Source: Methanogenium organophilum
GTDB lineage: Archaea; Halobacteriota; Methanomicrobia; Methanomicrobiales; Methanomicrobiaceae
Reading direction: 5' to 3'
Assembly: GCF_026684035.1 (NCBI RefSeq)
Contig: NZ_CP113361.1
Coordinates: forward strand, 248,001 to 312,000
DNA: 64,000 nucleotides
Positions 1-64,000 of the stretch are shown piece after piece. The position numbers and the translations under genes are program-made. Under the pieces are notes generated by a model that did not search any database, had not been told where the DNA came from, and saw only the letters and a list, made by a program, of their open reading frames with translations. Every line of letters starts with the position of its first letter. Positions within the stretch are counted from its first letter, which is position 1.

Positions 1-1
1 C

Positions 2-184
2 GATTCGATTGTGCGTGAATGGAAAAGTCTCTCCCTGACACTGGATAAACGCGTAAAGATTAAAACTCCCCGGAAATCCTTTGAGGGAGTGGCTATTGAC
101 ATTGATGAATATGGCGCCCTGATTGTGCGGCGCGATAACGGCAGGGTCGAGCGAATATTCTCCGGGGACTGTACCCCGGCCTGA
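2..184 (+). CDS. birA: Biotin-protein ligase, C-terminal end (partial)
   Basis: An open frame runs from the window edge to a TGA at 182-184 and encodes about 60 residues. It reads like the end of BirA: a W-K-S-L-S-LTLDKRV stretch, then FEGVAIDIDEYGALIV and a final RIFSGDCTPA, matching the SH3-like C-terminal domain of biotin-protein ligases. The enzyme attaches biotin to the carrier lysine of target proteins; the only target visible here is PycB (Lys545). The N-terminal part, including any DNA-binding winged helix, lies outside the window, so whether this copy is also a repressor cannot be seen. The neighbouring operator at 194-225 makes a bifunctional BirA likely. Confidence 0.8.
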   Translation, partial: DSIVREWKSLSLTLDKRVKIKTPRKSFEGVAIDIDEYGALIVRRDNGRVERIFSGDCTPA

Positions 185-193
185 ATCCTTTTC

Positions 194-225
194 TTGTCAA
201 CCACCCTACAATATTGGGTTGACAT
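194..225. promoter_or_regulatory. Candidate BirA operator over the bioY start
   Basis: TTGTCAACC (194-202) and GGTTGACAT (217-225) form an inverted repeat separated by exactly 14 nt. This is the layout of the known BirA box (TTGTnAACC, 14-15 nt, GGTTnACAA) of bacteria and archaea. The right half-site contains the first two bases of the bioY ATG at 224, so binding would block transcription or its start. It fits biotin-dependent repression of the importer genes downstream. Confidence 0.75.
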
Positions 226-730
226 GTACGGTAACGAAAAGAGAAGCCACCTCATATCACTGACAGCCGCATTTGTGGCCCTGATTGCCGTGGGCGGATG
301 GGTATCCCTGCCCATTCCCCCGGTACCGGTAACCCTGCAGACGTTTTTTGTTCTGCTCGCCGCAGTTGTGATGGGCCGGTATGCTGTTCTGCCGGTTTTT
401 GTATACCTGCTTCTGGGCATTCTGAATATGCCGGTCTTCCATAACGGACTTGCGGGAATCGGTGTCCTCATGGGGGCAACAGGAGGATACCTGATTGGAT
501 TTCTCCCTGCAGTTCTTGTGGCGGGTTTTGCATATGAACAGGAGAACAGAATTATCCGTGCAGGTGGAATTACTGCTGCAACGCTCATTATATACCTCTT
601 TGGCATCACTTGGATGTCATACTCCACCGGTATGGCATTGACACAGGCAGTGCTTCTCGGCGTGGTGCCATTCATTGCAGGCGATGCACTCAAAGGAATT
701 GCTACGTATATTATCGGAGAACGTATCTGA
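224..730 (+). CDS. bioY: Biotin ECF transporter, substrate-binding S component BioY
   Basis: Integral membrane protein of about 168 residues with five or six hydrophobic segments. The LPIPPVPVTLQTFFVLLA start of the fold is the classic BioY N-terminus, and GDALKGI near the end matches the conserved BioY tail. It captures biotin for an energy-coupling-factor importer whose ATPases and T protein follow without gaps (ATPase 1 overlaps its stop codon). ATG 224 is preferred; an in-frame TTG at 194 lies inside the left operator arm and adds an unconserved N-terminus. Expression is probably controlled by the BirA box at 194-225. Confidence 0.93.
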   Translation: MYGNEKRSHLISLTAAFVALIAVGGWVSLPIPPVPVTLQTFFVLLAAVVMGRYAVLPVFVYLLLGILNMPVFHNGLAGIGVLMGATGGYLIGFLPAVLVAGFAYEQENRIIRAGGITAATLIIYLFGITWMSYSTGMALTQAVLLGVVPFIAGDALKGIATYIIGERI

Positions 731-1407
731 TGATTCAGGTGGAGAATCTGCACCACAGATTTCTGGAGATTGAGTACCTCCGTATCGGAGAGGGACACAC
801 TGCAATCATCGGCCCCAATGGGAGCGGGAAGACTACATTCCTGAAACTATGTGCAGGCATCGAACTTCCGGAGAGAGGAACTGTCACCATATCAGGCAAA
901 GAACCACGTGCGGTCAATACCGGATGGGTGGGTGAGGTTCCGGACAACAATCTCGTATTTCGGACCGTCGCCGATGAAGTGGCATCGGCCCTCCGGTTTG
1001 GAAGAGTTCGTGCAGACGAGATCAAACCGGCTGCCTGTGCCGTGCTCTCAGAAATGGGGATTTCCCACCTCAGCTCCCGCGCAACCCATACCCTCTCCGG
1101 CGGGGAGAAGGTTCTCGTAGCATGTGCAGCAGCCCTTGCACTCCCTCCTGAGATACTCATCCTTGACGAGACTGATACTCACCTGGACCGAAAAGCAGCA
1201 GAAAACCTTGAAACTATGATTCAGCGTCGGCCCGCTCCCTGTGTACTTCAGTGCACGCAGGATATGGATACCGCATCCCGTGCTGACCGTGTGATATACT
1301 TTGAGCATGGCCACCCCCGATACATCGGCACCCCGGAAGAGACGTTCAGTCACCTGTATAATACAGAGATGTACCCATCATTATGGAGGATCGCAGGATG
1401 CATCTGA
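730..1407 (+). CDS. ecfA1: ECF transporter ATPase, first copy (BioM/EcfA-like)
   Basis: ABC ATPase of 225 residues. Walker A is GPNGSGKTT (residues 28-36), the ABC signature LSGGE is at about 122-126, and Walker B reads ILILDET, with Thr where a Pro is usual after the catalytic Glu. The start ATG at 730 shares its A with the bioY stop, implying translational coupling. It would power biotin import together with the second ATPase and the T protein. The C-terminus is short but complete. Substrate assignment rests on the bioY neighbour. Confidence 0.9.
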   Translation: MIQVENLHHRFLEIEYLRIGEGHTAIIGPNGSGKTTFLKLCAGIELPERGTVTISGKEPRAVNTGWVGEVPDNNLVFRTVADEVASALRFGRVRADEIKPAACAVLSEMGISHLSSRATHTLSGGEKVLVACAAALALPPEILILDETDTHLDRKAAENLETMIQRRPAPCVLQCTQDMDTASRADRVIYFEHGHPRYIGTPEETFSHLYNTEMYPSLWRIAGCI

Positions 1408-2096
1408 CGGCAGAGCATCTCTCTGTCTCTCGTGGCAAATGGACACTCACAGCGAATGGTGTGTTTAATACAGGCGTACACTTAGTTACCGGGCCGGTAG
1501 GAAGCGGGAAGACAACACTCGCATCTGCCCTTGCAGGCATTCTTAAACCCGCATCCGGAAGAATAATTCGAGACGGCAGAACACATCTCACCCTTTCTAT
1601 GCAGTTCCCGGAATACCACGTGACAGGATTCCTTGTTAAAGACGAAATCCATTCCTGGCATCTTCCGGAAAGCGAGATTCTCTTAAAGGCAGGACTTGCT
1701 GGCAGGCAAAATACAAAGACACTCACTCTGTCCCGGGGTGAACTCAAGCGTCTGCACCTGACCTGCCTCCTCAGCGGATCATGGGATGTGGTAATACTGG
1801 ACGAACCCTTTGCGGGACTTGACTGCAGGGAGAAGACCCGAATCTGCACCACTATTGAAGAACGGAAACACCCCCTCACCATCATTTTCACCCATGAACA
1901 GGCAGTACTCCCGGCTGCGGATTTCATCTGGGAGATAGAAAATAATACACTGGTCTACCGGGGGAGAGTCCCTGATGCCATCCCGGCATGGAAAGGTGCA
2001 CCACGGTATCTGAGCTATGCTCTCGAACAAGGGGCATGCCCTATGAATATCAGAATTCAGGATGCGGAGGTAGCCCTGTGCAGGATGCACGACTGA
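1398..2096 (+). CDS. ecfA2: ECF transporter ATPase, second copy
   Basis: ABC ATPase of 232 residues with Walker A GPVGSGKTT, a degenerate ABC signature LSRGE and Walker B VVILDEPFAG. Together with the preceding ATPase it would form the heterodimeric motor of the biotin ECF importer. ATG 1398 is chosen because GGAGG at 1385-1389 sits 8 nt upstream; an upstream in-frame ATG at 1383 is less well placed. It overlaps the end of ATPase 1 by 10 nt and the start of the T protein by 19 nt, so the four importer genes form one tight operon. Confidence 0.88.
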   Translation: MHLTAEHLSVSRGKWTLTANGVFNTGVHLVTGPVGSGKTTLASALAGILKPASGRIIRDGRTHLTLSMQFPEYHVTGFLVKDEIHSWHLPESEILLKAGLAGRQNTKTLTLSRGELKRLHLTCLLSGSWDVVILDEPFAGLDCREKTRICTTIEERKHPLTIIFTHEQAVLPAADFIWEIENNTLVYRGRVPDAIPAWKGAPRYLSYALEQGACPMNIRIQDAEVALCRMHD

Positions 2097-2719
2097 GAAT
2101 CGGGGCAACCCTCCTCCTTTCATGTGCCGCCTTCAGTTCAGTCTTCGGCGCGGTGCTGGTGGCCGTCTGGTGGGCAGTCGTGGCCCGCGGCGAACGCAAC
2201 CTCCCGGGGAGACAGGCAGCTACCGTGATCTTTGGTGCCATTATCATTGTCGCCGGGTTCACGGAAGCATTCGGAGGTGACGGCATATCATATGGATTCA
2301 GGATGAGTGTTGTCACCCTCATCGCATTCTGGGCATTCGGGCGCGGACGCGAGGGGGACCTGATGAACACTGCAGTCTGGGCATTCGGTGATCGCATCGG
2401 ATTTGACCTCGGTCTGACCGCGGAGATGGCTGTCTCCTCTCTCAGACGCATCGAAAAAGACATCCGTGACATCAGAAATGCCCTGCGTCTGAAAGGCAGC
2501 AGGGGACCGGTCTATGATCTGATACCCCTTGGTTTCACCCTCACAATTATGCAGATCTACCGGGCACGGGAACAGGGACTTGTACTTGCAACACGGGGCT
2601 ACCAGGGAGGGGGGACATTCACCCCCACGTTTCATACCACCAAAACAGACACAATCGCCTTTTTTGGTTCAATTCTCATAATTATCGCCGATTTCGCAGC
2701 TTTCGCTGGGTATTTATAG
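2078..2719 (+). CDS. ecfT: ECF transporter transmembrane T component (BioN/EcfT)
   Basis: Membrane protein of about 213 residues. Hydrophobic segments occupy the N-terminal third and the C-terminus. The coupling region carries ALRLKG and ATRGYQGGG, corresponding to the two Ala-Arg-Gly motifs by which EcfT grips the ATPases. A GTG start at 2078 is chosen: GGAGG at 2066-2070 lies 7 nt upstream, and earlier in-frame residues overlap the ATPase without resembling the family. It completes the bioY-ecfA-ecfA-ecfT importer. Confidence 0.87.
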   Translation: MQDARLRIGATLLLSCAAFSSVFGAVLVAVWWAVVARGERNLPGRQAATVIFGAIIIVAGFTEAFGGDGISYGFRMSVVTLIAFWAFGRGREGDLMNTAVWAFGDRIGFDLGLTAEMAVSSLRRIEKDIRDIRNALRLKGSRGPVYDLIPLGFTLTIMQIYRAREQGLVLATRGYQGGGTFTPTFHTTKTDTIAFFGSILIIIADFAAFAGYL

Positions 2720-2780
2720 AGTCAGGGGCAACTTACTAAAGGCTCGACAATATCAATATCCTGCCCTTTAGAGGTGTTTT

Positions 2781-4520
2781 ATGAGTACTGCCAATCCTGT
2801 AAAAATTACCGACACGACCCTGAGGGATGCACACCAGTCTTTGATTGCAACCCGCCTCAAAACAGAGGACATGACAGAACTGGCGCATGCCATGGATTCT
2901 GTCGGATTCTTCTCTGTAGAAGCATGGGGAGGCGCGACATTCGACAGCGCGATACGGTTCCTCAACGATGACCCGTGGCAGCGCCTGCGCACCTTAAAAG
3001 AAGGACTTCCGAACACACCGATACAGATGCTTCTGCGCGGGCAGAATCTTGTCGGATACCGCCATTACCCGGACGATGTAGTGGAAAAGTTCGTGGAGGC
3101 TGCCGGCAGAAACGGCGTAGACATCTTCCGGATTTTTGATGCACTCAATGATCTCCGCAACATGGAAAAATCAATGGATGCGGTTAAAAATATCGGTGCA
3201 CACCTTCAGGGCACAATATCATATACCACCAGCCCGGTGCACTCCACAGAAGGATTCATTGAACTGGCAAAGGACCTGTATGCACACGAATGTGACTCTA
3301 TCTGCATAAAAGACATGGCAGGCCTCATTATGCCGGAAGAGGCCCGTCAGCTCATCACCGGCATAAAGCGGGAGATTGACATCCCGGTAGACCTGCACAG
3401 TCATTCAACAAGCGGCATCTCACCAATGAGTTATCAGGCCGCAATTGAGGCAGGCGTGGACATCCTGGATACCGCCATGTCACCATTTTCAATGGGCACA
3501 TCCCAGCCTCCAACGGAGAGTATCGTAGCAAGTCTCATCGGAACAGAGCGCGATACCGGGATTGACCTGATGAAACTCCGGCCGGTGAGAGATATCTGTC
3601 TTGCGGTCAAGGACAAGTACGGGACACTGGTAAATCCCATATCTGAACGGATTGACAGTGACGTACTCATCTACCAGCTGCCGGGCGGTATGATCTCAAA
3701 CCTGGTCTCACAACTCAAGGAACAGGACGCACTGGACCGGATTGAAGAAGTCCACAGGGAGATACCACAGGTGAGAAAGGATCTCGGGTATCCGCCACTG
3801 GTTACACCCACCAGCCAGATTGTAGGCACTCAGGCGGTCCTTAATGTCCTGATGGGTGCAGAGCGCTACTCCAATGTGACAAAAGAAGTCAAGGACTACG
3901 TGCTTGGCCTCTATGGAAAACCTCCCGGCCCCATCTCAGATGAGATCCGTACGCTCATTATCGGTGATGAGGAGCCTTTCACCGGAAGACCCGGTGACCT
4001 CCTTGAACCTGCCTATGAGAAGATGGCCGCAGAGGCGCGGGAAGAGGGGATTGTCACAAAAGACGAGGATATCCTCACCTATATTCTCTACCCGGCAATT
4101 GCCCCGTCATTTCTGCGTGGTGAGCGGGTACCGGAGGAAATCCCGCGGATGGTGGATGCCAGAGCAGCGCCCGCAGGAGTCATACCCAGTTCCATGGATG
4201 TTGAGGTTGACGGAGAAATTTTTGCAGTGCGCATTCTCTCTGTTGATGGTGGTGAAGTCGGTGCTGTCACCCCTACCGGCGCAAAACAGATTCCCCGGAC
4301 CGCGATAAAAGGGGGAGTCACATCAAATATCCAGGGCATGGTCCTGAAGGTAGAGACCAGAATCGGTGCTGAAGTAAAAAAAGGAGACACACTCGTCGTT
4401 CTTGAAGCAATGAAGATGGAAAACCCCATTGTTTCAGCGATAGACGGAAAAGTCACCAACATCTTTGTCGATGCAGGTGACGCCGTCCAGAACGGGGATG
4501 TCCTGCTGGTGATTGAATGA
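2781..4520 (+). CDS. pycB: Pyruvate carboxylase subunit B (carboxyltransferase plus biotin carrier)
   Basis: Protein of 579 residues. The N-terminal HMG-lyase-like carboxyltransferase domain begins with [12 protein letters not shown]. The C-terminal biotinyl domain carries EAMKMEN with the biotin-accepting Lys545. With PycA it makes oxaloacetate from pyruvate, bicarbonate and ATP, feeding the partial reductive TCA route used by methanogens for biosynthesis. GAGGTG about 5 nt before ATG 2781 is the ribosome site. The 3' end overlaps pycA by ATGA. The position directly after the biotin importer makes biotin supply and use a single locus. An oxaloacetate decarboxylase alpha subunit has the same architecture, but the adjacent biotin carboxylase argues for PYC. 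Confidence 0.93.
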
Positions 4521-6001
4521 CATATTTCGAGAGAGTGCTTGTTGCAAACCGCGGAGAGATTGCTATCCGCGTGATGCGTGCCTGCCGCGAGATGGGGATT
4601 GAGACCGTTGCCATCTACTCTGAACCGGACAAACATTCCCTCCATGTGAAGTATGCAGATGAATCGTTTCTGGTGGGTGAAGCGCATCCGTCGAAGAGTT
4701 ACCTGAATCAGGAGCGCATCATTGACATCGCTAAGAAGAGCGGTGCTGAAGCCATTCATCCCGGATATGGATTTCTTGCCGAAAATAGTGGATTTGCGCA
4801 CCGGTGCGATGAGGAGGGGCTGACATTCATCGGCCCGTCCTGGAAATCCATTGAGGCGATGGGATCAAAGCTGGGCTCCAAACATATGATGGAGGAGGCA
4901 GGGGTTCCGGTACTGCCCTACACACCGGACGGAGTCACAACCCTTGATGAGGCAAAGAGGATCTCTGCAGATATTGGCTACCCGGTGATTGTCAAGGCAT
5001 CTGCCGGAGGTGGCGGTATCGGGATGCAGATCGTGGAAGATGAGGCAGGCCTTGAGGAAGCAATCGAGAAGGGCATGCGTATTGCGGCATCGGCATTCGG
5101 TGATTCCACGGTATTTATTGAGAAGTATCTGGTCAAGCCACGGCACATTGAATTCCAGGTACTTGCAGATCAGCACGGGAACCGCGTTCACCTGTATGAC
5201 CGGGAATGCTCCATCCAGCGACGTCACCAGAAGCTGGTGGAAGAAGCGCCCTGCCCCATTATGACCGATGAACTCAGGGAACGAATGGCAGAATCAGCCC
5301 TGAAGGTTACCGAGGCATCAGGATACTATAATGCGGGCACCGTGGAATTCCTCTATGCAAACGGGGAATATTATTTCATGGAGATGAACACCCGTCTGCA
5401 GGTCGAACACACGGTCACTGAGATGGTGACCGGCATAGACCTGGTACGCCAGCAGATTGCTGTTGCTGCAGGTGAAGAACTCTCCTTTGCACAGGATGAC
5501 ATCACACTGAACGGGCATGCAATCGAGTGTCGGATCAATGCGGAGGATCCGCTCAACAATTTCCAGGCAGATCCGGGGAAAATTGTCCGCTACCGCTCTC
5601 CGGGGGGACCGGGAATCCGGGTGGATTCCGGCATCCACATGGGGTATTCCATTCCGCCAATGTATGACTCGATGATCTCAAAACTCTGCGGCTGGGGCCG
5701 AACGAGAACAGAATCTATCGAGCGCATGCGCAGGGCAATCTTTGAGTATGTCATTCTCGGGGTGAAAACAACTCTGCCGCTCCACCACGCAATCATGAAT
5801 AACCGCCATTTCATCGCGGGGGATACCCACACCCATTTCCTGCAGGAAGAGCATGTAAAGGAAAATCTCAGCAGGTATCTCCGTGAAGAAGAGACACGCA
5901 TGCAGACTCTGGCAGACTCGCTGCGCCACGGCAAGGAAGCGGCGGCAATATCTGCTGCGGTGAGTGTATACATCTCACAGACGCAGAACAGGGCAGAGTA
6001 G
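4517..6001 (+). CDS. pycA: Pyruvate carboxylase subunit A (biotin carboxylase)
   Basis: Biotin carboxylase of 494 residues, the usual length for methanogen PycA. It starts with the [20 protein letters not shown] Rossmann-like domain. An ATP-grasp domain follows with a Gly-rich loop ([11 protein letters not shown]), [11 protein letters not shown] and [10 protein letters not shown], residues that position ATP, bicarbonate and biotin. It carboxylates the biotin on PycB. The start overlaps the pycB stop (ATGA), implying coupled translation and a 1:1 complex. The C-terminal 30 residues are less conserved. Confidence 0.95.
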
Positions 6002-6301
6002 GAGAGGGGGAAAAACCCTTCTGCTCGTGCTATTTTATTTAATTATTTTTACCATTCGGATCACTATCATCAGTTTCTTTGCATTTGCCCATTTTGGAAA
6101 TATCTGTATCAGCTCACACAAGTCAGGGAAAACAGGCAGTAGCTGGAGAAATAAACCAATCGGCAAACACTTACCGGAAAAGAGGGATTGGAAAATTAAC
6201 CCCGCCTGATATCCCTACCACAATAGAGAGAAAAATCAATATCAGAAGTTTTAATACGACATCCAGCGTTCTTATTGTGCACATTGTGTGCGAGATTATA
6301 T
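6002..6301. other. Intergenic region between pycA and tRNA-Met
   Basis: No convincing gene is seen. The first 50 nt contain a T-rich run (6031-6050) that would serve as an archaeal terminator for the pyc operon. The rest is AT-rich and should hold the tRNA promoter; TTTAATAC around 6250 and TTATTG around 6275 are weak candidates. Confidence 0.5.
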
Positions 6302-6410
6302 GCTGTCGTGGCCTAGTTGGTTAGGGCGCCAGACTCATAGGGTTTGAGCAATTTCGGAGCGCTTTATCTGAGACATCTGGAGGTCGTGGGTTCGGATCCC
6401 ATCGACAGCA
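6302..6410 (+). tRNA. tRNA-Met (anticodon CAT) with a 35-nt intron
   Basis: The acceptor stem pairs GCTGTCG (6302-6308) with CGACAGC (6403-6409), with A6410 as discriminator. The D arm is GCC/GGC, the T arm GTGGG-TTCGGAT-CCCAT. The anticodon stem CCAGA/TCTGG is interrupted after position 37: anticodon CAT is at 6336-6338 and the intron would be about 6340-6374, the canonical archaeal site. Removing it leaves 74 nt, a normal tRNA. CAT could also mark an agmatidine-modified tRNA-Ile2; elongator Met is preferred but not proven. No CCA is encoded. Confidence 0.85.
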
Positions 6411-6556
6411 TAGAAACGTGAGGTTTAGACCTCTTTTCTTTTTTCAAGTCATTACAAAAGATATATAGAATCAATCAAATTCTTAATGCTCCTGAATCTA
6501 TCTGTCATTTTTGGACCTGATTTTTGGATAGTTACGGTAATCCTGTGCCCTTCAGA

Positions 6557-6593
6557 TTCATGCTTCAGCTTTTTATTCTTCTGAATAAGGACA
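6557..6593 (-). repeat. Degenerate repeat, copy 1 (gene fragment)
   Basis: This 37-nt stretch matches 14398-14434 at about 31 positions, including 16 identical bases. On the minus strand both read as a charged helix (KNKKLKHES here, ENRKLKHEL in the other copy) followed by similar residues. They look like remains of the same coding sequence. The surrounding 6411-6754 has no other recognisable gene; the TATA box of the TetR gene (about 6725-6738) lies at its right end. Confidence 0.45.
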
Positions 6594-6754
6594 GGAGCTC
6601 TCCATACAGAACAAACCTGAAAAAAATGAATCAAAAACAAATACGCAAAAATGTTTGGTAATACTTCCCGGAATTGATATATTTCGAGCTTTATTGAGTA
6701 ATTTGCTAAGATTATGTACAATCTATTTATACTATAAATCAAATACATTACAGG

Positions 6755-6772
6755 AATGACTAATCAGTCATT
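6755..6772. promoter_or_regulatory. TetR-type operator upstream of the TetR gene
   Basis: AATGACTAATCAGTCATT has perfect 7-bp arms (AATGACT/AGTCATT) around AATC. It lies 15 nt before the GTG start and about 20 nt after an AT-rich TATA element (6725-6738), so it should cover the transcription start. Six related sites occur elsewhere in the window at genes of the same set, indicating autoregulation plus regulon control. Confidence 0.7.
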
Positions 6773-6786
6773 TGTGGAGATAATGC

Positions 6787-7362
6787 GTGAAAGAAAAGGT
6801 TGAAGACAAAAAAGCAGCCCTTCTGCAATCGGCACTGAAGCTCTTTACGGAAAGAGGGTTCCATGGAACATCCACTGCCCAGATATCAAAAGAGGCAGGT
6901 GTAGCCACAGGTACGTTATTCAATTATTTCCCTACGAAAGAGGATCTGATCAATGCCCTGTATTTTGATGTGAAGGGAAAATTAAGCCGCAGTATGGGGA
7001 AAGACCTCCAGACGCAGATCACCTTTCATGATAAGCTTAAGAAAATCTGGTATAACATGACCGAATGGGGACTCAACAACCCGGATGATTTTCTTTTTGT
7101 CGGGCAATTCTGCTCCTCCCCTTATATTACGAGCTATACACGTGAAGAAGTCTCAAAAGAGTATGTATTCCTTAATGAGCTTGTGAAAGAAGGAATAACA
7201 AATGAGGATTTAAGGGACTATCCCATAATACTGGTCACATCAATGTTATATCAGTCTAACAGGACGGTAGTAAACCTGATTCTGGAATCAAAACCGCAGA
7301 ACACAGATGAGATCATTGAGGATGGTTTTCAGATTATCTGGGATGGACTAGCCAAAAATTAA
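6787..7362 (+). CDS. TetR family transcriptional regulator
   Basis: Regulator of 191 residues. The N-terminal helix-turn-helix (residues about 12-55) shows the TetR hallmarks LFTERGFHGTSTAQISKEAG and GTLFNYFPTKEDLI. The C-terminal ligand/dimer domain is all-helical and unassigned. A GTG start at 6787 with GGAG at 6775-6778 is used. It should bind the TGACTAGTCA-type palindromes at 6755, 7385, 8901, 8952, 20739, 21295 and 21345 and repress the cupin and hydrolase genes until a small ligand appears. A frameshifted near-copy sits at 20161-20716, so this is probably the only working regulator for both cassettes. The ligand is unknown. Confidence 0.9.
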   Translation: MKEKVEDKKAALLQSALKLFTERGFHGTSTAQISKEAGVATGTLFNYFPTKEDLINALYFDVKGKLSRSMGKDLQTQITFHDKLKKIWYNMTEWGLNNPDDFLFVGQFCSSPYITSYTREEVSKEYVFLNELVKEGITNEDLRDYPIILVTSMLYQSNRTVVNLILESKPQNTDEIIEDGFQIIWDGLAKN

Positions 7363-7384
7363 TATATTTTTAACACTAAATTGA

Positions 7385-7400
7385 GTGAGTGGTCAGTCAC
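7385..7400. promoter_or_regulatory. TetR-type operator before the first cupin gene
   Basis: GTGAGTGGTCAGTCAC, imperfect palindrome with 12 of 16 symmetrical positions, between the TetR stop and the cupin start. An almost identical element (one base different) stands at the same place in cassette 2 (20739-20754). Confidence 0.55.
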
Positions 7401-7445
7401 CACAGATTACGTGAATGATACCTTCAAAAAAGGAGGAAACTGAAA

Positions 7446-7868
7446 ATGGATAAATCAGATTTACGTGAAAGCACAATCTTCCCAAAAGGAGAAGAGCTTC
7501 CGGCAATGTTCAGCGAATATTTTTCAGGCAAAGTATGGCTTAACATGCTGGTTGGAAGGGACAATGAATTTAATTGCCCTATCGGCAATGTGACATTCGA
7601 ACCCGGATGCATAAATAACTGGCACAGGCACCCGGGAGGACAGATACTGCTCGTCACAGGCGGACGCGGGTACTATCAGGAAGAAGGGAAGCCTGCACGG
7701 GAACTGAAACCCGGTGATGTAGTGACAATAGCTCCAAATATTAAACACTGGCATGGTGCAGCACATGACAGCTGGTTCGTGCACCTTTCCGTAGAGACAA
7801 ACATTGACGCAGGTCCTGCTGAATGGCTGGAACCGGTGGCAGATGAAGAGTACAATAAACTGAAGTGA
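7446..7868 (+). CDS. Small cupin-domain protein, cassette 1
   Basis: Single-domain cupin of 140 residues, cytoplasmic. Cupin motif 1 contains NNWHRHPGGQILLVTGGRG, with two histidines for metal and Gln where Glu is common. Motif 2 contains GDVVTIAPNIKHWHGA with the third histidine. Such proteins bind Fe, Mn or Ni and act as small dioxygenases, isomerases or sensors; the reaction is not known here. A strong AAAGGAGG precedes the start. A near-identical copy lies at 20800-21222, and the same domain is fused to a hydrolase in the lipoprotein at 22387-23970, so cupin and hydrolase most likely act on one pathway. Confidence 0.88.
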   Translation: MDKSDLRESTIFPKGEELPAMFSEYFSGKVWLNMLVGRDNEFNCPIGNVTFEPGCINNWHRHPGGQILLVTGGRGYYQEEGKPARELKPGDVVTIAPNIKHWHGAAHDSWFVHLSVETNIDAGPAEWLEPVADEEYNKLK

Positions 7869-7892
7869 GGATAGATCGGAGAGACTGCTTTA

Positions 7893-8468
7893 ATGAGTGA
7901 AAAACCGCTGCATAAAGACATATTTGAACGTGACAGGTCTGGAGAACCGGTTTCTGTAGATGATCCGGAATACCCGAAATTACGGGAAGTGATGGTTCGT
8001 ACTGCGGAACTGACCACCAGACTGAATACTTCATTTCATGATGAGGATGAAATACGGAGCCTGTTCAGTGAATTGACCGGTTCTGAGGTTGATGAATCCT
8101 CCAGGATAACTCCTCCATTCTATACGGATTTTGGACGGAATATCAGGCTTGGCAAAAATGTGTTTATCAATCACGCTTGTACCTTCATGGATAGAGGAGG
8201 CATAACTATCGAAGATGACACTAAGATAGGGCCCAAAGTCAATCTTATCACATCCAATCATTCATTGGATCCGGCACGAAGAAAGGAATTAATATCGACT
8301 CCGATTTGGATCAAAGAGAATGTATGGATCGGTGCTGCTGCAACTATTTTACCCGGTGTAACTGTTGGAGAGAACTCTGTAGTAGCAGCTGCTGCTGTCG
8401 TTACGCATGATGTTCCTCCTAACACAGTTGTGGCCGGTGTACCGGCAAAGGTCATCAGAACATTGTAA
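7893..8468 (+). CDS. Left-handed beta-helix O-acetyltransferase (maltose acetyltransferase family)
   Basis: Protein of 191 residues. After an alpha-helical N-terminus typical of the maltose/galactoside acetyltransferase group come hexapeptide repeats that form a left-handed beta-helix. Landmarks are FINHACTFMDRGGITIEDD, a TSNHS segment with the likely catalytic His, and the closing WIGAAATILPGVTVGENSVV. It transfers acetyl from acetyl-CoA to a hydroxyl of a sugar or small molecule; the acceptor is not predictable. It follows the cupin by 25 nt. Cassette 2 has no counterpart. Confidence 0.88.
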   Translation: MSEKPLHKDIFERDRSGEPVSVDDPEYPKLREVMVRTAELTTRLNTSFHDEDEIRSLFSELTGSEVDESSRITPPFYTDFGRNIRLGKNVFINHACTFMDRGGITIEDDTKIGPKVNLITSNHSLDPARRKELISTPIWIKENVWIGAAATILPGVTVGENSVVAAAAVVTHDVPPNTVVAGVPAKVIRTL

Positions 8469-8497
8469 CCAATTTAAATTTATGAAGGAAATTCGAT

Positions 8498-8839
8498 ATG
8501 AAAACTCGTGAAATTCAGAACGGAACAAAGATCAATATGCATTTTGGCAGCACGATCATCCCCGGAATACTAAATGATAGTGAACCTGCCAGAGAGCTTA
8601 TCAGCAGACTGCCATATACAGTCCGTGCCAGCAGATATGATTACGATATTTGCGGAATAATGGATAAACCGCTATCATTTAATGATGGAGATCTGATTTC
8701 AGGCTGGAAAAATGGTGATATTGATTTCACCACCCAGGGGGATTATTTCACCATTCTGTTTGATAATGAAGAAAATTGTTATGGTGAATTTGTAAATCTT
8801 GGTGTTATTGACTGTGACCCGTCTAGAATGATTCATTAA
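8498..8839 (+). CDS. Cyclophilin-like fold protein, possibly C-terminally altered
   Basis: Protein of 113 residues related to the small cyclophilin-like (Cyclophil_like) family: an N-terminal strand with a TIIPGILNDSEPARELISRLP helix and a following beta-rich segment. The same fold occurs twice in the lipoprotein at 25083-25991, where ARELYEQLP-type helices are seen. The last residues (NLGVIDCDPSRMIH) do not continue into the final strand normally found, so the gene may be truncated. These proteins often stand next to cupin and alpha/beta hydrolase genes; no enzymatic role is established. Confidence 0.65.
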   Translation: MKTREIQNGTKINMHFGSTIIPGILNDSEPARELISRLPYTVRASRYDYDICGIMDKPLSFNDGDLISGWKNGDIDFTTQGDYFTILFDNEENCYGEFVNLGVIDCDPSRMIH

Positions 8840-8900
8840 GTGGCAGTTTTGATGTTTTGAAAGAACTGGCCTGACAGGAGGGATACTTATTTTGCCCCTT

Positions 8901-8967
8901 ATGAGTGACTAGTCATTCATAATCATTATATACCTCCCCACCGTATATAATCGACCAGTCAGTCAAG
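8901..8967. promoter_or_regulatory. Hydrolase promoter with two flanking TetR-type operators, cassette 1
   Basis: Site one, ATGAGTGACTAGTCATTCAT (8901-8920), is symmetrical at 18 of 20 positions. Site two (8952-8967, CGACCAGTCAGTCAAG) is a weaker half-conserved copy. The TATA-like CATTATATACC (8922-8932) lies between them. The centre-to-centre distance is about 49 bp, almost the same as in cassette 2 (21295-21360, about 48 bp). This points to cooperative repression over both the TATA box and the transcription start. Confidence 0.7.
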
Positions 8968-9007
8968 GGTTGGAGTAATATAATTCCAATGTATTGGAGA
9001 AATGGAA

Positions 9008-9982
9008 ATGACAGAAACCGGAAAAGAAGCTAATGGAAAGACCTTTGAACTCAGTGAAAAGGTAACGGTAGAAAGCGTATCCTACAAGAACAAATACGGA
9101 ATTACCGTTGCAGCGGATATGTACCTGTCAAAGGATATCGACACGTCGAAACAATATCCGGCACTTGTTATCGGAACGCCGTACGGTGGGGTAAAAGAGC
9201 AGGGCGCCGGTATTTACGCACAGAACATGGCAGAACGAGGATTCGTTGCCATTGCGTTCGATGAATCGTATAACGGAGAAAGCAGTGGAGAACCAAGACA
9301 TATCTCCTCTCCGGATATATTCGTTGAAGACTTCAGCGCAGGAGTAGACTTTTTGGGCACACGCACGTTCGTAGACAGAGATAAGATCGGAGCTATTGGT
9401 ATATGTGGGAGCGGAGCATTTTCCGTCACTGCAGCCCAGGTTGACCCCCGTATCAAAGCAGTAGCAACTACAAGCATGTACGATATGAGCAGAATGATAC
9501 GAAAGGGATGGGAAGACTCGATGACTGATGACGAGCGTGCCCAGACGTTGGTTCAGCTTGGCGAGCAGAGATGGAACGACTTTGAAAATGGCAGTCCATT
9601 GTTACCTGACGGATTCCCGAGTGAACCAGCCGATTCAATTCCGGAAGGATTAGACCCGATTACCAGTGAATTCTTTGAATATTATGGAATGAAGCGTGGA
9701 CATCATCCGAATGCAGGAGCAGCATTCACCGTAACAAGCAGCATGTCATTTATGAACTTCCCGCTGATGAACTATATTGAGACGATTTCACCACGGCCAA
9801 TTTTGTTCATCATCGGTGAAAATGCTCACTCCAGGTATTTCAGTGAAGATGCCTATGAGATGGCCGCCGAACCCAAAGAACTTGTAATTGTTCCGGGAGC
9901 AAGGCATATTGACCTGTACGACGGCGGAGACAACAATTATATTCCCTTCGATAAGCTGGAATCCTTCTTTGGAAAGATGTAG
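9008..9982 (+). CDS. Alpha/beta hydrolase with Cys nucleophile elbow, cassette 1
   Basis: Cytoplasmic alpha/beta hydrolase of 324 residues of the dienelactone-hydrolase/COG1073 type. The nucleophile elbow reads GICGSG, placing Cys133 where most relatives carry Ser. A C-terminal GARHIDLYDG supplies the likely catalytic His300. The large cap-like insert between them (RMIRKGWEDSMTDDERAQ onward) is conserved in all three copies in the window. ATG 9008 is preferred over 9002 because GGAG at 8996-8999 fits and cassette 2 starts at the same point. The substrate is unknown; a thioester, lactone or ester is likely. Control by the double operator directly upstream is clear. Confidence 0.85.
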   Translation: MTETGKEANGKTFELSEKVTVESVSYKNKYGITVAADMYLSKDIDTSKQYPALVIGTPYGGVKEQGAGIYAQNMAERGFVAIAFDESYNGESSGEPRHISSPDIFVEDFSAGVDFLGTRTFVDRDKIGAIGICGSGAFSVTAAQVDPRIKAVATTSMYDMSRMIRKGWEDSMTDDERAQTLVQLGEQRWNDFENGSPLLPDGFPSEPADSIPEGLDPITSEFFEYYGMKRGHHPNAGAAFTVTSSMSFMNFPLMNYIETISPRPILFIIGENAHSRYFSEDAYEMAAEPKELVIVPGARHIDLYDGGDNNYIPFDKLESFFGKM

Positions 9983-10074
9983 GGTGAATATTGGAATATC
10001 AGAGTTCCAACGAACTGAATATTGAACAATTGCCCGTAGATGAATGCCAGAAAAACTTATCTTTTTGTCTCTCT

Positions 10075-10090
10075 ATGAGCAGTCGGTCAC
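10075..10090. promoter_or_regulatory. Possible degenerate TetR-type operator before the aldo/keto reductase
   Basis: ATGAGCAGTCGGTCAC matches the elements at 7385 and 20739 at most positions but is poorly symmetrical. It lies 38 nt before the reductase start. It may extend the regulon to this gene or be a chance match. Confidence 0.3.
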
Positions 10091-10127
10091 AGCGCGGCGA
10101 AACAAATCAAAATTCAGGAGAATGAAA

Positions 10128-11330
10128 ATGCTATATAGAACTGCCCCAAAAATCGGCGACGATCTTTCAATACTTGGGTTTGGATGCATGCGTCTCCCGG
10201 TAAAAGAAGATGGATCGATTGATGAAGAGAGGGCCACAAAACAGGTACGCTACGCTATTGATAACGGCGTAAACTATGTCGATACGGCCTGGCCCTACCA
10301 CATGGGAGAGAGCGAGCCCTTCCTGGGCCGTGCCCTTGCGGACGGCTACCGCAAGAAGGTAAAGATCGCAACAAAACTTCCTTCGTGGCTTATCGAGACC
10401 CGGGAGGACATGGATACGTTCCTGAATGCCCAGCTGGAGAAACTCCGGACAGATCAGATCGATTATTATCTTGCTCATTACCTGGTCGGAGATGAATGGG
10501 ACAGACTTGAAAAACTGGGCATTCGTGAATTCTTTGATGAAGCCAAGGCAGATGGTCGGATAAAACATGCAGGTTTCTCTTTCCATGGTCATGGGAGCGA
10601 TTTTAACCGCATCGTTGACGGTTATGACTGGGATTTCTGCCAAATTCAGTACAACTATCTTGATGAAAAAAATCAGGCGGGAACTGCAGGTCTTGAATAT
10701 GCGGCATCAAAGGGCCTTGCGGTAATGATTATGGAACCCCTTCGGGGAGGAAACCTGACACATCCGGTCCCACCCGAGGTGAAAGAGATCTGGGATCATG
10801 CCCGGACCAGGAGAACTCCGGCTGAATGGGCTCTCCGGTGGATCTGGAATCATCCCGAGGTTACCGTGGTCCTCTCCGGGATGAATGAAGAATCCCATGT
10901 AAAAGAGAATCTCCGGGTTGCAGGCGAAGCGTATCCAAACTCCCTGACTGAGCTGGAACTGCAGCTGATTGCAGGCGTTGAGAAGAAGTACCGGGAACTG
11001 ATGAAAGTCAGCTGCACCGGCTGCCGGTATTGTATGCCATGCCCGGCAGGGGTGAACATTCCCCACTGCTTTGAGGTGTACAATAACAAGTATTTATCCG
11101 GAAACCCGGATGAAGCCGGATTTTTATACGTGGTGCAACTGAGTGGCATCATAACCAGCGGAGAACCAGAATTTGCATCACAATGTATTCAATGCGGAAA
11201 ATGCCTGGATAGATGCCCCCAGCACATCGACATCCCAGCCGTCCTTGCAACTGTTGTGGAAGAAATGGAAGGAAACGACCTTGAACAGAGAGTCGCTACT
11301 GTCCGGGAGCTTTTCAAAAAGTCGGACTGA
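10128..11330 (+). CDS. Aldo/keto reductase with C-terminal 4Fe-4S ferredoxin domain, first copy
   Basis: Protein of 400 residues. The N-terminal TIM-barrel shows GFGCMRLP, the catalytic Asp-Tyr stretch YVDTAWPYHMGESE, a Lys in KIATKLPS and a His in YYLAHY, so the full AKR tetrad is present. The C-terminus carries two cysteine clusters: C296, C299, C302, C306 (CTGCRYCMPC) and C353, C356, C359, C363 (CIQCGKCLDRC), fit for one or two iron-sulfur clusters. This COG1453 type reduces carbonyls with electrons from NAD(P)H or ferredoxin. AGGAG at 10116-10120 selects ATG 10128. The relative at 13146 lacks two catalytic residues. Confidence 0.9.
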   Translation: MLYRTAPKIGDDLSILGFGCMRLPVKEDGSIDEERATKQVRYAIDNGVNYVDTAWPYHMGESEPFLGRALADGYRKKVKIATKLPSWLIETREDMDTFLNAQLEKLRTDQIDYYLAHYLVGDEWDRLEKLGIREFFDEAKADGRIKHAGFSFHGHGSDFNRIVDGYDWDFCQIQYNYLDEKNQAGTAGLEYAASKGLAVMIMEPLRGGNLTHPVPPEVKEIWDHARTRRTPAEWALRWIWNHPEVTVVLSGMNEESHVKENLRVAGEAYPNSLTELELQLIAGVEKKYRELMKVSCTGCRYCMPCPAGVNIPHCFEVYNNKYLSGNPDEAGFLYVVQLSGIITSGEPEFASQCIQCGKCLDRCPQHIDIPAVLATVVEEMEGNDLEQRVATVRELFKKSD

Positions 11331-11358
11331 CACCAATCGAGACAATGGGAAGTACCCA

Positions 11359-11392
11359 CTCATCCAGGGACATATGACAGTCCCAGGATGAG
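11359..11392. other. Strong inverted repeat between aldo/keto reductase and larB
   Basis: CTCATCC-A-GGGAC (11359-11371) pairs with GTCCC-A-GGATGAG (11380-11392) around an 8-nt loop: 12 bp with one A-A mismatch. It has no T-run after it, so it is not a standard terminator. It could be an operator for the larBC genes or an RNA hairpin. Confidence 0.55.
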
Positions 11393-11418
11393 GGAACTTC
11401 ACGTTCACATTCTATATT

Positions 11419-11475
11419 ATGTATATCATCGTCTTTGCACTGGCAACAGGGCTTCTGATAAATTTATTCATTTAA
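11419..11475 (+). CDS. Possible 18-residue membrane peptide
   Basis: The frame encodes MYIIVFALATGLLINLFI, a single hydrophobic helix, ending 18 nt before the larB start. It has no clear ribosome-binding site. Small hydrophobic peptides of this kind exist beside transport genes, but this may be chance. Confidence 0.18.
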   Translation: MYIIVFALATGLLINLFI

Positions 11476-11493
11476 CCGAATTTGGACTGGCAT

Positions 11494-12249
11494 ATGGATA
11501 AAAAAGAAATCAGAAAATTATTGGAACAGGTATCGGGAGGCTCTATGTCGGTGGATGAAGCGATACTACGCTTTAAAACAGCACCGTTTGAAGACCTTGG
11601 ATTTGCCAGGATTGACAATCACAGGGGTCTCAGGCAGGGTATTGCAGAGGTCATCTATGGGGCGGGAAAGACACAGGAGCAGATTGCTGAAATTGCCTCT
11701 TCGATGCTGGCAAACGGGCAGAAGACGGTACTGATTACACGAATGAACAGGAAGACCGCAGATTTTGTCGGGAAGAAAATACCTCTCCAATACTTTGAAA
11801 CAGGAAATGTTGGCATTGCCGGTGAAATCCCAGAACCTGACGGATGCGGCAGAATAGTTATTGCCACCGGTGGCACGAGTGACATCCCGGTTGCAGAAGA
11901 GGCGGCACTCACGGCCATGGCACTGGGAAACGAGATCACACGGCTCTATGATGTAGGCGTTGCCGGTCTGCACCGGCTACTGGATCACGCAGAGGATATC
12001 ATGAATGCACGGGTCATTATCGCAATCGCAGGTATGGAAGGTGCTTTAGCAAGTGTTATCGGCGGGCTTGCAGACTGCCCGGTGATAGCCGTTCCGACAA
12101 GCGTTGGTTACGGTGCATCTTTCGGCGGCCTCTCCGCACTCCTCTCAATGCTGAATTCCTGTGCGAGCGGTGTTAGTGTAGTGAATATCGATAACGGATT
12201 CGGTGCCGGTTACCTGGCAAGCATGATCAATCACATAGGAGCCGATTAA
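11494..12249 (+). CDS. larB: Nickel-pincer cofactor biosynthesis protein LarB
   Basis: Protein of 251 residues. The N-terminal half has the LarB pattern (FARIDNHRGLRQGIAEVIYG), and the C-terminal half is PurE-like with VIATGGTSDIPVAEEAA and AGMEGALASVIGGL. LarB carboxylates nicotinic acid adenine dinucleotide at C5 and cleaves its phosphoanhydride, the first step to the nickel-pincer nucleotide cofactor of lactate racemase and related LarA enzymes. ATG 11494 is preferred to TTG 11482 on family fit. larC follows immediately. Neither larE nor larA is in the window. Confidence 0.92.
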   Translation: MDKKEIRKLLEQVSGGSMSVDEAILRFKTAPFEDLGFARIDNHRGLRQGIAEVIYGAGKTQEQIAEIASSMLANGQKTVLITRMNRKTADFVGKKIPLQYFETGNVGIAGEIPEPDGCGRIVIATGGTSDIPVAEEAALTAMALGNEITRLYDVGVAGLHRLLDHAEDIMNARVIIAIAGMEGALASVIGGLADCPVIAVPTSVGYGASFGGLSALLSMLNSCASGVSVVNIDNGFGAGYLASMINHIGAD

Positions 12250-13035
12250 ATGAGGATACTGCATCTTGAATGCAACATGGGTGCATCGGGAGATATGCTG
12301 ATGTCTTCCCTTCTCGAACTGCATCCCGATCCTGAAGGATTTATTCAAAGACTCAACGGACTGGAAATCCCCGGAGTAACTGTTCAGGCAAATTCAGCGG
12401 TAAAATGCGGAATTATCGGGACACAGATTGTAGTCACGGTGAACGGTGCAGAAGAAGGCAGCGGAGATATTTTTCATGAACATAATCATGAACAAAACCA
12501 TGAACATAATCATGCACATGAGCACCATCACCATGGTATGCCCGAGGTCGGGCACATCATCGGCCACCTGAATATTCCGACAGGGGTAAAGAATGATGCA
12601 CGTGCAGTATACTCGCTGATAGCAGAAGCGGAAAGTCATGTCCACGGAAAACCGGTAGACCAGGTGCATTTCCATGAAGTCGGGACGATGGATGCAATTG
12701 CAGATATTGTCGGCGTCTGTCTGTTGATGGAAGAACTAAAACCAGAGCAGATTCTTGCATCACCGGTTCATGTCGGATCAGGAAATGTCCGGTGTGCACA
12801 CGGGATACTGCCCGTACCTGCCCCCGCAACAGCACACATTCTCAAGGATGTCCCTGTATATGGAGGAATGATACGGGGAGAACTCTGCACTCCGACAGGA
12901 GCAGCACTGTTGAAGCATTTCTGTTCTGAATTTTCACCGATGCCTGTTATGAAGGTGCAGAAGATCGGATACGGGATGGGTAAAAAAGATTTTGAGATTG
13001 CCAACAGTGTCCGGGCTTTTCTGGGTGAAACCTAA
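12250..13035 (+). CDS. larC: LarC N-terminal part only (nickel insertion protein)
   Basis: Protein of 261 residues matching the first part of LarC: LECNMGASGDMLMSSL at the start, VHFHEVGTMDAIADIVGV, GELCTPTGAALLKH, and a closing QKIGYGMGKKDFE. A His-rich stretch (residues 76-95, 11 His) in the middle would bind nickel. LarC inserts Ni into the pincer nucleotide in a CTP-dependent step. Full LarC proteins are about 420 residues; the C-terminal LarC2 domain, which carries the CTP site and is joined by ribosomal frameshift in Lactiplantibacillus, is absent here. The 110 nt after the stop cannot encode it. The gene is abutted to larB and likely cotranslated. Confidence 0.88.
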   Translation: MRILHLECNMGASGDMLMSSLLELHPDPEGFIQRLNGLEIPGVTVQANSAVKCGIIGTQIVVTVNGAEEGSGDIFHEHNHEQNHEHNHAHEHHHHGMPEVGHIIGHLNIPTGVKNDARAVYSLIAEAESHVHGKPVDQVHFHEVGTMDAIADIVGVCLLMEELKPEQILASPVHVGSGNVRCAHGILPVPAPATAHILKDVPVYGGMIRGELCTPTGAALLKHFCSEFSPMPVMKVQKIGYGMGKKDFEIANSVRAFLGET

Positions 13036-13145
13036 GATGAAAAGGAATCCGGCAGGTCAGGTATAAACTGAGACAAAGATTATGCACGATTTATCAGAAA
13101 TCATGGCAATCTTCATAAATTTCTCTTTAAACTGAACAAAGACCG

Positions 13146-14258
13146 ATGGAATATAGATATTTACCAAACAGCAGCTGCAGGGTCAGCACAATCGGTATTG
13201 GTGCAGGAAGTCTCCGTGAATCCGGACCGGAAGAGATCAGGAAGATCATCAATTCCGGTATGGAACACGGCATAAACCTGATTGATACTGTCATGTCCGA
13301 TACCAGTGCAGCAGAACCTATTGCACAGGCACTGAAAGGACGACGGGATGAGATGATCATGCAGATCCATCTGGGTGCCGTCTACCCGCATGAAACATAT
13401 TCGCGAACCAGATCTCTTTCAGAATTACAGAGAGGATTTGAAGGCGAACTGAAAAAATACGGGACGGATTATGCCGATATTGGCCTCATCCATTACGTTG
13501 ATGAGGTTTCGGACTTTGAAGAGATACTGTCCGGCGGAATTTTCGACTATGCCCTGAAGCTGAAGGATGAAGGAGTGATACGACATCTCGGTTTTTCGTC
13601 ACATTCCGCGGAAGTTTCCAGGCTCTTTATCGAGACCGGAGAGATCGATGTCTTCATGTTCAGCCTCAATGCCGCCTATGATTTTGAACCGTCAGAGGGC
13701 AAACTGATCTTGGCAAAAGAGAGAGCGGAACTCTACCGGGCATGTGAAAAAAGAGGTGTCGGCATCACTGTCATGAAGCCGTACTGCGGCGGGCAGTTGC
13801 TGAATGCAAAGACATCCCCGCTGTATCATCGTATGTCAATCCCCCAATGCATCAGATATGCTCTGGACAGTCCCGTTGTTATCTCCTGCCTGCCGGGGGT
13901 ACGTTCTCTGAAAGATCTGGAGGATGTACTTGGATATTACTCCGCTTCCGAAGAGGAATGCGACTATTCTTTTATCGGCAGTCTGCCGCACAGGGATATT
14001 AATGGAATCTGCATTTACTGCGGCCACTGTCAGCCCTGTCCGGCCGGGATCGATATCGCCTCATTGAATAAATATCTGGACCTCGCAAAATCGGGTGACG
14101 AACTTGCACGAGACCATTACATGAAACTGGATAAAAACGCAGAAGACTGCACCGGATGTGGCGTCTGCGAAAAGAACTGCCCTTTCCACGTGGACATCCT
14201 TGAACGGATACAGGAGGCCTGTGAGCTGTTTCCTCCGGTTACGATCGGGAAGCCATGA
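13146..14258 (+). CDS. Aldo/keto reductase-ferredoxin homologue lacking catalytic Tyr and Lys
   Basis: Protein of 370 residues with the same AKR plus ferredoxin plan as the gene at 10128. The barrel keeps the Asp (D47 in NLIDTV) and His (GLIHYVD), but the Tyr position is occupied by the SDTS stretch (about residue 52), and the Lys position is His75 (MQIHLGAV). The C-terminal clusters CIYCGHCQPC and CTGCGVCEKNC are intact. It may therefore be an electron-transfer or binding protein rather than a standard reductase. It lies 110 nt after larC. Two such proteins bracketing larBC suggest a shared redox pathway, but that is inference. Confidence 0.83.
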   Translation: MEYRYLPNSSCRVSTIGIGAGSLRESGPEEIRKIINSGMEHGINLIDTVMSDTSAAEPIAQALKGRRDEMIMQIHLGAVYPHETYSRTRSLSELQRGFEGELKKYGTDYADIGLIHYVDEVSDFEEILSGGIFDYALKLKDEGVIRHLGFSSHSAEVSRLFIETGEIDVFMFSLNAAYDFEPSEGKLILAKERAELYRACEKRGVGITVMKPYCGGQLLNAKTSPLYHRMSIPQCIRYALDSPVVISCLPGVRSLKDLEDVLGYYSASEEECDYSFIGSLPHRDINGICIYCGHCQPCPAGIDIASLNKYLDLAKSGDELARDHYMKLDKNAEDCTGCGVCEKNCPFHVDILERIQEACELFPPVTIGKP

Positions 14259-14397
14259 TTCTGCATGAAAATCAGAATTCTTACCCCAGAATTCATTGAT
14301 GGTGAGACAAGATCGAACACAAAAATCAAATCTAATATTTCAGGAACAATTCGCTTTTTCTTTTAAGTCCAAAAACAGCAACCTTGTGTTCATCCAG

Positions 14398-14434
14398 TTC
14401 ATGCTTCAGCTTTCTGTTCTCATGAACTAGGACA
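14398..14434 (-). repeat. Degenerate repeat, copy 2 (gene fragment)
   Basis: Partner of 6557-6593. On the minus strand the frame reads TGWLNNVLVHENRKLKHEL and ends, after a further 24 residues (EHKVAVFGLKRKSE within them), at a TAG. It appears to be the decayed C-terminus of an unidentified charged, helical protein. Nothing else is recognisable in 14259-14394. Confidence 0.45.
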
Positions 14435-14494
14435 TTATTTAACCAGCCAGTTCTTTGATCATTTAATCGAATTATGAAACCTCGCGTCTGTAAA

Positions 14495-14508
14495 CCCACC
14501 GACAGCAT
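14495..14508 (+). repeat. Direct repeat of the tRNA-Met 3' end (attachment-site-like)
   Basis: CCCACCGACAGCAT matches CCCATCGACAGCAT at 6398-6411 (T-arm end, acceptor strand and discriminator of tRNA-Met) with one mismatch and in the same orientation. A tRNA-tail repeat is what site-specific integration leaves behind. No integrase gene is seen between the two copies, so this would be an old, degraded event. Confidence 0.4.
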
Positions 14509-14538
14509 GATTTTACGAAATTACTTAATTTATTTGCT

Positions 14539-14832
14539 TTAAATTCTACATACAAATTTTATCATAGCATTGTCATTAGGATTATACTGAGGATGAGTGC
14601 TAAAAGTTGTATCTAAAACTTGAACATTTCTAATTTCATTGAGTAAATATAATTTCCATGCTGGTAGATTTCCCGATTTACTATATCCCCCAACTTGAAA
14701 TGCTCTCAGAGCCTTGTTCCCTTTTTCATTTATTCCTATAAGATGTGGATTTATTTTTCTAATTTGCCCATCATACAAGATATTTACTTGTTTTTTACTT
14801 TTAATTGCATTACATAATTTAGGTTCACTCAT
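14539..14832 (-). CDS. Small WYL-like domain protein
   Basis: Protein of 97 residues, AT-rich coding. It has the pattern of a lone WYL-type beta domain: an N-terminal helix (LCNAIKSKKQ), VNILYDGQIRKINPHLIG, ALRAFQVGGYSKSG, then AWKLYLLNEIRNVQVLDTTF. WYL domains bind nucleotide or nucleic-acid ligands and commonly regulate prokaryotic immune systems. It lies 115 nt downstream of the large ATPase on the same strand with the same low GC, so both probably arrived together and form one unit. No HTH is present. Confidence 0.6.
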   Translation of the reverse strand: MSEPKLCNAIKSKKQVNILYDGQIRKINPHLIGINEKGNKALRAFQVGGYSKSGNLPAWKLYLLNEIRNVQVLDTTFSTHPQYNPNDNAMIKFVCRI

Positions 14833-14947
14833 TCAAATCAAACCTGGACTTTTTAGTTCATTGAAAAATTGAAATAAACTTACTTAAAATTATCCTAAGA
14901 AAATTGATAGAAATATTTCTAAATTATGATTCATATTTGAATATAAT

Positions 14948-17140
14948 TCATTGATCTAAATGTGATACATCCCTGTATAATTTGCATAAATGATCTCCAG
15001 AAAGATCAATCAATGGTTCATACATGAATGAATTTAAATGAATATTTTCAGGTGTCATAAGGTTTACTCTATCTAATATATTTATTGTATTTCTTTCAGA
15101 AGGGAACTCTTTTTTATATTTTCCAACCATAGTTCCAGTAGTCCATTTCTGAATTTTTGTATCAATATCAGTAATCACAGGTTTCATTTTATTATACATA
15201 TAATATTCAGCTTCAAGCCTAATGCCTATTGACAAAACGATCTTCTCCTCCAAATTATTGCAATTTGAAGCGAGACATTTATTTGAACATGATTTAATTG
15301 TATCAAATATCCTATTTGTGGGATTTACAATTTTTATTCCCGCGTTTGGTAGTTCATGTGCCAAAATGAATTCAAGATCCTTATTTGTCAAAAGAAGTGT
15401 ATCATTTTTTAAATGAAGCATTGAAGTCAGTGATAGATAGTTTTGTTCATCTGTCCCCTTAGTATATTCAATTACATTTCTGATAAAAGGAATAAGAGCA
15501 ATAACATAATTTTCATTCTTCGAAGCATTTTTAATCCATTCTCGTAATGGCATTTTAACAAATGATGCTTTTTGAAGTTTTATTCCAGAATCATTTTTTT
15601 CTGCAATGTAACAGTTATCGTCAGGAATAAATCTAGAATTTAATGTTCTAAAAAAATCAAAATTATGTGTTAAAATAATTTGATAAAAAAAATCGTCTTT
15701 TGAAATATCAATCATATATTCAACAATTGCATATTTATTCATATAATCAAATGAATCAGCAATATCATCAAAAATAAATATAGTCTCTTGATTGTTTTTC
15801 CTTCTTACTTCAATTTCATAAATTATATCTAATAGATATAATGCCTTTTTTTCACCCTGACTAAGAACCTTCATAGCATTCTCTCTATCAGCAATATATT
15901 CCTCATTCGAGTCTTTAAACTCAAATTTTATAGTCGGAGTGTCACTTCCTAAAATTACATCTTCTTTATTTTCAATTTTTACGATAAATGGAACTTTAAA
16001 TCTACTATTAAATTTATCCTTTACCTCTTCCCATAAAGTAAATTCTTTCTTAGCTTCTTCAATTATCCCTTTAATTTCATCTTTACCAGATCTATAAAGA
16101 AAAATTAATTCATTATATCTATCCTCTTCTATTTTTATGTAATTTAACCAAAATTTCTTTTTCAATCCATCTATATCAACCAAATCCGGAATAATAAATT
16201 TATTTTTTTCAAGAAATGTCCTAAATTTCTTTAAATTCTCTTTAGCTGTAATTGCATTATCAATTTTTTCAAATTTTTCAATAAGAGATTCATCACCAAA
16301 TATCCTTTTTTTCTCAGTATCAATTATATTTAAAAAATTTTCATCCGAATTTACTATTTGAGTGCCTTTTTCTGATTCTAATAACACTTTATGATTGGCT
16401 TTATAGAAACCACTATTTTTTAAATATTTAGAGACATCAGATGCATTATTATGAGTAAAGATATCTTTTACAAAATAATCAGCTTCTTCAAGCAATTCAT
16501 CAAATCTTTCAATATACTCTTCTAATAATTTTTTATTATCTTCATCAAGCAAAAATTTCTCAACATCTGGATTGAATATATCTTTATACTTAATTTTAGA
16601 AATATCTGAAATTTTTAAATTTTTTATTTCGGAATGCATATTTTCTAAACATACATATAAATCTTGTTCCTTGAAATCATTTAAAATAAAATTTTCATTA
16701 GCAATATTATCCCTAATTTTTGATGATTTCTTTATCTCACGAATGAATTCATCTTTCTTCTCATTAAGGTCTTTGTGAATTTTTTCATAACGTTCTTTGA
16801 GACTTTTTGTCGCAAGTAACAAAGAAACTTTATCCGACTCAAATGATTCTAAAAAAGGGTGAATTACATAAATTTGATCATTTACTAAAGGATTTCCATT
16901 TTCATCATTAATTTCACGAATTGTTTTTCTAGATGGATATCGTAGATCTTTAGAATCACCTGAATTTTGATAATCAGTAAAAGTTTTTGCAAAGGATGAT
17001 TTCATAGCCCCATTTGAAGCATAAATTCCAAACACTGATTTTTTCTTAATAGAACTGTTTTGTTCAAAACAGAACTCAAAATCAAACTGCTTTATCCCAT
17101 AACAATTTTCTAAATTAATCGAAACCCTTTTTTGCATCAA
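14948..17140 (-). CDS. RloC/AAA_13-like ATPase, putative defence protein
   Basis: Protein of 730 residues. The P-loop near the N-terminus reads GIYASNGAMKSS (residues 38-49, Lys47), with Met replacing the second Gly of GAGKS. A long charged, coiled-coil middle (about 110-400) separates it from an ABC-type signature VLSQGEKKA (L426-E430) and Walker B IFIFDDIADSFDY (D458, D459). This SMC/Rad50-like split-ATPase layout is that of AAA_13 proteins such as RloC and PrrC-associated ATPases, which sense phage or DNA damage. No nuclease motif was recognised in the last 250 residues. The gene is strikingly AT-rich against its neighbours, a sign of recent transfer. Confidence 0.75.
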   Translation of the reverse strand: MMQKRVSINLENCYGIKQFDFEFCFEQNSSIKKKSVFGIYASNGAMKSSFAKTFTDYQNSGDSKDLRYPSRKTIREINDENGNPLVNDQIYVIHPFLESFESDKVSLLLATKSLKERYEKIHKDLNEKKDEFIREIKKSSKIRDNIANENFILNDFKEQDLYVCLENMHSEIKNLKISDISKIKYKDIFNPDVEKFLLDEDNKKLLEEYIERFDELLEEADYFVKDIFTHNNASDVSKYLKNSGFYKANHKVLLESEKGTQIVNSDENFLNIIDTEKKRIFGDESLIEKFEKIDNAITAKENLKKFRTFLEKNKFIIPDLVDIDGLKKKFWLNYIKIEEDRYNELIFLYRSGKDEIKGIIEEAKKEFTLWEEVKDKFNSRFKVPFIVKIENKEDVILGSDTPTIKFEFKDSNEEYIADRENAMKVLSQGEKKALYLLDIIYEIEVRRKNNQETIFIFDDIADSFDYMNKYAIVEYMIDISKDDFFYQIILTHNFDFFRTLNSRFIPDDNCYIAEKNDSGIKLQKASFVKMPLREWIKNASKNENYVIALIPFIRNVIEYTKGTDEQNYLSLTSMLHLKNDTLLLTNKDLEFILAHELPNAGIKIVNPTNRIFDTIKSCSNKCLASNCNNLEEKIVLSIGIRLEAEYYMYNKMKPVITDIDTKIQKWTTGTMVGKYKKEFPSERNTINILDRVNLMTPENIHLNSFMYEPLIDLSGDHLCKLYRDVSHLDQ

Positions 17141-17453
17141 TGGGTTTTATAAAAATAAGCTTTGATAAATCTTCTGATTTTTATTTGAACATTTGATTTA
17201 CATATTAATGAGATTAAATAACTTTACTCAAAAATATTCTCTCCCAATCTCTTCAAGTTGATTAATTTTCAATACAAATTAGAAATTCTCAAGACGATAA
17301 AGTAAACCATAAACACTCTCCCCAACTCAAAAAACAACCGAAATACCCGGCCAAAACAGAAGCCCACCATTCTACGATCTCATGTCAATCTGATACATAA
17401 ATCAACTGAAAAAAGTGCCAATAGTAAACCGTTACATCCCTTCAATTTGGGCT
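17141..17453. other. Intergenic region upstream of the ATPase gene
   Basis: AT-rich up to about 17300, then base composition returns to that of the chromosome, marking the right edge of the transferred segment. The promoter of the minus-strand ATPase should lie around 17160-17220 (several TTAAATA-like stretches). No gene is seen. Confidence 0.45.
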
Positions 17454-17675
17454 TTAATTCGAGTAAAAAATACCATATCGCACGGAATCGTGTGGAATTC
17501 CGGTTTCCTTTTCCAAAGGACGGGTAACATCGTGAAAAAGAGCGGCAGGAATGAGGACCTGCATATCTACACCTTCTGCTTTTCCGATCTCTACGCAAAG
17601 GCTGGTGACACGGAGTGTGTGATCAAAACCATGTGATCCTGACTGTCTGAAGAAGGTATTAGCAACGACCAGCAT
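17454..17675 (-). pseudogene. Truncated HD-domain hydrolase
   Basis: 73 residues matching the start of an HD phosphohydrolase: RQSGSHGFDHTLRVTSLCVE, then LIPAALFHDVTRPLEKETG with the HD pair. Full members run about 200 residues and continue with a CHAEIGA-like motif; here the frame ends after GIPHDSVRYGIFYSN. It is probably a deletion remnant beside the AT-rich island. No remaining C-terminal part was found in 17380-17453. Confidence 0.6.
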
Positions 17676-17883
17676 CCACTCAGTCTCAGTGTTTTCCGTG
17701 TTTTGAGAAACGCTCAGCAGAAATATGGGTTTTGTTATATGCTGGCCCTATTGGCCAACCCACTCATAAGTATCGCTAAGCGGACTTTCGCAATCGCGAT
17801 AGCCAGTCTGGACTCTAACATTCCAGGTAGACTCGACCGGGAGGTATCTTTCAATGGTTTTTTGTCGGAGCCGTAGGAATCAA

Positions 17884-19356
17884 TCAGGGGGCCTCCGGAG
17901 ATGTGCCCGCCATCTCTATGTTTACTCTCACATCGTCTTTGCCCCGCATTGCCGAGACGATAACTGCCGGGATCGTAAGAATTGCTGATATAATAAAAAC
18001 AAACGCAATCCCATCGGTGAACAGAATCTGCGTATCCATTGGCATATTCATGCCACCCACGACAAACATGTTCATCATCGTATCCAGAGGAACGGTTGTG
18101 ATCAGCAGAGGCATAGCAATGGTCATTGATATTACCATGCCTGTATTTCCAAGGAATGCACGCATCGATGATGCAACTCCCCTGCGTTCGAAGGGAACGG
18201 ATGCCATGATCGCACTGGTATTCGGGGGCTGGAAAAGCCCGCTTCCAATTCCGTTTACCACCATCCAGGCCGCAAGAACCCAGTACGGCGTATCGTACTG
18301 CATCAGGGCAAGGCCGGCAAGCCCGACAAGAGAGATGATAAGCCCGATAGTGCTGATCAGCCGCGACCCATATTTATCGGAGAGAGATCCGCCTATTGGC
18401 CCGCCGACGATAAGTCCTATTGCCATTGGTGCAATGAGGATACTTGCCATAAGCGGATCATATCCTCTCAGACCCTGGAAGAAGAGGATCAAGAGAATCA
18501 TCACAGCACCACGGGCAATTGCATTTAAGAATACACTTGCCTGCCCAAAGGCAAAGATACGGATTTTGAACAGGGACAGGTCGATGAGCGGATGAGAGGA
18601 GGTAAGCTCCCACCTGATAAACGCAACTAGCGAAATAATCCCTACCGCAAGAACTGCCAGCATCAAAACCGACAGGGGACCAACGAGAACAGCGACTCCC
18701 AGATAGACGGTTAGTGCCACGAATGCAACCGCAAAGAGAAGCATCCCCACTAAATCAAAAGGCTCCACGCTGAATTCCTTTACTTCGCGAAGTCTGGTAT
18801 GGGCGATATATGCAACAGCGATTCCGATGGGCAGATTGATGAAAAAGTTCAGACGCCAGTCGATCAATGTCAGAACACCGCCAAGGATCGGGCCGACAAC
18901 AAAAGCGGCTGCCATTATAACAGAAAGGATGCCCATCGCCCTCCCAAGTTCATAATGAGGGAATGCATCGACAACAAGGAGCGTGCTGTTCGCGACAAGA
19001 ATCGCACCGCCAATCGCCTGAATAATACGGAATATGATGAGCTGGGTAATATCTGCTGCAACTCCACAAAGCAGAGATGCGATGGTGAAAGCAATAATCC
19101 CAAAGACATAGAGCTTTTTTCGTCCGTATATGTCGGCCAGACGTCCGCTTGCCGGTGCAAGAATGGTGAGGACCAGCATATAGGCGATTAGTGTCCACAT
19201 AACTCCGACGAGTGTGGTATTCAGATCCAGCATTAATGTTGGAAGTGCGATGATCAAAGTGGTTGAGTTCAGAACCCCGAGAAGGGAACCCAGCGATGCA
19301 ATTGCAAGTGCTATCCATTTATAGCGTTGATTATCTGTAGTTGTTTCAGTCAACAT
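17884..19356 (-). CDS. MFS multidrug transporter, DHA2 (14-TM) family
   Basis: Membrane protein of about 490 residues with 14 predicted helices. MFS motif A is GRLADIYGRKK, and the opening LGVLNSTTLIIALPTL is typical of the EmrB/QacA drug:H+ antiporter group. ATG 19356 is chosen because AAGGAAGG lies just upstream; an upstream ATG at 19413 would add 19 poorly conserved residues. The MarR gene lies upstream on the same strand, so the pair forms a regulator-efflux operon controlled from the promoter beyond 19885. The exported compound is unknown. Confidence 0.9.
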   Translation of the reverse strand: MLTETTTDNQRYKWIALAIASLGSLLGVLNSTTLIIALPTLMLDLNTTLVGVMWTLIAYMLVLTILAPASGRLADIYGRKKLYVFGIIAFTIASLLCGVAADITQLIIFRIIQAIGGAILVANSTLLVVDAFPHYELGRAMGILSVIMAAAFVVGPILGGVLTLIDWRLNFFINLPIGIAVAYIAHTRLREVKEFSVEPFDLVGMLLFAVAFVALTVYLGVAVLVGPLSVLMLAVLAVGIISLVAFIRWELTSSHPLIDLSLFKIRIFAFGQASVFLNAIARGAVMILLILFFQGLRGYDPLMASILIAPMAIGLIVGGPIGGSLSDKYGSRLISTIGLIISLVGLAGLALMQYDTPYWVLAAWMVVNGIGSGLFQPPNTSAIMASVPFERRGVASSMRAFLGNTGMVISMTIAMPLLITTVPLDTMMNMFVVGGMNMPMDTQILFTDGIAFVFIISAILTIPAVIVSAMRGKDDVRVNIEMAGTSPEAP

Positions 19357-19423
19357 ATCCTTCCTTTCGTTTTTATTGAAGTATTCATGGTACGGCAAAA
19401 GGTGAGAACGCAAAAACTCTTTC

Positions 19424-19885
19424 TCAACATTCCCAGGCTGATTCTTCAGATATATCAGAGAGTACCTGGTCCGTGTTTGCGATTATCCGGTTCAAAAGAC
19501 TGAGGGTCATCTCCTGCTCCTCATCGGTAAAACCCTTCAAAAGGGATTTGTTAAGGGAGGTGAGAACCTCAATAATATCCCGTTTCATCGCGGCACCATC
19601 ATCAGTGAGACTGAGTAGTAAAACCCGGTGGTCTTCCGGGTCACTGCGCCGCCGGACATATCCTCCCTCATTGAGTTTTTTTATCACCCTCGTGCCTATT
19701 GCCTTATCTACGCCAATTTTGGATACCAGTTCATCCTGTCGTATTTCAGCATCCTGTGTGAGATAGATGAAGGCTGCCACCTGGCCCGGAATGATGGGGT
19801 GGGGCAAAATTTTTTTAAGGATTTTTTGATTGGACCAGTAAAGGATTCCAAGCTTATTTGTTATGCGTTCGCGTTCCATTTGCAT
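19424..19885 (-). CDS. MarR family regulator of the adjacent efflux pump
   Basis: Protein of 153 residues with a winged helix: IRQDELVSKIGVDKAIGTRVIKKLNEGG is the recognition region and RRSDPEDHRVLLLSLTDDG the wing, both diagnostic of MarR. It likely represses itself and the DHA2 pump 68 nt downstream, with release by a small toxic compound. A near-perfect palindrome (19888-19903) immediately before the start is the probable operator. ATG 19879 is an alternative start. Confidence 0.9.
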   Translation of the reverse strand: MQMERERITNKLGILYWSNQKILKKILPHPIIPGQVAAFIYLTQDAEIRQDELVSKIGVDKAIGTRVIKKLNEGGYVRRRSDPEDHRVLLLSLTDDGAAMKRDIIEVLTSLNKSLLKGFTDEEQEMTLSLLNRIIANTDQVLSDISEESAWEC

Positions 19886-19887
19886 TT

Positions 19888-19903
19888 AGTTGATATGTCA
19901 ACT
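19888..19903. promoter_or_regulatory. Candidate MarR operator
   Basis: AGTTGATATGTCAACT is symmetrical at 14 of 16 positions and lies directly before the MarR start. On the minus strand an AT-rich TATA-like TTAAATAATC sits just upstream, so binding would cover the transcription start. Confidence 0.6.
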
Positions 19904-20160
19904 GATTATTTAATACTATATTATCGTGCAGATCCTGGGAGGGTAATGATCATCAGAACCGGCTCCAATTCCTGTATAGAAGAAATAAATCAAAAATCTA
20001 AGAATAAAAAAAGTGTGTAATATTTGCTGAACTGGCAGATGTTGAGTCTTGAGAATTGACTATTTGAAATGGACACCCATCCATGGTAAAAATATGATAT
20101 ATTCATTTGAGTGACAAACCAGCTAATTATATGGGCAATATATTTCGGAATAAATTTGAG

Positions 20161-20716
20161 ATGGAAGAACAGCTCTCCTGCAGGCGGCCCTGATACTCTT
20201 TACAGAAAGAGGGTTCCATGGAACATCCACCGCCCAAATATCAAAAGAAGCAGATGTGGCCAAGGTACGTTATTCAATTATTTCCCTACGAAAGAGGATC
20301 TTATTAATGCCCTGTTGTTTGAGGTGAGGGGAAAATTAAGTCGCAGCATGGGGAAAGATCTCCAGACACAGAGCACCTTTCATGATAAGCTTAAGAAAAT
20401 CTGGTATAATATGACCGAATGGGGACTCAACAACCCGGATGATTTTCTTTTTGCCGGACAATTCTGTTCCTCTCCGTATATTACGAGCTATACACGTGAA
20501 GAAGTATCAAAAGAGTATGTATTCCTTTATGATCTTGTGCAAGAAGGAATAACAAATGGCGACATCAGGGACAATTCCATAATGCTGGTCACAGCAATGC
20601 TTTATCAGTCTCACAGGACGGTAGTAAACCTGATTCTGGAATCAAAACCGCAGAACATAGATGAGATCATTGAGGATGGTTTTCAGATTATCTGGGGTGG
20701 ACTAGCCAAAAATTAA
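20161..20716 (+). pseudogene. Frameshifted TetR gene, cassette 2
   Basis: Near-copy of the TetR gene at 6787. The HTH region LLQAALILFTERGFHGTSTAQIS is readable in one frame up to VAK near 20263. A single base is then missing (GCCAAGGTACG against GCCACAGGTACG in copy 1). From GTLFNYFPTKEDLI to the stop the sequence continues in another frame and is very similar to copy 1. The extreme N-terminus also has deletions. No functional DNA-binding domain can be made without recoding. The upstream operator has decayed, whereas the operators of the following genes are intact. Confidence 0.8.
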
Positions 20717-20738
20717 TATAATTTTAACACCAAACTGA

Positions 20739-20754
20739 GTGAGCGGTCAGTCAC
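20739..20754. promoter_or_regulatory. TetR-type operator before the second cupin gene
   Basis: GTGAGCGGTCAGTCAC differs by one base from the site at 7385-7400 and has the same position relative to the cupin gene. Confidence 0.55.
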
Positions 20755-20799
20755 TGGAGAGTGATTGAATGATACCTTCAAAAAAGGAGGAAACTGAAA

Positions 20800-21222
20800 A
20801 TGGATAAATCAGATTTACGTGAAAGCACAATCTTTCCAAAAGGAGAAGAGCTTCCGGCAATGTTCAGCGAATATTTTTCAGGCAAAGTATGGCTTAACAT
20901 GCTGGTTGGAAGGGACAATGAATTTAATTGTCCTATCGGCAATGTGACATTCGAACCCGGATGCATAAATAACTGGCATAGGCACCCCGGAGGTCAGATA
21001 CTGCTCGTCACAGGCGGACGCGGTTATTACCAGGAAGAAGGAAAGCCTGCACGGGAACTTAAAACAGGTGATGTAGTGCTAATCTCTTCAAATGTAAAAC
21101 ACTGGCATGGTGCAGCACATGACAGCTGGTTCGTCCATCTTTCCGTAGAGACAAACATTGACGCAGGTCCTGCTGAATGGCTGGAACCGGTGGCTGAAGA
21201 GGAATATCTCGCTTTAAAATAG
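20800..21222 (+). CDS. Small cupin-domain protein, cassette 2
   Basis: 140-residue cupin almost identical to the one at 7446, including the WHRHPGGQ metal motif and the KHWHGAAHDS second motif. Differences cluster at VVLISSNVK and in the last residues. The sequence up to the start (AAAAAAGGAGGAAACTGAAA) is also the same. The high DNA identity indicates recent duplication or gene conversion between the cassettes. It would be controlled in trans by the intact TetR. Confidence 0.88.
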   Translation: MDKSDLRESTIFPKGEELPAMFSEYFSGKVWLNMLVGRDNEFNCPIGNVTFEPGCINNWHRHPGGQILLVTGGRGYYQEEGKPARELKTGDVVLISSNVKHWHGAAHDSWFVHLSVETNIDAGPAEWLEPVAEEEYLALK

Positions 21223-21294
21223 ACAATAGATAATGGTACAGAAACGTGAACAAGTGTCGGAGATGAACAGCTGAAAATTATTTTTAGCCCAGTG

Positions 21295-21360
21295 GTGAGT
21301 GATTAGTCAATCATAACACATATATGTAGGAAGCGACATATAAGATTGACTAGTCAGTCA
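21295..21360. promoter_or_regulatory. Hydrolase promoter with two flanking TetR-type operators, cassette 2
   Basis: Operators GTGAGTGATTAGTCAATCAT (21295-21314) and ATTGACTAGTCAGTCA (21345-21360) flank TATA-like ACATATATG and ACATATAAG elements. Their centres are about 48 bp apart, as in cassette 1. Conservation of both sites despite loss of the local TetR gene argues that they are still used. Confidence 0.72.
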
Positions 21361-21402
21361 CCAAACATGATATTAAAATACGTCTCATGTATTGGAGGAA
21401 AA

Positions 21403-22386
21403 ATGTCAGAAATTACCGAAAACAAAAGAGAAGCCAGCGAAAAAACCTTTGAACTCAGTAAAAAGGTAACGGTAGAAAGCGTATCCTACAAGAACAAATA
21501 CGGAATTACCGTTGCAGCGGATATGTACCTGTCAAAGGATATTGACACGTCGAAGCAGTATCCGGCACTTATTATCGGAACACCATATGGTGGGGTAAAA
21601 GAGCAGGGCGCCGGCATTTACGCACAGAATATGGCCGAACGTGGATTCGTTGCCATTGCGTTCGACGAATCATATAACGGAGAAAGCAGTGGAGAACCTA
21701 GACAGATCTCTTCTCCGGATCTGTTCGTTGAAGACTTCAGTGCAGGAGTAGATTTCCTTGGAACAAGAGACTTTGTAGACAGAGATAAGATCGGAGCTAT
21801 CGGCATCTGTGGAAGCGGAGCGTTTTCAATCACTGCAGCACAGGTTGACCCGCGTATCAAAGCAGTAGCAACTGCAAGCATGTATGATATGAGCAGGATG
21901 CTACGAAAGGGATGGGAAGACACGATGACTGATGAACAGCGTGCCCAGGCGTTGGTTCAGCTTGGCGAGCAGAGATGGAAAGACTTTGAAAATGGCAGTC
22001 CATTACTGCCTGACGGATTCCCCGGTGAACCGGCTGACTCAATTCCGGAAGGATTAGACCCGATTACCAGTGAATTCTTTGAATATTATGCAATGAAGCG
22101 TGGACATCATCCGAATGCAGGAGCAGCATTCACTGTGACAAGCACTATGTCATTTATGAATTTCCCGTTGATGAACTATATTGAGACAATTTCACCACGG
22201 CCAATCCTGTTCATCATCGGTGAGAACGCTCACTCCAGGTATTTCAGTGAAGATGCCTATGAGATGGCTGCTGAGCCAAAAGAACTGGTAATCATTCCGG
22301 GAGCACGACACATTGATCTATACGACAGAACTGACATGATTCCGTTTGACAAACTCGAGTCGTTCTTTTCAAAAAATCTGGGGTGA
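21403..22386 (+). CDS. Alpha/beta hydrolase with Cys nucleophile elbow, cassette 2
   Basis: Protein of 327 residues, close copy of the hydrolase at 9008. It keeps IGICGSGAF with Cys as the likely nucleophile and GARHIDLYD with the His. The C-terminal loop is changed: the GGDNNY stretch is replaced by RTDM. ATG 21403 with GGAGG a few bases upstream is the start. The stop codon abuts the ATG of the lipoprotein fusion gene at 22387, so both are expressed together. Likely role: cytoplasmic hydrolysis of the same compound class as its exported paralogue. Confidence 0.86.
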   Translation: MSEITENKREASEKTFELSKKVTVESVSYKNKYGITVAADMYLSKDIDTSKQYPALIIGTPYGGVKEQGAGIYAQNMAERGFVAIAFDESYNGESSGEPRQISSPDLFVEDFSAGVDFLGTRDFVDRDKIGAIGICGSGAFSITAAQVDPRIKAVATASMYDMSRMLRKGWEDTMTDEQRAQALVQLGEQRWKDFENGSPLLPDGFPGEPADSIPEGLDPITSEFFEYYAMKRGHHPNAGAAFTVTSTMSFMNFPLMNYIETISPRPILFIIGENAHSRYFSEDAYEMAAEPKELVIIPGARHIDLYDRTDMIPFDKLESFFSKNLG

Positions 22387-23970
22387 ATGATGAGAATTAA
22401 TACCTCTAAATTATTACCCGTTTTTGGTCTGATATTAGGCCTGCTCTTACTTACAACATCAATTGCCGGATGTACTAGTCCGGTGCAAAATGAAACTGAA
22501 CCAATAGGTGTAGATACTGCGTCCGTAAAATCTGATGAAAATACTGTCGAAGCAAAAACCGAACCCGTTTTTGAGAAAGGGATGTTAGCAGAAGGTCCTT
22601 TGGGCCAGATGTTCCAGGGAGATGTCTGGGTAAAGATGCTCGGCTCAGGTGACGGATATAATTCCTATGACGTGATATTCTCAGAAGGAGCCAGAACGCA
22701 CTGGCATTCGCATACAGAGATACAGCTGCTGTACATTCTTAGTGGAGAAGGCTGGTATCAGGAAGAAGGAAAGCCCGCACAACTCTTAAGAGTTGGAGAT
22801 TCTGTGGAGATCCCTGCAAACGTTACGCACTGGCATGGAGCAACTGCTGATAGTTCTTTTGAACATCTGGGAGTTACTATGAATCCCGAATCAGAACAGA
22901 CTGAACGGTTTGATCCTGTAAGCGATGAAGAATACGCTAATCTTGCCGCAAATGCACAGGAAAATGTCTATCCAAGTCCGGAAATAGTAATGCCTGATCC
23001 TGGTTATGTGGATCCTGAAACTCTCACCTTCGAGCTCAGTGATGATGTCACTGTCCAAAAAGTGACCTACAAAAACAGATTTGGCATAGAGCTTGCAGGC
23101 CATCTGTATTATGCAAAAGATCTGGATCTGTCTGAGAAGCACCCGGCAATCGTTATAGGACCTCCATATGGCGGAGTAAAAGAACAGGGGCCGGGAATCT
23201 ACGCACAGGATATGGCCAGAAGAGGATTTGTTGCTTTAGCGTTTGATCCTTCATACAACGGAGAGAGCGGAGGAGAACCCAGACACACCGCATCTCCGGA
23301 GATATTTGTCGAAGACTTCAGTGCCGGAGTAGATTTCCTTGGAACACGGGACTTTGTAGACAGGGAAAAAATCGGAGCTATCGGCATCTGTGGAAGTGGA
23401 GGATTCGCCATTACTGCAACAGAAGTCGATCCGAGAATCAAGGCAGTAGCAACTGCAAGCATGTATGATATAAGCAGCATGACAAGGGACGGATTCGGCT
23501 ACACCATGACCGACGAACAGCGTGCTGCAACCCTTGAGAGTGTAGCAGAAGGAAGATACGAGACCTTTGAGAGCGGATACGCACGTCAGCCCGAGACTCC
23601 AAGAGCACCGGCAGATTCTGTTCCGGAAGGCCTTAACCCTGTAATGAGTGAGTTCTTCGAGTATTACAGTATGGAGAGGGGATTCCATCCGAATGCATTG
23701 CCCGGCTTTACCGCATCCAGCACTATGGGATTCATGAACTTCCCAATGATGAATTACATCGACACCATATCACCACGTCCGATACTGTTCATCATGGGAG
23801 AGAATGCACACTCCAGGTACTACACCGAGGAAGCTTACGAGAAGGCTGCTGAGCCAAAAGAACTGGTAATTGTTCCGGGAGCACGGCATATTGATCTGTA
23901 CGACGGCGGAGACAACAATTATATCCCCTTCGATAAGCTGGAAGAATTTTTTAACCAATATTTGGAATAA
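22387..23970 (+). CDS. Exported lipoprotein: cupin fused to Cys-type alpha/beta hydrolase
   Basis: Protein of 527 residues in three parts. A signal segment (LLPVFGLILGLLLLTTSIAGC) ends in a lipobox Cys, placing the protein outside the membrane. Residues about 55-185 form a cupin with THWHSHTEIQLLYILSGEGW and HWHGA metal motifs. Residues about 205-527 form an alpha/beta hydrolase with GICGSGGF (Cys335) and GARHIDLYDGG. Each half matches the free cupin and hydrolase of the cassettes. The fusion shows that the two activities belong together. It begins directly at the stop of the cytoplasmic hydrolase gene. Function is unknown. Confidence 0.88.
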   Translation: MMRINTSKLLPVFGLILGLLLLTTSIAGCTSPVQNETEPIGVDTASVKSDENTVEAKTEPVFEKGMLAEGPLGQMFQGDVWVKMLGSGDGYNSYDVIFSEGARTHWHSHTEIQLLYILSGEGWYQEEGKPAQLLRVGDSVEIPANVTHWHGATADSSFEHLGVTMNPESEQTERFDPVSDEEYANLAANAQENVYPSPEIVMPDPGYVDPETLTFELSDDVTVQKVTYKNRFGIELAGHLYYAKDLDLSEKHPAIVIGPPYGGVKEQGPGIYAQDMARRGFVALAFDPSYNGESGGEPRHTASPEIFVEDFSAGVDFLGTRDFVDREKIGAIGICGSGGFAITATEVDPRIKAVATASMYDISSMTRDGFGYTMTDEQRAATLESVAEGRYETFESGYARQPETPRAPADSVPEGLNPVMSEFFEYYSMERGFHPNALPGFTASSTMGFMNFPMMNYIDTISPRPILFIMGENAHSRYYTEEAYEKAAEPKELVIVPGARHIDLYDGGDNNYIPFDKLEEFFNQYLE

Positions 23971-23984
23971 AACTGGTATCAGAC

Positions 23985-25037
23985 ATGGGTCAAAACACCA
24001 ATGACAATTTAAACAGAAGGAAAAATAAGGGGGAAATTCCCATTGCTAACACCACATCCCCTGAATGTGTTGACCACAAAGAGAAAATTACTGAATATAA
24101 TGGCTTAAACCTGGATGGAGAGCGTGCCTTATATGGTATACAGAATGCAACAATCAGCAATTGTATATTTGATGGCCCCCGTGATGGAGAATCCGCTTTA
24201 AAAGAAAGTCAAGACATATACGTTTCAGATTGTGATTTCAGGCTTCGTTATCCATTTTGGCATGTCAAAAACGCCCAAATGGAAAATAGTCGTATGACAG
24301 AAACATGCCGTGCCGCATTATGGTATTGTAAACACATGACAATAAAAAATTGTCATATGGGCGGCATTAAAGCAGTACGGGAATGTGAAGACGTCAATAT
24401 TGAAGACTGTACTATTCAGTCATCCGAATTTGGATGGTTCTCAAACAAAATAATGGTAAAAAATACGGAGCTCGAGTCTGAATATCCATTCTTACAGAGC
24501 TCCGACATTTTGCTAGATAACTTTGTATTGAATGGTAAATACTCATTTCAGTATGTAGAAAATGTTGAAATCAGGAATTCCCGTCTGGATACAAAAGATG
24601 CGTTCTGGCACAGCAAAAATGTCACAGTATCTGACAGTATTGTAAAAGGCGAATACCTGGGATGGTACTCGGAAAATCTCAAACTTGTCGGCTGTAAAAT
24701 AATCGGAACCCAGCCGCTCTGTTATGCAAAAGGGCTGATTTTGGAGGATTGTGAAATGATCGATTGTGATCTTGCATTTGAATACAGCGATGTGCATGCT
24801 ACAATTACCGGTCCGATTACCAGTGTAAAAAATCCATGCAGCGGACATATCAGTGCAGATTCGATCGGAGAGGTAATACTGGATGAAAATCAGTCATCTG
24901 ATGCTTCATGTGTTATCGAAGTCAGGATGGACGGGCACACCTCCTCTGAGGAACAGCCCCTGACTTTTGCGGATGGATGTGGCAGGATGCAGTGCGAGGG
25001 TGACCATATCTCAGAGATCTGCCAGTGTGATAAATAA
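23985..25037 (+). CDS. DUF3737-like right-handed beta-helix protein
   Basis: Protein of 350 residues. From about residue 35 on it is built of short beta-strand rungs with recurring N-S/D-x-F-D and W-(H/Y)-(S/V)-K-N units (ISNCIFDGPRDGESALKE, SDCDFRLRYPFWHVKN, AFWHSKNVTVSDSIV). This is the pectate-lyase-like helix of the DUF3737 family. About 60 C-terminal residues beyond the helix are Cys-containing and unassigned. There is no signal peptide. Family members occur next to COG1073 hydrolases and cyclophilin-like genes in anaerobic bacteria, as here. No catalytic residues are established. The start lacks a good ribosome site. Confidence 0.78.
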   Translation: MGQNTNDNLNRRKNKGEIPIANTTSPECVDHKEKITEYNGLNLDGERALYGIQNATISNCIFDGPRDGESALKESQDIYVSDCDFRLRYPFWHVKNAQMENSRMTETCRAALWYCKHMTIKNCHMGGIKAVRECEDVNIEDCTIQSSEFGWFSNKIMVKNTELESEYPFLQSSDILLDNFVLNGKYSFQYVENVEIRNSRLDTKDAFWHSKNVTVSDSIVKGEYLGWYSENLKLVGCKIIGTQPLCYAKGLILEDCEMIDCDLAFEYSDVHATITGPITSVKNPCSGHISADSIGEVILDENQSSDASCVIEVRMDGHTSSEEQPLTFADGCGRMQCEGDHISEICQCDK

Positions 25038-25082
25038 TAACAATGTGCACGTGCAAGAAGCATAAAAAACGGGGCCTCTTCA

Positions 25083-25991
25083 ATGAAAATTATCCCTGAT
25101 TCTGATGGAACCAAATGGATGTTGATTTGTTTTGGAATACTGCTGCTGGCAATTTCAGGCACAGGATGTACTGAACAAGACAACATGGATCACATAAATA
25201 CCATTGTTCAATCGGATGTACATCCATCCGAACAGACTGTTACAGCAGAGCAGGGGCAAAATCCGGCTTTATCGGATATGAGTGTTAAGATCACTTCACA
25301 GGGACATATAGCAACATTCCGGCTATATGATACAATTGCTGCCAAAGAACTGTATGAACAACTGCCACTGGAACTGGATCTAACGAATTTCCAGGATGCA
25401 CAGTGGATGTTCTACCCGCCAAAGAGACTGAATGTCACTGCACAGGAGGCGTATCATGACGGTAAAAAGGGCGAACTCAGCTACTATGAGCCATGGGGTG
25501 ATGTGTTCATGCTCTATGAGGATTTCTATGCCGGTGACGAGATGCATCCTTTAGGTATATGCATCTCGGGAATTGATGAGATTGCCAATATGTCGGGCAG
25601 CGTGCAGATCGAAAAAAATGACCTTGGTCCGGAAGAGGAGGATGAAAAAATGCAAATCAGTGTTCAGGCAAATGAAGAAACGACTATATTTGAGCTCAAT
25701 CGCGGGAACGCTGCAAAAGAACTCTATGAACAGTTGCCCATAACGGTCGATGTTGAAGATTTCGGCAGTAATGAAAAGATATTTTATCCACCCAAAAAGC
25801 TCGATACAACGAACACACCTATGGCAAATGCAAAAGACGGAACACTTGCATATTATGCCCCATGGGGAGATGTGGTAATGTTTTATGCTAATTTTGGCTC
25901 TGCAGACGGTTTGTACGAGTTGGGCAATGTCGTATCAGGCGGTGAGCATATCAAAAATATGTCAGGCACAATACTGGTTGAGAAACGGTAA
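25083..25991 (+). CDS. Lipoprotein with two cyclophilin-like domains
   Basis: Protein of 302 residues. A signal helix ends at LLAISGTGC, a lipobox. Two similar domains follow (about 58-175 and 188-302), each with a helix KELYEQLP, a loop FYPPK(R/K)L, LSYYEPWGDV or LAYYAPWGDVVMFY, and a final NMSGS/T strand. This is the small cyclophilin-like fold, duplicated. The cytoplasmic single-domain relative is the gene at 8498. Exported location alongside the cupin-hydrolase lipoprotein suggests joint action at the cell surface. No peptidyl-prolyl isomerase activity should be assumed. Confidence 0.8.
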   Translation: MKIIPDSDGTKWMLICFGILLLAISGTGCTEQDNMDHINTIVQSDVHPSEQTVTAEQGQNPALSDMSVKITSQGHIATFRLYDTIAAKELYEQLPLELDLTNFQDAQWMFYPPKRLNVTAQEAYHDGKKGELSYYEPWGDVFMLYEDFYAGDEMHPLGICISGIDEIANMSGSVQIEKNDLGPEEEDEKMQISVQANEETTIFELNRGNAAKELYEQLPITVDVEDFGSNEKIFYPPKKLDTTNTPMANAKDGTLAYYAPWGDVVMFYANFGSADGLYELGNVVSGGEHIKNMSGTILVEKR

Positions 25992-26258
25992 ATAAAACCA
26001 GAATTTTTTTCAAAATAGAAACAGCCACCCGACAGGGCAATTTTAGTGACTACAAACGAATGTACAGGTTTTAATGAAGACGCAAAGAAAATTCGCGTAG
26101 CTGTTTTTCCGCATTCCAGCAACATACGTGGGAGTACAAGTCAGAAAAATGAAAAAGTGTTCAGGAAATCTCGTTGATATTCGGGCCACTAAATTCATGG
26201 TTCTATGGCAAAATAAGGTTAGAATTCGTAATAAAAACAATACCACCGGATAGAATAA

Positions 26259-27491
26259 ATGATAAAAAAATTAAACCTGGATGAGAGCTGGACAGGATTT
26301 ATAGGAGCAACATTTTCCTTAGTTGTTATATATGCAGCCTCGTCTGCCCCTATTCCTCTTTTAAACACCTATCTTCAAACCCTTCATCTAACGAGTGGAG
26401 ATCTCTCCATGACAGCGGTTGCGTACTTTATCGGGTGTGTAATATCGCTGCTGATGTTTGCCAGAGTATCAGATTATCTGGGGCGGCGTCCGGTGGCACT
26501 TGCTACATTAGGACTAGCTGCTATCTCGTGTCTAATATTTATTTACGTTCAGAGTGGATCAATGCTTTTGGCCGGAAGATTTGTACAGGGAATTGCTTCT
26601 GGTCTGGCATCCAGTGCAATTACAGCATATATAGCAGATAATGCACCGGCATCTCCAAAATGGATAAGTGCGGCAGTTATCAGTGGATCTCCTGTGATTG
26701 GGATCTCAATTGGTGCTTTTGGCAGCGGTATCATTGAGGAGTACGCTTTCGGTTCACTGTCACTCATATATGAGATATTCATTATTCTGCTTGCATTTTC
26801 TGCAGTGCTGATTGCAGCAGGTCCCGAGACGGTAAAACGTACCAGAGGTGCCATCACCTCCATAGTTCCACAAATATCTATACCTGGAAATATCCACTAT
26901 CTTCTTCCGGCTGCAATTAGTATCTTTGTTGGAACCTGGGCAATCGGTGGATTTTATCAGGCTTTCAGTTCAACAATGGCAGCAGACCTGCTTAACTCAG
27001 ATAGTACCGTAGTAGCTGCAGCAGTGCTTGCCTGTTTACTGACACCCCAGGCGATCGGTAGCTGGATGAGTGGCCGTCTGAGATCTGGCGCTGCTCAAAG
27101 TCTTGGCATCTTGGCTTTTTTCCTGTGTATGGTGGCCATTCTCTATTCACTAAAATCCAGTCTCATGATTCCATTCCTGATAGCAACTGTACTTGCGGGA
27201 TTGTCCCAAGGTGCAGCATTTACCGGAAGTATGCGCAGCCTGCTGGATAAAACCACCCGGCAGGACAGAGCAGGGCTACTTTCGAGCATTTATCTGATAT
27301 CTTATAGTGGTGCTGCCATTCCAAATCTTATCGTAGCACGGTTAGCCAGTGGTTTCAGTTTACTTGAGATAGCAGCTGGATATGTCCTGTTAGTAGCACT
27401 AGTTTGCATAATTGCACTCTTCGCGTTAAACAGGAACAAGAGACATGACGAAAAATCAGGGGTACAGGCTGGGACACAATCCCAAATGTAA
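26259..27491 (+). CDS. MFS transporter, 12-TM
   Basis: Membrane protein of 410 residues with about 12 helices and MFS motif A SDYLGRRPVAL after helix 2. RFVQGIASGLASS in helix 4 is typical of sugar or drug exporters and importers of the DHA1 type. It ends the cassette-2 gene run and may move the substrate or product of the hydrolases. The 267 nt before it contain no recognisable operator. Specificity cannot be read from sequence. Confidence 0.85.
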   Translation: MIKKLNLDESWTGFIGATFSLVVIYAASSAPIPLLNTYLQTLHLTSGDLSMTAVAYFIGCVISLLMFARVSDYLGRRPVALATLGLAAISCLIFIYVQSGSMLLAGRFVQGIASGLASSAITAYIADNAPASPKWISAAVISGSPVIGISIGAFGSGIIEEYAFGSLSLIYEIFIILLAFSAVLIAAGPETVKRTRGAITSIVPQISIPGNIHYLLPAAISIFVGTWAIGGFYQAFSSTMAADLLNSDSTVVAAAVLACLLTPQAIGSWMSGRLRSGAAQSLGILAFFLCMVAILYSLKSSLMIPFLIATVLAGLSQGAAFTGSMRSLLDKTTRQDRAGLLSSIYLISYSGAAIPNLIVARLASGFSLLEIAAGYVLLVALVCIIALFALNRNKRHDEKSGVQAGTQSQM

Positions 27492-27559
27492 TTTTTCATT
27501 TCAATACCCGGATGGATCATTCAATTCATTTATCACAGGTAAGTGCAGTACGTTACTGA

Positions 27560-27946
27560 ATGCACCGTGAATCAGAGATACCAACCCCGGAGAATTTTGA
27601 GGCAGTGCTTGCCTATCGGGGGCAATTGGACGGAGCAGCAATCCTGAAGGGCTATGAGGAGGAGATTCGGGAAACCGGGACCTGCCCGCCGGTGAATGAA
27701 TTTATCCGAATGCTCTACGACAATAACTGGCTCATCAACACACGCTGGCAGGGATGGGCGGATGAAACAACCGGATATTTTGAAAAACCTTCCCTTCTCT
27801 GTGTGGCAGAGACAGAGACCATCCGCCGCATCTTAACCGTTCATGTCCGTATTGACCGGATGATGCCGGGAGAGATTGCTGATATCATTAAAAAAGGATA
27901 CATGCTCTCTATTGTGAACCGGATTGAAGAAATATATGATATCTGA
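27560..27946 (+). CDS. Small protein, possibly DUF6508 family
   Basis: Protein of 128 residues, soluble, with no membrane segment. The pattern (FEAVLAYRGQLDG, EFIRMLYDNNWLINTRWQGW, then TVHVRIDRMMPGEIADIIKKG) resembles DUF6508-type proteins of unknown function. It stands alone between two transporters. Codon use is like the chromosome. Function unknown. Confidence 0.65.
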   Translation: MHRESEIPTPENFEAVLAYRGQLDGAAILKGYEEEIRETGTCPPVNEFIRMLYDNNWLINTRWQGWADETTGYFEKPSLLCVAETETIRRILTVHVRIDRMMPGEIADIIKKGYMLSIVNRIEEIYDI

Positions 27947-28191
27947 TGATTTTTTAACAATAATGCATAGATATCAATACCACATTGTATCCCCCCTCAC
28001 AGGATAGCATTTATTCCCTGATACGGGATTCCGGTAATGACTCGTGAGTATAGCATTACATAGAACGGACAATCAGGGATTTCGTTCTATCCACTGTCTA
28101 AGACCGGCGAAAACGAACCGCCACACGGTTTTATTCGCCAGATCATCAGATGCATACCGTGTTTGATACTCATGCCGAGCGACGCCGTTGA

Positions 28192-29967
28192 TCAATACAT
28201 CGGCCAAAAGATGAGAAGAAGTGGTATCGAAACGATGACAATGATTATTTCAAGCATCACCCCCATCCTCCAGTAATCGGTAAAGAGATATCCTCCCGGC
28301 CGCATGACAAGCGTATTTGACTGGTGTCCAATCGGGGTTAAAAAGGCGCAGGATGCACCGATGGCAACCGCCATCAGGAACGGATCTATAGAGGCACCGA
28401 GATCGAGCGCGATCCCGATTGCAATTGGTGCCATCAAAACCGCAGAAGCTGCATTGTTCACCAGATCAGAGAGGAACATTGTGATTATTAGAAGCAGGAC
28501 GAGCGTTGCTTCCGGCGGAAACACAGATGCACCGGCAACAATACTCCCGGCGATAAGAGCTGCGCCACCGCTTGTCTCAAGCGCCTGCCCAACAGGGATC
28601 ATCGCGCCAAGGAGAATAATAATTGGCCATTCCACACTCTCATACGCATCGCGAAGAGAGACAATAGAGGTCAGGATCATTAAAACAACCGCGACGCTGA
28701 AGGTGATCTGTACCGGCATGATTCCAAGAGCAGATATTCCAAGGGCCGTTCCGAATATTCCTACCGCAAGCAGGATCATTTTCTTCCCTCCTATCCGAAG
28801 ACCCCGTTCAGCAAGGGGGAGGCATCCTATCTTTGGAAGGGCTGACTGGAGTGCATCCTTCTTTCCCTGGAGAAGCAGGATATCTCCCGGCTGGAACCGG
28901 ATCCGGTTCAGCCGATCCCGGATACGTCCCCCTTCCCGTGCGACGGCAAGAAGATTGAGTCCGTAAATCCAGCGAAGATTTGCTGAGTACGCAGTCCGAT
29001 CCAGGATCGGTGAATCCGGTTTTACGATAGCCTCAATTATTCCAACAGTGTCGGATCCGATCATCTCCTCAGAAATATCTGCCTTCCCAACAAGTTCAAG
29101 ACGTGTGGCATCCAGGAGAGTCTGCAGATCGCCGGAATCCGCCTCGATGATCAAAATGTCACCCTCCAGTATTTTCTCGAGGCTTGACGGTGCGACGATC
29201 TTACGCCCATCCCGTATGATTCCGACAACCACCACTTCGGCCTCGGTGGCAGCACCGATATCGAGGACCAGCTTTCCTGCAAGTTTAGATTTCTCCGGAA
29301 CTCTGACCTCGGTCAGGTAATCTTTGACGGCAAAAAGCTCCTCTTTTGAGGCAGGACTCTGCCGTGGTGGGATTAACCTCCACCCAAAAAAAGATATGAA
29401 GAGGATCCCGCAGATGGCAACCCCAACCCCGACATAGGCAAAGTCAAAAATTAGGAATGGATCACTCCCGCTTTGGGCACGATAGCTGGCGATGATGATA
29501 TTTGGAGGAGTCCCGATAAGGGTTACCATCCCACCAAGGAGAGAGCCAAATGCAATCGGCATCAAGAGAGAGGAAGGAGACCTCCCCCCCTTCCGGGCAG
29601 TCCTGATTGCAACCGGCATCATCAGGGCAAGCGCCCCGATATTATTCATAAATGCGGAAAGGATGGCGACGATCCCCGTGAGTGAGAAGATCTGCCTCAC
29701 CTCCCCATCCCCAACCCGTGCAACCCACCGGGTAAGTATATCAATAAGACCGGAATTCTGAAGCCCTTTGCTGAGAATCAGAACAGCTGCTACGGTGATC
29801 ACCGCCGGATGGCCAAACCCGAGAAAAGCATCCATCGGGTCAACAATGCCTGTTATTGTGACTATCAGAAGCGCTATCAGGGCGACAATGTCATAACGGA
29901 TCTTGCCTGTTGCAAAGAGGACCAGCGCAAGGATGAGGGTTCCAAAGACAATTGCCATATCGAGCAT
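28192..29967 (-). CDS. SLC13/DASS-type permease with two TrkA-C domains
   Basis: Membrane protein of 591 residues. Eleven or so helices are split by a soluble insert (about 205-390) holding two TrkA-C (RCK-C) regulatory domains, including DILIIEADSGD and GDILLLQGK. The helices carry SFMNNIGALALMMPVAI-like and LIGTPPNIIIA signatures, repeated later as LVNNAASAVLMAP and TPIGHQSNTLV. These mark the anion/Na+ (ion-transporter) superfamily. Members move dicarboxylates, sulfate or other anions; specificity is open. No operon partner is present. Confidence 0.9.
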   Translation of the reverse strand: MLDMAIVFGTLILALVLFATGKIRYDIVALIALLIVTITGIVDPMDAFLGFGHPAVITVAAVLILSKGLQNSGLIDILTRWVARVGDGEVRQIFSLTGIVAILSAFMNNIGALALMMPVAIRTARKGGRSPSSLLMPIAFGSLLGGMVTLIGTPPNIIIASYRAQSGSDPFLIFDFAYVGVGVAICGILFISFFGWRLIPPRQSPASKEELFAVKDYLTEVRVPEKSKLAGKLVLDIGAATEAEVVVVGIIRDGRKIVAPSSLEKILEGDILIIEADSGDLQTLLDATRLELVGKADISEEMIGSDTVGIIEAIVKPDSPILDRTAYSANLRWIYGLNLLAVAREGGRIRDRLNRIRFQPGDILLLQGKKDALQSALPKIGCLPLAERGLRIGGKKMILLAVGIFGTALGISALGIMPVQITFSVAVVLMILTSIVSLRDAYESVEWPIIILLGAMIPVGQALETSGGAALIAGSIVAGASVFPPEATLVLLLIITMFLSDLVNNAASAVLMAPIAIGIALDLGASIDPFLMAVAIGASCAFLTPIGHQSNTLVMRPGGYLFTDYWRMGVMLEIIIVIVSIPLLLIFWPMY

Positions 29968-30387
29968 AGGTGATCAGCTTTTCCTTAAGATACAGGATGA
30001 TGATAATGAAGATATACCTTCCTTCAGGTAACGGATTGACGAATACCTGAAACCGACTTCTCTCTGTGATCATTTTCAGGACAGGAATTGATACCGGGAG
30101 AAGAATACAAGCGTTTTGTGAGCAGTTCACCCGGACACGGAGAAAAAATCCTGCGGCTGATGCACCACCCGGATGAGAGGCAATGTCTGAACCATATCCA
30201 AAAAAAGTATATTTACACAGATTCTGACTCACTGCACTACAGGAAATACCATATTAAGAGAAACATATGATTCTTGCTCCATGTTCCCGGCATTACCCGC
30301 TCCTTTCTTTAGAACTACGGCCAGACCCATGCATTTCAAAAAATGAGATGCCTGCATTACTAAAAAAAGAGCTATTGAGCGACTGAA
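29968..30387. other. Intergenic region with no recognisable gene
   Basis: Convergent-free gap upstream of the SLC13 gene and downstream of the Cache lipoprotein gene, both on the minus strand. The part next to 29968 should carry the SLC13 promoter. No ORF with family resemblance or RNA fold was recognised. Confidence 0.4.
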
Positions 30388-32097
30388 TCAACCTACAGCA
30401 CCCGCATACACCCCCGATCCAACAAAATACATATCCATTACTGGTGCCACATAGCAAAACTTGAGCTCTTCCATACCCGTATCAGGATTCTCATAGACCA
30501 CATACACGTACCCGCCGCCCCGTTTTGCTGCGTCAATCTCCAGTTCCACTGCACGAACGCCATAGGCATCGGTGAAGTTCAGACGGTCTGTTCCCGTCAT
30601 CTCCGGCTGGAACGGAAGATTGAGACAGGTGCCGTTCATGTCATAGGCAAAGACATAGTTAGCATCGTCACCGAATTTCTCGTTCATGGCTACAAAAATC
30701 TCAGTGTTGTCCCCGTATGATGATGTCGTCAGGGCAAATGCCTGCGCCTCTTTCACTCTGCCAATGAGGGTATCAATGGCCGTCTGATTCAGCGCGACAT
30801 TCATCTCGGGAATATAGATGCCGGAACCCACATACCAGGTATCATCAACTGGCCTGATTGCGGCAAGTTTCAGCTCATCCCGGTAGCTATCGGAGGGATT
30901 CGGGAAGGTAAAGTAGAGGTATCCACCGCCGCGGGCCGCAAGGTCCCTACAACATTTTATGATCTCAAGGCCATTCCCATCCACAACCGCCGTCCGGTTT
31001 TCACCGATAATTCCCGGCTGGTACGGGTGGGCAAGAGTGGTGCCGTTCATATCATAGGCAAATATGTATAGTTCCCCGTCAATGAAATCCCCTTCTGGAT
31101 CGTTGAAGGCTGCAAGTGCCACATCTCTTCCGTTCTGCTGCGCAAATGCTGCTGCATCTTCGACGAAGGACTCCACCCGGAGAATATCCTCATCCAGCAC
31201 CGTGTCAGAACGTGGGGTGGGCAGAGGTGTTGGGGATAAACTGGTGTTGATGTCACGGATGATCGCCACCCGCCATTCTGTCCCGTCGAAGGTGACTGTT
31301 GACCAGTAAAGTTCACGCGACACTTCTTTCTTCCAGTCCGTGTCCCAGAAAGTATATACCCCCCGGCCGGATGACTCTGCAACTACCTTCTCTGCCAGTA
31401 TTTGAATCTCTGTTGACTGGTAGAGAGGATCCGTAAAGGTATTCTTCCCGACTTCCTCTTCATTCGTCTCATAGAGAATGGTCCCATCTGTCTGCAGAAC
31501 CATGAACTCATATCCCGTCTCTTTCGTGATGGGACGGAAATACTGTCGCAAGAAGATCTCCGGACGGAAAGTGAGGTCGGTGTATCCGAGATAGGCACCT
31601 GTATCAGAGAATATCGGATAACTCAGGGATATGCCGGGGAAGCCTTCTTCAAGCATGAATATCCCGCTCAACACCGGTTCTTTCACCTCGTTTGCATACT
31701 GCACCTCAGACTGGTAGCCGAGATCCATGCCTGCAATGATCTCGTAGTGCGCCGGTGCCGCGGCCGTTACGATTCCCTCAGGGTCAATCGCCAGTGACGA
31801 GATCACATACGGTGACGTTCCCGTAAGTTTCTCCTGTAGCAGCGTATTTGCGGCAACGCCTGTAATACCGGTTTGTGACAATTCTTTTGCATTCTCTGCA
31901 TTGCTCTCCTGCAACTGGGAAAGCCCGGAAGAAACATTCGCTATTGCACAATCAAGAAGAACTGTCATTTCATTATCTCCCGGCGTGACGGTAGCATCAG
32001 GAGAAGTGGTGCACCCTGCCGAAAATAAACAGAGGCATACACCAACAATAACAAGAACACTGAATCGGTTAACCATTAGTGAAAAATGGAACATCAC
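30388..32097 (-). CDS. Exported lipoprotein with Cache sensor domains only
   Basis: Protein of 569 residues. A signal helix ends at CLFSAGC, a lipobox. A dCache-like ligand domain follows (about 60-290; YDF-type GYTDLTFRPEIFLRQY). Two single Cache domains come next, each with FAYDMNGT, a (H/L)P(Y/F)QP loop, ARGGGYLYF or KRGGGYVYV, and a final WYVGSGIY or YFVGSGVY. Such domains bind amino acids, carboxylates or similar solutes outside the cell. There is no transmembrane anchor into a kinase or chemotaxis domain, so it may serve as a binding protein. ATG 32076 is an alternative start giving a shorter signal peptide. Confidence 0.85.
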   Translation of the reverse strand: MMFHFSLMVNRFSVLVIVGVCLCLFSAGCTTSPDATVTPGDNEMTVLLDCAIANVSSGLSQLQESNAENAKELSQTGITGVAANTLLQEKLTGTSPYVISSLAIDPEGIVTAAAPAHYEIIAGMDLGYQSEVQYANEVKEPVLSGIFMLEEGFPGISLSYPIFSDTGAYLGYTDLTFRPEIFLRQYFRPITKETGYEFMVLQTDGTILYETNEEEVGKNTFTDPLYQSTEIQILAEKVVAESSGRGVYTFWDTDWKKEVSRELYWSTVTFDGTEWRVAIIRDINTSLSPTPLPTPRSDTVLDEDILRVESFVEDAAAFAQQNGRDVALAAFNDPEGDFIDGELYIFAYDMNGTTLAHPYQPGIIGENRTAVVDGNGLEIIKCCRDLAARGGGYLYFTFPNPSDSYRDELKLAAIRPVDDTWYVGSGIYIPEMNVALNQTAIDTLIGRVKEAQAFALTTSSYGDNTEIFVAMNEKFGDDANYVFAYDMNGTCLNLPFQPEMTGTDRLNFTDAYGVRAVELEIDAAKRGGGYVYVVYENPDTGMEELKFCYVAPVMDMYFVGSGVYAGAVG

Positions 32098-32153
32098 AAC
32101 AATTAAATGATACGAATAGACTGCCCACGGCAGAACCCAAAAAAATGAAATTC

Positions 32154-33344
32154 CTATTGAGGAGAATTGCGAATCTCGTCCAGAACATCCGCAACGATCT
32201 CAATGCCAGCCTCAATCTCCTCTTTATCGGAATTGGAGAAATTAACCCTCACAGTGGAGTTTCCGCCGCCATCTGCATAAAACGGTGTACCTGGCAGGAT
32301 GGCCACATTCCGTTTCAGGGCCGCTTCAAAGAGCTCACCTGATGAAACACCTTCCGGAAGCGTCAGCCAGACAAACATCCCACCTGTTGGCCGGGTGTAG
32401 TGCACATCGTCCGGGAAGCACTTATCCATCTTAGAGACCATCCACTCGGCACGTTTCCGGTACTCTTTGTTAATACCTGCAATATGGGCATCAATATCGT
32501 TTTCTTCCAGATATTTTGCAAGGATACGCTGGGAAAGATAGTTGGAGTGCAGGTCGGATGCCTGTTTCGCGATGAGGATCTTTTCCATGACCGCATCAGG
32601 GGCACAGACCCATCCCATTCGCATGCCGGGCGAGAAGATCTTAGAGAATGAACCCGTCAGAATCCCTTCACCGTCCATGTATGCACTGACCGGTTTTCTT
32701 GCAACCCCGTCAAACTGGAGTTCGCCATAGGCATCGTCTTCCAAAAACGGTATTTCATGCTCGCAGAGCTCAGATGCAAGATCCCGTCGCCGGTTTTCCG
32801 AGTAGGTGATACCGGACGGGTTCTGTGAGTTGGGGATACCATACATGAACTTGGCAGATGATGTCTCAAGGACGCCTGTGAGACAATCCAGGTCAGGCCC
32901 TTCCTCATCCAGAGGTACCGGAAGGTATGTTGCCTGAAACATGGAAAAAGACTGGATGGCACCCAGATATCCGGGATCTTCAACAATCACCGCATCACCC
33001 TTGTCAAGGTAGACCTTTCCGACGAGGTCAAGACACTGCTGCGACCCGTTTGTAATCAGGATATTATCTGCATCGACCGTGAGGCCGTACCGGATGCGGT
33101 ATCGTTCTGCAATCCATTCCCGCAGAGGTGGGTGACCTTCGGTGGTTGAATACTGGAGAGCGGTCTTACCGTCTTCCTTCAGCACTGCTGCTGCGGCTTT
33201 CTGTATCCCCTCATCATCAATGAGATTGGGATTCGGAAGGCCGCCTGCAAAGGATATTATTTCCGGATTTGCGGTGACCTTCAGTATCTCGCGGATAAAT
33301 GATTTCTGTGTTGAACAGATTCGTTCCGAGTACCGATGGTTCAT
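32154..33344 (-). CDS. PLP-dependent aminotransferase, class I/II
   Basis: Protein of 396 residues, fold type I. The PLP-binding Lys is in GSFSKIFSPGMRMGW. ITNGSQQCLDLVGKVYLDKGD and YGIPNSQNPSG form the cofactor and substrate sites. It resembles the MocR/LysN/Aro8-like aminotransferases that handle 2-oxoglutarate with aromatic, branched or 2-aminoadipate substrates. Substrate is not readable. No biosynthetic partner genes lie nearby; the SRAP gene is 55 nt upstream on the same strand. Confidence 0.9.
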   Translation of the reverse strand: MNHRYSERICSTQKSFIREILKVTANPEIISFAGGLPNPNLIDDEGIQKAAAAVLKEDGKTALQYSTTEGHPPLREWIAERYRIRYGLTVDADNILITNGSQQCLDLVGKVYLDKGDAVIVEDPGYLGAIQSFSMFQATYLPVPLDEEGPDLDCLTGVLETSSAKFMYGIPNSQNPSGITYSENRRRDLASELCEHEIPFLEDDAYGELQFDGVARKPVSAYMDGEGILTGSFSKIFSPGMRMGWVCAPDAVMEKILIAKQASDLHSNYLSQRILAKYLEENDIDAHIAGINKEYRKRAEWMVSKMDKCFPDDVHYTRPTGGMFVWLTLPEGVSSGELFEAALKRNVAILPGTPFYADGGGNSTVRVNFSNSDKEEIEAGIEIVADVLDEIRNSPQ

Positions 33345-33399
33345 TAGGTATTATGTACCGGCTCGAAAGAAAACCGTGCCCATTTTGATCAAACAAAGA

Positions 33400-34062
33400 T
33401 CACCACCAGGCATTTTTCCCTGCTTCTGTGATACATTCAGCGCCTTCATGCCGGGGGTTATTGACCGTCTGGCCCACCTGCACCATCGCCATCCGCGCCT
33501 CCGGGTATGGCTGCAGGATGTCCGGAACATACGGGCCAAAGAGCCAGCGCGTTTCATCTTCTTCCGGCAGGATAACAGGCATGCGATTGTGAATGCGTCC
33601 GACAAGCATATTTGAGGGGCAGGTGATCATGGTGAAGGTCGGTTTCAGCTGTCCGGATTCCGGGTCCGTCCACCAGTCACAGAGACCGGCGAATCCAAAG
33701 AGCGGCCGGGACCGGAGGGTGATATAAAAGGGATAGGAGACGCCCCGCTCCTTCTTCCATTCATAGAACCCGGACGCAGGAATAATACAACGTGAGTGCT
33801 GCACAAGGTCACGGAATGCAGGTTTTTCCGAAAGTGTTTCGGAACGGGCGTTTGTCAGCCACTCCCCGGATTCCCCATTTTTCTTCCAGGCAGGAATCAG
33901 GCCCCACCGGGCAGAGACACAGACAACATCGTCACCTTCTGCAATGAGGACAGGGGCGCCCTGCGTTGGTGCAATATTATACCGGTCCTCCAACTCACCG
34001 CAGGAGATACCAAACGTGGAAACGAAGTCCTCCGTGTGAGTCAGGGTATAACGCATGCACAT
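33400..34062 (-). CDS. SRAP/YedK-HMCES family DNA-protein crosslink enzyme
   Basis: Protein of 220 residues. The family forms a thiazolidine crosslink between its Cys2 and an abasic site in single-stranded DNA, protecting the lesion. The start was set at 34062 because it gives MCMRYTL, placing the Cys at position 2; upstream in-frame codons would bury it. Other family residues are present: YNIAPTQ (Asn), WGLIPAW, NARSETL, PASGFYEW (Glu) and the late His in GRIHNRMPVIL. No strong ribosome site precedes this start, which may be leaderless. Confidence 0.92.
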   Translation of the reverse strand: MCMRYTLTHTEDFVSTFGISCGELEDRYNIAPTQGAPVLIAEGDDVVCVSARWGLIPAWKKNGESGEWLTNARSETLSEKPAFRDLVQHSRCIIPASGFYEWKKERGVSYPFYITLRSRPLFGFAGLCDWWTDPESGQLKPTFTMITCPSNMLVGRIHNRMPVILPEEDETRWLFGPYVPDILQPYPEARMAMVQVGQTVNNPRHEGAECITEAGKNAWW

Positions 34063-34169
34063 GGCAGGATTGTTCGCGTTCATCGGGCATATGCATAATC
34101 CCCCTGTATCAAAAAGAGAGTTTAAAGAATCCAAACTCCAAACGTTCGCATACATACGGTGAAAAAGAG

Positions 34170-34400
34170 ATGACAGGATCTGCTAAGATATCATATACGA
34201 ATGACGGGCTGCTTGTAACCTTTGAAAACGGCCGGATTTACGACGTTCATCCGGGTAAAGGCGGGGACGTCTCCTGCACATTACAAAACGGACCCGTTGA
34301 ACTGACACCTTTTGCACAGACTGTGAAAGGCCTTGTCGGTGATGAGATACTCTCAGAGATAGAACACTGTGCAGAACTCTTCAATCAAAAGTGCAGGTAA
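34170..34400 (+). CDS. Small hypothetical protein
   Basis: 76 residues, soluble, starting at an ATG preceded by a weak AAAGAG. It is rich in beta-type residues (SYTNDGLLVTFENGRIYDV) followed by an acidic helix. It is divergent from the SRAP gene and convergent with Mmp10. No family recognised. Confidence 0.5.
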   Translation: MTGSAKISYTNDGLLVTFENGRIYDVHPGKGGDVSCTLQNGPVELTPFAQTVKGLVGDEILSEIEHCAELFNQKCR

Positions 34401-34442
34401 AAGAGAGATGGCCATTAAATGGGCCGTACTAAAATTAAAATG

Positions 34443-35678
34443 TTATACCCCGTTCTGGTTGATGAGGTGGATAAGAGCGGAGAATCCATCGATCTCCATC
34501 TGGAGCACTTCATTGCGTGTCATACCCATGGAGGTTTCCGCGTCGGCAGTGAGGGTGTCAGGGCCGCGGATGACGGTTCGTTTGACACCGTCTGCCGAGA
34601 GGATTTCTGCGGCCTCCATCTCATGAACGAATGACCTGCCGGGAAGGATGACGACTTTTTCAAGGGACGGGAGATCAATTTCTTTGAGGTCATCGCGGGT
34701 GATCAGGCAGGCAATCTCTTTTTTCGGGCTGTGCACCCATGACTTGTTTCCGCAGGCGTCAAGCACATCCTGTACATAGCGGGCGGCGATGGCACCGGAG
34801 ATGAGACTTGCCCGCTTGCGCACCCGTGGGAGTTTTTCCAGGAGTTCGGGTTCATCGAGAATGGCGAACGGCGACCCGAGGGTGGGGTCCCAGAGAGGTG
34901 TGCCGCTGATGCGCAAATTGTAACGTCCATTAAGGTCGGTGACCATGTCACGGAACGACGATACGGTCTGCACCCGCTGCCCTTTGACAACCGGTGCATT
35001 TTTCAGGATCAGTCCCTGATCTTCCCGGTTCGCAAACCGCATGAGAATAAGACCCTTTGCGCCCTTTTCCTCCAGCCATTTGCAGGTGCGCTCAAGGTCT
35101 TCGCCGTCATTGACACCGGGTATGATGAGCGCAGCCGCATAGACATCAATCTTCTGGCAGAGTTTACCAAGTACCGCAAGAGATGCCTCGGGAGTTTTAT
35201 CCCCCATCCACTCGCGCCGGAGTTCGGGGTTGACCGAAAATACGGTAAATGAGACTTCAGAGAGGCCCAGTTCCACCATCCGGTCGGCGAGAGCCGGGTC
35301 ATCGAATCCTTTTCCGCTGGTGTACCCGATATGAATGGGCACTTCCATGCTGCCCAGAAGGTCCATCAGATCTTCAAATGCCGGATAACAGGACGGGTCA
35401 CCCCCGCCGGAGATGGTGATACGTTCAAGGTTACCGCCCATCATCTGTAGGTTTCCGAGCACATCGTCTGCTACATCACGCAGATCCTTAAACCCCGTAT
35501 ATCTTTCACGGACGAAATTGGTGCAATAGTCACACCCGACAGAAAACGGCATGCAGTATTTACAGCCCAGGGGTTCAGGTTCATCTTCCTCACGAACCCC
35601 CTTAAAGTAACAGTATTTACAAAATCCCTGGCAGTCCAGACCGGGCCTGCCACCGATATCTACAGTCAGGTGTGCCAT
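34443..35678 (-). CDS. mmp10: Mmp10-type radical SAM methyltransferase acting on McrA arginine
   Basis: Protein of 411 residues, the normal length. Cysteines C16, C20 and C23 (CQGFCKYC) should hold the radical-SAM iron-sulfur cluster, and GCKYCMPFSVGCDYC supplies further cysteines. TISGGGDPSCYP is the SAM-binding glycine motif. Mmp10 (methanogenesis marker 10) is a cobalamin-dependent radical SAM enzyme that C-methylates a specific Arg of the methyl-coenzyme M reductase alpha subunit. The presence of this gene is itself strong evidence for a methanogen. The YcaO gene at 43928 would modify the same protein. No other mmp genes are next to it. Confidence 0.9.
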   Translation of the reverse strand: MAHLTVDIGGRPGLDCQGFCKYCYFKGVREEDEPEPLGCKYCMPFSVGCDYCTNFVRERYTGFKDLRDVADDVLGNLQMMGGNLERITISGGGDPSCYPAFEDLMDLLGSMEVPIHIGYTSGKGFDDPALADRMVELGLSEVSFTVFSVNPELRREWMGDKTPEASLAVLGKLCQKIDVYAAALIIPGVNDGEDLERTCKWLEEKGAKGLILMRFANREDQGLILKNAPVVKGQRVQTVSSFRDMVTDLNGRYNLRISGTPLWDPTLGSPFAILDEPELLEKLPRVRKRASLISGAIAARYVQDVLDACGNKSWVHSPKKEIACLITRDDLKEIDLPSLEKVVILPGRSFVHEMEAAEILSADGVKRTVIRGPDTLTADAETSMGMTRNEVLQMEIDGFSALIHLINQNGV

Positions 35679-35912
35679 GATTATGTACTATTCTGACGCT
35701 GACGGGATAAAGGGATTTGGAATGATGGTAGGGATGAACAACCAAAGAGGAGACATGCGGAAACATAATGAATAATTTAACAAAAAGAGTTTCCGCAACC
35801 AGTCGGGTGAAAACGAAGATGAAAAAATCCGATGAAAAGCAGTCAGAAGGGGGAAGGACGCACCAGATCATATCGCCACATTTTTTACCCCGGAGAACCA
35901 ATTATGTAAAGC

Positions 35913-35984
35913 GCCTCAGTGGCTTAGTGGTATAGCGGCTGATTTGTAATCAGCAGGTCGGGGGTTCAACTCCCTCCTGAGGCT
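35913..35984 (+). tRNA. tRNA-Thr (anticodon TGT)
   Basis: Acceptor GCCTCAG/CTGAGGC, D arm, anticodon stem GCTGA/TCAGC with TGT at 35945-35947, and a T arm with TTCAACT loop. 72 nt including discriminator T35984; no intron and no encoded CCA. Confidence 0.93.
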
Positions 35985-36768
35985 TCATTACAATTAATAC
36001 AGAGTCCCTTTCGTTTTTTCAATTCAAAACCCTTAAAGGCTCTTTTGAGATGGCATAAATTCATATAATTTACAGATATCATTAATTGATTTAGTAAAAC
36101 GCATTACTATACTCATAGTCAAGCTTCATAGCATCACTATCCTTTCGGTGATTGTATCTCCATACGTATTCCCCGACATACCGTGGCATCTTCTCTCGTC
36201 AGATTCCCCCGTTGGAGGTCAATTTCCGTTTCAAATAGCCCGGAATCCTTCCAGACCGATGATCTGGTTTCCTCGGCCATCGCTATAGTGCCTCTCCCCA
36301 TGTGCTATTGGTGTATGGACGATAAAGAAGTCGCAACGAACAGGGCCGTACGGTGAGCGCACCTTCTGTCTGCAAACATACGTGTCTGCTTGCGGATTGA
36401 GGCGGATGACGAAAAGGTTGGGAGAACGGTTGAGTTTGATACTGTAATGCCTGACGCAACACGGTTAGGTAGTATGATGAAAGTTATGTAAAATGAAGAG
36501 GCGGATTGAAAGATCCTCTCCCTCTGATTGATTAATTCCAGCCTGGCTGAATTAAATGAAGGATGATATTTGCTTTGCGGCGACTTTAAAAGAGGAAAGT
36601 GGTCATTGCATCTCCACAATTCTATCTTCCGGATGGAAAAATATTATACTATCTCACCCAAATTCCGGGCAGAGGCACTTTTTAGAACTTTATTGACTAT
36701 TATTTAATTTTAAAGCAATTTATGCGATTTTTATTCCTTCATACTATTGCCCTGATTCCCTTCTAATT
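35985..36768. other. Long intergenic region with only doubtful ORFs
   Basis: Nearly 800 nt without a convincing gene. A minus-strand frame from ATG 36280 to TAG 36137 would give a 47-residue acidic peptide (starting MAEETRSSVWKDSG); a purine-rich site lies 12 nt upstream. It could be a small protein or a relic. The right end should hold only the 3' side of the permease gene. No tRNA, repeat or CRISPR was found. Confidence 0.4.
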
Positions 36769-37629
36769 TCATTGTGCACTGCGCCTACCAAATTCTCCTG
36801 CAATGAACATCAGGATAATAAATCCTATGACGGCCACGTCCATAATCTCTATCAAGACTTCGGGATTGGTGGCAAAATTGCTGGAAGCGATGGCAAATGC
36901 AGCCGCTAAATTTCGTTGACCCGTTCCGAGTGCAAGAACCGTTTTATTATTTTTATCAGTCCCACCCAGCAGATAACCGATGATAACAGCGCCAACAACC
37001 AGAAGGATGGATGTTAAAATTCCGCCGGTTCCAAGAACTCCATAGGTTACATCGGAATAACCCACAAAATATCCGATGAACAGTGCTGCCAGAGACAGGT
37101 TGGCAGCCATACTCATCGTAGGGATGAGACCCTTGGCCACTTCTTCGTACCTGGCCCGGACAAAAAGGGCAAAAGCGAGCGGAATGAGCATCAACACGAC
37201 AAGGCTTCTGGCAATCTCCAAGGGATGAACCTGCACTCCGGTCAATACAAATGGCAGAACGATGGGCAGATAGGCGACGGTAATCACCATCAGGAGGACC
37301 ATCAGCCCGGCGGTAAACGCCATATCGCCTTTGGCCATCTGTACCAGCTTGGGCAGGAACGGCGCCCCTGCGGCGAAACCCACCAGAATCAGGCCGACCT
37401 GCAGTCCCTCGGATAGCGGGATGAACCCCACTATTAATAATGCCAGAATGGGCACGAGGACGAAGTTTGCCACGAGAGTTGTGATGACCAGCTTTCTGTT
37501 CTTCAGTGCGGTCATGATTTGAGGAATAGTCAGGCTAAACCCCATTCCTAACATGCTGGTAATGACAAATACCAACACGCCCAACGTGCCTATGGCAATA
37601 AAGACAGGATCAAACTGGGTCATACTCAT
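36769..37629 (-). CDS. Bile acid:sodium symporter (BASS)-family permease
   Basis: Membrane protein of 286 residues with nine or so helices. The first part (MLGMGFSLT, NFVLVPILALLIVG) and the late GTGQRNLAAAFAIASSNF (crossing helix with conserved Asn) match the BASS/ACR3 fold. Members import organic anions with sodium or export arsenite; no arsenic regulator is near, so an organic anion is more likely. It is a single gene with a purine-poor upstream region. Confidence 0.85.
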   Translation of the reverse strand: MSMTQFDPVFIAIGTLGVLVFVITSMLGMGFSLTIPQIMTALKNRKLVITTLVANFVLVPILALLIVGFIPLSEGLQVGLILVGFAAGAPFLPKLVQMAKGDMAFTAGLMVLLMVITVAYLPIVLPFVLTGVQVHPLEIARSLVVLMLIPLAFALFVRARYEEVAKGLIPTMSMAANLSLAALFIGYFVGYSDVTYGVLGTGGILTSILLVVGAVIIGYLLGGTDKNNKTVLALGTGQRNLAAAFAIASSNFATNPEVLIEIMDVAVIGFIILMFIAGEFGRRSAQ

Positions 37630-37847
37630 TTAAGCCCCTGCCCGGAAACACTCCCGGAATCAGGGGGATAATGATTCCGACAGTGATGGGACTCCTCATA
37701 TGCGGTCATTATTTTTCCTCCTCCTATTAATGTTTCCGGATGAGAGTGAATTCCGCGCGGAATTCCTTGTATAAAATTGATTGAAGCGGGAATTTACGCA
37801 TTTCAGACCTATTTTTAATTATTTTGTGTTATTCCTCATCGTAACGA

Positions 37848-38109
37848 GCAGTCCGCGAAGAACACTTCGATACCTACTTAACAGCCGTCGTGCCCACTCT
37901 GATCTCCATCGCAGCACCGCTCCTTCCGGTGGGGAGTCCTCCTCGTCGTCAGCCTGGCAAGATTCGTCCGGGTCATTGACACCACCACCATGGAAGTGTC
38001 CATGAACGCTCCTGCAAATGACCTGAACACTGATCTCTCAGACATCCAATCCATCATCACCATCTACACCCTGATGAAGGCTGCCAACATAAACTGTTTC
38101 ACAAAATAA
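37848..38109 (+). pseudogene. Remnant of a membrane-protein gene (frameshifted)
   Basis: Two frames join to a plausible C-terminal segment: AVREEHFDTYLTAVVPTLIS continues to IAAPL near 37920, and then, after a one-base shift, FRWGVLLVVSLARFVRVID and a tail ending in TLMKAANINCFTK at 38109. It has hydrophobic stretches. No start or family was recognised, so this is a decayed gene end at best. Confidence 0.35.
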
Positions 38110-38223
38110 AAAGAGCAATAGGACACGCACTATCAACAGTATCGCATCGTCTGATCTCAATATATATTTGCCCATATGCATCGTGCCATCCTTCTATTGG
38201 CAGCAAATCTTTCCGGCTCCCCG

Positions 38224-38688
38224 CTAATATTCATCCTGCGGCTTTGTCATCACCACATCCTCAACCTCAGGCACAAGAAGCCAGAGTGCCTTCACGACTT
38301 TATTTCGTATAACCGGGTCATCTGTCTCAAGCATCGGATCCAGTCGGGCAATCACACCATTCTCAATAAGAGCCTCTTGATCGTCCGTTGCAGCAATCGC
38401 GATGATGATATCAAGGGCTGAACCGCATATGTGCGGATTTGGATCATCGAGGAGGTCTGCAACCACCTCGATGCCACCCTGCCGGATGAGCTCATTAGCC
38501 CGCCAGTCCTCATCTTCTGTACTCACCGCAAGCGCCTCCACCGCAGCCTCCCGCACTTCCTCGTCCGGATGAACAAGGCGACTGAGGAGATCCTCTGTCA
38601 GATCTCTTTTGATTTTCAGATCTTCCATATCTATCTCTTTCAGAGCCACATCTTCCGGACCAACCTCTTCCATATCCACATCTTCCAT
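38224..38688 (-). CDS. HEAT/ARM-repeat small protein
   Basis: About 154 residues. An acidic, repetitive N-terminus (units like MEDVDMEEV, PEDVALKEIDMEDL) is followed by helical repeats: LLSRLVHPDEEVREAAVEAL, GGIEVVADLLDDPNPHICGSAL, LDPMLETDDPVIRNKVVKAL. These are HEAT/armadillo units that mediate protein contacts. ATG 38688 follows GGGGAAA; ATG 38706 is an alternative. Partner unknown. Confidence 0.75.
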   Translation of the reverse strand: MEDVDMEEVGPEDVALKEIDMEDLKIKRDLTEDLLSRLVHPDEEVREAAVEALAVSTEDEDWRANELIRQGGIEVVADLLDDPNPHICGSALDIIIAIAATDDQEALIENGVIARLDPMLETDDPVIRNKVVKALWLLVPEVEDVVMTKPQDEY

Positions 38689-38933
38689 ACCATTTCCCCA
38701 TCTCATTCAGAATGCCTGCAATTTATCCCAATGACGGATGATGTAACTTTCCAGCCATCTATATATAACGTTCGTACAGAATCTGCACTGGTACACGTAC
38801 ATCCCGGATCACAATCGCATCACAGTCGAACGGGTGCTCTCCGCCCACCATTTTCCCCCTTACAAAAACATATACTCCCCGACAGCATACTGGACCCTAA
38901 AGCGGGCAGACACCTTTGCCGGAGAGCGAACAG

Positions 38934-39176
38934 ATGATCAATCAAAAAGACCGGAATGCATGGCTCTGGATGATATTCGCCATCATTGTCCTCTTCATAT
39001 TCGGAGATCTGATTGCGCATGCGTCCTTCTATTCACCGGCTGACGATTACTCATTTGTTTCTCATGGAAATGCCAACACCATCTCCATCCTTCTGGATGA
39101 CATCATGCCGGTGCTCATCCTGTCCGGTGTTATCATCGCAGGGATTGTATTTCTTCTGGTGAAAGACCCTCACTAA
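38934..39176 (+). CDS. Small two-helix membrane protein
   Basis: 80 residues with two transmembrane helices (AWLWMIFAIIVLFIFGDLI and VLILSGVIIAGIVFLLV) and an extracellular-type loop between them. ATG 38934 follows GGAG at 38921-38924. No family recognised. Confidence 0.6.
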   Translation: MINQKDRNAWLWMIFAIIVLFIFGDLIAHASFYSPADDYSFVSHGNANTISILLDDIMPVLILSGVIIAGIVFLLVKDPH

Positions 39177-39335
39177 CATACTCATCTGATTCATTCCAAC
39201 CATACCTTATTTCGGGAAAACGGAACCCACATTCAGTGCCCTGTCTTCCTCAAAGTAATTCACACCACATGGCAGGAACCATTCAGAAAATACTTTTTCC
39301 ATCCCTGATATATTGAACAGAGACTGGAGAATCCT

Positions 39336-40193
39336 ATGAAAAAAACAGCAATAACAGCAATGACTCTCATGCTTGCACTCTGCATCCTCTTCTCATGCGG
39401 CTGCAGTGCACCGCCCGCCTCACAGGAAACCACTGGGCAACCAACCAAAACAGCCATACAGCCAATCAGCTACGAGGACACGCCGGTACAGTACATGGAT
39501 GTAAACGGTGTCACCCTCGGATACCGCGAATTTGGGACCGCAAATACCGAACCACTCCTCATAATCATCGGATTCAGCGAGACAATGGATAGCTGGAATA
39601 CCACATTTGTAGGCATCCTTGCAGAGAACTACCATGTCTATGCCTATGACCACCGGGGCATGGGAAAAAGTACTGACACCGATGCGCAGTATACCATTGC
39701 CCAACTGGCAGATGACGCAGCAGGGCTCATTACGGCACTCGGATATGAGAGTATGAACACCTACGGTGTCTCGATGGGATCAACAGTATCGCAACAGCTT
39801 CTGATAGATCACCCGGAAAAGGTGAGAAAAGCAATCCTCTCGTCTGCCACATACAGTGCCACAATTCCCGAGACAGAGAAATTGCATGGTATTCTTGAAG
39901 AATCCTCAATAACTATGGATATTCCTGAAGGAATACGGAAAGAAGCAGTTGCAAACCTTGAATATACTGGAAGCCTTGACGGCCTTCCTAACATCACAAA
40001 CGATGTCATGCTCATCACCGGCACCGAAGATGACCTCACCCCCCAGTCAGTCGCCGTTGATATTGCAGACCAGATTAACGGGTCCTGGCTTGTCCGGTTC
40101 AAGGGTATTCCTCATGCAGGATCATCCTATGCACCGGTGGAATATGCAGAAATAGTCACAACATTCCTGGAGATGGACGAATCTCCCGCCTAA
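39336..40193 (+). CDS. Secreted alpha/beta hydrolase lipoprotein
   Basis: Protein of 285 residues. A signal peptide with Cys-rich end (ALCILFSCGCS) provides a lipobox. The hydrolase domain has an HG-like oxyanion region (IIGFSETMDSW), nucleophile elbow GVSMGS with Ser, Asp in TGTEDDLTP and His in GIPHAGSS. This is a classic Ser-His-Asp esterase or peptidase-like fold, unlike the Cys-type enzymes of the cassettes. Substrate unknown. It is a single gene with a poor upstream ribosome site. Confidence 0.88.
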   Translation: MKKTAITAMTLMLALCILFSCGCSAPPASQETTGQPTKTAIQPISYEDTPVQYMDVNGVTLGYREFGTANTEPLLIIIGFSETMDSWNTTFVGILAENYHVYAYDHRGMGKSTDTDAQYTIAQLADDAAGLITALGYESMNTYGVSMGSTVSQQLLIDHPEKVRKAILSSATYSATIPETEKLHGILEESSITMDIPEGIRKEAVANLEYTGSLDGLPNITNDVMLITGTEDDLTPQSVAVDIADQINGSWLVRFKGIPHAGSSYAPVEYAEIVTTFLEMDESPA

Positions 40194-40232
40194 TTTTTGA
40201 GCTGCACTATGGGTAAGGGTGAACTGCACCCG

Positions 40233-40253
40233 GGAGGAGGGGTCCCCCCCTCC
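40233..40253. terminator. GC-rich hairpin after the hydrolase gene
   Basis: GGAGGAGGGG pairs with CCCCCCCTCC around a very short loop, 40 nt after the hydrolase stop. There is no T-run directly after it; it could stabilise the mRNA end. Confidence 0.4.
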
Positions 40254-40697
40254 GACGAACGGATGCCGGTATTCAAGAATCACAATATCCGGTAAAGAAA
40301 TGCATAAATAGCCCATGATATTGCCGCTAATTGCAAATAATCGACCCACACAGAAGCCCGGAGTGGGCAGTTCTCACCCTGAGACTACCAATACATCCTG
40401 CTGAAATTGCCGACAATATAGTGGCGAATATAGAGCACGGAAAAACGTTTATTTCCAAAATAAATGTAATATTGCCCATATTTTTTGCACAAACAACCCA
40501 TGTCAAAATACACCCGATTTGCCCCCAAATTCCTAAAAAACAGGGAACGAAATCGGGACAGAACAGCGAAAATCAGGACAAACCAACTCTCACCATTACC
40601 GGGATTCATCCGGGGTGGGTCACATATGCACAGATTTGTCTGGAGGTTGGGCATCTCCAGAATATCGGAAATTTGAAGTCTTTACCACCCTTTCGCC
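40254..40697. other. Intergenic region without recognisable gene
   Basis: Between a plus-strand hydrolase and a minus-strand lipoprotein gene, so convergent. Open frames here have no coding character or family match. AT-rich and GC-rich stretches alternate. Confidence 0.4.
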
Positions 40698-41873
40698 TCA
40701 CACAATACTCACAATAAGATACCCGCCGTCAGAGGTGGCAATGACATCATGCTGTATGTTATATTCCCCCTCTATTCTGACATCTGCCGAAATCTGCTTC
40801 AAATCATCATTATATCTGCGGAGAGTCAGTGTGCCGTCTGAAATGGTAAATGAATCTACAGAACCGTCAGCATACAGCAGGGCATGTTCAAAGAGCTCAT
40901 GGTCACCCGATGATTTTTCCGACAGCCACTTCCCGGTTTCTGCATCAAACCTCCGCAGTGTATACACAACGGATGTGTGTTCCCCAAAGATACCCGATTC
41001 TGTATTCTCTTCGGTCGTCAGAAGTACCAGTGTTCCGTCTCCTGTTTCCTGAAGGGACCAGTCAACACCTGTCCTCCATATCCCACTGTCATCCCCGGGG
41101 AACACCACATCCCAGACGATATTTCCGTCACCATCCAGCCTGAGAAGATGGATCAAGTCTGATCGCTTTGAAACTTCAGGCTTCGTATTCTCAGGAAACA
41201 GCACCACGGAATCTCCTCCACTAAGCCCCAGCACCGGATGGCGTGAGGCAAATTCAGGATCACCATACGACTGTTTCCACACAACGTCACCATTCTTTTC
41301 AATAAGGACACAAAATTCTCCCCACCCGGCAAGGGTGCGATCACCCGGAGAGGGCACAGCCGCTACAATGGGCCATACCGGAGGGTCGGCATCACACAGA
41401 GTAGCCTCTGTCATAACCGTACCTCGGGAATCCAGCACGACAAAATCGCTCTCGCCGTCAAAGACAGCGACACTTCCATCGGAAAGGGCAACAATCTCAG
41501 AATCCCACGATTTGAATGTGTCATTGTCAAACACCGTCACACTGTCAACCGCCCCCCCACCATCCACAAAGGCACACTTCTGTATCCGGGTGTCCTGCCC
41601 GTAGTCAATACAGACAATAGCAAATCTGCCGTCTGTCGTTTCGGTGAAATCCTCAAATCCTTCATAATCCGACGTGTCAAGGACAGTTTTCCACAAAACA
41701 GCGCCATTTTCATCAGTCTTCGTGACCTGAATATCATTGGGTTGAGGGATCGGCGGTCTGTCGTCTCCAACCGTACCCCCAATGCACCCGGCAGCGAAAC
41801 AGATACCTACTGCGAGGAACAGAATACCAACGAACAATCCCCCGGAAACCATGCTCTTCTTTGAACGATTCAT
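40698..41873 (-). CDS. Lipoprotein with beta-propeller-like repeats
   Basis: Protein of about 391 residues. A signal helix ends at AVGICFAAGC, a lipobox. The rest is strand-rich with recurring units that start G-(A/D)-(V/I)-(L/V)-W-(K/D) (GAVLWKTVLD, GDVVWKQSYG, GNIVWDVVFP) as in PQQ-type or similar propellers. There is no catalytic motif. ATG 41873 follows GGGTGAT. The protein sits outside the cell and may bind ligands or proteins. Confidence 0.75.
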   Translation of the reverse strand: MNRSKKSMVSGGLFVGILFLAVGICFAAGCIGGTVGDDRPPIPQPNDIQVTKTDENGAVLWKTVLDTSDYEGFEDFTETTDGRFAIVCIDYGQDTRIQKCAFVDGGGAVDSVTVFDNDTFKSWDSEIVALSDGSVAVFDGESDFVVLDSRGTVMTEATLCDADPPVWPIVAAVPSPGDRTLAGWGEFCVLIEKNGDVVWKQSYGDPEFASRHPVLGLSGGDSVVLFPENTKPEVSKRSDLIHLLRLDGDGNIVWDVVFPGDDSGIWRTGVDWSLQETGDGTLVLLTTEENTESGIFGEHTSVVYTLRRFDAETGKWLSEKSSGDHELFEHALLYADGSVDSFTISDGTLTLRRYNDDLKQISADVRIEGEYNIQHDVIATSDGGYLIVSIV

Positions 41874-42049
41874 ACCATCACCCTGCAACACAACGACATC
41901 TCACCAACGAATTAAAAGACAGCAATTCGATAGAATCAACATATGGTTTATTGGAGGAAAAAACCGTCACCTATTAACCATCAAAGATAACTCATTTCAG
42001 TTAACTACAGACACCCACATTTAATGCACCATACATCCCAGTCGTCATA

Positions 42050-42652
42050 ATGGATAAAAAGACAAAACAGATACTGGGAGTCTTTTTCATATGCCTGGCA
42101 ATCGTGCTCTTCATCGCATTTGCCGCCACCACCGGCCTGTCCCGGACAAATCTAACGGACTTCCGGGAAGAGACCGGAGATCACGAAAAGCATGTCACAT
42201 TCTCCCACAAAGGCGAGGATATTGTTACGCTCTCTGTCCGGGCAACACCCGGCACATATTCTGGCAACAGTATCATCCCCCTGATGGTCGTCGTGACCCA
42301 CCCGGAAAATACCAAGATTGACAGCCTAAAAATAAGCATCCACCCGCCACAAATCACATCTCATTTCTCATACGGCGAAATATTTCTGAAAACACCGGAA
42401 TGGAATCCCGATCCCATGCTATCCTTCCATACCAATACCGAATCAGGTAAAAGTGTCAGTGTTCTGGATATTCCCAACATGGGAGTGCAGGGAAAAGGAA
42501 CAGTCCGGCTTGATTTCCTGATGCACCCGTTTTGGGAGACAGAAAGTCCAGAGACACTTACGGTATATATCAACGCAGAACTCTCGGGGAGCCGTGAATT
42601 CTGGAATACATATATCGTAAATTATCCAGTAGGAGTTGAGTTCACCAGATGA
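42050..42652 (+). CDS. Single-span membrane protein, unknown
   Basis: 200 residues. One N-terminal transmembrane helix (ILGVFFICLAIVLFIAFAA) is followed by an extracellular beta-rich domain with many Ser, Thr and Pro residues. No family recognised. A decayed lipoprotein gene follows. The two may once have formed an operon of surface proteins. Confidence 0.6.
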   Translation: MDKKTKQILGVFFICLAIVLFIAFAATTGLSRTNLTDFREETGDHEKHVTFSHKGEDIVTLSVRATPGTYSGNSIIPLMVVVTHPENTKIDSLKISIHPPQITSHFSYGEIFLKTPEWNPDPMLSFHTNTESGKSVSVLDIPNMGVQGKGTVRLDFLMHPFWETESPETLTVYINAELSGSREFWNTYIVNYPVGVEFTR

Positions 42653-42703
42653 ATAAAAGGCCAGACCTCACACATACGATCAGAGCGAAAACAGACTCAC
42701 CGC

Positions 42704-42980
42704 ATGTGTGCAACAGCCATTGCAGCTTTCGTAATCATGGCATTCGTGCTCTAATCCGGGTGCATTACAGAAGGAGACATGACACCCGGCATGACAAAGG
42801 GCTCAGTCGTTATTGAGGCCGTTGACAATAGCATCCCCTCAGCAATCCTTTCATTGACGGCCTGACATATAACTTTCAAACGGTCTTTTCGAAGATGCAA
42901 TCGCATGTTTTGACGAGACAATTACAATATACTCAAACTTCAGAGAAGCATGAGTGCTCAAAGGCACAACACTGACTGAT
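42704..42980 (+). pseudogene. Decayed lipoprotein gene with in-frame stop in the signal peptide
   Basis: ATG 42704 begins MCATAIAAFVIMAFVL, then a TAA, then SGCITEGDMTPGMTKGS in the same frame: a lipoprotein signal whose lipobox is cut by a stop. A second stop and frameshifts follow, with a readable later piece (GLFEDAIACFDETITIYSNF) in another frame up to about 42940. No intact product is possible. The rest of 42653-43149 shows no gene. Confidence 0.5.
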
Positions 42981-43149
42981 ATGAGCAGGCAGAGAAGTGC
43001 AATACCGAAAAACACAGCACGAAATGAAATTCAATATCAACCATTTATAGAGAGGGAATTGTTGATAGTATCACAACCCGTCTGCAGACAAAACCTCTTT
43101 ACTGAACCATCATACCACCAGCCGGATGACTTGAGAGGGATAAAGTATT

Positions 43150-43181
43150 TTAATGGTGTAACAATAATTTAACACCATTGA
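43150..43181. promoter_or_regulatory. Inverted repeat overlapping the ArsR-type start
   Basis: TTAATGGTGT (43150-43159) and ACACCATTGA (43172-43181) are complementary at 9 of 10 positions around a 12-nt AT-rich spacer. A TATA-like AAAGTATTTT precedes it at 43143. The right arm contains the TTG start codon at 43178. This is a strong candidate operator for the downstream regulator, and implies autoregulation. Confidence 0.6.
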
Positions 43182-43483
43182 ATGGACTTCCCCATACTTT
43201 CCCGGAAATCGCAGGAATCCTCGGATTTCTTGGCAATGAACAGCGACTGCGGATACTGACAACCATCGCCCGTAAGGAAAAGTTTGCACGAGAAATCTCA
43301 GAAGAGCTTGACATCTCCCGGCCTCTCGTTGCCATTTACCTGAAACAGCTGGAAAAACACGGACTCGTGAAAGGCACTGACCGGAGATGTGACGAGCCAC
43401 CGTATCACCGACGGTATTACCGGGCGCAACCATTCGAATTTACGCTAAACCTGGAGATATTAACACAGGCAGAACAGGAGTGA
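43178..43483 (+). CDS. ArsR-like winged-helix regulator
   Basis: 101 residues with a single winged HTH: LGFLGNEQRLRILTTIARKE, EISEELDISRPLVAIYLKQLEKHG, then a wing containing DRRCDEPPYHRRYYRA. The architecture is ArsR/PadR-like. One Cys in the wing could sense metal or redox but there is no CxC pair. The TTG start has no ribosome site, so translation may be leaderless. The stop lies 2 nt before the membrane protein gene, forming a two-gene operon. Confidence 0.83.
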   Translation: MNGLPHTFPEIAGILGFLGNEQRLRILTTIARKEKFAREISEELDISRPLVAIYLKQLEKHGLVKGTDRRCDEPPYHRRYYRAQPFEFTLNLEILTQAEQE

Positions 43484-43487
43484 AAAA

Positions 43488-43826
43488 ATGGTAAACAAAC
43501 GGATTGAACGATACTATAAGGTGGCACTGGCTGTGATATTCCTTCTCGCCATTGCTGGAATTGTCGGATACATCTTTGCCCTTGATCTACGCACCCCGCT
43601 GTTTGGCTCAGTATATATTATACTGCAGTTTGCAATTCTCTCACTCATTATATATATCATCATCAAAGCAAAGGAGTGGATCGAAAAATACCTGGAAGCT
43701 GTCACGGAAAAACCAAACGAAATCTCAGAACTCAGGGAGACCATCACCCAACTGCGGATATCCACTGATGCAATAGGAAAAAAGATCGACAATATTGAAA
43801 AAATCCTTGAAAACGTTCCGGAATAG
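43488..43826 (+). CDS. Small two-helix membrane protein with C-terminal coiled coil
   Basis: 112 residues. Two transmembrane helices (VALAVIFLLAIAGIVGYIF and VYIILQFAILSLIIYIIIK) are followed by a charged coiled coil (EISELRETITQLRISTDAIG). It is coupled to the ArsR-like gene and may pass a membrane signal to it or be its target. Such regulator-membrane pairs are common in methanogens; the signal is unknown. Confidence 0.7.
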   Translation: MVNKRIERYYKVALAVIFLLAIAGIVGYIFALDLRTPLFGSVYIILQFAILSLIIYIIIKAKEWIEKYLEAVTEKPNEISELRETITQLRISTDAIGKKIDNIEKILENVPE

Positions 43827-43927
43827 GAATTTATTGGCCATCCCGGTTTCCGGAATCAATTCCCGCAGCAGAGGCATTCCTATCTGACAGAATAAACAGG
43901 TGACCGGATCACATTGCAGGGAATTCC

Positions 43928-45139
43928 CTATTTCCACACGCCCGGTCGATATCCATTACAGGCAGCATCCCGGCAACGCTTCCCGATACGGTCCGGGTCC
44001 ATCGTAAGCACCTCCAGACCCGGCACAATCACCCGGACAACCGGAACACCAATCTCTTCACGGGTGAGGTCTGCCACAATACAGCGGTCGAGGCCGGCAT
44101 CTTTCAGCTGATCCAGAACATACTTGATATCAGTGAGGAAATCGTCACTCCGAAACGCTCCGATATCCCCATAGGAAGACTCCGTATCCTTTGCAAACCA
44201 CAGTTTGTTCATTCGTTTGGTGCGATCATATCCCATAACACGCCGCATATCAGCCCCCGTTGGCTTCGTTCCATCCACAAAAAGCTGGGTGGCACGACTC
44301 TGTGCAACCTCAGTCAGGGCACGCAGCACCGCAATCTCCGGGCAGACATGCGTCCCTGCTCCTGTACAGAGCAGCGCAGGATCTTTCAGTTTCACATCAT
44401 CGCAGATAGCCACTATTGTCGGCAGGCGGATGTCGCTCGTGATATCACGGACAATCACTTCAACACCCTCTTTTTGGAATGATTCTATGACCTGAAGGCA
44501 CTGTTCATCGGTGATATTGACGACAACCGGCCCGGCATTTCGCGTGGCCTCCGCAAGCGACCATGCATCACGCTCAACAATTTCTGCAAGTGCATGAAAG
44601 ATCGCCTCTTCAAGGGTGTTGCCGGACGCAATGCCATTTGTATGTGTCCGGGTAAGGGTTCCGTAAGACTGATCAAGGGGGTGGAACACCTCCTGGGCAG
44701 GTACAAGGATAGCTTCATCACGGATAATATCATAGGCCCACACCCAGGAGATTACCGCATTCGGGTCAGCATATCCCGGAAGTATCAGATCATTCGGGCA
44801 CAACAAAGGATATTCTCCGGAAAGTTCACTATAGGACCCCGAAATCATTTCCCGACCATCCGGTTCAGCTGAATATCTCTCAATTGCCTCCATAATGGCA
44901 GAAACCCGTGCAGCCACAGGAGTCGCCCCTTTCCCGTTATGCACAAAATCCCTGCCGTTCAATCCCGGCCGTGTGCAGGTAAAGACCGGAATGCCCAGCC
45001 GGTCAATATCAGTGATGTCATCCACATGAGTAACGCCTGTCACAGGCACCAGTGGATCAACGCGTTCCAGCGTATCTTCCGGTGAAACAGTCCTGTGCGT
45101 CTCGACAGAATACCCTTTTTTGCAGGATGATAATTTCAT
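43928..45139 (-). CDS. ycaO: YcaO-domain protein, McrA thioglycine formation (Mmp1-like)
   Basis: Protein of 403 residues, full-length YcaO fold. ATP-site residues lie in SAIMEAIERYSAE and EAIFHALAEIVERDAW, and the Pro-rich end VVRVIVPGLEVLTM is typical of the methanogen group. In methanogens YcaO, usually with TfuA, converts a McrA glycine to thioglycine. No tfuA gene is adjacent; the enzyme may act alone or with a partner elsewhere. With Mmp10 at 34443 this is the second McrA-modifying enzyme in the window. An alternative reading as another YcaO-dependent modification enzyme cannot be excluded. Confidence 0.85.
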   Translation of the reverse strand: MKLSSCKKGYSVETHRTVSPEDTLERVDPLVPVTGVTHVDDITDIDRLGIPVFTCTRPGLNGRDFVHNGKGATPVAARVSAIMEAIERYSAEPDGREMISGSYSELSGEYPLLCPNDLILPGYADPNAVISWVWAYDIIRDEAILVPAQEVFHPLDQSYGTLTRTHTNGIASGNTLEEAIFHALAEIVERDAWSLAEATRNAGPVVVNITDEQCLQVIESFQKEGVEVIVRDITSDIRLPTIVAICDDVKLKDPALLCTGAGTHVCPEIAVLRALTEVAQSRATQLFVDGTKPTGADMRRVMGYDRTKRMNKLWFAKDTESSYGDIGAFRSDDFLTDIKYVLDQLKDAGLDRCIVADLTREEIGVPVVRVIVPGLEVLTMDPDRIGKRCRDAACNGYRPGVWK

Positions 45140-45218
45140 GAATAGAGATTATTGGACAGGGCCGGATATACAATTTTCTTTCAGGATGATCAGCAGCAAT
45201 ACCACCACCTGAGCCACA

Positions 45219-45246
45219 CCTATTTATACATCGGATGATATTCATC
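45219..45246. promoter_or_regulatory. copZ promoter with palindrome
   Basis: A TATA-like CCTATTTATACAT (45219-45231) is followed by GATGATATTCATC (45234-45246), a palindrome with 5-bp perfect arms. The gene start at 45268 is 21 nt further. The palindrome is a candidate site for a copper-responsive regulator. Confidence 0.4.
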
Positions 45247-45267
45247 GATTAGTCACGGGATGATATC

Positions 45268-45492
45268 ATGCCAGATGGAAATAATCCAAAAATTCACCTG
45301 CCCATTAAAGGAATGGTCTGTGAAGGATGCGTCGAATCAGTAAAAAAAGCCCTTGAATCTGTTGAAGGTGTGGAACGTGCCGAGGTAAGTCTTGAAAATA
45401 ATGAGGCAGTGGTTACGTATGACCCTGTTCATGCGACGAAAAATACCCTTCGTAAGGCAGTACAAAGTGCAGGATACGAAGTTGTCGACTAA
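45268..45492 (+). CDS. copZ: Copper chaperone CopZ-like (single HMA domain)
   Basis: 74 residues with one HMA fold: GMVCEGC holds the metal-binding CxxC, followed by SVKKALESVEGVERAEVSL. It would bind Cu(I) and hand it to the CopA ATPase 45 nt downstream. A Glu replaces the usual Ala or His between the cysteines' partners, a minor variant. An operon with copA is likely from the same promoter. Confidence 0.9.
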   Translation: MPDGNNPKIHLPIKGMVCEGCVESVKKALESVEGVERAEVSLENNEAVVTYDPVHATKNTLRKAVQSAGYEVVD

Positions 45493-45537
45493 ACCTGCAG
45501 CACCTCCACAAGAAGATCACACTATCAGGGAGAGTAG

Positions 45538-48000
45538 ATGAACAGGGATGATCCAACAACCAAAGAAGCCACCGCAGTCATCCGGGTTACCGGTATGCAC
45601 TGTGCCACCTGTGTCGCAACGGTTGAGAAAGCATTGAGTGCTGTCGACGGTGTCCATGAAGTATCCGTCAGCCTTGCATCCGAAAAGGCAGTTGTACAAT
45701 ATGACCCAAATCAATGCTCAGTTCAGGACCTTGATGCAGCAATAACCAGTGCAGGGTATGGTGTTCTCCGTGATACACTGCAGATTCGTCTCGGAGGCAT
45801 CCACTGTGCCACCTGTGTAGTTACCGTCGAAAAGGCACTCATGTCTCTTGAAGGAGTGTATTTTGCAGAGGTAAATCTCACAACCAACCGTGCCGTTGTC
45901 GGCTATGACCCTGACATGGCAAATATCCCACAGATGAAGAGAGTCATCGAAGATGCGGGGTATGAATATCTTGGATTTGTCGGGGACGAAGAAGGAAACC
46001 AGGAAGAGATACAGCGTTCCCGTGAGATACGAAATCTCCGCAACAGAACACTCATCGGATTTACCATATCATTCTTCCTTTTAGCCATCATGCTTTCCGG
46101 GGTAATGCTGCCCATTCCGATGACATATTTTATGTTCGTAATCTCAACACCTTTCTTCATCTATCTTGCCTACCCCATATTCCGGGCAGCATGGGGAGCA
46201 CTGAGAAACTACGCTCTCACGATGGACGTGATGTATGCAATGGGTATCGGTGTCGCATATGGATCAAGTGTTCTTGGTACGTTTGGAATTGTCCTTACCT
46301 CTGATTTTCTCTTTTACGAAACTGCCATCATGCTTTCGGCCTTCCTTACTCTTGGCAGATATCTGGAAGCACGAGCGAAGGGACGAACAACCGATGCCAT
46401 CAGAAAACTTGTTGAACTGCAGGCAAAGACGGCCATTGTCATAAGGGAAAACAAAGAATTTGAAGTTCCGGTTGAAGAACTCACAACCGGCAACATAATC
46501 CTGGTAAAACCCGGCGGGAAAATTCCGGTTGACGGCGAGATTGTCACCGGAGAATCATATATTGATGAATCAATGATCAGCGGCGAACCGGTGCCCGTGC
46601 ACAAAAAACCCGGTTCATTAGTCACCGGCGGCACCATAAACACCACCGGATCTATTACATTCACCGCAATCCGTGTCGGAAAAGAGACCTATCTTGCCCA
46701 GATAATCCGGCTAGTAGAAACCGCGCAGGCCACTAAACCTTCCGTTCAGAAATTTGCCGACATCGCAGTGACATGGTTTATCCCGACCGTCCTTATGATT
46801 GCCATTGCCGCAGCACTATTCTGGTACTTCGTGCTGGGAGCAACCGGCCTTTTTTCCCTCACGATTCTCATATCCATACTTGTCATCGCATGTCCGTGCG
46901 CCCTTGGCCTTGCCACACCGACTGCCATCACCGTTGGTGTCGGAAGAGGCGCAGAACTGGGAATACTCATAAAAAATAGTGAAGTTCTCGAGTTATCACG
47001 AAGGATTGATACTATCATATTTGACAAGACCGGCACCCTCACACGAGGAATTCCGGTCGTAACAGAGACCGTTCTTTTTGGGCAGAGTGAAGAGGATTTT
47101 CTTGCGATTGCTTCCGGTGTTGAGGCACGTTCAGAACATCCCCTCGCCGCAGCCGTTGTAGCGCACGCTGAGGGAAAGGAAATCGTGCCTGCAGATTGCA
47201 CGGAATTTCAGGCAGTGAGCGGCAAAGGAGTGAAAGCAGAAGCAGGAGGACATTCTGTTCTTGTTGGAAGCAGGACCTTTCTTTCAGAACAGGGAATTGG
47301 TCTGATACTCCCGGTTACTGATGCGTTTGAAGCGATCCAGAACCGCGGAGAAACCGCTATCGGGGTCGCAGCAGACGATGCCATCGCAGGCATAATCGGC
47401 ATATCTGACAGCATACGGGACACATCCTTTGCTGCAGCAAAAGAACTTCATACAATGGGCCTTGCTGTCGGCATGGTAACAGGCGACAATGAACGAACTG
47501 CAGCGGCAGTGGCACAACAATTGGGAACAGACTTTATGAACGCAGAAGTTCTTCCGGATGAGAAATCAGGGATCATTCAGAGAATGCAGAAGGAGGGAAA
47601 ATGTATTGCATTCGTTGGTGATGGCATCAACGACGCACCCGCGCTTGCCGCAGCAGACATTGGTATTGCCATTGGAAGCGGCACCGACATCGCAATTGAA
47701 AGTGGTGATATTGTCCTTGTGCAAAGTGATCCTCTGGATGTTGCTGCGGCAATTCAGCTGGGACGAAAGGTGATGGGCAGAATCAAACTGAACCTATTCT
47801 GGGCATTTGCCTACAACGCAGCCTTAATTCCGGTTGCAGCTGGTGTGCTCTACCCCCTGTACGGCATCACCTTCCGTCCGGAGTTTGCAGGGTTCGCAAT
47901 GGCACTGAGTTCCGTTACTGTCATCTCACTATCCCTTCTCCTCAAACGATATACTCCTCCCGCAACGGTGCTGAAAACAGACAGACGCAACATTCCATAA
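45538..48000 (+). CDS. copA: Copper-transporting P1B-type ATPase
   Basis: Protein of 820 residues, the usual length for CopA with two N-terminal HMA domains. These have GMHCATC (C22, C25) and GIHCATC (C90, C93). The transmembrane Cu path contains CPC (C452-C454) in ACPCALGLATPTA. The phosphorylation site is DKTGT with Asp496, the actuator TGES, and the ATP-binding HP in SEHPLAAAVV and GDGINDAP. It exports Cu(I) from the cytoplasm. CopZ lies directly upstream. It is the IB-1 type by these motifs. Confidence 0.96.
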   Translation: MNRDDPTTKEATAVIRVTGMHCATCVATVEKALSAVDGVHEVSVSLASEKAVVQYDPNQCSVQDLDAAITSAGYGVLRDTLQIRLGGIHCATCVVTVEKALMSLEGVYFAEVNLTTNRAVVGYDPDMANIPQMKRVIEDAGYEYLGFVGDEEGNQEEIQRSREIRNLRNRTLIGFTISFFLLAIMLSGVMLPIPMTYFMFVISTPFFIYLAYPIFRAAWGALRNYALTMDVMYAMGIGVAYGSSVLGTFGIVLTSDFLFYETAIMLSAFLTLGRYLEARAKGRTTDAIRKLVELQAKTAIVIRENKEFEVPVEELTTGNIILVKPGGKIPVDGEIVTGESYIDESMISGEPVPVHKKPGSLVTGGTINTTGSITFTAIRVGKETYLAQIIRLVETAQATKPSVQKFADIAVTWFIPTVLMIAIAAALFWYFVLGATGLFSLTILISILVIACPCALGLATPTAITVGVGRGAELGILIKNSEVLELSRRIDTIIFDKTGTLTRGIPVVTETVLFGQSEEDFLAIASGVEARSEHPLAAAVVAHAEGKEIVPADCTEFQAVSGKGVKAEAGGHSVLVGSRTFLSEQGIGLILPVTDAFEAIQNRGETAIGVAADDAIAGIIGISDSIRDTSFAAAKELHTMGLAVGMVTGDNERTAAAVAQQLGTDFMNAEVLPDEKSGIIQRMQKEGKCIAFVGDGINDAPALAAADIGIAIGSGTDIAIESGDIVLVQSDPLDVAAAIQLGRKVMGRIKLNLFWAFAYNAALIPVAAGVLYPLYGITFRPEFAGFAMALSSVTVISLSLLLKRYTPPATVLKTDRRNIP

Positions 48001-48125
48001 TTCCAAAGCGAACCCACATCTGGTCAAATTTTTATAAAATACGTCAACAATACTCCCGAATCTGAAACCAGAATACTGAAATAATTCTCCCGGACAACTA
48101 CCAATAATCACAGAGGTGTGATAAC

Positions 48126-48710
48126 GTGGTTGAAAAATATTTAGAAGGGAACCGTAAATATATCGAGAACGATTTCCAGAAAGATTATGAGCATTACCAA
48201 AAACTGGCATCCGCCCAGAGTCCCGAATCCCTCTGGATTGCCTGCTCAGATTCACGGGTAAATCCCGAGCGTATTGTATCAGCAAAGATGGGTGATATCT
48301 TTGTGCACCGCAACATTGGCAATATTGTCGCAAAGGGCGATCCAAACCTTGGTTGTGTTCTGGAATACGCAGTCGGGCACCTGAAAGTGAAAGATATCGT
48401 TGTCTGCGGACACTCCGACTGTGGTGCCATGAAAGCTCTTGATGCTGACATGTCAGAAGAGGAATATATCCCCGGATGGCTGGATAATGCACAGGAAGTC
48501 AAAGAGACGGTCGAAGAGGAATACGGTACTCCTGAAAAATGTGCAGACCCCGCCGGACGAAAAAAGGAGATAGAACTGGAAAATATCAAGGTTCAGCTTG
48601 AAAATCTTAGATCATATCCCTTCGTACAGTCTGCAGAGGAAGAAGGTAAAATACGTCTCATTGGCATATTCTATGATCTGGAAACGGGAAGAATAGAGGA
48701 GATTGCCTGA
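48126..48710 (+). CDS. cab: Beta-class carbonic anhydrase
   Basis: 194 residues, cytoplasmic. Zinc ligands are C40 (ACSDSR, with D42 and R44 as the activating pair), H96 and C99 (CGHSDCGAM). This is the beta-CA pattern of methanogen Cab enzymes. It interconverts CO2 and bicarbonate, useful for PYC, which consumes bicarbonate, and for CO2 supplied by formate dehydrogenase. A GTG start at 48126 is preceded by GAGGTG. The fdhC locus follows after 400 nt. Confidence 0.92.
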   Translation: MVEKYLEGNRKYIENDFQKDYEHYQKLASAQSPESLWIACSDSRVNPERIVSAKMGDIFVHRNIGNIVAKGDPNLGCVLEYAVGHLKVKDIVVCGHSDCGAMKALDADMSEEEYIPGWLDNAQEVKETVEEEYGTPEKCADPAGRKKEIELENIKVQLENLRSYPFVQSAEEEGKIRLIGIFYDLETGRIEEIA

Positions 48711-49110
48711 AAATTCATCGTAAACCGACTAACGGAGAGATCAATTCAAAGATCTTCTTCTCTCATTTTAATGAATAGTTAATTTCTGAACCTTAATTTT
48801 GAAATTAGGATAATTTATTTGGTTATTTTCATTTATATATGGGCATCATTCTTTAAATTGGAAAATATTTGATAAAAAATCCGCGTGAGTATTTTCCAGA
48901 GTATATCCAACAACATTTATTTTTTATAATGTTAAATACAACACATTAATGCCCATTCTGGTATATCCAATGGATTGGGGTGAATCCCCCCCAATTCAGT
49001 GGAGATTTATCGAAAGCTATTAATATGCTCATACAAGAGTTTAAATCACCTATAAATTATAGGTAGTTGTGTGTTATTTGGTAACTTAATCCAAATGAGG
49101 TGAAAGAAAA
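48711..49110. promoter_or_regulatory. fdhC upstream region with hairpin and TATA palindrome
   Basis: No gene. Three features stand out: GTATATCCAA repeated at 48901 and 48961; a hairpin at 48974-48995 with ATTGGGG/CCCCAAT arms; and CCTATAAATTATAGG (49049-49063), a perfect palindrome with one central base, probably overlapping the TATA box for fdhC (start 49111). An unusually structured promoter suggests regulation of formate use. Confidence 0.45.
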
Positions 49111-49974
49111 ATGGTATTCCATCCCCCAGCAACAATTATCTCCAAAGTTGGAGATGCAGGCAAGGGCAAGTGTGCCCTTCCGGCCTGGAATATGCTCCTG
49201 CGTGGTTTCATGGCAGGCGCATACATCGCAATGGGCGCAGCACTTGCAACCGTTTGTGTAACTGGCACCGCAGCGTTCCTCGGAGCGGGTGTCGCAAAAT
49301 TAGTTCTCGGAAGCGTGTTCCCCGTTGGACTTATTATCATCGTGCTTACTGGTGCTGAGCTCTTCACTGGTGACGCAATGTTTGCTCCAATGGCAGCTTT
49401 TAAGCACAAAACCAGTTGGGCAGCAGTCCTTAATCTCTGGGTATGGGTCTACATCGGTAACCTGATTGGTTCACTTGTATTCGCATATCTCATGTCTGCA
49501 GGTCCTCTGGTGTCAATCTCCGGAAGCACCGCAACTGCAACCGCATTCGGTGTTACCGCAGTCAACATTGCAGCTGGAAAGGTCGCATACACAAGCGGAC
49601 TCGGACTCTGGTCTGCATTCTGTAAAGCTATCTGCTGTAACTGGCTTGTCAACCTTGCAATTCTCCTCGGTATCTGTGCAGATGATGCAATCGGTAAGAT
49701 TGTTGGTATCTGGTTCCCGATCATGGCTTTCGTTGCCTCCGGATTTGAGCACTGTGTTGCAAACATGTACTTCATCCCAGCAGGTCTGCTGACAAAGGCA
49801 GCACTTACCGCTGAACAGGTAGATGCTATTGGCGTTGCAAAGGTTGCAAACCTTACATGGGTCTCCATGTGGACGAACAACATCATCGTCGTTACAATCG
49901 GCAACATTGTCGGTGGTATGATCTTTGTTGGTCTCATCTACTGGATCTCATTCAAGAGCGACATTCAGGCATAA
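49111..49974 (+). CDS. fdhC: Formate transporter FdhC (FNT family)
   Basis: Membrane protein of 287 residues with six helices. The opening ARSP-like core (GFMAGAYIAMGAALAT) and the later AVLNLWVWVYIGNLIGSL and CNWLVNLAI segments match formate-nitrite transporters. It brings formate to the FdhAB enzyme encoded 1.2 kb downstream. The stop lies 11 nt before the membrane OB-fold gene. In hydrogenotrophic methanogens fdhC usually adjoins fdhAB; here two extra genes separate them. Confidence 0.95.
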   Translation: MVFHPPATIISKVGDAGKGKCALPAWNMLLRGFMAGAYIAMGAALATVCVTGTAAFLGAGVAKLVLGSVFPVGLIIIVLTGAELFTGDAMFAPMAAFKHKTSWAAVLNLWVWVYIGNLIGSLVFAYLMSAGPLVSISGSTATATAFGVTAVNIAAGKVAYTSGLGLWSAFCKAICCNWLVNLAILLGICADDAIGKIVGIWFPIMAFVASGFEHCVANMYFIPAGLLTKAALTAEQVDAIGVAKVANLTWVSMWTNNIIVVTIGNIVGGMIFVGLIYWISFKSDIQA

Positions 49975-49985
49975 TTATCTGAACA

Positions 49986-50492
49986 ATGAAAATTAAAGGA
50001 ACAACGGTAAGGGTTTCAATCGTTCAGGTTGGACTCGTAATAGCCCTTACCCTTATTTTACTCGCGTATGTAATCCTTTCAGGGGATTATCGCAGCCTTC
50101 TCTGGGCAGTTCCGGTTCTTATCATGCTTCTCGTTATCCCAACAGCACTGAACTACATGAGTCAGAGCCAGTATGATGACCTTATTCCCTATTACGAAGC
50201 AGAAGCAGTCCCAACCAGAATGGCAGCTATCCGCCCGAATGATATCGGAAAGATTGTCAGGGTTGAAGGTGTTGTTGAACGTGTGCTCTTCAAGTCACTT
50301 AATCGTCCTCAATATCATATCGCTGACAAAAGTGGTGTGATGTCTGTAAAGATGTTCACAACTCCAAAAGAGGATGTGAATAAAGATGACGTAGTTGAAG
50401 TTCTTGGCCAGGTCATCAAACGCTATGTGGTTGTTGGCGAACCAGTGATTAATGCTGTTGTTATACGCAGGATAAACACTAAAAAAACCTGA
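49986..50492 (+). CDS. Membrane protein with C-terminal OB-like domain, formate cluster
   Basis: 168 residues. Two transmembrane helices near the N-terminus (VGLVIALTLILLAYVILSG, LLWAVPVLIMLLVIPTALN) precede a soluble domain (about 80-165) with the strand pattern of an OB fold (IGKIVRVEGVVERVLF, VMSVKMF, VVEVLGQVIKRY). This tRNA_anti-like fold binds nucleic acids or proteins; the role here is unknown. It lies 11 nt after fdhC and is likely cotranscribed. Confidence 0.7.
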   Translation: MKIKGTTVRVSIVQVGLVIALTLILLAYVILSGDYRSLLWAVPVLIMLLVIPTALNYMSQSQYDDLIPYYEAEAVPTRMAAIRPNDIGKIVRVEGVVERVLFKSLNRPQYHIADKSGVMSVKMFTTPKEDVNKDDVVEVLGQVIKRYVVVGEPVINAVVIRRINTKKT

Positions 50493-50627
50493 ACTATAAT
50501 CCAGTTAAGGAAAATTTTCACATTTTACATGCCAGACACAAAACGAATGTCTGGTAATCGTAAACCCACTCTTCTTAATAACCAAAACGACTAATTTCTT
50601 CTTTGAAAATCCATACCGGAGATTATT

Positions 50628-50957
50628 ATGACAGACAAAACACCATCAGTAACGGAATTGCCCAAATATGCATGGGTATCTGTTCCCATCATTGCCTTTG
50701 CAGGAATTGCTATTGGCATAATTTTCGATATGTATACTATAGGGATATGGGGATGCATCATCAGTTCTTTCATCCTCTGCGGGATCGCCCTTCTGAAACC
50801 AAAACGCGATTTAGTCTCCCTTCTGGTACCTCTCTTTGCCATTATTATTTTCAACCCGTGGAGTGAATTCACAACCGGCCCACTCATGCAGATTCTCTTT
50901 GCTCTCACCATCATGGTAATCGCTGTTCGTCTGGAAAAACGATACAGCCAAAAATAA
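50628..50957 (+). CDS. Small four-helix membrane protein between fdhC and fdhA
   Basis: 109 residues with about four helices (VSVPIIAFAGIAIGIIF, GIWGCIISSFILCGIALL, LVSLLVPLFAIIIF, ILFALTIMVIAVRL). ATG 50628 follows a GGAG. No family recognised. The position inside the formate cluster suggests a link to formate uptake or Fdh anchoring, which is inference only. Confidence 0.6.
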   Translation: MTDKTPSVTELPKYAWVSVPIIAFAGIAIGIIFDMYTIGIWGCIISSFILCGIALLKPKRDLVSLLVPLFAIIIFNPWSEFTTGPLMQILFALTIMVIAVRLEKRYSQK

Positions 50958-51167
50958 TATTTCACACCACCCAGACACTCATTTTTTGCTGACGCAGTAA
51001 AACACACTGTCATGCAGGATAATGCGCTTTGGTAACATGGAAAACCCAATTGTTAACACATGTAGATTGATTTTTTGAATAATTAAATATCAACAAATAA
51101 CGTGGCATTTGGCCCAAAAAGGACATATTCCACACATTCCACCAATATTCCCACTTTTTTTAATTAC

Positions 51168-51176
51168 CTTTATATG
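51168..51176 (+). promoter_or_regulatory. fdhA promoter TATA box
   Basis: CTTTATATG lies 40 nt before the chosen fdhA ATG and is preceded by a T-run (51155-51161) and purine-poor sequence. It is consistent with an archaeal TATA box and a short 5' leader carrying GAGGT at 51204-51208. Confidence 0.55.
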
Positions 51177-51215
51177 CAGTGAGCAGTATAAAAGAACATG
51201 TTCGAGGTAATGACT

Positions 51216-53282
51216 ATGGACATGAAATACGTTCAGACAACCTGCCCATATTGTGGGACAGGATGTTCATTTAATCTCGTGGTCAAAGACGGGAAAGTCG
51301 TTGATACCGCTCCGTATCACCGCTCTCCTGTCAACGAAGGTAAGGTCTGCCCAAAGGGGACTTACGCCCACGAGTTCGTGAACAGAGAGGACCGCCTCAC
51401 AACGCCGCTCATTAAAAAAGACGGCAAGTTTGTGGAGGCGACCTGGGAAGAGGCAAACGCCCTTATCGCAGAGAAATTTAAAGGCTACAAACCAGACGAA
51501 TGTGCAGTACTCTCATCAGCACGTACTTCTAACGAAGACAACTACGCTCTGATGAAATTCGCACGTGGCGCATTAAAAACACGCCACATTGACCACTGTG
51601 CCCGTCTCTGCCACGCCTCAACCGTTGCTGGTCTTGCCGCATCATTCGGATCCGGTGCAATGACCAACTCCATTGGGGACATCGCAGAGTCAAAGTGTGT
51701 CTTTATTATCGGGTCTAACACTTTTGAGCAGCACCCACTTATCGGCCGCAGAGTTATGCAGGCAAAGATGAATGGCGCAAAACTCATCTACGCTGACCCG
51801 CGTTTAACCTGTACCGGAAAGCAGGCTGACCTCTACATGCAGTTCAAGTCAGGCAGCGATGTCGCAATCCTGAACTGTATCATGGGAGAGATCATAAGGA
51901 ACGGCTGGGAAGACAAGGCATGGGTAGAGAACCGTGCAAAGAACTACGAAGAACTCAAGGCAACTGTTCTGAAAGACGACTACCTGCCGGAGAATGTCGA
52001 GAAGATCTCAGGAATTCCTGCAGAGCAGCTCAAGACAGCAGCAGAGTGGATCGGAACCGCTGAATCCAGCGCACTTCTCTACTCAATGGGTATCACCCAG
52101 CACACCGTTGGTGTCGACAACGTAAAGTCCACTGCAAACCTCCAGATGCTTACCGGAAACATCGGCAGGCGCGGAGGCGGTGTAAACGCACTTCGTGGAC
52201 AGAACAATGTGCAGGGTGCCTGTGATATGGGAGCACTCCCTGTTGTGTTCACCGCATATCAGAAGGTCATTGACCCCGCTGCACACAAGAAATTCGAAGA
52301 TGGCTGGGCATTCCCTGACGGTATCGCTGCAGCAGAAAACGGATACGAAGTCACAACGATGATGGATGTCTTAACCGACAACCCAGGTGAACTCAAGGCA
52401 ATGTATATCATGGGAGAGAACCCGTTCCTCTCAGACCCTGACATTCACCACGTTGAACATGCATTCGAGAATCTTGATTTCCTCGTTGTTCAGGATATCT
52501 TCCTGACAGAGACCGCTCAGCACGCCGATGTTGTGCTCCCCGCAACCTGCTATGCAGAGAAGGACGGCACACAGACCTCCACCGAACGCCGTGTTCAGAT
52601 GTGGAGAAAGGCACAGGAGCCACCCGGACAGGCAAAACTCGACTGGAAGATCATCGCTGACATTGGAGCAGCCATGGGCTATGCAGACCAGTTCGCATGG
52701 GAAACCTCAGAAGATGTATTCAACGAGATGGCATCACTGACTCCATCCTATGCTGGTATGAACTACGAACGTCTCGACAAGCCTGAGGCGCTCCACTGGC
52801 CATGCCCCACAGTTGACCACCCCGGTACACCAATTCTGCACATCGAAAAGTGCTCCCATCCAGATGGTATGGGTGTTATGCACGCAATCGAGTGGAAGCC
52901 TCCCGCAGAAGTACCTGACGACGAATATCCATTCGTGTTTACCACCGGCCGCTGTCTCTGGCACTGGCACACTGGTACCATGACACGTCGTTCAGACACC
53001 CTTGCAAAGGAAGTCCCAACCGGCTGGATTGAAATCAATCCTGAAGATGCAGAAGCACTTGGTATCAAGGACAAAGAGATGGTCAGAGCAATCACCCGCC
53101 GTGGTGAAATTGAAGTGCCTGCAAAGGTCACCTCTGAGATCATGAAGGGTGTCATGTTCATGCCATTCCACTTTGCAGAGTGCGCAGCAAATATGCTGAC
53201 CAACAATGCACTGGACCCAATCGCCAAGATTCCGGAGTTCAAGGCCTGTGCAATTAAGATTGAAAAGATCCAGGAGGCCTGA
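51216..53282 (+). CDS. fdhA: Formate dehydrogenase alpha subunit (molybdopterin, Cys type)
   Basis: Catalytic subunit of 688 residues. The N-terminal iron-sulfur cluster uses C10, C13, C17 and C45 (CPYCGTGCS, KVCPKG). The active-site ligand is Cys132 in HCARLCHAS, where other methanogen isoforms have selenocysteine; no SECIS or UGA is needed. Molybdopterin-binding segments (DPRLTCTGKQADLYMQ, RGQNNVQGACDMGALP, TGRCLWHWHTGTMTRRSDTL) follow. It oxidises formate to CO2. ATG 51216 is chosen for GAGGT 7 nt upstream; an ATG at 51198 is possible. fdhB follows by 2 nt. Confidence 0.95.
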   Translation: MDMKYVQTTCPYCGTGCSFNLVVKDGKVVDTAPYHRSPVNEGKVCPKGTYAHEFVNREDRLTTPLIKKDGKFVEATWEEANALIAEKFKGYKPDECAVLSSARTSNEDNYALMKFARGALKTRHIDHCARLCHASTVAGLAASFGSGAMTNSIGDIAESKCVFIIGSNTFEQHPLIGRRVMQAKMNGAKLIYADPRLTCTGKQADLYMQFKSGSDVAILNCIMGEIIRNGWEDKAWVENRAKNYEELKATVLKDDYLPENVEKISGIPAEQLKTAAEWIGTAESSALLYSMGITQHTVGVDNVKSTANLQMLTGNIGRRGGGVNALRGQNNVQGACDMGALPVVFTAYQKVIDPAAHKKFEDGWAFPDGIAAAENGYEVTTMMDVLTDNPGELKAMYIMGENPFLSDPDIHHVEHAFENLDFLVVQDIFLTETAQHADVVLPATCYAEKDGTQTSTERRVQMWRKAQEPPGQAKLDWKIIADIGAAMGYADQFAWETSEDVFNEMASLTPSYAGMNYERLDKPEALHWPCPTVDHPGTPILHIEKCSHPDGMGVMHAIEWKPPAEVPDDEYPFVFTTGRCLWHWHTGTMTRRSDTLAKEVPTGWIEINPEDAEALGIKDKEMVRAITRRGEIEVPAKVTSEIMKGVMFMPFHFAECAANMLTNNALDPIAKIPEFKACAIKIEKIQEA

Positions 53283-53284
53283 AA

Positions 53285-54520
53285 ATGGTAGCAAAAGGCG
53301 ATATGGTATACGCATCCGCAAGTGATGCAGGCATTCTTGAGAAAGGAGAGTGCGGTGGTGCAGTCACAGCACTTCTCAAATACGCTCTTGAAAGCGGCAT
53401 GGTCGATGCAGTCCTCACCGTAAAGAAGGGATACGACATCTACGATGCAACCCCTGTCCTCATCAAGGACCCCGCTGAACTTGCAGACACAGCAGGATCA
53501 CTCCACTGTGGTACACTCCTCCTTCCCAAACTCATCAAGAAATACCTTGATGGTGCTAAGGGCGAGAAGCTTGCAATCACACTCAAGGGGTGCGACGCAA
53601 AGGCAATGTACGAGCTTGCAAAGAGAAACCAGATCAACCTTGACAATGTCATCATGATCGGTCTCAACTGTGGTGGATCCGTCTCCCCGGTTGAAGCTCG
53701 GAAAATGATTGCAGACAAGTTCGATATGGACCCGGACTCAATCGTCAAGGAAGAGATTGACAAAGGTCAGTTTATTGTTGTTGACGAGAACGGTGAGCAC
53801 AAGGGTATCTCCATCGATGACCTCGAGGAAGAGGGATACGGACGCCGTGCAAACTGTCAGCGCTGTAAAACAAAGGTTCCCCGCCAGTGTGATCTCGCAT
53901 GCGGTAACTGGGGAGTCATTGGAGACAAGGCAGGCAAGGCAACCTTCGTTGAAGTGTGCAGCGACAAGGGAGCAGCACTTCTCGAAGGTGCAGAAAAAGC
54001 CGGTGCACTCGAAACTTCAGCACCTATCCCCAAGGGCATTGAGATTCGCGGCAAGATCGAGAATGCAATGTTTAAGCTTGCTGACAAGTACCGTGAGGCA
54101 CAGTTCGGCGCACTTGGCGAGAGCGAAGACCGTCTGAAGTTCATTATGGACGAAACCTCACGCTGTATCAAGTGTTACCAGTGCATTGAGAACTGTCCAA
54201 TCTGCTACTGTGTCGAGTGTTCCACCAAGAAACCACATCTGGTTACTCCAGGACAGGTTCCGCCACCCTTCATGTTCCACCTCATCAGGTTCAGTCATGT
54301 ATCTGACTCCTGTATTAACTGTGGACAGTGTCAGGAACTTTGTGCAATGGATATTCCAAATGCACTCTTCATGCACTCCCTGCAGGTAGAGATGGAGAAG
54401 ATGTTCGGGTTCGTGCCTGGTGTGAACATGGATCTTCCGGTCCTTGCACTTGTTGAAGAACCTACCGAGCGCAAGCGTCTTGCAGACACCGGCGACGACC
54501 AGATCTTCAACATATTCTAA
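53285..54520 (+). CDS. fdhB: Formate dehydrogenase beta subunit (F420-reducing)
   Basis: 411 residues, the normal FdhB length. The N-terminal part resembles the coenzyme F420 hydrogenase beta family (ECGGAVTALLKYAL, GLNCGGSVSPVEARKM), which binds FAD and F420. The C-terminal ferredoxin part holds CIKCYQCIENC and CINCGQCQELC for two 4Fe-4S clusters. It moves electrons from FdhA to F420 or a heterodisulfide-reductase partner. It lies 2 nt after fdhA, so the subunits are co-expressed. Confidence 0.95.
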   Translation: MVAKGDMVYASASDAGILEKGECGGAVTALLKYALESGMVDAVLTVKKGYDIYDATPVLIKDPAELADTAGSLHCGTLLLPKLIKKYLDGAKGEKLAITLKGCDAKAMYELAKRNQINLDNVIMIGLNCGGSVSPVEARKMIADKFDMDPDSIVKEEIDKGQFIVVDENGEHKGISIDDLEEEGYGRRANCQRCKTKVPRQCDLACGNWGVIGDKAGKATFVEVCSDKGAALLEGAEKAGALETSAPIPKGIEIRGKIENAMFKLADKYREAQFGALGESEDRLKFIMDETSRCIKCYQCIENCPICYCVECSTKKPHLVTPGQVPPPFMFHLIRFSHVSDSCINCGQCQELCAMDIPNALFMHSLQVEMEKMFGFVPGVNMDLPVLALVEEPTERKRLADTGDDQIFNIF

Positions 54521-54540
54521 TCTTCTCTTTTTTTCTCAGA
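54521..54540 (+). terminator. T-rich terminator of fdhAB
   Basis: CTTCTCTTTTTTTCTC lies directly after the fdhB stop, a typical archaeal poly-T terminator. Confidence 0.6.
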
Positions 54541-54591
54541 CCCTCATCATTCAAAAAAAGATCACCTAGCAGGAACGCCAGTACGTGATAG

Positions 54592-54966
54592 TTATCTTCC
54601 TTCTTTGTGTAGGTAATACATCAATATTGTATAGAGAAGAGAGATGACCATCAGGCGATGGCGATAGCGGCGTGCTGCAAGCATCAATGTAATGGATGCA
54701 ATGCGGTTTGCATGTGTCCCTGGAATAAATATAGCATCCAGAGCATTCATTGTATATGAACGATAGCGGCGGCATGCGCCAGTGTGTATATCATACCCAA
54801 TTTCCTGCATCTGAATCCCTGTGCGTATGAATGATTCCGACACACAAAATTCTTCGCATTGTACCGTTGGTATCACTGGCACTATAACAATCCCAAACTT
54901 ACCAGCACTTTCCCTTTCCAGAAAAAAACCATCAACGAAGATGCGAAACAACAGGCACCGCGACAC
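54592..54966 (-). CDS. Possible small hypothetical protein
   Basis: 124 residues on the minus strand, downstream of the 5S gene. It has a hydrophobic N-terminus and a basic, partly hydrophobic end (ITLMLAARRYRHRLMVISLL). No family recognised; the composition is consistent with either a small protein or a random frame. The remaining sequence in 54541-55108 shows nothing else. Confidence 0.28.
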   Translation of the reverse strand: MSRCLLFRIFVDGFFLERESAGKFGIVIVPVIPTVQCEEFCVSESFIRTGIQMQEIGYDIHTGACRRYRSYTMNALDAIFIPGTHANRIASITLMLAARRYRHRLMVISLLYTILMYYLHKEGR

Positions 54967-55108
54967 TCACGCTCTTTTGTATTCAGTTTATACAGAACAG
55001 AATGTCACAGAACAGTGCAGAGATGTACCACAGAAAGAATCGTTTCGAAGCGCTCACGCTTCTTTGCATAACAGATACAGAACAGATTTCCTCATTTAGT
55101 ATGAGCAT

Positions 55109-55225
55109 TTGCAGCGTGGTGTGCTTCCCGAGCGCTCTCGCAACTCAGTACCACACACTACGTGAACGGGCTTAACTTCCGGGTTCGGTATGGGTCCGGG
55201 TGTTGCCCCGCTGCTATGGCCGCAA
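55109..55225 (-). rRNA. rrf: 5S ribosomal RNA
   Basis: On the minus strand the terminal helix pairs TGCGGC with GCTGCA, and the interior contains the ACCCGGACCCATACCGAAC and CCGGAAGTTAAGCCCG blocks typical of 5S. It is the last gene of the rRNA operon. Ends are approximate to a few bases. Confidence 0.88.
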
Positions 55226-55246
55226 ATACAGAGGTTGTATAGTGTG

Positions 55247-55282
55247 GTGTGCACATTGAAATTCGTCTGAGTTTTAACGGAC
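55247..55282 (-). other. 23S rRNA processing stem, 3' arm
   Basis: Complementary to 58230-58265. GTGTGCACATT pairs with AATGTGCACAC and GAGTTTTAACGGAC with GTCCGTTAAAACTC, leaving an internal mismatched region. This bulge-helix-bulge-like pairing would bring the 23S ends together for archaeal splicing endonuclease. Confidence 0.7.
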
Positions 55283-55294
55283 GATTAATCAGTG

Positions 55295-58208
<2,914 letters not shown>

Positions 58209-58229
58209 CAGCTATGTCTTTTTGATTGT

Positions 58230-58265
58230 GTCCGTTAAAACTCATTTAACGTCCAATGTGCACAC
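58230..58265 (-). other. 23S rRNA processing stem, 5' arm
   Basis: Partner of 55247-55282; together they form the long helix flanking 23S rRNA. It lies in the spacer between tRNA-Ala and 23S, which also contains two shorter hairpins (about 58341-58390). Confidence 0.7.
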
Positions 58266-58392
58266 CTTTACACAGCCTCTAAGAGTCTTGTGGACTCTCG
58301 GCCCTTCCCCGGAAACTCACGTCTCCGGGTGCATTGGTAGCCTGGTTCTCAGACAATAGATGTCACGAAGGACACATCTGATTACCAGGCAA

Positions 58393-58465
58393 TGGACTTA
58401 AGGGGATTTGAACCCCTGGCCTCGGCGTTGCAAACGCCGCGCTCTTCCAGCTGAGCTATAAGCCC
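58393..58465 (-). tRNA. tRNA-Ala (anticodon TGC) in the 16S-23S spacer
   Basis: Minus-strand acceptor 5' arm GGGCTTA (58459-58465) with 3' arm TAAGTCC, discriminator A (58393). Anticodon loop TTTGCAA on stem CGGCG/CGCCG, with TGC complementary to 58430-58432. T loop TTCAAAT. No intron. An Ala tRNA here is the usual euryarchaeal arrangement. Confidence 0.95.
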
Positions 58466-58472
58466 ATATCCT

Positions 58473-58510
58473 GTTGACACCAGCAATTTTACGTTCTATT
58501 TAATAACCGC
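58473..58510 (-). other. 16S rRNA processing stem, 3' arm
   Basis: Complementary to 60077-60114: GTTGACACC.GCAAT and TCTATTTAATAACCGC pair with the upstream arm with few mismatches. It would allow excision of pre-16S rRNA by the splicing endonuclease. Confidence 0.65.
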
Positions 58511-58520
58511 ATACCCAGTT

Positions 58521-59992
<1,472 letters not shown>

Positions 59993-60076
59993 TAATTTCT
60001 TGAAGTAGGCAAACTGATACCTCAGTTTTGCTTTTCAAAGCACACTTATGTTCGACTTATTTTTTAAAGGATATTA

Positions 60077-60114
60077 GCGGTTACTAAATAGATTTCCGCA
60101 TTGCCAGTGCCAAC
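60077..60114 (-). other. 16S rRNA processing stem, 5' arm
   Basis: Upstream arm of the 16S excision helix (GCGGTTACTAAATAGA and TTGCCAGTGCCAAC), partner of 58473-58510. Confidence 0.65.
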
Positions 60115-60600
60115 GTCAGAACCGACACTCCCATCCGAGTGGTTTCGGTTCCCCATCAAAATCTTGGACTTCAGTATTAGCGGCAAGAGGTGATAAACCC
60201 TCGCATTTCCCTCCGAAGTCCCGAAGACAGACCTCTGCACCGACCCGAAACGGTTCGGGCATGTACAAAGATCATATTTCTATGGTATCTGTATGCCTGC
60301 AGAGCAAACAAAGGCAGTATAGCCCCCGATTGTCACAGTCATTCGACCTAACAACATGGGAACCACAGGGATATAAACCCTTGGAATTTCTTCTGAAATC
60401 GATACCCCATACACCAAAAGATCGACCGGATGACCCTGCATGAAACCACAACTACACAGAAAAAATACAGCAAACGGCCCCGATTGAGCGCACACTATAT
60501 TTCGAACACCAAAAACATGTCCGTCGATCGTAACACGCGCATACAGGATTTCGTAAAAAATGATAATAAAATTCAGGAAAAATCTACACAAAATTAAAAA
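60115..60600 (-). promoter_or_regulatory. rRNA operon leader and promoter region
   Basis: No protein gene is supported. Near the 16S side is a hairpin, 60119-60151 (GAACCGACACTC with GAGTG and TCGGTTC arms), and a short CCCGAAACGGTTCGGG hairpin at 60243-60259. The operon promoter must be between about 60150 and 60600 on the minus strand; no single TATA box could be chosen with confidence. Confidence 0.4.
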
Positions 60601-60891
60601 TCAATGGCGCCGACGGGAAAGTTCCTCGAGCACCTCACCCAGATCTTCACCGGAAGCACGCAAAGCCAGCATAATATGGAACAACAGATCCGCAGCCTCT
60701 TCAACAGTCCGTTCAGATGAACCATTTTTCGCAGCAAGAATAAATTCTGTAGTCTCTTCACCAACCTTTTCAAGAGCCTTGTCCATCCCTTTCCGGTGCG
60801 TAAGCACGGAAACAACGTATGACCCTTCCGGACGATCTTCCATTCTCTGATTAATCGTATCCCATACTTCAGCAATTACATCAGTATCCAT
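60601..60891 (-). CDS. hisE: Phosphoribosyl-ATP pyrophosphatase HisE
   Basis: 96 residues, all-helical MazG-like fold. ALEKVGEETTEFILAAK and EEAADLLFHIMLALRA contain the acidic metal-binding positions of HisE. It removes pyrophosphate from phosphoribosyl-ATP, the second step of histidine biosynthesis. ATG 60891 is chosen because it yields the family start and follows directly on the NusA-like gene. No other his gene is near. Confidence 0.92.
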   Translation of the reverse strand: MDTDVIAEVWDTINQRMEDRPEGSYVVSVLTHRKGMDKALEKVGEETTEFILAAKNGSSERTVEEAADLLFHIMLALRASGEDLGEVLEELSRRRH

Positions 60892-60892
60892 A

Positions 60893-61333
60893 TTATTCAC
60901 CTTCTGCGACAATATCCACAACCTCAGCATTATACATACGCCTGCAGAGAAGGCGGATTTTTTCCGCATTCGAACCGCCTTTGCCTATTGCAATGCCAAG
61001 GTCCCGCTTTTTTTTAATTAAAACCCGGATTTTTCCGGATTCCGGATCGTCTTTTACCATCAGTACATCAATCGGCCGAAGAATATTTCTGACAAATTCA
61101 TATAAAGTGTCACCCTCTTCAACCATCTCAATACGCTTTCCAAGAACCTTCTGCATCCGACGAATATTTTCTCCATTTTTACCGATTGCAAGACCCATAT
61201 CACCTTTTTTCACCACATAGATGATCCGATCAAATCCATCATCCACAATACAGTCTATTGCAATCGATTTGGTAAGAATACGAAGCTCCTCAATATATCT
61301 GCGCTCTTTAAAGCCTATGACATTGTGCATCAA
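60893..61333 (-). CDS. nusA: Archaeal NusA-like KH-domain protein
   Basis: 146 residues with two KH domains: VVKKGDMGLAIGKNGENIRRM and LIKKKRDLGIAIGKGGSNAEKI carry the GxxG loops. This is the short archaeal NusA homologue that binds RNA during transcription. It is transcribed on the minus strand toward hisE, whose ATG lies one base after its stop. Usually it adjoins RNA polymerase and ribosomal protein genes; that context is missing here. Confidence 0.9.
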   Translation of the reverse strand: MMHNVIGFKERRYIEELRILTKSIAIDCIVDDGFDRIIYVVKKGDMGLAIGKNGENIRRMQKVLGKRIEMVEEGDTLYEFVRNILRPIDVLMVKDDPESGKIRVLIKKKRDLGIAIGKGGSNAEKIRLLCRRMYNAEVVDIVAEGE

Positions 61334-61419
61334 ACAGTCTCAGTAATATTTCCCCTTTGATACCATATAACCCCTTGTCCCATCAAATTTAGAGCAATTC
61401 TTCAGGAATTCACAAAAAC

Positions 61420-61429
61420 GTTTTATATC
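61420..61429 (+). promoter_or_regulatory. TATA box of the DUF432-MscS operon
   Basis: TTTTATATC lies about 25 nt before ATG 61451, so the transcript would start close to the ATG and be nearly leaderless. Confidence 0.55.
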
Positions 61430-61450
61430 TTGCTTAAAACAGTTAATCCT

Positions 61451-62158
61451 ATGTACGGGAGATATGAAATCCCCTTTGAATACTCAGACGAAACCATCGC
61501 CCTTTCCATAACTGAAGATGGCGATTTTTTTCGATATACACGACAAATATCAGGTGGTGAGAGCGTACAAAAAACACTCCTTACAACGGGCAATGCTATT
61601 GTTACCATAAACCCAATAGAACCTGTCAATCTGCCAAAACCTGTCACTCACTATCTTGAAATAGAATTTCCCCCAGTCCTCATAGAACCAGAAGGGAAAA
61701 AAATTGTATATCTAATGTTTCCCATTGAGATTGGCGTCATTGTCTTTGGCAACAGAAAAATGGAGGCAGTTGACATATTCTCATTCTGCCCGCAGAAATA
61801 TTCACTCTACGGACCCTCCGGAGGAGGAGTTATCACCAAATATTATGCCAGTGACATCTTCTCCTCACCACCGGAATCCGACCGTTACTGCAACGGCGTA
61901 CTTCGTCTGGAAATCCACAATAAAACTACTGAATGGGCAAATATCTGTAGAACAGTCCTTGATGGATACAGCATGAAGATTTATTACGGCCCCTATGTCT
62001 CCATGCTGGCCCACATGAAGATACTCACACCCACCACCGCAGAAACAGAATTTGTCCGCAACCCGGCAGCATCAGAATTCCAAAAAGCAGTGGAAGTCTA
62101 TCACACTCTTAATATACCCTCAATAAACCGTACATTTCTCATGGAATGGGGGTATTGA
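61451..62158 (+). CDS. DUF432 family protein
   Basis: About 235 residues, soluble, beta-rich (YGRYEIPFEYSDETIAL, GVIVFGNRKMEAVDIFSF, LRLEIHNKTTEWANICRTVL). It matches the archaeal DUF432 group, which is commonly next to MscS channel genes, as here (3 nt spacing). It may be a cytoplasmic partner of the channel. ATG 61451 is preferred to a TTG at 61430 because of the TATA box distance. Confidence 0.82.
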   Translation: MYGRYEIPFEYSDETIALSITEDGDFFRYTRQISGGESVQKTLLTTGNAIVTINPIEPVNLPKPVTHYLEIEFPPVLIEPEGKKIVYLMFPIEIGVIVFGNRKMEAVDIFSFCPQKYSLYGPSGGGVITKYYASDIFSSPPESDRYCNGVLRLEIHNKTTEWANICRTVLDGYSMKIYYGPYVSMLAHMKILTPTTAETEFVRNPAASEFQKAVEVYHTLNIPSINRTFLMEWGY

Positions 62159-62161
62159 CAG

Positions 62162-63154
62162 ATGGATGCCAATGCAACTTTTATCATTTTTGAATCTCCG
62201 ATATTTACAGACCCAATCTATGGCCAGACCACCATGGCCAATATACTCTGGTTTTTTGTCATCCTCATCATAGCAGTTATCGTCGCAAAAATTGTCTCCC
62301 TCAACCTCACTCGATTTCTCAAAGACCGAGTCCGGAAAAATGACCTGAACCTCATCAGCAAGGCAGCATACTGGGTGATATTCGCCATCGGATTTTTAAC
62401 TGCCCTACCATACCTCGAAGTAGACCTCTCAGGCATCCTTGTTGCAGGAGGGGTTGTTGGTATCATCATTGGTTTTGCTGCTCAAAGCGTCGTTGCCAAT
62501 CTTATTTCAGGCATCTTTCTCATCTTCGAACAGCCGCTCAAAATCGGCGAAAATGTGCTGATTGAAGACACACACATCATAGTGGAAGACATCCGGATCT
62601 TTTCCACCATAGGAAAGACATTTGAAGGCATTTATGTCCGCATCCCAAATGAGAAGATATTCACCACAACAATCATCAACTATGTGGCAAATACCGCCCG
62701 CCGGTTCGAATATGATGTAGAAATCCGTTATCAGGACGATGCATCCCGGGCAATAGAAATAATTAAAGCGCTCATTGAAGAGGAGCCATTCTGCCTGAAA
62801 AATCCAGGACCATCCATATATGTTGATGAACTTGCATCAGACGGAGTTATAATCAAAACACGCATGTGGGCACCCTCCGAGGTCTGGTGGGACATCAGAA
62901 CAACCATGCTATGGAAAATAAAATCCGCACTTGAAGCCGACGGCATGGAGATCCCATTCCCACAGCGCACCATCTGGATCAACCCCGAAGAAAGGGACGA
63001 ATTCCCGTCCAAAATACTACCTGATGCACAGGATTCTGGAGAAAATCATAAGCAGACGCACATATGCTGCAAATCAGCCATCCTACCCAATAACAGGGAA
63101 AGCAGCCATTACAGCACCACCCCGTACAATGGTCCGGACGAACAAGAAAAATAA
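62162..63154 (+). CDS. mscS: Small-conductance mechanosensitive channel MscS
   Basis: 330 residues. Three transmembrane helices precede the pore helix GIIIGFAAQSVVANLISGIFLIFEQP, a signature of MscS TM3. A beta domain (GENVLIEDTHIIVEDIRIFSTI) and an alpha/beta C-terminal vestibule follow. The last 40 residues are unconserved. It opens under membrane tension to release solutes in osmotic downshock. It is coupled to the DUF432 gene. Confidence 0.93.
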   Translation: MDANATFIIFESPIFTDPIYGQTTMANILWFFVILIIAVIVAKIVSLNLTRFLKDRVRKNDLNLISKAAYWVIFAIGFLTALPYLEVDLSGILVAGGVVGIIIGFAAQSVVANLISGIFLIFEQPLKIGENVLIEDTHIIVEDIRIFSTIGKTFEGIYVRIPNEKIFTTTIINYVANTARRFEYDVEIRYQDDASRAIEIIKALIEEEPFCLKNPGPSIYVDELASDGVIIKTRMWAPSEVWWDIRTTMLWKIKSALEADGMEIPFPQRTIWINPEERDEFPSKILPDAQDSGENHKQTHICCKSAILPNNRESSHYSTTPYNGPDEQEK

Positions 63155-63173
63155 TGAGAATTTATTTTACTTT

Positions 63174-63566
63174 TTAGTTCAGTTTACGGCAAATTATATC
63201 CAAAACACCGTTTTTTATGCCATATCTGCACTGTCCCAGATGAATGGGGGCAGAAAGGGGCACCTCAAAGTCACGACCATCAATGGTCACCCGCACTTCC
63301 TGTTCAAGAAATTCCACACGGGGCACATCAGATTCTTCACCTGACAATTCCAGGGTGATATAGAAATAATCTGAATCTTCAACAAGGTCATAATCAAATT
63401 CATCTTCGAAATCGTCCATATGAAAGATACGCCCATCATCACCTGAGCCCGATATGATCGTACAACCTACAAACCGTGGGGATTCATCCCCGGGCAGATT
63501 GCGAATCATCTCCTCCATAGCCTTTGCAAGATTCCTAAAGATGTCGTCGTTTGGTTCATTTGCCAT
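63174..63566 (-). CDS. Hsp20/alpha-crystallin-like protein
   Basis: About 130 residues. The C-terminal part (YDLVEDSDYFYITLELSGEE, then FLEQEVRVTIDGRDFEVPL) follows the pattern of an alpha-crystallin domain, preceded by an acidic, Asp-rich middle and a helical start. Length and composition suggest an Hsp20-like or GvpH-like protein. ATG 63566 overlaps the end of the HTH gene upstream. A chaperone role is inferred from fold pattern only. Confidence 0.65.
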   Translation of the reverse strand: MANEPNDDIFRNLAKAMEEMIRNLPGDESPRFVGCTIISGSGDDGRIFHMDDFEDEFDYDLVEDSDYFYITLELSGEESDVPRVEFLEQEVRVTIDGRDFEVPLSAPIHLGQCRYGIKNGVLDIICRKLN

Positions 63567-64000
63567 TTGTTTCACGCACCGAATATTTTTGTCCATGACG
63601 CGTTACAATCCCCATTCCCTCAAGCCGTTTCATTGCACACTCGATGTGGGAAACAGGAACATCTGTTATCCTGTGAATTTCAGGAATTGACAGATCACTG
63701 TTACATAGTGCGGTTATAAGATTGATTTCTGTCTCGCCTGCTAATATGTCTTTGCTCGCATGCACAAGATCGTCAATAGCGGCATCAATATCTCCCTCAA
63801 GATATTCCAATGTCTCAATATACCGATTGCGGGTATTAAGGAGAGAACGAAGATTCACCACGGAATTAATAAATTTGTCATGATATGAGGGAACATTGTT
63901 CAGCAGCATGCCCGGAGCATCTGCAACCTTTATATCAATGCTTATGTCACGAACAAGGTAGTAATATTTTCGCCTCCGCGCATCTTTACGAGAAGAAAGA
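63556..64000 (-). CDS. Winged-helix protein, partial (runs off the window)
   Basis: The frame is open from the window edge to 63556 and encodes at least 147 residues. It shows a helical middle (RSLLNTRNRYIETLEYLEGD, then DDLVHASKDILAGE) and a C-terminal winged helix (ITALCNSDLSIPEIHRITDV, CAMKRLEGMGIVTRHGQKY). An ATG at 63909 is not necessarily the start, because the reading continues upstream with basic, plausible coding (RRRKYYYLVRDISIDIKVAD). It probably regulates or is cotranscribed with the Hsp20-like gene. Confidence 0.7.
   Translation of the reverse strand, partial: LSSRKDARRRKYYYLVRDISIDIKVADAPGMLLNNVPSYHDKFINSVVNLRSLLNTRNRYIETLEYLEGDIDAAIDDLVHASKDILAGETEINLITALCNSDLSIPEIHRITDVPVSHIECAMKRLEGMGIVTRHGQKYSVRETNGK

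Follow-up and report, generated by a model that had tools for sequence, protein, structure and literature searches.

What is encoded by a two-gene island that is much more AT-rich than the DNA around it, and does it belong to any known type of phage defence? The island lies in the window, that is, the whole 64,000-nt stretch of Methanogenium organophilum DNA analysed here (positions 248,001 to 312,000 of contig NZ_CP113361.1), within a genome of 2.65 Mb assembled as a single contig, in which the ATPase gene occurs once. A sequence-only reading had described an RloC-like ATPase of 730 residues followed on the same strand by a 97-residue WYL-like protein. Both ORFs were found on the minus strand in the claimed order, with the WYL gene 115 bp downstream of the ATPase gene. 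The ATPase ORF may start with TTG at 17140, which gives the 730-aa call, or with the next codon, ATG at 17137; the latter is the better reading, so the ORF stands but its length becomes 729 aa. Residue numbers count the TTG as residue 1 throughout. The features referred to below are as follows:

14495–17478, minus strand: shared cassette, approximate extent, beginning in the promoter region and ending shortly after the WYL stop codon (blastn against locus L023).
14539–14832, minus strand: WYL-type protein, 97 aa, single-domain, optional partner (family WYL-profile matches).
14833–14947, minus strand: AT-rich spacer between the ATPase and WYL genes, kept in the second archaeal copy (78% identical to L023).
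14948–17137, minus strand: SMC/ABC-type ATPase, PADLOC PDC-S46, 729 aa from the ATG at 17137.
14951–15565, minus strand: predicted all-helical C-terminal domain, residues 526–730, with a HEPN-like bundle at about 609–730 (AF2 model).
15011–15046, minus strand: motif NIHLNSFMYEPL, residues 699–710, with the proposed catalytic H701; H701, N703 and E708 invariant in 87/87 sequences.
15206–15220, minus strand: R641-x3-E645, which supplies the first two residues of the proposed catalytic set; invariant in 87/87.
15665–15865, minus strand: LSQGE (426–430), Walker B/D-loop DDIADSFDY (458–466) and linchpin H492, all invariant alignment columns.
16994–17014, minus strand: degenerate Walker A NGAMKSS, residues 43–49; M46, K47 and S49 invariant in 87/87.

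The GC content was 25.9% in the ATPase gene, 28.9% in the WYL gene and 19.1% in the spacer, whereas elsewhere in the window 2.2-kb segments averaged 47.7% (sd 3.3%, minimum 41.0%). The contrast is far beyond chance and bears out the earlier remark that both genes are much more AT-rich than their surroundings. The genes that flank the cassette are ordinary: an Fe-S aldo/keto reductase lies at one end, an MFS transporter and a MarR regulator lie at the other, and none of them matched PADLOC. Close matches to these flanking genes, which an empty-site comparison would need, were not found in congeners. Elsewhere in the window (21346–23970), translations indicate related hydrolase genes in tandem, of which the second carries an extra cupin-like part.

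The ATPase and WYL genes form a unit at a different site in another archaeon of the same family (locus L023 in genome G401). Between the window and L023 the DNA identity was 74% for the ATPase gene, 78% for the spacer and 92% for the WYL gene, and blastn aligned two blocks, 17478–17330 and 17247–14495. Since the similarity ends just past the WYL stop (about 49% identity beyond the gene) and the site is different, the two genes travel together. The cassette is horizontally acquired and co-transferred, in agreement with the proposal that its genes had been acquired together. A frameshift within a stretch of T residues interrupts the L023 ATPase gene; it may be a genuine mutation or an assembly error. 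Within L023:10370–12563 the WYL gene is intact and the ATPase gene split, and the identity of the former exceeds that of the latter. A non-coding block upstream of the ATPase gene (17330–17478) shares 71% identity with its counterpart in front of the L023 copy, which suggests a conserved control region moving with the cassette.

The ATPase is not an unnamed orphan. As judged by its profile match, it is the already-named phage-defence candidate PDC-S46 of PADLOC (PDLC05023; E=5.7e-241), with residues 4–728 aligned to positions 2–718 of the 719-position model. The label AAA_13-type did not survive, as the Pfam and NCBIfam profile search of the ATPase gave no match above the cut-off, AAA_13 included. 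No relative was found by sequence search of the PDB, and none of the papers searched mentions PDC-S46 by name. The PDC families are phage-defence candidates derived from "guilt-by-embedding", mostly without experimental validation (PMC12988326), and the PADLOC entry for this family is itself a computational candidate with no mechanism given. A scan based on two short patterns detected relatives in at least 533 stretches of species-representative genomes (about 85,000 species), a lower bound, spread over many phyla and including both bacteria and archaea. The distribution is very patchy: PDC-S46 occurred in 6/393 genomes of the phylum of M. organophilum, on 27 plasmids (32–49% identity) and in one phage record.

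An alignment of 87 sequences (A2) was the basis of the AF2 model of the whole ATPase and of all counts out of 87 given here. This model (pLDDT 90) contains a Rad50/SMC-type ABC head, residues about 1–110 and 385–525, whose nearest solved structures in VIA-align were SMC3, Rad50 and retron PtuA (Z about 15). The P-loop, described earlier as atypical, is atypical as a family trait, with the consensus NGxMK[ST]S lacking the usual GK glycine. The LSQGE signature and the DDIADSFDY Walker B reported at the same time are present and conserved in the alignment. Although its Walker A is degenerate, the protein is an SMC/Rad50-type ABC ATPase, given the conserved LSxGE, DDIADSFD and H492 and the head fold. 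This head, of Rad50/SMC/PtuA type by structure, and the full-length PADLOC match uphold the view of an SMC/ABC ATPase of defence type. The "coiled-coil middle" was roughly right: two long helices (112–140 and 339–365) are modelled there around a helical insert, which as a whole forms a short coiled coil with a helical domain at its tip. A CxxC motif was found in the insert of 0/87 sequences; PDC-S46 has therefore no zinc hook.

The C-terminal domain, modelled alone (residues 526–730, 205 residues), gave a pLDDT of 92 and a pTM of 0.89. In VIA-align its 12 best rows were HEPN or HEPN-containing chains, all weak (Z 4.3–7.1), among them 2hsb (7.1), sacsin (6.8), Csm6' (6.4) and HepT (5.4); unrelated chains followed from Z 3.3 down. 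The top rows also included 1o3u and 4nqf as well as Roquin-2 and 2q00, the last two of which we take to be HEPN-type. A Z of 4–7 for a small helical bundle can reflect a chance arrangement and each single value is weak; the HEPN-like reading was adopted because HEPN chains consistently fill the top of the list. Foldseek returned no significant match of this domain to the PDB or to viral models. The structure prediction proposed earlier as a check for a nuclease fold gave a partial answer, favourable in the VIA-align ranking and negative in Foldseek.

The statement that no nuclease motif is obvious calls for correction. Three residues of the C-terminal domain, R641, E645 and H701, are invariant in 87/87 sequences and form a nuclease-like R-x3-E-x49–57-H signature, with an E-to-H spacing of mostly 53; the histidine lies in a motif, [NST]IHxNxFMxEP, found in 86/87. 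The triad of RloC and PrrC is Arg-x3-Glu-x36–52-His, each residue of which is required in RloC (PMC2610378), and the spacing in PDC-S46 falls mostly just above that published range. The canonical HEPN motif Rx4-6H was present at H701 in 0/87 sequences. When the domain was compared with RloC by hhalign, the probability was under 1%; R641 and E645 paired with the R and E of RloC and the histidines remained unaligned. In the absence of a significant RloC alignment and of Rx4-6H, we word the putative function of the domain as working like, and not as being, the PrrC/RloC nuclease. Likewise, the lack of both the zinc hook and Rx4-6H in all 87 sequences means that PDC-S46 is not classed as RloC or as a canonical HEPN RNase. 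The domain is predicted, on the model, to be HEPN-like and a candidate for RNA cutting.

Within residues 554–716 (window 14993–15481), R554, N555, H576, K633, N703, E708 and D712 are also invariant in 87/87, and R554-N555-x2-E558 resembles a second R-x3-E helix. R554-x3-E558 with H576 was considered as the triad and rejected. The R641–E645–H701 set was preferred because E558 is conserved in only 84/87 sequences and because the other set has an E-to-H spacing (15–23, mostly 17) far from that of PrrC and RloC.

Three known systems resemble PDC-S46 in different ways. PrrC, which works with the type I restriction-modification (R-M) system EcoprrI, joins an ABC ATPase and a C-terminal R-x3-E...H nuclease in one protein, as is proposed for PDC-S46, and prrC lies between hsdS and hsdR, as several PDC-S46 genes do. 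PrrC proteins have 341–416 aa (PMC2610378) and no long insert, whereas the window copy of PDC-S46 has 729 aa and is not linked to R-M genes; moreover, the C-terminal domains have no significant sequence match. RloC (PADLOC PDC-S06, Pfam AAA_13) is closer in size and shares the ABC head with a long insert, a comparable R-x3-E...H set and the D-D Walker B, but PDC-S46 differs from it by the missing CxxC zinc hook (0/87), the degenerate Walker A and another histidine motif. In hhalign only the heads of the two align (probability 97.5%), the C-terminal domains not being alignable by profile, so "RloC-like" holds for the build of the protein and not for its identity. PtuA of Septu and of the type I retrons Ec78 and Ec83 has a similar SMC-like head (Z about 15) and acts with a separate nuclease, PtuB; PDC-S46 has no such constant partner.

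The gene neighbourhoods were sampled at 97 PDC-S46 loci, with local profiles built from the neighbour clusters. R-M genes lay no more than four genes away in 28/97 loci, and in 14/97 one was the immediate same-strand neighbour, fractions which are not unbiased since these loci are the best-scoring relatives, most similar to the window. Pfam matches among 104 same-strand neighbours within 300 bp included type III Res, N6/N4 methylases, HsdS and HsdR, and further DpnII, BsuBI, NgoBV and Eco57I enzymes and one ArdC. Two loci, L043 and L116, have the Pfam-confirmed order hsdS–PDC-S46–hsdR, the genes being −3 to 18 bp apart, two more (L040 and L041) contain this set with extra genes between, and in L042, L071, L087, L108 and L111 the gene lies in a type III operon. 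The R-M coding density was about 10–12% within 4 kb and fell to 3% at 6–8 kb, some ORFs maybe being counted under two profiles. As embedding is part of how the PDC families were found, this linkage is not independent proof. No R-M gene adjoins the window copy; elsewhere, at 1.05 Mb, the host genome encodes a type I HsdR, and it also has several N6/N4 methylases.

Other genes were also observed near members of the family. DUF2130 genes lie beside PDC-S46 in six loci (L042, L060, L068, L071, L073 and L087), RmuC genes in two (L029 and L049), and genes for KTSC-domain proteins upstream of the ATPase gene in three (L039, L063 and L069). Upstream in L089 and L092 is a gene for a 103-aa family with no Pfam match, and L047 has a gene related to it; the L089 and L092 neighbours resembled WYL proteins by eye, and they were not counted as such. 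In L056 (5013–11400), genes for type III Res, PDC-S46, WYL and, by eye, an SbcD-like nuclease form a compact cluster on one strand, with type III Mod just upstream.

The reading that we favour, at about even chances, is that the cassette is a horizontally acquired defence unit in which the SMC/ABC ATPase carries its own HEPN-like effector as a second line of defence. PrrC, the second line behind EcoprrI, and RloC, thought to act after DNA damage in like manner, were the models for this scheme. In ordinary cells, the ATPase head would keep the C-terminal HEPN-like domain inactive. If the head senses DNA ends or a DNA structure peculiar to phages, or senses that a resident R-M enzyme has been lost or inhibited, it would change state, and the HEPN-like domain would cut RNA, most likely tRNA, by means of R641, E645 and H701. 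Translation would then stop and the infected cell would be sacrificed or become dormant. The WYL protein would be an accessory, and probably a regulator that binds a ligand or nucleic acid; some members would use it, and most would do without it. The cassette would protect its host against viruses.

The assignment of the 97-aa protein as WYL-like holds for the family, as 8/10 relatives matched the PADLOC WYL profile (best 9.5e-07) and 6/10 the Pfam one (best 0.0017, at a lenient limit), whereas the window sequence alone reached only E=0.011 against PADLOC WYL. A WYL gene lies directly downstream of PDC-S46 in four loci, namely the window, L023, L056 (27 bp) and L084 (331 bp). The same gene order in all four, and the movement of the two genes as a unit, would fit a dedicated obligate two-gene system. 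Nevertheless, about 95% of the sampled PDC-S46 loci have no such gene, and in G311 an ATPase that is 51% identical has no WYL gene nearby. Moreover, genes of the same small WYL family occur beside OLD-type (AAA_15 plus TOPRIM) ATPase genes (L024:4708–10672, L159:3481–5397 and L126:956–3027), and between genes for an SbcC-like and an AAA_13 ATPase (L128); numerous further loci have such a gene with no ATPase neighbour. As an obligate pair, the two-gene system is largely refuted and very improbable. The co-occurrence of the two families recurs, but it is not fixed; the pair, earlier not recognised as a named system, consists of a named ATPase and a real but optional, shared accessory, and R-M genes are commoner neighbours of PDC-S46 than the WYL gene (28/97 loci versus four). 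In L024 the small WYL gene also adjoins a PLD/DUF3427 helicase gene, and in L163 another adjoins a DUF2130 gene. A search of viral contigs with the single WYL sequence found nothing, and the WYL genes that the family alignment brought up there were all distant and differently placed. The WYL protein WYL1 is reported to boost the HEPN-type RNase effector Cas13d of type VI-D CRISPR (PMC6547453). That combination of a WYL protein and a HEPN-type effector may serve only as an analogy and a lead; the small WYL family differs in having non-HEPN proteins, the OLD ATPases, among its neighbours too.

The remaining alternatives concern what the ATPase itself does. The HEPN-like bundle may be no RNase and may instead bind RNA or a nucleotide, or serve in assembly, with the ATPase as a DNA sensor acting via a partner, e.g., a restriction enzyme, in the manner of PtuA–PtuB. 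The absence of Rx4-6H, the resemblance of the head to PtuA of retrons Ec78 and Ec83, where the nuclease is a separate subunit, and the complete R-M systems next to many members all favour this explanation. We consider it unlikely, however: with no partner gene constant across the loci, an effector common to the whole family should be part of the protein, and the R, E and H of the bundle, which never vary, suggest catalysis. If the C-terminal domain acted on DNA as a DNase or nicking enzyme, PDC-S46 would be a single-gene DNA-degrading defence like OLD, to which an SMC/Rad50 head suited to DNA binding and the OLD partners of the WYL family would correspond. The Pfam search gave no TOPRIM, HNH or PD-(D/E)xK match, and the bundle showed none of the invariant acidic clusters that are typical of metal-dependent DNases, which leaves this explanation improbable. 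Finally, the location of many members on plasmids and the RmuC or DUF2130 repair-type neighbours of some might point to an ATPase for housekeeping or plasmid maintenance that has nothing to do with phage defence. The very patchy distribution (6/393 genomes of the phylum), the foreign composition, the embedding among R-M genes and the PADLOC listing make such a role hardly likely.

Returning to the favoured reading of an ATPase with a built-in HEPN-like effector, a mechanism that can be tested is offered for an uncharacterised defence candidate present in at least 533 places among about 85,000 species genomes, and the proposed active-site residues R641, E645 and H701 make it checkable with a few mutants. 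In a wider view, which is possible and held only tentatively, PDC-S46 would be a third separate branch of ABC-ATPase–HEPN RNases next to PrrC and RloC, marked by its degenerate P-loop and the new histidine motif NIHxNxFMxEP, widespread in bacteria, present in archaea and guarding both type I and type III restriction systems. The small WYL protein would then be an interchangeable regulator of SMC-type ATPase effectors (PDC-S46, OLD and SbcC/AAA_13); its recurrence as a partner suggests a control module shared across unrelated ATPase effectors. The principle that the loss of a restriction enzyme releases a built-in RNase has so far been known mainly from PrrC. If the proposed mechanism is true, this principle would extend to a second protein family, and also to type III systems and to archaea.
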